Shown here: positions 1 to 21,883 of the stretch, piece by piece | Numbering within the stretch: the first letter of the stretch is position 1 | Layout of the letters: the number at the start of each line of letters is the position of its first letter | Origin: a virus | Length of the DNA stretch: 21,883 nt | Direction: 5' to 3' (one strand) | Virus record (IMG/VR): IMGVR_UViG_3300013119_000239 | Span: 1 to 21,883 of that record | Position numbers and translations under genes: made by a program | The notes under the pieces: generated by a model | Database searches by the model: none | Told to the model about the DNA's origin: nothing | The model's input: only the letters and a program-made list of their open reading frames with translations

Positions 1-82
1 AGAGGAAAATAGAAAAAATACTTTAGCTAATCTTAGCCCGAAAAACTACTTGCTCCACCGTAGACCTAAACACTGTTTGTAA
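1..82 (+). CDS. possible 3' end of an upstream gene (partial)
   Basis: Reading from base 2, a frame stays open for 26 codons and ends at a TAA at 80-82. The peptide ends in LLHRRPKHCL. Nothing in it identifies a family and it has no start inside the window. It may be the tail of the gene before the terminase operon, or chance. The evidence is only an open frame with a stop just ahead of a promoter. Twenty-six open codons in AT-rich DNA is mildly unusual but not compelling. Confidence 0.3.
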   Translation, partial: EENRKNTLANLSPKNYLLHRRPKHCL

Positions 83-100
83 AGTATATATGTAAAGTAT
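78..100 (+). repeat. 10-bp direct repeat upstream of the terminase promoter
   Basis: TGTAAAGTAT occurs at 78-87 and again at 91-100, a 13-bp period, about 26 bp upstream of the -35 box of the terminase promoter. Two copies spaced a little over one helical turn apart could bind a regulator of late transcription, but nothing identifies one. A low-complexity A/T repeat is the alternative. Confidence 0.35.
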
Positions 101-125
101 TAGATATACCCCCATAAGATATATG

Positions 126-154
126 TTGGCATATTGGCTATTATATGTTATAAT
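126..154 (+). promoter_or_regulatory. sigma70-type promoter with extended -10, for the terminase/head operon
   Basis: A -35 box TTGGCA (126-131; consensus TTGACA) is separated by exactly 17 bp from a perfect -10 TATAAT (149-154). TG at 146-147 makes an extended -10 (TGnTATAAT). Transcription would start near 160-161, leaving about 14 nt of A/T-only leader before the ATG at 175. It is correctly placed to drive the small terminase and the genes after it. Confidence 0.75.
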
Positions 155-174
155 TATATTGAATTAATAATTAT

Positions 175-546
175 ATGATAACAGAGAAACAAAAAAGAGC
201 TGCTGATAATATAATCCAACAAAAGGCTAAAGGAGATGTTAATCTTAGTAAGGCTTTAACTAAAGCTGGATACTCAAAACAAACTGCTACCAAAGCAGCC
301 AAAGTAGTTGTTAATAGTAAAGGTTTTACAGAATATCTTGCATTACAGGGTTTAACTGAAGAAACCCTAGCTGGATACTTATCAGAGGACTTACATAATA
401 AACCAGGAGAGCGATTAGGAGAAATGAAACTAGCGTCTGAATTATTAGGACTTAAGAAGGATAGTCTTAATGTTAATATATCAAAGGTGGATGAATCATT
501 AGACCTAATTAAAACTCTTATAGATGAAGAAGAAGAAGAAGCTTAG
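175..546 (+). CDS. terS: terminase small subunit
   Basis: This 123-aa protein is the likely DNA-recognition subunit of the packaging motor. The N-terminal half is helical and resembles the helix-turn-helix part of phage small terminases: an ALTKAGYSKQTA segment near residues 26-37 fits the usual 'A...AGYS..TA' signature. A second conserved-looking stretch at about residues 64-92 (LAGYLSEDL, then KLASELLGL) is typical of the oligomerisation part. The tail is very acidic (EEEEE). It lies directly upstream of the large subunit and overlaps it by 23 bases, as terS/terL pairs often do. Its ATG lies about 14 nt after the predicted transcription start and has no Shine-Dalgarno. The call rests on partial motifs plus position. 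Confidence 0.8.
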   Translation: MITEKQKRAADNIIQQKAKGDVNLSKALTKAGYSKQTATKAAKVVVNSKGFTEYLALQGLTEETLAGYLSEDLHNKPGERLGEMKLASELLGLKKDSLNVNISKVDESLDLIKTLIDEEEEEA

Positions 547-2923
547 TGAACTTGCTAAGTTATTTTTATTATATAACCAGGAAACTGGTAAGACAGAACC
601 TGTTAAACTCTCTGAAGGACAAGAAGAGATATTTGATGTAATCCTTAATAGGAAACCCAGTAGGGTTCATGTTATGACGCCAACGCAGTACGGAAAGAAA
701 ATAGGAGATGATATTCCTGTTAGAACTAATACTGGTTGGAAAAATCATGGAGATTTAGAAATAGGAGATATAGTATTTTCACCAGAAGGAAAACAGATAA
801 AGGTTATTGATATACTAAATGATGGAAAAGATATTGACTATGAGATTGAATTTACTAATAGTGAGAAGATTACATGTCATGGACAACATGAATGGATTGT
901 ATTAAATAAAAACTGGAAAACAAATAAATATAGAAAATTAGAAACACAAGAAATAGCAAAACAGAATTATAAGATATTTTCATTACCAAATATAAGTCCA
1001 TTACAATTTAATAAACAAGAATTACCTATAGATCCATATGTACTTGGTTGTTGGTTAGGAGATGGTACAAGTAGTTCTGGGACTATATGTTTTCACGAAA
1101 AAGATTCAGAGCATATAGATAAGATAAATGAATTAGGATATAAGAGCAAAAGTATTTGGGGGAAGACTGAATTAAAGAATACGACCATACTTGGTATAAG
1201 GTCAACAATAAAAGAACTCGGGCTAACGAATAATAAACATATACCAGATATATACAAGAACTCTTCAATAGAACAACGATTAGAATTATTAGCTGGTATA
1301 ATTGATACAGATGGTCATGTTAATAAAGAGATTAGAGAAAATGGATGGAAGAATGGAAGAGTTTATATAGCTAATATAAATAAAAGATTGATAGATGATT
1401 TTGTAGAAGTTATACATTCACTTGGGATGAGAACATCTGTAACTAAAGTAGAGCCAATGTTATCAACATCTGGCATACAAGGAAAAAATGCAACATACTA
1501 TATAGGATTTCAACCATTACAAGATATACCAACAGCAATACCAAGAAAGAAAATAGTAGGGCAAGAAAAGAAAAAAAGAATAAGAATAAGGAACATTAAA
1601 AAAATAAAACCTATAAATGGAAAGTGTATTACTGCAGAAGGAGGAGTTTACTTAGTGGGTAAAACAATGATACCAACTCATAACTCGCATACAGTAGCTA
1701 TGGCTGTTCTTCTAAGAGCTATTACCCATCCAGAGAAATGGGCAGTAGTAGCACCTTCACATCCTAAAGCAATGATTATAATGAGATACATTATTGACCA
1801 TTGTTATGATAATGAGATATTTAGGTCACAGTTAGATATGGATGAAACTGCTAAAGATAGACTTAAGAGAGAAGTATCAAAAACAAGACTAACCTTTAAG
1901 GGTGGTGGTGAGATATTTGTCTTATCAGCTGATAGTAGAAACAAAGCACAAGCAGGTGAAACCCTTATGGGATTCGGTGCTGCTAATATAATATTAGATG
2001 AAAGTTCATTAATAGATGATGACATATATGCAAAAATTAAAAGAATGCTTGGAGGACATAAGGATAACTTTCTTTTGGAGATTGGGAATCCTTTTAAAAG
2101 GAATCACTTTCTTCGTAATTTTCATAGCGATGACTATCATAAGATTACCATTGATTACAAGAGAGCTATTAAAGAGGAAAGACTAACCAAAGAATTTGTA
2201 GAAGAGATGAGAAAGGAAGCTTTCTTTGATATATTATATGAGTGTAAATTTCCTAAACAGGATATGCTTGATTCAGATGGTTGGACAGTACTATTATCGG
2301 AAGACGATATTACTAATGCTTTCTTACCTGATAACCCGAATACTTATGGTGAAGTACGCTTAGGTGTTGATGTAGCAAGAAGTGGTGGAAACTTTAATGT
2401 ATGGGTATTGAGAACAGGTAACTTCGCTCAAGTACTTGGTAAGAGTACAACAGATAATTTAATGGATGTTATAGGTACTACCAAAGACTTTGCAGAGAAG
2501 TTTGATGTAGCCGAAGAGAATATCTTTATAGATGCTACAGGTTTAGGAGCAGGAGTATCAGATAGGTTTGTAGAATCAGGATGGAATGTATCAGGTATCA
2601 ATATGGCACAGAAAGCTATAGAACAAGACAAGTATATTAATATAAGAGCAGAAGCATATATACGAGCAAGGAATTGGATCAAAGCAGGAGGACAATTAAA
2701 AAAGGATTCAGATTTCTTACAACTAATAGATATGAAATACAAGGTTCGCTCTAATGGTAAAATTAAAATCATTGACAAAGAAACCTTAAGGAAGAGTGGT
2801 ATTCCATCTCCAGATGTAGCTGATGCATTTATGCTTACATTCTGCAGACCAGAAGAAACATTCTCATTTATGAAAAAAAGACAAATAATATATAATAAAA
2901 TTAAACAACCAGTTTACGAATAA
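524..2923 (+). CDS. terL: terminase large subunit precursor, interrupted by an intein
   Basis: This is the ATPase and nuclease of the DNA-packaging motor. The 799-aa precursor would splice to a mature protein of about 470 aa, a normal TerL size. The extein reads TPTQYGK (52-58), then SHTVAMAVLL from residue 388; joined, they give an intact Walker A (GKS). Walker B is IILDES (D492, E493), followed by a coupling motif LEIGNP (518-523). The RNase H-like nuclease shows three acidic sites: D616 in RLGVDVAR, D670 in IFIDATG and D764/D767 in PSPDVADA. Because the insert splits Walker A, the unspliced precursor cannot be an active ATPase. The ATG lies inside the end of the small-subunit gene and has no clear ribosome site, so translation is probably coupled. 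The portal gene follows 4 nt after the stop. Confidence 0.95.
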   Translation: MKKKKKLSELAKLFLLYNQETGKTEPVKLSEGQEEIFDVILNRKPSRVHVMTPTQYGKKIGDDIPVRTNTGWKNHGDLEIGDIVFSPEGKQIKVIDILNDGKDIDYEIEFTNSEKITCHGQHEWIVLNKNWKTNKYRKLETQEIAKQNYKIFSLPNISPLQFNKQELPIDPYVLGCWLGDGTSSSGTICFHEKDSEHIDKINELGYKSKSIWGKTELKNTTILGIRSTIKELGLTNNKHIPDIYKNSSIEQRLELLAGIIDTDGHVNKEIRENGWKNGRVYIANINKRLIDDFVEVIHSLGMRTSVTKVEPMLSTSGIQGKNATYYIGFQPLQDIPTAIPRKKIVGQEKKKRIRIRNIKKIKPINGKCITAEGGVYLVGKTMIPTHNSHTVAMAVLLRAITHPEKWAVVAPSHPKAMIIMRYIIDHCYDNEIFRSQLDMDETAKDRLKREVSKTRLTFKGGGEIFVLSADSRNKAQAGETLMGFGAANIILDESSLIDDDIYAKIKRMLGGHKDNFLLEIGNPFKRNHFLRNFHSDDYHKITIDYKRAIKEERLTKEFVEEMRKEAFFDILYECKFPKQDMLDSDGWTVLLSEDDITNAFLPDNPNTYGEVRLGVDVARSGGNFNVWVLRTGNFAQVLGKSTTDNLMDVIGTTKDFAEKFDVAEENIFIDATGLGAGVSDRFVESGWNVSGINMAQKAIEQDKYINIRAEAYIRARNWIKAGGQLKKDSDFLQLIDMKYKVRSNGKIKIIDKETLRKSGIPSPDVADAFMLTFCRPEETFSFMKKRQIIYNKIKQPVYE
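698..1684 (+). mobile_element. class 3-type intein with LAGLIDADG homing endonuclease, inside TerL
   Basis: Residues 59-387 (329 aa) form an in-frame intein. Block A begins KIGDDIPVRTNTGW, so residue 1 is Lys, not Cys, Ser or Ala. Block B has QHEW (121-124), with B:10 His122 and B:12 Trp124. Block F has GKCIT with Cys368. The C-end reads MIPTHN then S388: Thr385, His386, Asn387, Ser+1. Trp124, Cys368 and Thr385 form the W-C-T triplet of class 3 inteins, which use the block F Cys instead of residue 1 as first nucleophile. Between the splicing blocks are two LAGLIDADG motifs, VLGCWLGDG (173-181, catalytic D180) and LAGIIDTDG (256-264, catalytic D263), both intact. The intein thus looks able to splice and to home. 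The exact left boundary rests on restoring GKS; either of two adjacent Lys codons could be cut without changing the spliced product. Confidence 0.92.
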
Positions 2924-2927
2924 AAAT

Positions 2928-4682
2928 ATGAAAGATGAAAAGACAATCTTTTCCCAACTACAAGAAGCATTAAAAGATTATGAAGAAAAAGTAGAGATTA
3001 CTGATGGATATAAGTTTGATATGGACGACACGATAAACAAGATAGAGTTATATCGTGCATCTAAGTTCAAATCAGGCGATAAAGATTCACAAGGTAATAA
3101 GAAATACTTTTTTAATATCATTAATCCACAATGTGGACACGCTACAAAGAATATTGACCTAGACAGGAAAGATATTCGTGTTCGTGCTGTAGAAGGAAAA
3201 GATAGAATCAAAGCTATGATTTATTCTGCTGAATTGAAGTATTGGATGAGAAGAGAAAATACAGGGGTACTTTTAAATAAGGTTTCTGAGAACTTACCAA
3301 TATATGGTTCAGTAGTATTAAAAAAAGTGGGTGATAAAATTAAACATATTCCTTTAAGGTATTTAAAGTTTGACCCAGCTGTATCAAGTAAGGAAGACTC
3401 ATTTGATTTACAATCATCTTATGTGATAGAAGAACATCATCTTCAACCTGCTGAATTATTAAAAATGAAAGCGTGGGATTCTGATGCTATTACAGAAACA
3501 ATTAAAAAATTCAGAGAGAGTAAAGAAAAGGATATTACTATCTATGAATACTATGCTGAATTCCCGAATAAAGAACTTGGCATTAAGGGTAATGGATACT
3601 CCTTGGGGGTATGTATGATAGCTGTGTGTGATTCTGATAAACACGCTTATGAAGAAGTTTTATACAAAGAAAAGCTAGATAAGTTTCCTTATAAGAAAGT
3701 TGATTATCTAAGAATAGAAGGAAGAGCATTGGGACTAGGTATAGTTGAAATGTTGATGGATGCTCAACAAAGATGGAACGAGATGGCTAATCAAAAAGCT
3801 ACCTCAATGAAACTTTCATCAAAGCACTTATTCCAAACCCGTGATACAACCGTAGAGTCTAACATAATGACAGACTTACTTAATGGAGATATTATAAAAG
3901 TTAATTCAGAGATTACACCTATTGCTAATGAAGAAAGAAACCTTGCTGCTTACAGACAAGAAGAAGCTAACCTATTACATGTTATTAGAAGTTTAGCTAA
4001 TGCATTTGAAGTTGTTACAGGTGAGTCATTACCAAGCAGAACTCCATTTAGATTAGGAGCTATGATGCAACAAAATGCTGGTAAGCTATTTGACTTTATT
4101 AGAGAGAACTTAGGTATGTTCTTAGAGGAAACATTTAAAGAATGGATACTACCACAGTTTGAAGCAGAGATAGTTAAAGAACATATATTTGAATTATTTG
4201 ATCACGACACAATACAACTAATAGTAGAAAAAGATATTAATCGTAGATTAAATGAAGCTATTAAAAGATATGTTTTATCTGAAGGAGATTATCCAAAGAA
4301 AGAAGAAGTTGATATATTAAGGGAACAATTAACATCACAAACAGAAGATACTCAATTTATTAAAATAGTTAAGGGTTATCTAGATTTTGAAAAGACTATT
4401 GATATAGATATTACAGGAGAAAAAACTAATGCAGCTGCTGAGATAGAAACTATCTCTAATCTATTACAGTTATTAGCTCAAAATCCACAGATACAACAAA
4501 ATCCAGATTTAATGAAGCTATTAAGAGCATTGGCAGATAGAAGTGGTGTTTCACCAAATCTATTACCCAATGAACAGGGTGGCGAAGTACAACCCTCATT
4601 AGGAGAATTAGCAAGTCCTGCTGGAACACCAGGTATGCCAGGAGTACCAGGAATGCCAGGACAAGTACCATTAGCAAAATAA
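2928..4682 (+). CDS. portal protein
   Basis: At 584 aa, directly after terL and before scaffold and coat, this is the expected portal, the dodecameric ring through which DNA is packaged. It is mostly mixed alpha/beta. The region around residues 115-150 (LPIYGSVVLKKV, then HIPLRYLKFDP) matches the usual portal pattern of a strand pair followed by a 'l.p..l..dp' segment. A long helical C-terminal half carries QQRWNEMANQKATS (near 275-290) and the later helices typical of the portal stem and wing. The last 25 residues are Gly/Pro-rich with collagen-like steps (GMPGVPGMPG). No SD; ATG follows 4 nt after the terL stop. Assignment is by size, position and fold pattern. Confidence 0.85.
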   Translation: MKDEKTIFSQLQEALKDYEEKVEITDGYKFDMDDTINKIELYRASKFKSGDKDSQGNKKYFFNIINPQCGHATKNIDLDRKDIRVRAVEGKDRIKAMIYSAELKYWMRRENTGVLLNKVSENLPIYGSVVLKKVGDKIKHIPLRYLKFDPAVSSKEDSFDLQSSYVIEEHHLQPAELLKMKAWDSDAITETIKKFRESKEKDITIYEYYAEFPNKELGIKGNGYSLGVCMIAVCDSDKHAYEEVLYKEKLDKFPYKKVDYLRIEGRALGLGIVEMLMDAQQRWNEMANQKATSMKLSSKHLFQTRDTTVESNIMTDLLNGDIIKVNSEITPIANEERNLAAYRQEEANLLHVIRSLANAFEVVTGESLPSRTPFRLGAMMQQNAGKLFDFIRENLGMFLEETFKEWILPQFEAEIVKEHIFELFDHDTIQLIVEKDINRRLNEAIKRYVLSEGDYPKKEEVDILREQLTSQTEDTQFIKIVKGYLDFEKTIDIDITGEKTNAAAEIETISNLLQLLAQNPQIQQNPDLMKLLRALADRSGVSPNLLPNEQGGEVQPSLGELASPAGTPGMPGVPGMPGQVPLAK

Positions 4683-4686
4683 ACTT

Positions 4687-4938
4687 ATGTTAAAACAAAC
4701 CTTAGAAAACTTTTCCAACTCATCTAATTGGGAGGTAATTAAAAAAGAATTAGTTATACCATTATTAGAAGAAACTAAAGATGTTACTCAACCATTAAAC
4801 ATTGAAGATATAGATGTGAACCCTAAAGAAGCATATCTTGCAAAGATACTTGCTGCTAGAAAGCTACAAACTTTTATAAGAATTATAGATAAACATAAAG
4901 ATTCTAATAAGAATAAGCAAAATATAAATTTTGAATAA
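4687..4938 (+). CDS. small hypothetical protein between portal and scaffold
   Basis: An 83-aa, largely helical protein that starts 4 nt after the portal stop (leader TAAACTT, no SD). It has no signal peptide or membrane segment. The order is N-terminal helix, a short acidic loop (IEDIDVNPKEA), then a basic helix (ILAARKLQTFIRIIDKHK). I do not recognise a named family. Small helical proteins often sit between portal and scaffold in tailed phages and have head-assembly roles, but no function is claimed here. Confidence 0.7.
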   Translation: MLKQTLENFSNSSNWEVIKKELVIPLLEETKDVTQPLNIEDIDVNPKEAYLAKILAARKLQTFIRIIDKHKDSNKNKQNINFE

Positions 4939-4944
4939 ACACTT

Positions 4945-4988
4945 GGAGGACTAAACCTCCCTAAAAAAAGAAGTCAGGACTAAACCTG
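4945..4988 (+). other. two tandem hairpins with the same ACTAAA loop
   Basis: In the gap before the scaffold gene, GGAGG (4945-4949) pairs with CCTCC (4956-4960) around the loop ACTAAA. CAGG (4975-4978) then pairs with CCTG (4985-4988) around the identical loop. GGACTAAACC is therefore shared exactly, while the lower stems differ. A shared loop on different stems looks like a repeated protein-binding RNA motif. A second pairing, AGTCA (4972-4976) with TGACT (4994-4998), would compete with the second hairpin. There is no U-tract, so these are not simple terminators. Confidence 0.45.
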
Positions 4989-5018
4989 TAAAAATGACTA
5001 ATCATTAATCTAACAATT

Positions 5019-5546
5019 ATGTCAGATGAAGAAAAGGTAATTGACGACCAAACAGTCAATGAGGACAAAACCGAAGAAAATGAATCAAGTGATGAGCAAC
5101 AAGAAGATATTAAATCTACTATTGCTCAAAAAGAGCATTTTAGACAAAAGTCTAAAAAGCTAGAAGAGGAGTTAGACGAACTTCGTTCTGAACTAAAGGT
5201 CGCAGATACGAAAAAGACTACTCCGAAAACCGACAATCAAGATATTGACAGTATAAAGAGTTCTATTAAAAAATTAGAATTCGCACAATCTCACCCAGAC
5301 ATTGAAGCTGAGGATATTCAACAGGTATTAGACCTAGCTAATTTAAATGGTAAGACACCAGAAGAGGCTCTTGAGCTTCCAATGGTTAAGACTTATTTAA
5401 AAGCTAAAGAGGCAGAAAAACAAGTTGCTGATGCAATACCTACTAATAGTAGGTCGCCTAAGGTCAAACCAGAAAAACCTCAAGGAGAAATGTCTAGAGA
5501 TGAGCATAAGAAATATTTTGAAAAAGTTGTTGGTATTAAACAATAA
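5019..5546 (+). CDS. capsid scaffolding protein
   Basis: A 175-aa, highly charged protein between portal and major capsid protein. The first 35 residues are strongly acidic. A coiled-coil stretch follows (QKEHFRQKSKKLEEELDEL, about 37-55), and the C-terminus is basic and helical (DEHKKYFEKVVG), as expected for the coat-binding end of a scaffold. There is no membrane segment and few hydrophobic residues. Scaffolds hold coat subunits in a procapsid and are removed before packaging. No protease domain is visible, so it would have to exit intact or be cut by another enzyme. The ATG follows an A/T leader without SD. Confidence 0.8.
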   Translation: MSDEEKVIDDQTVNEDKTEENESSDEQQEDIKSTIAQKEHFRQKSKKLEEELDELRSELKVADTKKTTPKTDNQDIDSIKSSIKKLEFAQSHPDIEAEDIQQVLDLANLNGKTPEEALELPMVKTYLKAKEAEKQVADAIPTNSRSPKVKPEKPQGEMSRDEHKKYFEKVVGIKQ

Positions 5547-5563
5547 TTTTAAGATAAAAATAT

Positions 5564-6415
5564 ATGGGATTAGGAACAGACCAATTCACATCAACAGATT
5601 TACAATATCATATTCCAGAAGTATGGAGTGGTAGAATGAATGATTTTTATCGCCAAGCATTAAAAGCTGGAGAATTCTTTACAGATTTATCTGATGCTTT
5701 TACTAACGGTGGTGATACATTAAACATTCCATCTCTTTCTGAGATGACTGCCAATTCTAAAAGCAATGGTAGTGAAGTAACATTAAATAGTCCTGCTGAG
5801 AGTCAAAAACAATTAATAGTTAATCAATGGTATGAAGTTTCATTTTTAATTGAAGACAAAGAAGCTGTACAAGTTTTGAATTCTTACGACTTACAAGAAA
5901 GATATGCTAAGAATGCTGCTTATACAGCTGGGAGTGCTTTAGAAGATGCTATTATCGCTTTATTTGATAATTTTTCACAAACTGCTGGTACTTCAGCTGC
6001 TGGTGTAGCTGACTCAGATGTTAGAACTGCTATCCAATATCTAGATGCTGCTAACGCACCTAGAGAAGATAGAGCTTTCTTTATGTCTGCTAAAGCTGTT
6101 TGGACAGACTTAATGGCTATTGATAAATTCACACTAGTACAAAATACTGGTGGTGCTGACCCAGTTCTTAAAGGACAAATTGGATTCTTATATGGAATTC
6201 CTGTAATTCTACATAATGATATAGGAACAACTGATGGTTCTGCACAGAATTGTTTAGCACACAAAGACGCTATTATTCACGCTTCATCTTTGATGAGAGT
6301 ACAGGCTAATTATATTCCACAACATTTAGGTACTTTAGTTACTGCTGACATCTTATATGGTGTAGTAGAAAATAGAGATACTTCAGGTGTTTGGATTAAA
6401 ACAGCTGCAGCTTAA
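5564..6415 (+). CDS. major capsid protein (HK97-like fold)
   Basis: A 283-aa protein directly after the scaffold, in the usual place and size range for a coat protein. The start (TDLQYHIPEVWSGRMNDFYR) matches the common 'pe.ws......y...' opening of coat proteins of this class. GGDTLNIPSLSEM (about 50-62) corresponds to the beta-hairpin/E-loop opening 'GDTv.iP', followed by YEVSFLIEDKEAV (90-102). Later come a spine helix (TAGSALEDAIIALFDNF) and a P-domain segment (GFLYGIPVILHNDIG). The end is Ala-rich with no extension, so no decoration domain is fused. It would be the most abundant product; the folded region after it may set its mRNA level. Confidence 0.9.
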   Translation: MGLGTDQFTSTDLQYHIPEVWSGRMNDFYRQALKAGEFFTDLSDAFTNGGDTLNIPSLSEMTANSKSNGSEVTLNSPAESQKQLIVNQWYEVSFLIEDKEAVQVLNSYDLQERYAKNAAYTAGSALEDAIIALFDNFSQTAGTSAAGVADSDVRTAIQYLDAANAPREDRAFFMSAKAVWTDLMAIDKFTLVQNTGGADPVLKGQIGFLYGIPVILHNDIGTTDGSAQNCLAHKDAIIHASSLMRVQANYIPQHLGTLVTADILYGVVENRDTSGVWIKTAAA

Positions 6416-6428
6416 TAAATTATTTAAT

Positions 6429-6485
6429 AATTTACTTATCGGGTTCGTTTCTTTCCGAGAAACCCGATAGGAAAGAAAGTAAATT
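6429..6485 (+). other. folded RNA region after the capsid gene, with competing stems
   Basis: Three pairings overlap. Outer: AATTTACTT (6429-6437) with AAGTAAATT (6477-6485), 9 bp. Inner: ATCGGGTT (6438-6445) with AACCCGAT (6461-6468), 8 bp. Alternative: TTTCTTTCC (6448-6456) with GGAAAGAAA (6470-6478), 9 bp, which shares bases with the outer stem and crosses the inner one. The inner and outer stems can coexist; the third would replace them. The ATG of the next small ORF lies 3 nt after the outer stem. It may be a processing site, a partial terminator or a translational switch; no T-tract fits a classical terminator. Pairings were found by eye. Confidence 0.55.
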
Positions 6486-6487
6486 TT

Positions 6488-6652
6488 ATGCAAGTGATAA
6501 AGTCACCAAACTTAAAAATAACAAGAAAATTTTTAGGAAACAATGAACAACTTAAAAAAGAAATTGAAGAGGATAAGAATTTCCAAGGTGTACCTGGATT
6601 ATCTAGAGAAGGAGAAGAAGAAAAAAAGGGAAAGAATAGACAGAAAAACTAA
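6488..6652 (+). CDS. small basic/charged hypothetical protein (54 aa)
   Basis: An ORF of 54 codons (MQVIKSPNLKITRKFL... to the TAA at 6650-6652) lies between the capsid gene and the glycosyltransferase. It begins 3 nt after the outer stem of the folded region and ends 8 nt before the next ATG, fitting the tight spacing here. It has a short hydrophobic/basic N-terminus, then Lys/Glu-rich sequence. No family is recognised. Support comes from spacing and the absence of any other gene in the gap. A product this small could be a head accessory peptide, but that is a guess. Confidence 0.55.
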   Translation: MQVIKSPNLKITRKFLGNNEQLKKEIEEDKNFQGVPGLSREGEEEKKGKNRQKN

Positions 6653-6660
6653 GAACAGCT

Positions 6661-7737
6661 ATGAATAAAATATATTTCATATCTTCTGCTTATAAGGGGT
6701 GTAGTTATGTAAGATGTTTACTACCAACATTACATGGTGGATACAATGGTTCTGTAACATCTTTATATAGTGACTTGAAAGATCACAAAACAATACTATC
6801 AGAATTAATGAGTTCAGATCTTATAATCTTTCATAGACCACAATCCATTGATGCTCATAAAGTTGCAATAGAATTAAAGAGACAAGGAAAAAAGATAATA
6901 TTTGATAATGACGATACATTTAAATTAGAAAAAGGTAATCCGTTTTACACAAAAAAAGTTTATGGTAAGTATTGTAATGTTGAAAAACATAGCAGGTTAA
7001 TGGATAACTTTATTAGAAGCGCAGATGCAGCATTAACAACAACAGAGTTCCTTGCAAAAGAATATAGAAAGATTAATAAACAGGTATTTGTTCTTCCTAA
7101 TTGTGTTGATAAAGATGATTGGTCAGAGCCAAAAAGAAATGAAGAAGAAAAGATTAGAATTGCTTTAGTGGGCTCAGTAACATATTCAAAAGATTTTGAA
7201 CATATTAAAGATATTATTAAAAAGTTAGACAAAAGAGATGATATACAATTTGTAATATTCGGACTTGATGATAAGAAACATAGGGGAAAGAATAAATTAG
7301 TAGAAAAAATATATAAAGATGAATATAAGTTTTGGGATAATTTAAAGAATCTAGAACATGTACCCTGGTCTAAGATGGAAGATTACTTTGATACATTAAA
7401 TGAGTTAAGATTAGACATAATGTTAATACCAAGAGCAGAAAATTACTTTAATAAATGTAAGTCAAATATAAAGTTCTTAGAAGCATCTATGTGTGAGATA
7501 CCAGTAATAGCTCAAGGATTTACAGATGATAATTCACCTTATGATAAAGATATAAATGGAAAGAATGGAATTTTAATAAAAGATAATTCTAAATGGGAAG
7601 AAGAAATAGAGCGATTGATAAAAGATAAAAAACTTAGAAGAGCGATTGGTAAAGAAGCAAAGCGATATACACTAGAACATTATGATATAAAAAATAATGT
7701 TTATAGGTGGGAAGAAGCATTTAATCAAATAACATAA
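6661..7737 (+). CDS. glycosyltransferase, GT-B fold (GT4-like)
   Basis: A 358-aa protein likely to transfer a sugar from a nucleotide-sugar donor. The N-terminal half has SSDLIIFHRP (51-60), then GKKIIFDNDD (76-85), the 'aDvivfqRp ... Gk.iifD.DD' pattern of a common phage and bacterial GT-B group. The C-terminal Rossmann half starts at RIALVGSVTYSKD (166-178) and carries NIKFLEASMCEIPVIA (269-284), equivalent to the donor-binding 'E.......P.i' region. It ends with the usual helical tail. No signal peptide or membrane helix is visible, so it would act in the cytoplasm. It sits among head and fibre genes, which makes virion proteins or a host surface glycan precursor candidate acceptors (inference). 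The acceptor and sugar cannot be read from sequence. Confidence 0.85.
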   Translation: MNKIYFISSAYKGCSYVRCLLPTLHGGYNGSVTSLYSDLKDHKTILSELMSSDLIIFHRPQSIDAHKVAIELKRQGKKIIFDNDDTFKLEKGNPFYTKKVYGKYCNVEKHSRLMDNFIRSADAALTTTEFLAKEYRKINKQVFVLPNCVDKDDWSEPKRNEEEKIRIALVGSVTYSKDFEHIKDIIKKLDKRDDIQFVIFGLDDKKHRGKNKLVEKIYKDEYKFWDNLKNLEHVPWSKMEDYFDTLNELRLDIMLIPRAENYFNKCKSNIKFLEASMCEIPVIAQGFTDDNSPYDKDINGKNGILIKDNSKWEEEIERLIKDKKLRRAIGKEAKRYTLEHYDIKNNVYRWEEAFNQIT

Positions 7738-7741
7738 ACTT

Positions 7742-8080
7742 ATGGAAAAAAGTATAGAAAAAAACATTCGTTATGAATCATTCAAAGATGATAAAATAAT
7801 GAAATTATTAAAAGAAAAAGACACTCTTTTGAAAGAGGGTCAAAAACTTTATAAAGATATACAAAAGAACAATAACCAGATACAGAAAATAAAAGATAAG
7901 ACCATACTTTTAGTAGATGTATATACAAAGAAAATGTTAAAAGAATTTGAAATACCTATTAGTGTAGATATAGATGATAAAGAAATAAAAGTTCAAATTT
8001 TAAATCAAGTAGAGGCTTATAAAACAACATTAAGAGAACAAGATGAAAAATCTAACAAAGATAATAGCACTGATAAATAA
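7742..8080 (+). CDS. coiled-coil hypothetical protein
   Basis: A 112-aa Lys/Glu-rich protein predicted to be nearly all helix, with heptad-like spacing from about residue 20 to 55 and again near the end. It starts 4 nt after the glycosyltransferase stop with the same TAAACTT leader as the gene at 4687, and its end overlaps the next gene by 38 nt. No cysteines, signal peptide or membrane helix. I do not recognise a family. Overlap with a fibre-like protein suggests a joint structural role, for example a partner or chaperone. Confidence 0.65.
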   Translation: MEKSIEKNIRYESFKDDKIMKLLKEKDTLLKEGQKLYKDIQKNNNQIQKIKDKTILLVDVYTKKMLKEFEIPISVDIDDKEIKVQILNQVEAYKTTLREQDEKSNKDNSTDK

Positions 8081-9248
8081 ATACTGGGCTGAAATAAAGC
8101 TACACCTATTTAAAGTTGAGGTAGATAATTTACCAGATGTACAAAAAGTAGAAGTTACAAATCCACAAGAAGCTCAATCTTCTATGGAGGTTTCTAACCT
8201 AGAAGAAATAAGAGAAGCGTTAAAAGAGAACGCAGTTAATATAATAGAAGTTCTTGAAAAGCAAATGACAGAACTTAAAGTAGAACCGACTGATAACTCA
8301 GACATCATTAAAGGACTTAAAGAGATCAAAGAAAAGATAAAGATTGAGAAAGATTTAACTCCAGAAGTAATTAAGCGATTAGAGGGTATTGGTAAAGAGA
8401 TAGGTGGCTTAGATACTAAACCTGATTTAAGTGGCTTAGAGAGCCATTTAGAGGCATCATACAGCCTAATAGAGAGCCTAAAAGACTACACTGAATACGA
8501 TGAATGGAAGGTAAAGATAAATGAGAAACAAATAGAAAAATTATCCAAAGCTATGGGTAAGACTATAGTTTCATCTGGAATAGGAACAATTAAAGATGGT
8601 CAGGGAAGACCATATAGTTCAAGTAATAAGCTACCAGTAGATGCTACCTTAGAAGTAGGAGATATAGAGATAGGTGCTGTTGAAATAAAGAATGCTACAA
8701 CAGATGATAGGGTAATAGTAGATGGAGATGGTAATCTTCAAACAGAAGTTAATAATACAGTAACTGTAGATTGTAATAGTTCAGATGTAACGGTAGATAA
8801 TTTTCCAGCAGTTCAAGCTGTAAGTGCTACTAATCTTGATATAAGAGATTTAGATAGTTCTATTGATAGTGTAGAAGTAAAACAAGCTACAGCGAGTAAT
8901 CTTAAAGCTGAAGTAGATGTAAGCAACCAGCCAACTGTTAATCCAAGTTATTTAGTAAATGAAGGTAGCACAAGTTATGATGTAGATAGTTCAGCAGTTC
9001 AGATATTTGATGCTTCTTCAAATGCAGATGCTACATTTGTAATAGTAGCAAATTGTGGTGATGATGAGATTTATATATATTCAGATAATACAGTAAGTTC
9101 AACAAAGTTCTTCAAGAGAATAGCAGCAGGAGAAAGCTGGGAGTTTCCAATGGGATATACCAGTGATACTGCTAATGATTTATATGCGGAAAGAAAAACA
9201 TCACAAGGAAATGATGATGTAATAGTTACAGTATTTAAGGATAATTAG
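8043..9248 (+). CDS. fibre-like virion protein with N-terminal coiled coil and beta repeats
   Basis: A 401-aa protein. Residues about 45-190 are helical and charged, suited to a trimeric stalk. From about 195 it becomes beta-rich with short repeats such as VTVDNFPAVQAVS, a pattern common in phage head fibres and spikes. NLPDVQKVEVTNP near residue 29 looks like another copy at the N-terminus. The last 100 residues (for example ATFVIVANCGDDEIYIYS) form a compact beta domain resembling the C-terminal tip of such fibres. It overlaps the previous gene and is followed 1 nt later by a beta-rich protein. Head fibre, whisker or side-spike roles are all possible. Confidence 0.65.
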   Translation: MKNLTKIIALINKYWAEIKLHLFKVEVDNLPDVQKVEVTNPQEAQSSMEVSNLEEIREALKENAVNIIEVLEKQMTELKVEPTDNSDIIKGLKEIKEKIKIEKDLTPEVIKRLEGIGKEIGGLDTKPDLSGLESHLEASYSLIESLKDYTEYDEWKVKINEKQIEKLSKAMGKTIVSSGIGTIKDGQGRPYSSSNKLPVDATLEVGDIEIGAVEIKNATTDDRVIVDGDGNLQTEVNNTVTVDCNSSDVTVDNFPAVQAVSATNLDIRDLDSSIDSVEVKQATASNLKAEVDVSNQPTVNPSYLVNEGSTSYDVDSSAVQIFDASSNADATFVIVANCGDDEIYIYSDNTVSSTKFFKRIAAGESWEFPMGYTSDTANDLYAERKTSQGNDDVIVTVFKDN

Positions 9249-9249
9249 T

Positions 9250-9807
9250 ATGTATGGAGAATTACTTACAAACTATATAGCAAGTGGAACAGATGACTGG
9301 GATGATGGTAGTTCAACAAACACAACAATAGTTGCGATAGATAACCAAGCAATATTTCCAGCAATAAACCAAAAAGCATATATGCGATTTGCTGTTAATA
9401 CAGAGTTATTTGAACACCACCCTAATGCAGTAGTAGAAGAGATAACATTCCATTGGTATGTGCATAATTACTCCTATTCAAGAAGACATCCAAGTCCTTA
9501 TGTTATTTTACAAATATTAGCACCATTCGGCACTTATGGAAGTTATAAAACTATTACAAATATATATGTTCCAAGTGGAACTGGGTGGAAATCAGTTAGT
9601 TTGGGAAGAGACGCAGATAGATATGCAATGAGAGATGATTATATGCAATTCAGATGGTATGTTCCACCAGTTAGAGGGAGCTACTTAAACTACTATATAA
9701 GAGCATACGAATATTCACTATCACAATATAGAGGTTATGTAGAGATATATTATCATTTACCACAAGATAAAAAGAGAAGAATGAGAAAAGTATGGAGCAA
9801 GAGATAA
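9250..9807 (+). CDS. beta-rich putative virion surface protein
   Basis: A 185-aa protein rich in Tyr, Trp and Thr, with alternating strands throughout and a basic end (KRRMRKVWSKR). The pattern FHWYVHNYSYS ... VILQILAPFG ... GWKSVSLGRD ... MQFRWYVPPV resembles a jelly-roll or carbohydrate-binding beta sandwich, but no named family is recognised. It begins immediately after the fibre-like gene and overlaps the methyltransferase gene by 16 nt. Position and composition suggest an exposed tip or decoration protein. No signal peptide is present. Confidence 0.55.
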   Translation: MYGELLTNYIASGTDDWDDGSSTNTTIVAIDNQAIFPAINQKAYMRFAVNTELFEHHPNAVVEEITFHWYVHNYSYSRRHPSPYVILQILAPFGTYGSYKTITNIYVPSGTGWKSVSLGRDADRYAMRDDYMQFRWYVPPVRGSYLNYYIRAYEYSLSQYRGYVEIYYHLPQDKKRRMRKVWSKR

Positions 9808-10337
9808 CAGAACAACAATTTAGAGATGAGCCATTAAGAGAAGATGATACTGGTTTATGGCTGTTTGATAAATGTATAATGTATAAAGAAGAACTTCCAT
9901 ACATAACTAAAGGAGTTGAACTGATATGCGAGAAGATTAAACCAAAGAAAGTTCTGGAATTAGGATTTGGATATGGTTGGACTGCTACTAAGTTTCAAGA
10001 GTGTGGAGTAGAAAAGCATATAATAATAGAAGCTCACCCAGAAGTATATGCACAAGCATTAGAGTGGAAAGAACAATATCCTGATAAAGATATAGAGATA
10101 ATATTTGACTTCTGGCAAAACATTACATTAGAGGAAGAGTTTGACTTAGTGTATTACGATACATTTGAGATAGTTGATATAGAGAACTCAATAGAATGGG
10201 ATTTAACTAATTTGAAAGGAGAATACTGGGCAACCTGTTATGCAGATTATGATGAAACATTTGCTGATTATAAAGAACCTAACTTTATATTTGAAGTAGA
10301 AGGTGAGAAGTATTTTCAAAGTTTATATAAAATATAA
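9792..10337 (+). CDS. class I SAM-dependent methyltransferase, GAMT-like
   Basis: A 181-aa Rossmann-fold methyltransferase. Motif I is VLELGFGYG (54-62), binding S-adenosylmethionine. The next acidic strand end is IIIEAHPEVY (77-86, E80). FDLVYYDTF (117-125) matches the post-I/motif II region. The combination 'LElGFG', 'hiIIEahPeV' and 'FDgIlYDTy' is typical of guanidinoacetate methyltransferase-like enzymes, but this copy is shorter than usual and its substrate is unknown. It overlaps the preceding beta-rich gene by 16 nt, and the next gene starts 1 nt after its stop. Possible targets are a virion protein, a sugar added by the nearby glycosyltransferase, or a host metabolite. Confidence 0.75.
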   Translation: MEQEITEQQFRDEPLREDDTGLWLFDKCIMYKEELPYITKGVELICEKIKPKKVLELGFGYGWTATKFQECGVEKHIIIEAHPEVYAQALEWKEQYPDKDIEIIFDFWQNITLEEEFDLVYYDTFEIVDIENSIEWDLTNLKGEYWATCYADYDETFADYKEPNFIFEVEGEKYFQSLYKI

Positions 10338-10338
10338 T

Positions 10339-10539
10339 ATGGAAAAAGAAAAATGTGTATCTTGGAGAGTATTTACTTGGGCTATGGGAATTATCTTAGC
10401 AGTGTTTTCAATATTATTCTTAACTGTAAGTGCATTAGGAACAAGAGTAAGCACTTATTCGTCAGAGATGACAGCAATAAGAGTTCAATTAAGTCAGATC
10501 CAAACAGATATAGAGTGGATTAAATTAAATATAAAATAG
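10339..10539 (+). CDS. small membrane protein with C-terminal coiled coil
   Basis: Started at the ATG at 10339, 1 nt after the previous stop, the protein is 66 aa: MEKEKCVSWRVFTWA, one hydrophobic helix at about residues 12-36 (GIILAVFSILFLTVSALG), then a coiled-coil tail ending in QIQTDIEWIKLNIK. An upstream in-frame ATG at 10303 would add 12 residues but lies inside the methyltransferase gene. Single-helix plus coiled-coil proteins of this size occur in phage lysis modules (spanin- or XhlA-like roles), though XhlA has the opposite order. No lipobox is visible. Lysis accessory protein is the best guess. Confidence 0.6.
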   Translation: MEKEKCVSWRVFTWAMGIILAVFSILFLTVSALGTRVSTYSSEMTAIRVQLSQIQTDIEWIKLNIK

Positions 10540-10540
10540 T

Positions 10541-10608
10541 TCTTTTCTAATTCGGAGTAATCCGATATTCATAGGTTTGCTCGGGGCATTGCTCCGAGTT
10601 AGAAGAGA
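10541..10608 (+). ncRNA. predicted three-way-junction RNA element
   Basis: TCTTTTCTAA (10541-10550) pairs with TTAGAAGAGA (10599-10608): 10 bp with one G-U. Inside are two hairpins: TCGGA-GTAA-TCCGA (10552-10565), closed by a GNRA-type tetraloop, and CTCGGGGC-ATT-GCTCCGAG (10580-10598), 8 bp with one G-U. The three stems fit together without overlap as a 68-nt closed junction. It starts right after the stop of the 66-aa membrane gene and precedes the SD-bearing cassette. It has no T-tract and no tRNA features. Regulatory, processing or mobile-element-end roles are possible. Found by eye. Confidence 0.55.
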
Positions 10609-10642
10609 GTTAATCGTTCATTCAAAACAGAAGAGGTTCGCG

Positions 10643-10810
10643 ATGGATATCACAACAGAATAACTCGTAAGTCTTTTAGTTGCTAAAGACTTAGAGATTA
10701 AAACACTTCAAGAACGGGTTAAGTGGTTGGAACATCTTTTAGATTTAGAAGATGAAGAATTACCACCTGAACCAAAAAAAAGACCCATTGGGTTTTGTAA
10801 GGAGGAGTGA
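10643..10810 (+). pseudogene. ochre-interrupted small coiled-coil gene
   Basis: An ATG at 10643, preceded by an SD-like AGAGG (10632-10636), reads MDITTE and then meets TAA at 10661-10663. The same frame continues for 48 further codons (LVSLLVAKDLEIKTLQERV... ending GFCKEE) to a TGA at 10808-10810. The second part is a good leucine-zipper-like helix with an acidic/Pro end, unlike chance sequence. Its TGA overlaps the next ATG (TGATG), as in a coupled operon. Restoring codon 7 to CAA (Gln) by one C/T change gives a smooth 55-residue protein. Nonsense mutation, sequencing error and stop suppression are the options; other genes here end at TAA, so global recoding is unlikely. Confidence 0.6.
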
Positions 10811-11022
10811 TGAAAGAAAAGCGTTGTCCAAAGTGTCATCAAAAAAGATACCTAACAAAACATCATATTTTACCTATAAGAATGTTTGGTAAAAATGACC
10901 AAGTTATATATCTTTGTAGACGATGCCACGATGCTATTGAGAGGTTTATACCACTCAGCAAAAAGTTAACAAAAGAAGCATATTACAGAATTGTAATTGC
11001 TTTCATCAACGGAGGAGGTTAG
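10810..11022 (+). CDS. small HNH endonuclease-like zinc protein
   Basis: A 70-aa protein started at the ATG at 10810; a GTG at 10807 in the same frame is an alternative. A strong SD, AAGGAGG (10799-10805), is 4 nt upstream. It has CPKC (C6, C9), THE central KHHILP (H18, H19) and LCRRCH (C36, C39, H40): the zinc-bound ββα-metal layout of HNH nucleases ('C..C...HHi.P....LC..CH'). It is near the minimum size for the fold. HNH proteins in phages act as homing nucleases, packaging partners or recombination enzymes; which applies is not readable here. It lies between the interrupted mini-gene and the phosphoesterase in an SD-bearing group. Confidence 0.75.
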   Translation: MKEKRCPKCHQKRYLTKHHILPIRMFGKNDQVIYLCRRCHDAIERFIPLSKKLTKEAYYRIVIAFINGGG

Positions 11023-11024
11023 AA

Positions 11025-12161
11025 ATGAAAAACAAAAAGTGGTCTGAAAAAGACACACAATTTCTCAAAGACAATTACTCTACAATGAGTAATAAGGAAC
11101 TCGCTATTCAATTAGAGAGAACTCCTGGAGCTATTGAGAAAAAGTCTAGTAAACTCGGTCTTAAAAAACCTTATAAAGAGGTTAATATCAATACTCTTAT
11201 TCAAGAGGAAAAAGACCGAATGGACAAACAGCAGAAAGATAAGTTATTAAAACAGCTTATTAAGGAAAAAGCATCTACACAGATTGTTGTAGAAATCTTA
11301 CAAGATGTTATTCCTGCTGCTAAGTTTACACCAAAACCTCTTAAAGTGGTTAAGAGTAGGCATAAGGACAAGGAAGAGAAAGCAGTTGTCCTTTGGGGTG
11401 ATATGCATATTGGTAGATATTCTGTAGAGTTGATGGAGAAAAAGGTAAAAGCCTTTTATTCTGCTATTGTTAAAATGGTAGAAACACAACGCTCTTCAAT
11501 ACCTATCAAAGACCTTCATATCTTTATGCTTGGTGATGTAGTTGATGGTGATGAGATATTCCCAGCACAATCCTATGAGCAGAAGTTCTATCTTATGGAA
11601 CAGATGTTTACTTATGGGTTGCCAATGGTGACTAATCTTATCAATCAACTTTCAAATCACTTTGAAAGCATTACAGTTAGTTGCGTACCAGGAAATCACG
11701 GTCGTAAATCTAAACTAACTGATACTCGCTTAAACTTTGATACGATATTTTATGAGGCTTGTAAGTTGGCTATGGCTAATAACGAGAGAGTAAAATGGAA
11801 TATTACTTGGAGTTGGTATCAAGTAGTAGAGATTTATGGTAATCGTTTCCTGCTTACACACGGTGCTAATATTCGTTCTTGGTTGAATATTCCTTTTTAT
11901 GGGATTATTCAGAAAGGAATGAGATGGCAAGGTTCATTACCAGAAGAATGGAATTACCTTTGTATGGGTCATTTTCATACCAACTTGTTCTTTAAGTGGA
12001 ACAACTTCAAAACCTTTATGAATGGTACTTGGCTTGATAACGATGATTATGCGTTACGAGAGTTAGGTATGGACAGTTCAACTGAACAGGTTTTATTTGG
12101 AGTTTCACAAAGAAAAGGAACAACTTGGCGATATGATATTAAACTCAATGGAGGTAAATAA
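11025..12161 (+). CDS. metallophosphoesterase with N-terminal Myb/SANT-like helix domain
   Basis: A 378-aa protein with two parts. Residues 4-48 (KWSEKDTQFLKDNY ... NKELAIQLERTPGAI) form a three-helix Myb/SANT- or GcrA-like DNA-binding segment. After a charged helical linker, residues 119-345 hold all calcineurin-like phosphoesterase motifs: GDMH (125-128), GDVVDG (170-175), GNH (223-225), LTHG (277-280) and GHFH (315-318). The two-metal site is therefore complete. With a DNA-binding arm, a nuclease or DNA-end processing role is plausible, but a phosphatase is not excluded. A strong SD, GGAGGAGG (11011-11018), lies 6 nt before the ATG, and CTN Leu and CGN Arg codons look more frequent than in neighbouring genes. 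It follows the HNH gene by 2 nt. Confidence 0.85.
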   Translation: MKNKKWSEKDTQFLKDNYSTMSNKELAIQLERTPGAIEKKSSKLGLKKPYKEVNINTLIQEEKDRMDKQQKDKLLKQLIKEKASTQIVVEILQDVIPAAKFTPKPLKVVKSRHKDKEEKAVVLWGDMHIGRYSVELMEKKVKAFYSAIVKMVETQRSSIPIKDLHIFMLGDVVDGDEIFPAQSYEQKFYLMEQMFTYGLPMVTNLINQLSNHFESITVSCVPGNHGRKSKLTDTRLNFDTIFYEACKLAMANNERVKWNITWSWYQVVEIYGNRFLLTHGANIRSWLNIPFYGIIQKGMRWQGSLPEEWNYLCMGHFHTNLFFKWNNFKTFMNGTWLDNDDYALRELGMDSSTEQVLFGVSQRKGTTWRYDIKLNGGK

Positions 12162-12167
12162 CCTAAT

Positions 12168-12240
12168 AGTGTAGCTCGGATTAAGCTCTTGTCGCACAAT
12201 GTGATAACTTAACTCTGAGAAGTGGCATCTGGGCTACACT
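12168..12240 (+). ncRNA. predicted structured RNA closed by an 8-bp stem
   Basis: AGTGTAGC (12168-12175) pairs with GCTACACT (12233-12240). Within it, CGGATTAAG (12177-12185) pairs with CTTAACTCTG (12208-12217) with one bulged C and one G-U. TTGT...CAC-AAT-GTG-ATAA (12189-12207) caps this arm. A small AGA/TCT arm follows. The 73-nt outline and its start resemble a tRNA at first sight, but D-, anticodon- and T-arm rules fail. It lies right after the phosphoesterase stop and mirrors the folded element at the other end of the cassette. TTTT follows the closing stem, so weak terminator activity is possible. Confidence 0.5.
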
Positions 12241-12244
12241 TTTA

Positions 12245-12304
12245 ATTACTACCAAATGGGAGTAATAAGCTACGGATGTAGCAGGATAAAGAGTTATTGC
12301 TCCC
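12245..12304 (+). promoter_or_regulatory. predicted two-state RNA element upstream of the peptidase gene
   Basis: State 1: ATTACT-a-CC (12245-12253) pairs with GG-g-AGTAAT (12258-12266) around AAAT. State 2: GGGAGTAATAA (12258-12268) pairs with TTATTGCTCCC (12294-12304), 11 bp with one G-U, enclosing a perfect hairpin GCTAC-GGAT-GTAGC (12269-12282). Both states use 12258-12266, so they exclude each other. The peptidase ATG is 23 nt downstream. Such an arrangement fits an attenuator or translational switch, but no ligand or protein motif is recognised. Confidence 0.45.
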
Positions 12305-12327
12305 AGCTGATAATTAATTAAAATTAT

Positions 12328-13356
12328 ATGAAAAATAATACAGGTTTTATAAAAGAATTACCCAAGATAGAAGACTATATAGCAGGAGAAGCTACTGGTA
12401 TTGATTATTTTGTTAGAGTGCCAAGTAACAATTGGACGCCTTGGTTACCAAAAGAAGAAAAGCAGAAAAAGAAACAGAGAGAAGATACTAAATCTTGTGT
12501 AACATTTAGTGGATTAAATTGTATAGAAACACAATTAAACTGGATGATAGATAGAGGTATAATAGAAATAGAAGCAATGAACTTCTTATACCAAAATGGT
12601 TACATAGTAGATGGTAAGGTAAACTTCTCAGATAGATACAATGCGATACTTTCTGGGACAACTGATAAAGGAAACTACTTAACAAAGGTAGCTAAATCCT
12701 TTAGAAGAGATGGTTTAATACCAGAGAGTATGCTTCCATACCCAGAAGGAATTACCTTTGAAGAATATCACGGAGCAGAGATTACAGATGAAATGAAAGA
12801 GATGGGTAAAAAGTTCTTAGAACATTTTGCAGTACAATACGAGTGGGTAAAGTTTCCACAAAGTAAAGATGGTAATATTAAAGAGAATATGCGACAAGCA
12901 CCATTATGGATAGCAGCAGGAGTATGTCCAGGTTGGAGTACTAAAGATATAATTCCAGCTTGTAATAGAAGTTCAGGACACGCAACAATGCTATTCAATG
13001 TAGCAGATGAACAATACTATGAAGACTTTGATCATTATAATCCATTTAAGAAAAAGTTAGCGATTGATTACAAACTAAGTTTTATTATGAAAGTATTAAT
13101 AACAGCAAGAGAAGAATACACACAACCAATGATAGCACAAGCTAAGAAGTATGCTCTTGAATTAAAAGATAGTCATACAGCTTATTTCTTCAGACCAGAA
13201 AAGAATGGAGAAGCATACAAGATAGAAATAGACGGCTCTGTTAAATACTTACTAGGTAAACAATGTCCTTTATTTGATGAACTAATAAGAGATAAAATAA
13301 TATTTGGCTTAAGTGAAAAAGACTTTGAGAAATTAAAAGCAAGTTTAATTAAATAA
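12328..13356 (+). CDS. papain-like (C1) cysteine peptidase, phage type
   Basis: A 342-aa protein. The likely nucleophile is Cys57 in TKSCVTFSGLNCIE, matching the 'sCv.f...n.iE' form of the papain catalytic helix in phage homologues. His218 lies in SSGHATMLFNV, the 'gHa..v.g' strand. Asp235 lies in EDFDHYNPFKK, which takes the place of the third catalytic residue in this group. Residues about 285-340 form a separate small domain (AYFFRPEKNG ... YKIEIDGSVKYLLG). There is no signal peptide. It precedes small basic and membrane proteins, so it may be a lysin, or a virion-associated protease that cuts host wall peptides. The ATG follows an A/T leader without SD. Confidence 0.75.
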   Translation: MKNNTGFIKELPKIEDYIAGEATGIDYFVRVPSNNWTPWLPKEEKQKKKQREDTKSCVTFSGLNCIETQLNWMIDRGIIEIEAMNFLYQNGYIVDGKVNFSDRYNAILSGTTDKGNYLTKVAKSFRRDGLIPESMLPYPEGITFEEYHGAEITDEMKEMGKKFLEHFAVQYEWVKFPQSKDGNIKENMRQAPLWIAAGVCPGWSTKDIIPACNRSSGHATMLFNVADEQYYEDFDHYNPFKKKLAIDYKLSFIMKVLITAREEYTQPMIAQAKKYALELKDSHTAYFFRPEKNGEAYKIEIDGSVKYLLGKQCPLFDELIRDKIIFGLSEKDFEKLKASLIK

Positions 13357-13367
13357 CCAAAAAATAC

Positions 13368-13469
13368 ATGCCAAAAGTAGGAAAAAAAGTATTTGCTTAT
13401 ACAAAAGCAGGAACAAAAAAAGCAAAAGCCTTTGCTAAGAAAACAGGAAAGAGATTAAAAAGAAAATAA
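13368..13469 (+). CDS. 33-aa very basic peptide
   Basis: An ORF of 33 codons: MPKVGKKVFAYTKAGTKKAK and on to RLKRK, with 13 Lys and 2 Arg and no acidic residue. It starts 11 nt after the peptidase stop and ends just before a promoter. From memory, similar 'MPKVG.K.f.YT..G...A...AKK.GK' peptides recur in many uncultured tailed phages, usually unannotated. The charge suggests nucleic-acid binding, for instance a small packaged DNA-binding peptide, but that is inference. No SD is present. Confidence 0.6.
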   Translation: MPKVGKKVFAYTKAGTKKAKAFAKKTGKRLKRK

Positions 13470-13471
13470 AA

Positions 13472-13500
13472 TTGAAAAACATTTCATTTTATGATATAAT
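13472..13500 (+). promoter_or_regulatory. sigma70-type promoter with extended -10, for the holin-like gene
   Basis: TTGAAA (13472-13477) and a perfect TATAAT (13495-13500) are 17 bp apart, with TG at 13492-13493 giving an extended -10. Predicted start is near 13506-13507, leaving a leader of about 15 nt before the ATG at 13522. The layout copies the terminase promoter (same spacer, same TGn, similar distance to the ATG), which raises confidence in both. Confidence 0.8.
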
Positions 13501-13521
13501 TAATAAAATAAAGAAAACTTT

Positions 13522-13728
13522 ATGAAAAACTTAAAGATTTGGTACAAATCAAAAACCTTCTGGATAGCAGTAAGTAAACTTGCTATTGGTACTGGAATGC
13601 TATTTAGTGGTGAACTAGATATACCAGCTTACTGTTTAATGGCTTATGGTGTATTAGATGTTGTAATTCGTTACTATACTACAACTTCACTTGAAGCACC
13701 TAGTTTATTGGGTAGATTTAAAAAATAA
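13522..13728 (+). CDS. small holin-like membrane protein
   Basis: A 68-aa protein with two likely membrane helices, about residues 13-29 (FWIAVSKLAIGTGMLFSG) and 34-51 (IPAYCLMAYGVLDVVIRYY). It has a basic N-terminus (KNLKIWYKSK) and a basic end (GRFKK). The 'WYKSKTFW' opening and the 'i...G......R..T' region resemble small membrane proteins in phage lysis cassettes. Size, topology and its place just after the peptidase favour a holin or holin-like role. It has its own promoter upstream and a predicted terminator at 13863-13883, so it can be made independently of the operon. No SD; start is the first ATG after the promoter. Confidence 0.65.
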   Translation: MKNLKIWYKSKTFWIAVSKLAIGTGMLFSGELDIPAYCLMAYGVLDVVIRYYTTTSLEAPSLLGRFKK

Positions 13729-13862
13729 CTACTTAATATATAACTGTTATATCCCGAAAGAGATATAATGGGTAGAATTCAATGACCTTATAGTATCAAG
13801 AGTTCAATAGTAACGATTGTTGATGGGGCATCTTCATACAAGAAAAGAGAGAATTCTATTTT

Positions 13863-13883
13863 CAGAACATTAGTTCTGTTTTT
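13863..13883 (+). terminator. rho-independent terminator
   Basis: CAGAAC (13863-13868) pairs with GTTCTG (13873-13878) around ATTA, followed at once by TTTTT (13879-13883). The stem is short with 50% GC, so termination may be partial. It would end a transcript of about 375 nt from the promoter at 13472. Confidence 0.65.
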
Positions 13884-13884
13884 A

Positions 13885-13913
13885 CCTGAGAGCCACTATA
13901 TGTGGCTTTCGGG
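13885..13913 (+). other. 12-bp hairpin upstream of the 13937 gene
   Basis: Bases 13885-13896 pair fully with 13902-13913 (two G-U pairs) around TATAT; the core is AGCCAC/GTGGCT. It lies directly after the terminator T-tract and 23 nt before the next ATG, with no T-tract of its own. It may protect the 5' end of the downstream message, act as an RNase III site, or back up the terminator. It is the longest continuous hairpin between genes here. Confidence 0.55.
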
Positions 13914-13936
13914 CAAGAATAATTAATTTAAATAAT

Positions 13937-14344
13937 ATGGCAAATATTATAACAAACAATTTTAAGGAAAAATTAATGGAAGGTGCTTATAATCTTACAA
14001 CTGATACAGTTAAGGTTGCACTTTTAACATCAAGTGAATCACCTGCTGCTGAAGATGAAACTTTTAGTAATACTAATGAAGTATCTGGGACAGGTTATAC
14101 AGCTGGTGGAGCAACACTAACTAATCCGACTGTTACACAAGATGACACCGATGATGAGGGTGTATATGATGCAGATGATGTAACTTGGAGTAGTTCAACA
14201 ATTACAGCAAGATACGCAGTAATTTATAATACTACTGTTGCTGATGATATAATGGCTTACATTGATTTTACAGAGGATAAAAGTTCTTCTAGTTCCGACT
14301 TTAAAATAGAGTGGAATGCAGAAGGAATTATTAACTTAAGCTAA
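13937..14344 (+). CDS. conserved phage structural protein of unknown role
   Basis: A 135-aa beta-rich protein with a well-known phage pattern: MANIITNNFKEKLMEGAYNL, then DTVKVALLTS, VSGTGYTAGGATL (49-61), DADDVTWSSSTITARYAVIY and a closing EWNAEGIINL. I recognise this family as common in tailed phages and prophages, near neck and tail genes, usually annotated as hypothetical or structural. No catalytic motif is visible. It overlaps nothing; the DNRLRE gene starts 1 nt after its stop. A virion component is likely, its exact place unknown. Confidence 0.75.
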   Translation: MANIITNNFKEKLMEGAYNLTTDTVKVALLTSSESPAAEDETFSNTNEVSGTGYTAGGATLTNPTVTQDDTDDEGVYDADDVTWSSSTITARYAVIYNTTVADDIMAYIDFTEDKSSSSSDFKIEWNAEGIINLS

Positions 14345-14345
14345 A

Positions 14346-15143
14346 ATGGCTACATATACAATCACGACTGATACTTATGTAAAAGAAAGCTCTCCGACAA
14401 CAAGTTATGGTGCTGCTACTATTCTTGATTTAAGTAACTACTTAAATGAAAGTAGAGAGGGAATATGTTATTTTTATGTAGACTTATCTAACGCTCCTAT
14501 GGCAGAATCAGCTTATTTATGGGTTTATGTAGACAGTTATAGTGAATGGTCAGATAACACAACCGTTTATTCTCGCAGATTAACTAGTTCTTTTTCTAAT
14601 AGCTCAACCTGGAATACAAAACCAACCGAAACTACAACAAATCAAGGAACAACAACTAAATCGGATACAGATACTGGTTGGCAATCATTTGATATTAAGG
14701 ATATAGTAAATGATATTGTTGGTGGAGAAACTAATTATGGAATAGCATTAAGGCGAGATGGTGCTGGGGGTAATCAATCTATGAGCATCCATTCTATTGA
14801 AAATGCTTCTGATAATGATCCATACATTGAAATAACTGCAGCAGAAACAATAATTTCACCAAGTGCAGTTGTTATAACAGCTTCAGCTCCAGACCCAACA
14901 CTAGAATATGGTTATACAATAACTCCTGATGTTACTAATATAACACTTACAGCTCCTACACCTACATTAGTACTTCCTATAACAGTAACACCAGATTCAT
15001 TAGTAATAAATTTAACAATACCAAACCCAATGTATATAGCTTGGGCTAACAGAACAAAACCAAGTACATCTTGGACAGAAAGAACAAAACCAAGCACAAG
15101 TTGGTCTGATAGAACAAAACCAATTACTAATTGGAATAATTAA
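14346..15143 (+). CDS. DNRLRE-domain (CBM96-like) virion protein with C-terminal repeats
   Basis: Residues 1-165 match a DNRLRE domain: TDTYVKESSPTTSYGAA at the start, GICYFYVDLS, AYLWVYVDS, a 'STWNTKPT' segment, WQSFDIKDIVNDIV and NYGIALRRDG. This beta-jelly-roll type binds polysaccharide in known members and is found in secreted and phage surface proteins. Residues about 170-230 form two or three Thr/Pro-rich beta repeats (ITPDVTNITLTAPTPTL). The end is three 10-residue copies of RTKPSTSW. The likely role is attachment to a glycan, as a tail fibre or decoration. No signal peptide. Confidence 0.7.
   Translation: MATYTITTDTYVKESSPTTSYGAATILDLSNYLNESREGICYFYVDLSNAPMAESAYLWVYVDSYSEWSDNTTVYSRRLTSSFSNSSTWNTKPTETTTNQGTTTKSDTDTGWQSFDIKDIVNDIVGGETNYGIALRRDGAGGNQSMSIHSIENASDNDPYIEITAAETIISPSAVVITASAPDPTLEYGYTITPDVTNITLTAPTPTLVLPITVTPDSLVINLTIPNPMYIAWANRTKPSTSWTERTKPSTSWSDRTKPITNWNN
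15051..15134 (+). repeat. three tandem 30-bp repeats encoding RTKPSTSW-type units
   Basis: Residues 236-243, 246-253 and 256-263 of the DNRLRE protein read RTKPSTSW, RTKPSTSW and RTKPITNW, each 10 residues apart. The DNA is also repeated (AGAACAAAACCAAGYACA-like in the first two), so the array probably grew by duplication and can vary in copy number. Confidence 0.85.
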
Positions 15144-15163
15144 ATAAATATTAAATAAAATAT

Positions 15164-15829
15164 ATGACATTAACTACAATAAGAGATAAAGTGCGTAGAT
15201 TGTTAGGTGGAATATCATCCACTGAATATTCTGATGCAAATATAAATATTTCAATAAATAATTGTTATCATTCCTTTATTACAAAAGCTATTATAAATAA
15301 TGGACAATGGGAAGTAAATGGAGAAGTTGCTACCTCTGATATTGTTGCAGACCAAAAAGAATACATATTACCTTCTGATTTATTAGCTCTTAAAAGAATA
15401 GAGATTAACTTTACAGGTGGAACTAATACTTGGGATGTAGCAAATATTATTGATATGCGAAATAAACCTGGGGCTATATCTAACGATACTGCTGATGGTA
15501 CATCACCTAAGGTAAGAGTATTTGATAGTTCTTTATTCTTAGAAGATAATCCAGCATCTAATTCTACAAATGGTTTGAAGATATTCTATAGTAAAGAATC
15601 TACAGAATTATCAAGTGATTCAGATGAACCAACATTACCAGAATATTTACACGATGGTTTAATATATAGTGCTTGTTTAGATTATGCGATTGAAACAGAA
15701 CAGAATAAAAGAATAAATAATTTTAAAGCATTACTTACAGAAAAGGAGTCAGAATTAGAAGAATATTATGCTAATAGATTACCTGCTGTAAGACCAAGAA
15801 TAAAAATTAAAGATGAAAACTATGCCTAA
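15164..15829 (+). CDS. head-tail adaptor (P22 gp4-like)
   Basis: A 221-aa protein. The N-terminus MTLTTIRDKVRRLLGG ... EYSDANINISINNCYHSF and the following QKEYILPSDLLALKRIEI (about 65-82) follow the usual 'ti...v.......ys...i...iN.a......tfdyt......i..i' layout of phage connector or adaptor proteins: short helical start, beta middle, long C-terminal helix (RINNFKALLTEKESELEEYY). In P22-type phages this subunit docks under the portal and is followed by the gp10 stopper, and here a beta-propeller gene overlaps its end. Assignment is by pattern and order. Confidence 0.7.
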   Translation: MTLTTIRDKVRRLLGGISSTEYSDANINISINNCYHSFITKAIINNGQWEVNGEVATSDIVADQKEYILPSDLLALKRIEINFTGGTNTWDVANIIDMRNKPGAISNDTADGTSPKVRVFDSSLFLEDNPASNSTNGLKIFYSKESTELSSDSDEPTLPEYLHDGLIYSACLDYAIETEQNKRINNFKALLTEKESELEEYYANRLPAVRPRIKIKDENYA

Positions 15830-17291
15830 TATAACAATAGGAGTAAATGATTTTATTAGAGGAGTATCTACTTCAGACGATTTACCAGATGGTGGTTATA
15901 GTCCAGATGACAAAGGACAAAATCTTTTATCTAATCCAGGAACATTAAATCAAGGTACACAAATAAGCCAATTAGATACAAATATTGTTGGTGAAATTTT
16001 TGGTGCAGAAGATGGAGAAAGTTCCAATTTATTATATTTTATTGGTAATGCTTCAAATGAAGATGGTAAGTTTTATATGTGGGATGCAATTGGTAATCAA
16101 CCAACATTAAAACAATCAGATACGACTGGAGCAAATTATAATTCATTTTATAGTGATACATGTTGGTATGAAAATAGATTTTATGTTACGTCCCATAATG
16201 AAATAGCTCATTTAAATGCTGATGGCACAACTCTTACAACTGGTTTTTGGCAAACAAATGCTGGTACAGCATTATTATCAAGTGCCACCAATCCAATTAG
16301 ACATCCATTATTGGTATTTGATGATAAGATGTTTATTGGTAACGGTACTCAAATTGATTATTGGGATGGTACAAATGCAGTAGAAGATGTAGTAACAATT
16401 CCAGATAATGAAAAAATTAGAATAATGGATTTAAGACAAGACCCAGCAACTGGTGATATGTTGATAGCTGTTATGGCAAATACTAATCAAACTGGTGGTA
16501 AACATAGAGGAAAAATTTATGTATGGGATGGTTTTTCTCCAGTACCAAATAGAGAGATTATAGTAAATGGATTTATAACAGCCTTTCATTCTTTTGGTGG
16601 GGTTATGTATGTCTTTTATGATAATTATATTGGTTATTGGAATGGAAATGGCATAATACCAATTAGAAGACTGGACTTAACAAGAACAACTATTCCAACA
16701 ACGTTTGATGCTGATGCTGGGGGAGATGATCCAGATAATTATATTTGGACAGCAAAGGTGTCTGATGATGGAGAAACAATGCTTATAGGAGATGGAGAAA
16801 ATATATTAGCATACGGAAGAGTTTTAGCTGGTGGAAAGAAAATTTGGTATTATCCATCTAAGAGTATAGACGGAACCATTGGATTATTACATCATATTGG
16901 TGATAGTAAGTTTGCTATAGCAGACAAGGATGGTGCTAATACTAATTTTGGTTATATTAATATGTTAACTTCGACTCCAGCTCAACCAACTAATTGGTTA
17001 TCTAATAAATATTTTTTACCTACTAATTCAAGAATTAAAAAAGTAGAAGTTTTAACATCACCACTTGTTACTGGGGATACTGTAAGTTTTAAATTAAGAA
17101 AATCCTCAGCCCCTACTACTGATATTGCTATTGGTTCTATGAGTACCAATGGACAATCACAAGCAACATTTAAAGAATTTAATATTGAAACATCTTCGGT
17201 TCAAATAAGGATAACAAATAGTGGTGGAAATTCAGCAGTACAAATAAAACAGATTAAAATATATTATGAACCAACTGAAAAAGAAGTTTAA
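15822..17291 (+). CDS. beta-propeller neck/stopper protein (P22 gp10-like)
   Basis: Started at the ATG at 15822 (MPNITIGVNDFIRGVS), 489 aa; an in-frame ATG at 15813 would add 3 residues. It overlaps the adaptor gene by 8 nt. Repeated blade-like strands appear throughout, such as NLLYFIGNAS, WYENRFYVTSH, LLVFDDKMFIGNG, GKIYVWDG, GGVMYVFYDNYIGYW and GETMLIGDGENI, typical of a six-to-seven blade propeller. A separate beta domain follows from about residue 395. P22 gp10 has a similar length, contains a beta-propeller and sits directly after gp4, so a DNA-retaining stopper under the adaptor is the best reading. Confidence 0.65.
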   Translation: MPNITIGVNDFIRGVSTSDDLPDGGYSPDDKGQNLLSNPGTLNQGTQISQLDTNIVGEIFGAEDGESSNLLYFIGNASNEDGKFYMWDAIGNQPTLKQSDTTGANYNSFYSDTCWYENRFYVTSHNEIAHLNADGTTLTTGFWQTNAGTALLSSATNPIRHPLLVFDDKMFIGNGTQIDYWDGTNAVEDVVTIPDNEKIRIMDLRQDPATGDMLIAVMANTNQTGGKHRGKIYVWDGFSPVPNREIIVNGFITAFHSFGGVMYVFYDNYIGYWNGNGIIPIRRLDLTRTTIPTTFDADAGGDDPDNYIWTAKVSDDGETMLIGDGENILAYGRVLAGGKKIWYYPSKSIDGTIGLLHHIGDSKFAIADKDGANTNFGYINMLTSTPAQPTNWLSNKYFLPTNSRIKKVEVLTSPLVTGDTVSFKLRKSSAPTTDIAIGSMSTNGQSQATFKEFNIETSSVQIRITNSGGNSAVQIKQIKIYYEPTEKEV

Positions 17292-17655
17292 AATTGAAGA
17301 AGGATTAATAGTCGAAGAAGAAAAACGACCAATAGAAGAAAAACCTATTGAAGATTTAATAATTGAAGAAGAACTAGATGTATTGCCAGCAAAAGAAGAA
17401 TCAGAAGTTGATTTAATTTTATCAAGACAAAAGATTAAAGATTTACATAATCATAATGGTACAAATTCAGAATTAGTTTCTGTTACAAATTTATTTGATT
17501 TTATAGAAACAGTAACCACTATACCAACACATAAACCTAGATTCTTTTATGAACAATATAAAATATATATAGATGATTTAACTAGTCCGACTGTCAAAAG
17601 ATTATACATCTATTCAAATAAGGCTAAAATTTGGTCTTATATAACATTAACTTAA
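17266..17655 (+). CDS. small virion-associated protein of unknown function
   Basis: A 129-aa protein overlapping the propeller gene by 26 nt. Residues 1-50 are Glu/Lys-rich with repeats of 'EEKPIEDLIIEEEL' type. Residues about 56-129 look folded: KDLHNHNGTNSELV (an HNHNG motif), then THKPRFFYEQYKIYIDD and RLYIYSNKAKIWSYITL. I have an impression that this C-terminal type recurs in phage structural regions, but I cannot name it. In P22 the gene after gp10 is the tail needle gp26; this protein lacks a long coiled coil, so equivalence is not supported. Confidence 0.6.
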   Translation: MNQLKKKFKIEEGLIVEEEKRPIEEKPIEDLIIEEELDVLPAKEESEVDLILSRQKIKDLHNHNGTNSELVSVTNLFDFIETVTTIPTHKPRFFYEQYKIYIDDLTSPTVKRLYIYSNKAKIWSYITLT

Positions 17656-17662
17656 CAAACAT

Positions 17663-19039
17663 ATGCCACAATACACAATACAATCTGGTGATACTTTAAC
17701 AGGTATAGCACAGAGCCTTGGTACTACAGTTTCAGCTTTACAGGCAGCTAATCCTAATATATCAGACCCAAACTTAATACAAGCTGGAGCTACTTTAAAT
17801 TATGCTGAACAACAAGCTGGATTAACTGATGTAGAGGGAATGCCAAGTGAAATAGATAGTTCTGCTGGTGAAGAATTACAAACAGAACTATTACAAGAAG
17901 GTTCTTATGCTAGTACAATAGAAAGAACAACAGAAGGTGCTTTAACTGATGTAGAACGAGTATTATTACAGATTAGACAACAACAAGCAGAAGCTACTAC
18001 AACTGCTTTAGAAAAAGAAAAAGAATCAAAAGAAGCAGAGGCTCTTGGATTAAAAACTTTTAGAGAAAAAGAATCTGAACTAGATATTTATAAGAGGTTT
18101 GAAGAAGAAACTGGTCTTAAGGAAAGAGAAAAAGAACTTACGGATATTTTAGAGAATATAAAGAAATTACAAGAACAGTATATTACTGATGAAGAAGCTC
18201 TTATAGGACAATCTGCTACAATGAAAACATTAACAGGAAAGAGAAAACACTTAGCTAGAACATTAGATGCTAAAGTTTCACTATTCTCTGCTAGTGCTGA
18301 TATTGTAACTAATAAAATTTCTTCTGCTAAAACAAGAATAACTAATTACTTTACTAGAGCTAAATCAGATAGAGATTCTGAAATAAGCAGAAGAAATAAA
18401 CTTATTGAATTACACGATAAAAATATTCTTTCATTAGAAACAGACCAAAGATTTGCTAATGAATCAGAAATTAAAATATTAGAAGACTTTAATACAAGAC
18501 AAGAAGCAGAAAAAGGAGCTATATTAGATTTAATGACAAATCCAATAACAGCTCTTGCTATACAAAAATCTGCTATGGATATTGATTTAGAGAATGATAG
18601 TTATGAAGATATAGTTATGAAGATACAACCTATATTAGCAGGTTTAAAAGCTGCGTCATTAGCACCGTCTGGTGAAAAACCAGGACTAACATTGTCAATG
18701 GAAGAAGCTAAGAGACAAGATATAATATATGAAAAGGATGGGGAGTGGATAGTAGATGACTTAAAGATACAGGATATGGGCTACTCAAGAGATGCTTTTA
18801 GAAGAATAGTTAATGAAGCTTCATTACTTGCAGACCAATTAAATTCAGGAACACCAATAGTGACCCCAAGTCCAACAGTGGGTGGCACTGGGGGATTAGT
18901 AGGATGGGCAACTGGAGGTGCTGAAGAAACTATTAAAGAAACTTATGGTAGCCTTAGAGGTTTTGAAAAAGAAACTAAAGGAAGATTTAAACACTGGGGA
19001 ATAAGAACAATATCAAATTTATTATTTGGTAATAAATAA
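17663..19039 (+). CDS. LysM-domain coiled-coil virion protein
   Basis: A 458-aa protein. Residues 3-47 form a LysM domain (YTIQSGDTLTGIAQSLGTT ... LQAANPNI ... IQAGATL), which binds peptidoglycan. Residues about 90-290 are a long charged coiled coil. A C-terminal part ends in a Gly-rich stretch (GGTGGLVGWATGG) and a short helix. No catalytic domain is visible. A peptidoglycan-binding, mostly helical protein next to the giant ORF suggests a virion protein that contacts the cell wall during DNA ejection. The ATG lies 7 nt after the previous stop, without SD. Confidence 0.7.
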   Translation: MPQYTIQSGDTLTGIAQSLGTTVSALQAANPNISDPNLIQAGATLNYAEQQAGLTDVEGMPSEIDSSAGEELQTELLQEGSYASTIERTTEGALTDVERVLLQIRQQQAEATTTALEKEKESKEAEALGLKTFREKESELDIYKRFEEETGLKEREKELTDILENIKKLQEQYITDEEALIGQSATMKTLTGKRKHLARTLDAKVSLFSASADIVTNKISSAKTRITNYFTRAKSDRDSEISRRNKLIELHDKNILSLETDQRFANESEIKILEDFNTRQEAEKGAILDLMTNPITALAIQKSAMDIDLENDSYEDIVMKIQPILAGLKAASLAPSGEKPGLTLSMEEAKRQDIIYEKDGEWIVDDLKIQDMGYSRDAFRRIVNEASLLADQLNSGTPIVTPSPTVGGTGGLVGWATGGAEETIKETYGSLRGFEKETKGRFKHWGIRTISNLLFGNK

Positions 19040-19045
19040 AATAAT

Positions 19046-21883
19046 ATGGCAAGATTAAGAAGTTCAACAGAAGGAAGAAGCACTTATGAAAGATATTATG
19101 ATGCACTGCCTGAAAAATATAGAAAACAAGTAGAGAAAGTAGAAAAAGAAAAGAAAGGTACTTCATTGTTTAAAAGAATAACATCATGGCTAACTACAGG
19201 TGAAACTGGTGGGGCTGCTTATGCTATGCTGGAGGGTAAAAATCCAGTTCTTCAATATGGTCAAGATATAGCTGGTAGTTTAAAAGGGAGTGGTTATAGT
19301 AACAAGACATATAGAGATGTATTAGAAAAACTTGGTATGGAAAGAACATATCTTTCAGAAAAAATGCCTTGGCTTTATAATGAAACAGGTAAAGGATGGA
19401 AATTTAAAAAAGGTGGTTTTGTTGATCCAACAGATACTGGTGCTTTAGGTTTAACATTGGATATTTTAGGTGACCCAAAAACATATATGGCTGGTCTTGG
19501 TATATTTAAGAGAATAGGAAAAGGACTTAAAGGATTAACAAAGGCAGGAAAAGAAGTTGCTGAAGAAATGTCTAAAAAAGGATATGAGGAATTAGCTAAA
19601 AAAGGAATAAGTGAAACTAGCACCAAGGGAATAGAAATACTTAGTAAATATGGAGAAGAATTAGGATTTACATTAAAGAAAAATCCAGATAAATTTTTTA
19701 CTGGAATTGAATTTATGGGTAAAGAAATTATACCTCGTAAATATGTAATGATGCCTGGTAGATTTTTTGATAATAAGATGAGTCATTTACCAGTATTAAA
19801 TAAGTTTTATACAGGAGCTAAACATGGAATACAGGATGTATTTAAACTGGGTGCTGATGTTTTAAGAAAAGGTAAAGCTATAGGTGATGTAGCAGAAGAA
19901 ACAGCTGAAAGATACCTTAAATCAGAGATGGCAATGTATAAAAATATAAGTAATCTTACTAGAGAATTAGGAGATAGCTTATTTACTGATTATAAAAAAC
20001 TAAATAAACTTATATCTAGAAATGATAGAGAGGCAGCACTATCTTATATTAGAAATACAATAGAAAAAGCTAATGGTAGAAATGTTGGTATAAATGTTGA
20101 TGAAATAGGATTAGATTTCTTAGACGATATAGTAAAGAGATTTAATAAGATAACTACTAAGTTTTATAAAAGTGAAAAAGAAGTAACTGAAGCATTGGGT
20201 AAGAATATGTATGAAGCTCTTTCTGGTTATATAACACATACTCCATCTAAGTGGGGGTTAAAAGCTAAAAAAAGTATGAATAAGGCTTTAATGAGAAGAG
20301 GTTCTTATAAGATGATGACTCACGCTGATAAGGGTAGAACCTTATTTAAATTTACAGATGCAGATGGTAATATAAAAAAGGGTACTGATTTATATAATAA
20401 TTTACTTGAAGTTAAACCTATTAAAGGAATGGCTCTTGATTTAACACAGGGTCAATATAAGACTATCAAAAACATAGAAGACGCTTTAAAGAAGTGGGGA
20501 TATAAGCTAGAATTCAAACCAGGTGCTAGAGTAAAGAAGACAGCAGGAGGATATTTTGACCCAGTAGCTAAGAAGATAGTTATAGCAAGTAAAAGACCTA
20601 GTTTTAATGATATAATGGCTGTTATAGACCATGAGGTTATACATAATGTGCATTTTCAATATGCTGGTCTTTTAGATATGATAGAGACATTTTCTACAAA
20701 GAAGGGAACTAGATGGCATCAGGCTAAAACTGTTCTTGATACTGCTAAAAAGAATGCTAGAAAAGAATGGAAGGGTATATTAAAAGCTAATGGGGTTGAT
20801 TTTGATAAATTAACACCATACTACAAAAAGTACTATAGAGAACCAACAGAGCTACTGGCTTATACAGCTAGTGCATATAACAAGAATCCAAGGTTAATTA
20901 AAAAACTAGCTCCTAAGACACTAGAATCTATTAAAGCAATGAAAAAGAAATTTAATTTCTTAGATATAAATAAACTAGTAGAAGAAGGAGCAGAACCTAT
21001 TACAGGTAAATTTATAGATAAAGCAGGTAAACTATGGAAAGCTGAAAGACATATGCGTATTGACGAGATTAATGATATGATGTCTGGTTATATGAAAGAA
21101 GCAGCAGAAATATTACATGACCCAAGCCTTGCTAAAAGACCATACTTAGAAACAAATCCTTTTGAAATACTAATGAAGAGAGGTAAAGAGAATGCTAACA
21201 CAGTTGCTAGATATAACTTCTACTCAGATCTAACAAGTCAAATGGGTAGAAAAGGTAAAGTAAGATATACACATTTAAGGGATGCTTCTGGTAGAATAAC
21301 AAAAACTGTAAAGAAAATAGATAGTGTAATAGATGATGCTACAGGTATTAAATATATAGACCCAAAGATAGATGATTTACCAGTTGGCACATTATTACCA
21401 GACTTTATAGTAGAGGAAATGAAGAAAACTGTTAAGTATTTAGATGGCGATGAACTTCCAGGAAGGATATTAAAGTTCTATGATAAGGTGCTTAGTGAAT
21501 GGAAAGGTTATGTATATGGTTGGTATCCAGGTTCACATGGAAGAAACTTAATAGGTGGTGCTTGGAATAATTTTCTTGCTAATCCTAAATGGTTAAAGTT
21601 TACACAACATACTAAACCATTGGCAGATGCTAGTGATGGTAAGGTTGTATTAAATGGAGTTGAATATAGCTATGATGTTATTAGAAAAGAATATCATAAG
21701 GCTGGCATACTAGGACAGACAGGTCACTTAGATGTTAATGAATTAACTAAACATGTTAATCCAACTCGTTATCAGAGAGTAAAAAATATACCCATTACAG
21801 CGATGGAAACTGTTGAGAACAACCTTCGTTTACCACTATTCTTAGCAGAAGTTGATAGTGGCAAAACATTTAAACAAGCAGCT
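19046..21883 (+). CDS. giant virion/ejection protein with HExxH motif, 3' end outside window
   Basis: An open frame from the ATG at 19046 runs 946 codons to the window edge with no stop. It begins MARLRSSTEGRSTYERYYDA and is Lys-rich and mainly helical. A putative zinc metallopeptidase site is IDHEVIHNVHF (H529, E530, H533), with a candidate third ligand at E599 or E602 in YREPTELLAY about 66 residues later, as in gluzincin-like domains. Near the edge, METVENNLRLPLFLAEVD resembles the 'E...R...f...' segment common in large phage ejection or polyvalent proteins. Size, position after neck genes and the protease site suggest an internal protein delivered with DNA. It is 6 nt after the LysM gene. 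Confidence 0.75.
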   Translation, partial: MARLRSSTEGRSTYERYYDALPEKYRKQVEKVEKEKKGTSLFKRITSWLTTGETGGAAYAMLEGKNPVLQYGQDIAGSLKGSGYSNKTYRDVLEKLGMERTYLSEKMPWLYNETGKGWKFKKGGFVDPTDTGALGLTLDILGDPKTYMAGLGIFKRIGKGLKGLTKAGKEVAEEMSKKGYEELAKKGISETSTKGIEILSKYGEELGFTLKKNPDKFFTGIEFMGKEIIPRKYVMMPGRFFDNKMSHLPVLNKFYTGAKHGIQDVFKLGADVLRKGKAIGDVAEETAERYLKSEMAMYKNISNLTRELGDSLFTDYKKLNKLISRNDREAALSYIRNTIEKANGRNVGINVDEIGLDFLDDIVKRFNKITTKFYKSEKEVTEALGKNMYEALSGYITHTPSKWGLKAKKSMNKALMRRGSYKMMTHADKGRTLFKFTDADGNIKKGTDLYNNLLEVKPIKGMALDLTQGQYKTIKNIEDALKKWGYKLEFKPGARVKKTAGGYFDPVAKKIVIASKRPSFNDIMAVIDHEVIHNVHFQYAGLLDMIETFSTKKGTRWHQAKTVLDTAKKNARKEWKGILKANGVDFDKLTPYYKKYYREPTELLAYTASAYNKNPRLIKKLAPKTLESIKAMKKKFNFLDINKLVEEGAEPITGKFIDKAGKLWKAERHMRIDEINDMMSGYMKEAAEILHDPSLAKRPYLETNPFEILMKRGKENANTVARYNFYSDLTSQMGRKGKVRYTHLRDASGRITKTVKKIDSVIDDATGIKYIDPKIDDLPVGTLLPDFIVEEMKKTVKYLDGDELPGRILKFYDKVLSEWKGYVYGWYPGSHGRNLIGGAWNNFLANPKWLKFTQHTKPLADASDGKVVLNGVEYSYDVIRKEYHKAGILGQTGHLDVNELTKHVNPTRYQRVKNIPITAMETVENNLRLPLFLAEVDSGKTFKQAA

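Follow-up and report, generated by a model that had tools for sequence, protein, structure and literature searches.

The locus studied here raises the question of what interrupts the Walker A motif (P-loop) of a phage large terminase (TerL), and whether the interruption is of a kind that could remove itself from the protein. The window, that is, the whole stretch of DNA analysed, is a single 21.9-kb virus record. A sequence-only reading had proposed that a class 3 intein, with Lys rather than a nucleophile at its first position, splits the motif. Exact empty sites, signature residues, alignment with solved inteins, a tree and a structural model all bear this proposal out, and we put the probability that the insert is a LAGLIDADG-bearing class 3 intein in the Walker A motif of a tailed-phage large terminase at about 93%.

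The interrupted gene and its empty sites

The host gene encodes a tailed-phage large terminase; PHROG terminase families match both the window protein and an intein-free relative, L003. It is preceded by a small-terminase-like gene (a weak Terminase_2 match), while on its other side a portal/adaptor-type gene and, further downstream, major head proteins complete a packaging cluster. The assignment to TerL thus combines the family match, the packaging cluster and a Walker A motif that is restored when the insert is removed. Elsewhere in the window, the major head protein gene is closely followed by a glycosyltransferase gene (6661-7737; PHROG 7162), and an exonuclease-like gene is immediately preceded by a 71-aa HNH endonuclease-like ORF with a GTG start (10807-11022) that may represent a free-standing mobile endonuclease. 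Coordinates of the features discussed below are given in Table 1.

Table 1. Features of the interrupted terminase gene (window coordinates) and the evidence for each.
Feature	Position	Strand	Evidence
TerL ORF, 799 aa	524-2923	+	translation; PHROG terminase families
TerL N-extein, residues 1-58, last residues TPTQYGK	524..697	+	translation; unbroken with C-extein in intein-free L003, L004
329-residue class 3 intein carrying a LAGLIDADG endonuclease	698..1684	+	exact empty sites; signature residues; profile match to class 3 structures; model
Lys1 of the intein, a position without catalytic role in class 3	698..700	+	empty site; variable among relatives
Block B His64 (B:10)	887..889	+	invariant in 236 distinct relatives, among matches listed
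Block B Trp66 (B:12), W of WCT	893..895	+	translation; class 3 structure alignment; relatives
First LAGLIDADG motif, YVLGCWLGDG, with Asp122	1037..1066	+	translation; nine-intein alignment
Second LAGLIDADG motif, LLAGIIDTDG, with Asp205	1286..1315	+	translation; nine-intein alignment; PF14528, PF05204 above cut-off
Cys310 of block F (F:4), assigned by homology as first nucleophile	1625..1627	+	translation; class 3 structure alignment; relatives
Block G end, Thr327-His328-Asn329	1676..1684	+	translation; class 3 structure alignment; relatives
TerL C-extein, first residue Ser+1 (nt 1685-1687)	1685..2920	+	translation; L003/L004 empty sites; PHROG terminase families

The insert comprises TerL residues 59-387 (987 nt), is in frame and splits Walker A between its Lys and Ser; the junction, TPTQYGK/K...THN/SHTVAM (slashes here and below mark insertion points), was checked on the window translation. 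We then used the whole window protein as the query in a scan of viral contigs, which yielded two intein-free relatives. The TerL segments on the two sides of the site are 96.6% and 94.8% identical to the window's in L003 (95-97%) and 78% and 89% identical in L004, with the insert absent from both, and in both proteins TPTQYGKSHTVAM reads unbroken, so that exactly the insert is missing. At the DNA level, CAGTACGGAAAG is followed in L003 directly by TCGCATACAGTAGCTATGGC, which are the window sequences immediately before and after the insert, with neither gap nor scar; L004 shows only point changes at its empty site. Identity between the window and L003 is about 92-98% over several hundred bases on either side. 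These exact empty sites imply that the insert is exactly 987 nt long, that its first residue is Lys and that its removal restores GKS, as the earlier reading had it, and they place neither Cys nor Ser at residue 1. Moving the boundary by one Lys would leave an extein reading ...YGS instead of ...YGKS, and ...YGS occurs in no relative. A further contig, L002 (IMGVR_UViG_3300013118_000151), matches the window at 100% identity across the part of TerL common to both, and its edge (position 1) falls inside the intein at TerL residue 328, perhaps through an assembly break.

Class 3 signature, fold and relatives

All ten key residues (K59, H122, W124, D180, D263, C368, T385, H386, N387 and S388) were located in the translation; in intein numbering they are Lys1, His64, Trp66, Asp122, Asp205, Cys310, Thr327, His328, Asn329 and Ser+1. 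Residue 1, as set by the empty site, is not Cys, Ser or Thr, and the W-C-T triplet characteristic of class 3 (Trp B:12, Cys F:4, Thr G:5) is present as Trp66, Cys310 and Thr327, in register with the solved class 3 inteins 6rix and 6bs8. The structure paper for 6rix describes a protease-like triad made up of the counterparts Cys124, His65 and Thr143 (PMC7664689).

When nine phage inteins from comparable sites are aligned over their full length, 30 columns are invariant, among them His64, Trp66, Asp122, Asp205, Cys310, Thr327, His328 and Asn329. When the profile of these nine was searched against the PDB, class 3 inteins came out on top (6rix, 107 bits; 6riy, 104; 6bs8, 102), with both splicing halves aligned and the His, Trp, Cys F:4 and THN end in register, whereas the native class 1 gp41-1 intein scored 55 bits, about half as much; PI-SceI was matched in its endonuclease part. 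The AlphaFold model of the intein has a mean pLDDT of 93.8 and a pTM of 0.92. In the Foldseek ranking, PI-SceI entries lead (E 5e-21 to 7e-17), other intein endonucleases come next, and the class 3 splicing domains of MchDnaB1 and MsmDnaB1 follow, with TM 0.77-0.78 on their chain length; the rmsd to these is large because the query carries an inserted endonuclease. Both-half profile alignment, model and structural search together reveal intein blocks A, B, F and G and an intein/HINT fold. The general Pfam splicing profile PF14890 remained below its cut-off on the insert (16.1 versus 35.8 bits), and a search of NCBIfam returned a weak match alone, to the endonuclease part of another intein.

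Among the matches listed, 236 distinct relatives (less than 90% alike) have invariant His64, Trp66, Thr327 and Asn329, the invariance of Trp66 being partly selected, as some scans used a pattern around it; position 310 holds Cys in 230 of them and Ser in the other six. This conservation rules out a chance WCT match. A scan with endonuclease-domain patterns only, covering 600 candidate stretches, gave at least 561 confirmed relatives, and 822 phage records match some part of the window protein. In the tree, the window intein belongs, with support of 100, to a clade of 59 inteins that come mostly from phage P-loops. Its sister (support 99) is the intein of L014 (IMGVR_UViG_3300020044_009569), the closest full-length relative among the matches listed (52% identical), which occupies the same kind of site (TQYGK/SETIAM) but has Leu at residue 1.

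Several known systems resemble this one. The terminase inteins of Porphyromonas phage005 and Bacteroides phage B124-14 (L006, L007) share the P-loop site, the length (327-329 aa) and the signature at 44% and 41% identity, respectively, but begin with Gln or Glu and lie in terminases unlike the window's. The class 3 DnaB1 inteins of Mycobacterium smegmatis and M. chimaera (6bs8, 6rix) have the same WCT, block B His, THN end and splicing fold and are likewise inserted in a P-loop after Gly-Lys and before Ser; they differ in being mini-inteins without an endonuclease, in residing in a helicase and, for 6bs8, in having Ala at residue 1. In mycobacteriophages, according to one study, terminase is the most frequent intein host and the 'classic' insertion lies between the P-loop Lys and Thr; the P-loop inteins (TerL1-a and neighbours) sit, like the window's, between the Walker A Lys and the next Ser/Thr, and these phage inteins carry LAGLIDADG endonucleases and include some of class 3, although the terminase examples named there as class 3 are at sites c, d and e and not at the P-loop (PMC5050341). 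Their hosts infect mycobacteria and are only distantly related to the window phage. A published survey lists 1701 class 3 inteins and gives 82.5% as the share with LAGLIDADG motifs (PMC7891396). A literature search turned up no paper that combines inteins, the terminase large subunit and class 3. Both class 3 inteins and terminase P-loop inteins have already been described in the literature, and class 3 inteins at the terminase P-loop site are common.

Three other accounts of the insert were weighed. It might be a relic within the terminase gene, a class 3 intein so decayed that it is inert or capable of cleavage alone. Such inactivity has a precedent in the class 3-type Arth_1007, part of a prophage remnant, but there both the F:4 Cys and the B:10 His are missing (PMC3196547). 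The window intein keeps every catalytic residue and both endonuclease acids, and the reading frame runs without a stop through the whole terminase, a protein that should be essential. We consider decay very unlikely. Class 1 comprises the majority of known inteins, and a misplaced boundary might hide a class 1 intein with a true residue-1 nucleophile, or a class 2 intein in which the +1 residue attacks directly. This is highly improbable: the empty sites leave no freedom in placing the boundary, no Cys, Ser or Thr occurs among residues 1-9 (KIGDDIPVR), the WCT is complete and the best solved matches are of class 3; the nine-intein alignment and the empty-site DNA rule out a shifted boundary. 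That the segment is an ordinary domain of this terminase lineage has a continuous reading frame in its favour, but its probability is close to nil, as the insert is exactly and scarlessly missing from L003 and L004, which refutes it, and the same element is present in unrelated proteins elsewhere.

Endonuclease, proposed splicing path and packaging

The insert scores above the cut-offs of Pfam LAGLIDADG_3 and Hom_end (PF14528, PF05204), and both LAGLIDADG acids named in the earlier reading, D180 and D263, are confirmed by translation and alignment as the catalytic Asp122 and Asp205 of two motifs. Its GC content is 29% against 34% for the host gene (16% against 25% at third positions), an AT-richness that would fit a recent arrival, though it is no proof of mobility. 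Homing of the window intein is likely, given the two retained catalytic Asp, the existence of near-identical terminases that lack the intein, and this difference in base composition. The endonuclease is predicted to cut intein-free TerL alleles of the L003 type around GGAAAG/TCGCAT and so to spread the intein. The intein-bearing window and intein-free L003 form a clean natural pair, useful for homing tests.

From the known class 3 mechanism, the residues present and the fold, we infer how splicing would proceed. Cys310, with His64 and Thr327 as a protease-like triad, would attack the bond between extein Lys58 and intein Lys1, so that the N-extein is carried on Cys310 as a thioester; the N-extein would then pass to Ser+1; cyclization of Asn329, assisted by His328, would free the intein; and the remaining ester would convert to a peptide bond, yielding TPTQYGKSHTVAM with a complete Walker A motif. 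This four-step path is the accepted one for class 3 inteins. Splicing would gate packaging only insofar as the unspliced P-loop should not bind ATP.

Variation at residue 1 and at the block F nucleophile

The sequence-only reading had named Lys at position 1 in its description of the intein. The empty site confirms the residue; comparison with relatives shows that it is not a distinguishing feature. We compared 140 unique inteins at sites between GK and S or T, from scans of viral contigs and bacterial genomes; among the matches listed, residue 1 is Ala in 71, Leu in 29, Gln in 15, Glu in 10, Arg in four, Met in three, Lys, Asp and Gly in two each, and Asn and Pro in one each. Besides the window's, the P-loop inteins with Lys1 among the matches listed are L096 and L123; both lie on branches separate from the window in the tree, so that the Lys1 inteins need at least two origins. 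Free variation of residue 1 is expected under the class 3 mechanism, in which no nucleophilic chemistry takes place at that position. The residue can matter for geometry, since A1G abolished splicing in the class 3 AceL NrdHF intein (PMC7891396), and an effect of Lys1 on the rate of splicing is possible. It is very unlikely, on the other hand, that Lys1, whose neighbour at -1 is the Walker A Lys, adjusts the N-terminal bond so as to make splicing conditional and thereby time DNA packaging. Two inteins, L085 (2501-3505) and L221 (5001-6032), combine the full WCT triplet with Cys at residue 1, and the nearest tree neighbours of L085, at the same site, have Ala1; these could be class 1/class 3 intermediates or may reflect neutral changes.

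The six relatives with Ser at position 310, W-S-T rather than W-C-T, are in viral contigs at the terminase P-loop: L107 (224-1231), L024 (2501-3505), L111 (2489-3523), L244 (1163-2164), L246 (2001-2987) and L287 (1366-2367). With every remaining catalytic and endonuclease residue preserved, they do not look decayed. Thr is found at +1 in all six but in only 56 of the 230 Cys forms among the matches listed, an association between related sequences that are not independent and to which one scan seeded with Ser forms contributed. Residue 1 is not a nucleophile in four of the six; in the other two, L244 and L287, it is Ser, and these two might splice by the class 1 route. L024 and L107 are sisters in the tree and L111 lies apart, a placement that does not strictly rule out a single origin. 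In AceL NrdHF, splicing was lost when the Cys was replaced by Ser; the survey in the same work defined class 3 by the Cys, so that Ser forms would be missing from its count (PMC7891396). The Ser forms are possibly an oxygen-ester variant of the class 3 mechanism.

A homologous terminase in another contig, L005 (IMGVR_UViG_3300022868_000194; 1357-3771), has an intein-free P-loop and is interrupted near Walker B. An N-half starting CILAGYKV after MGFG, an HNH-like ORF in another frame and a C-half ending ILVHN/SSNVVIDESS resemble the parts of a class 1-type intein that is naturally split and encloses an HNH gene.

The intein-bearing TerL in itself matters little, being one more class 3 phage intein at a favoured terminase site; the survey and the Ser forms matter more. 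The survey shows little constraint on residue 1 of P-loop class 3 inteins. The Ser-for-Cys relatives, at a position where the block F Cys is supposedly obligate, make an oxygen-ester class 3 path testable with natural sequences, and their value may extend beyond the find in this window.
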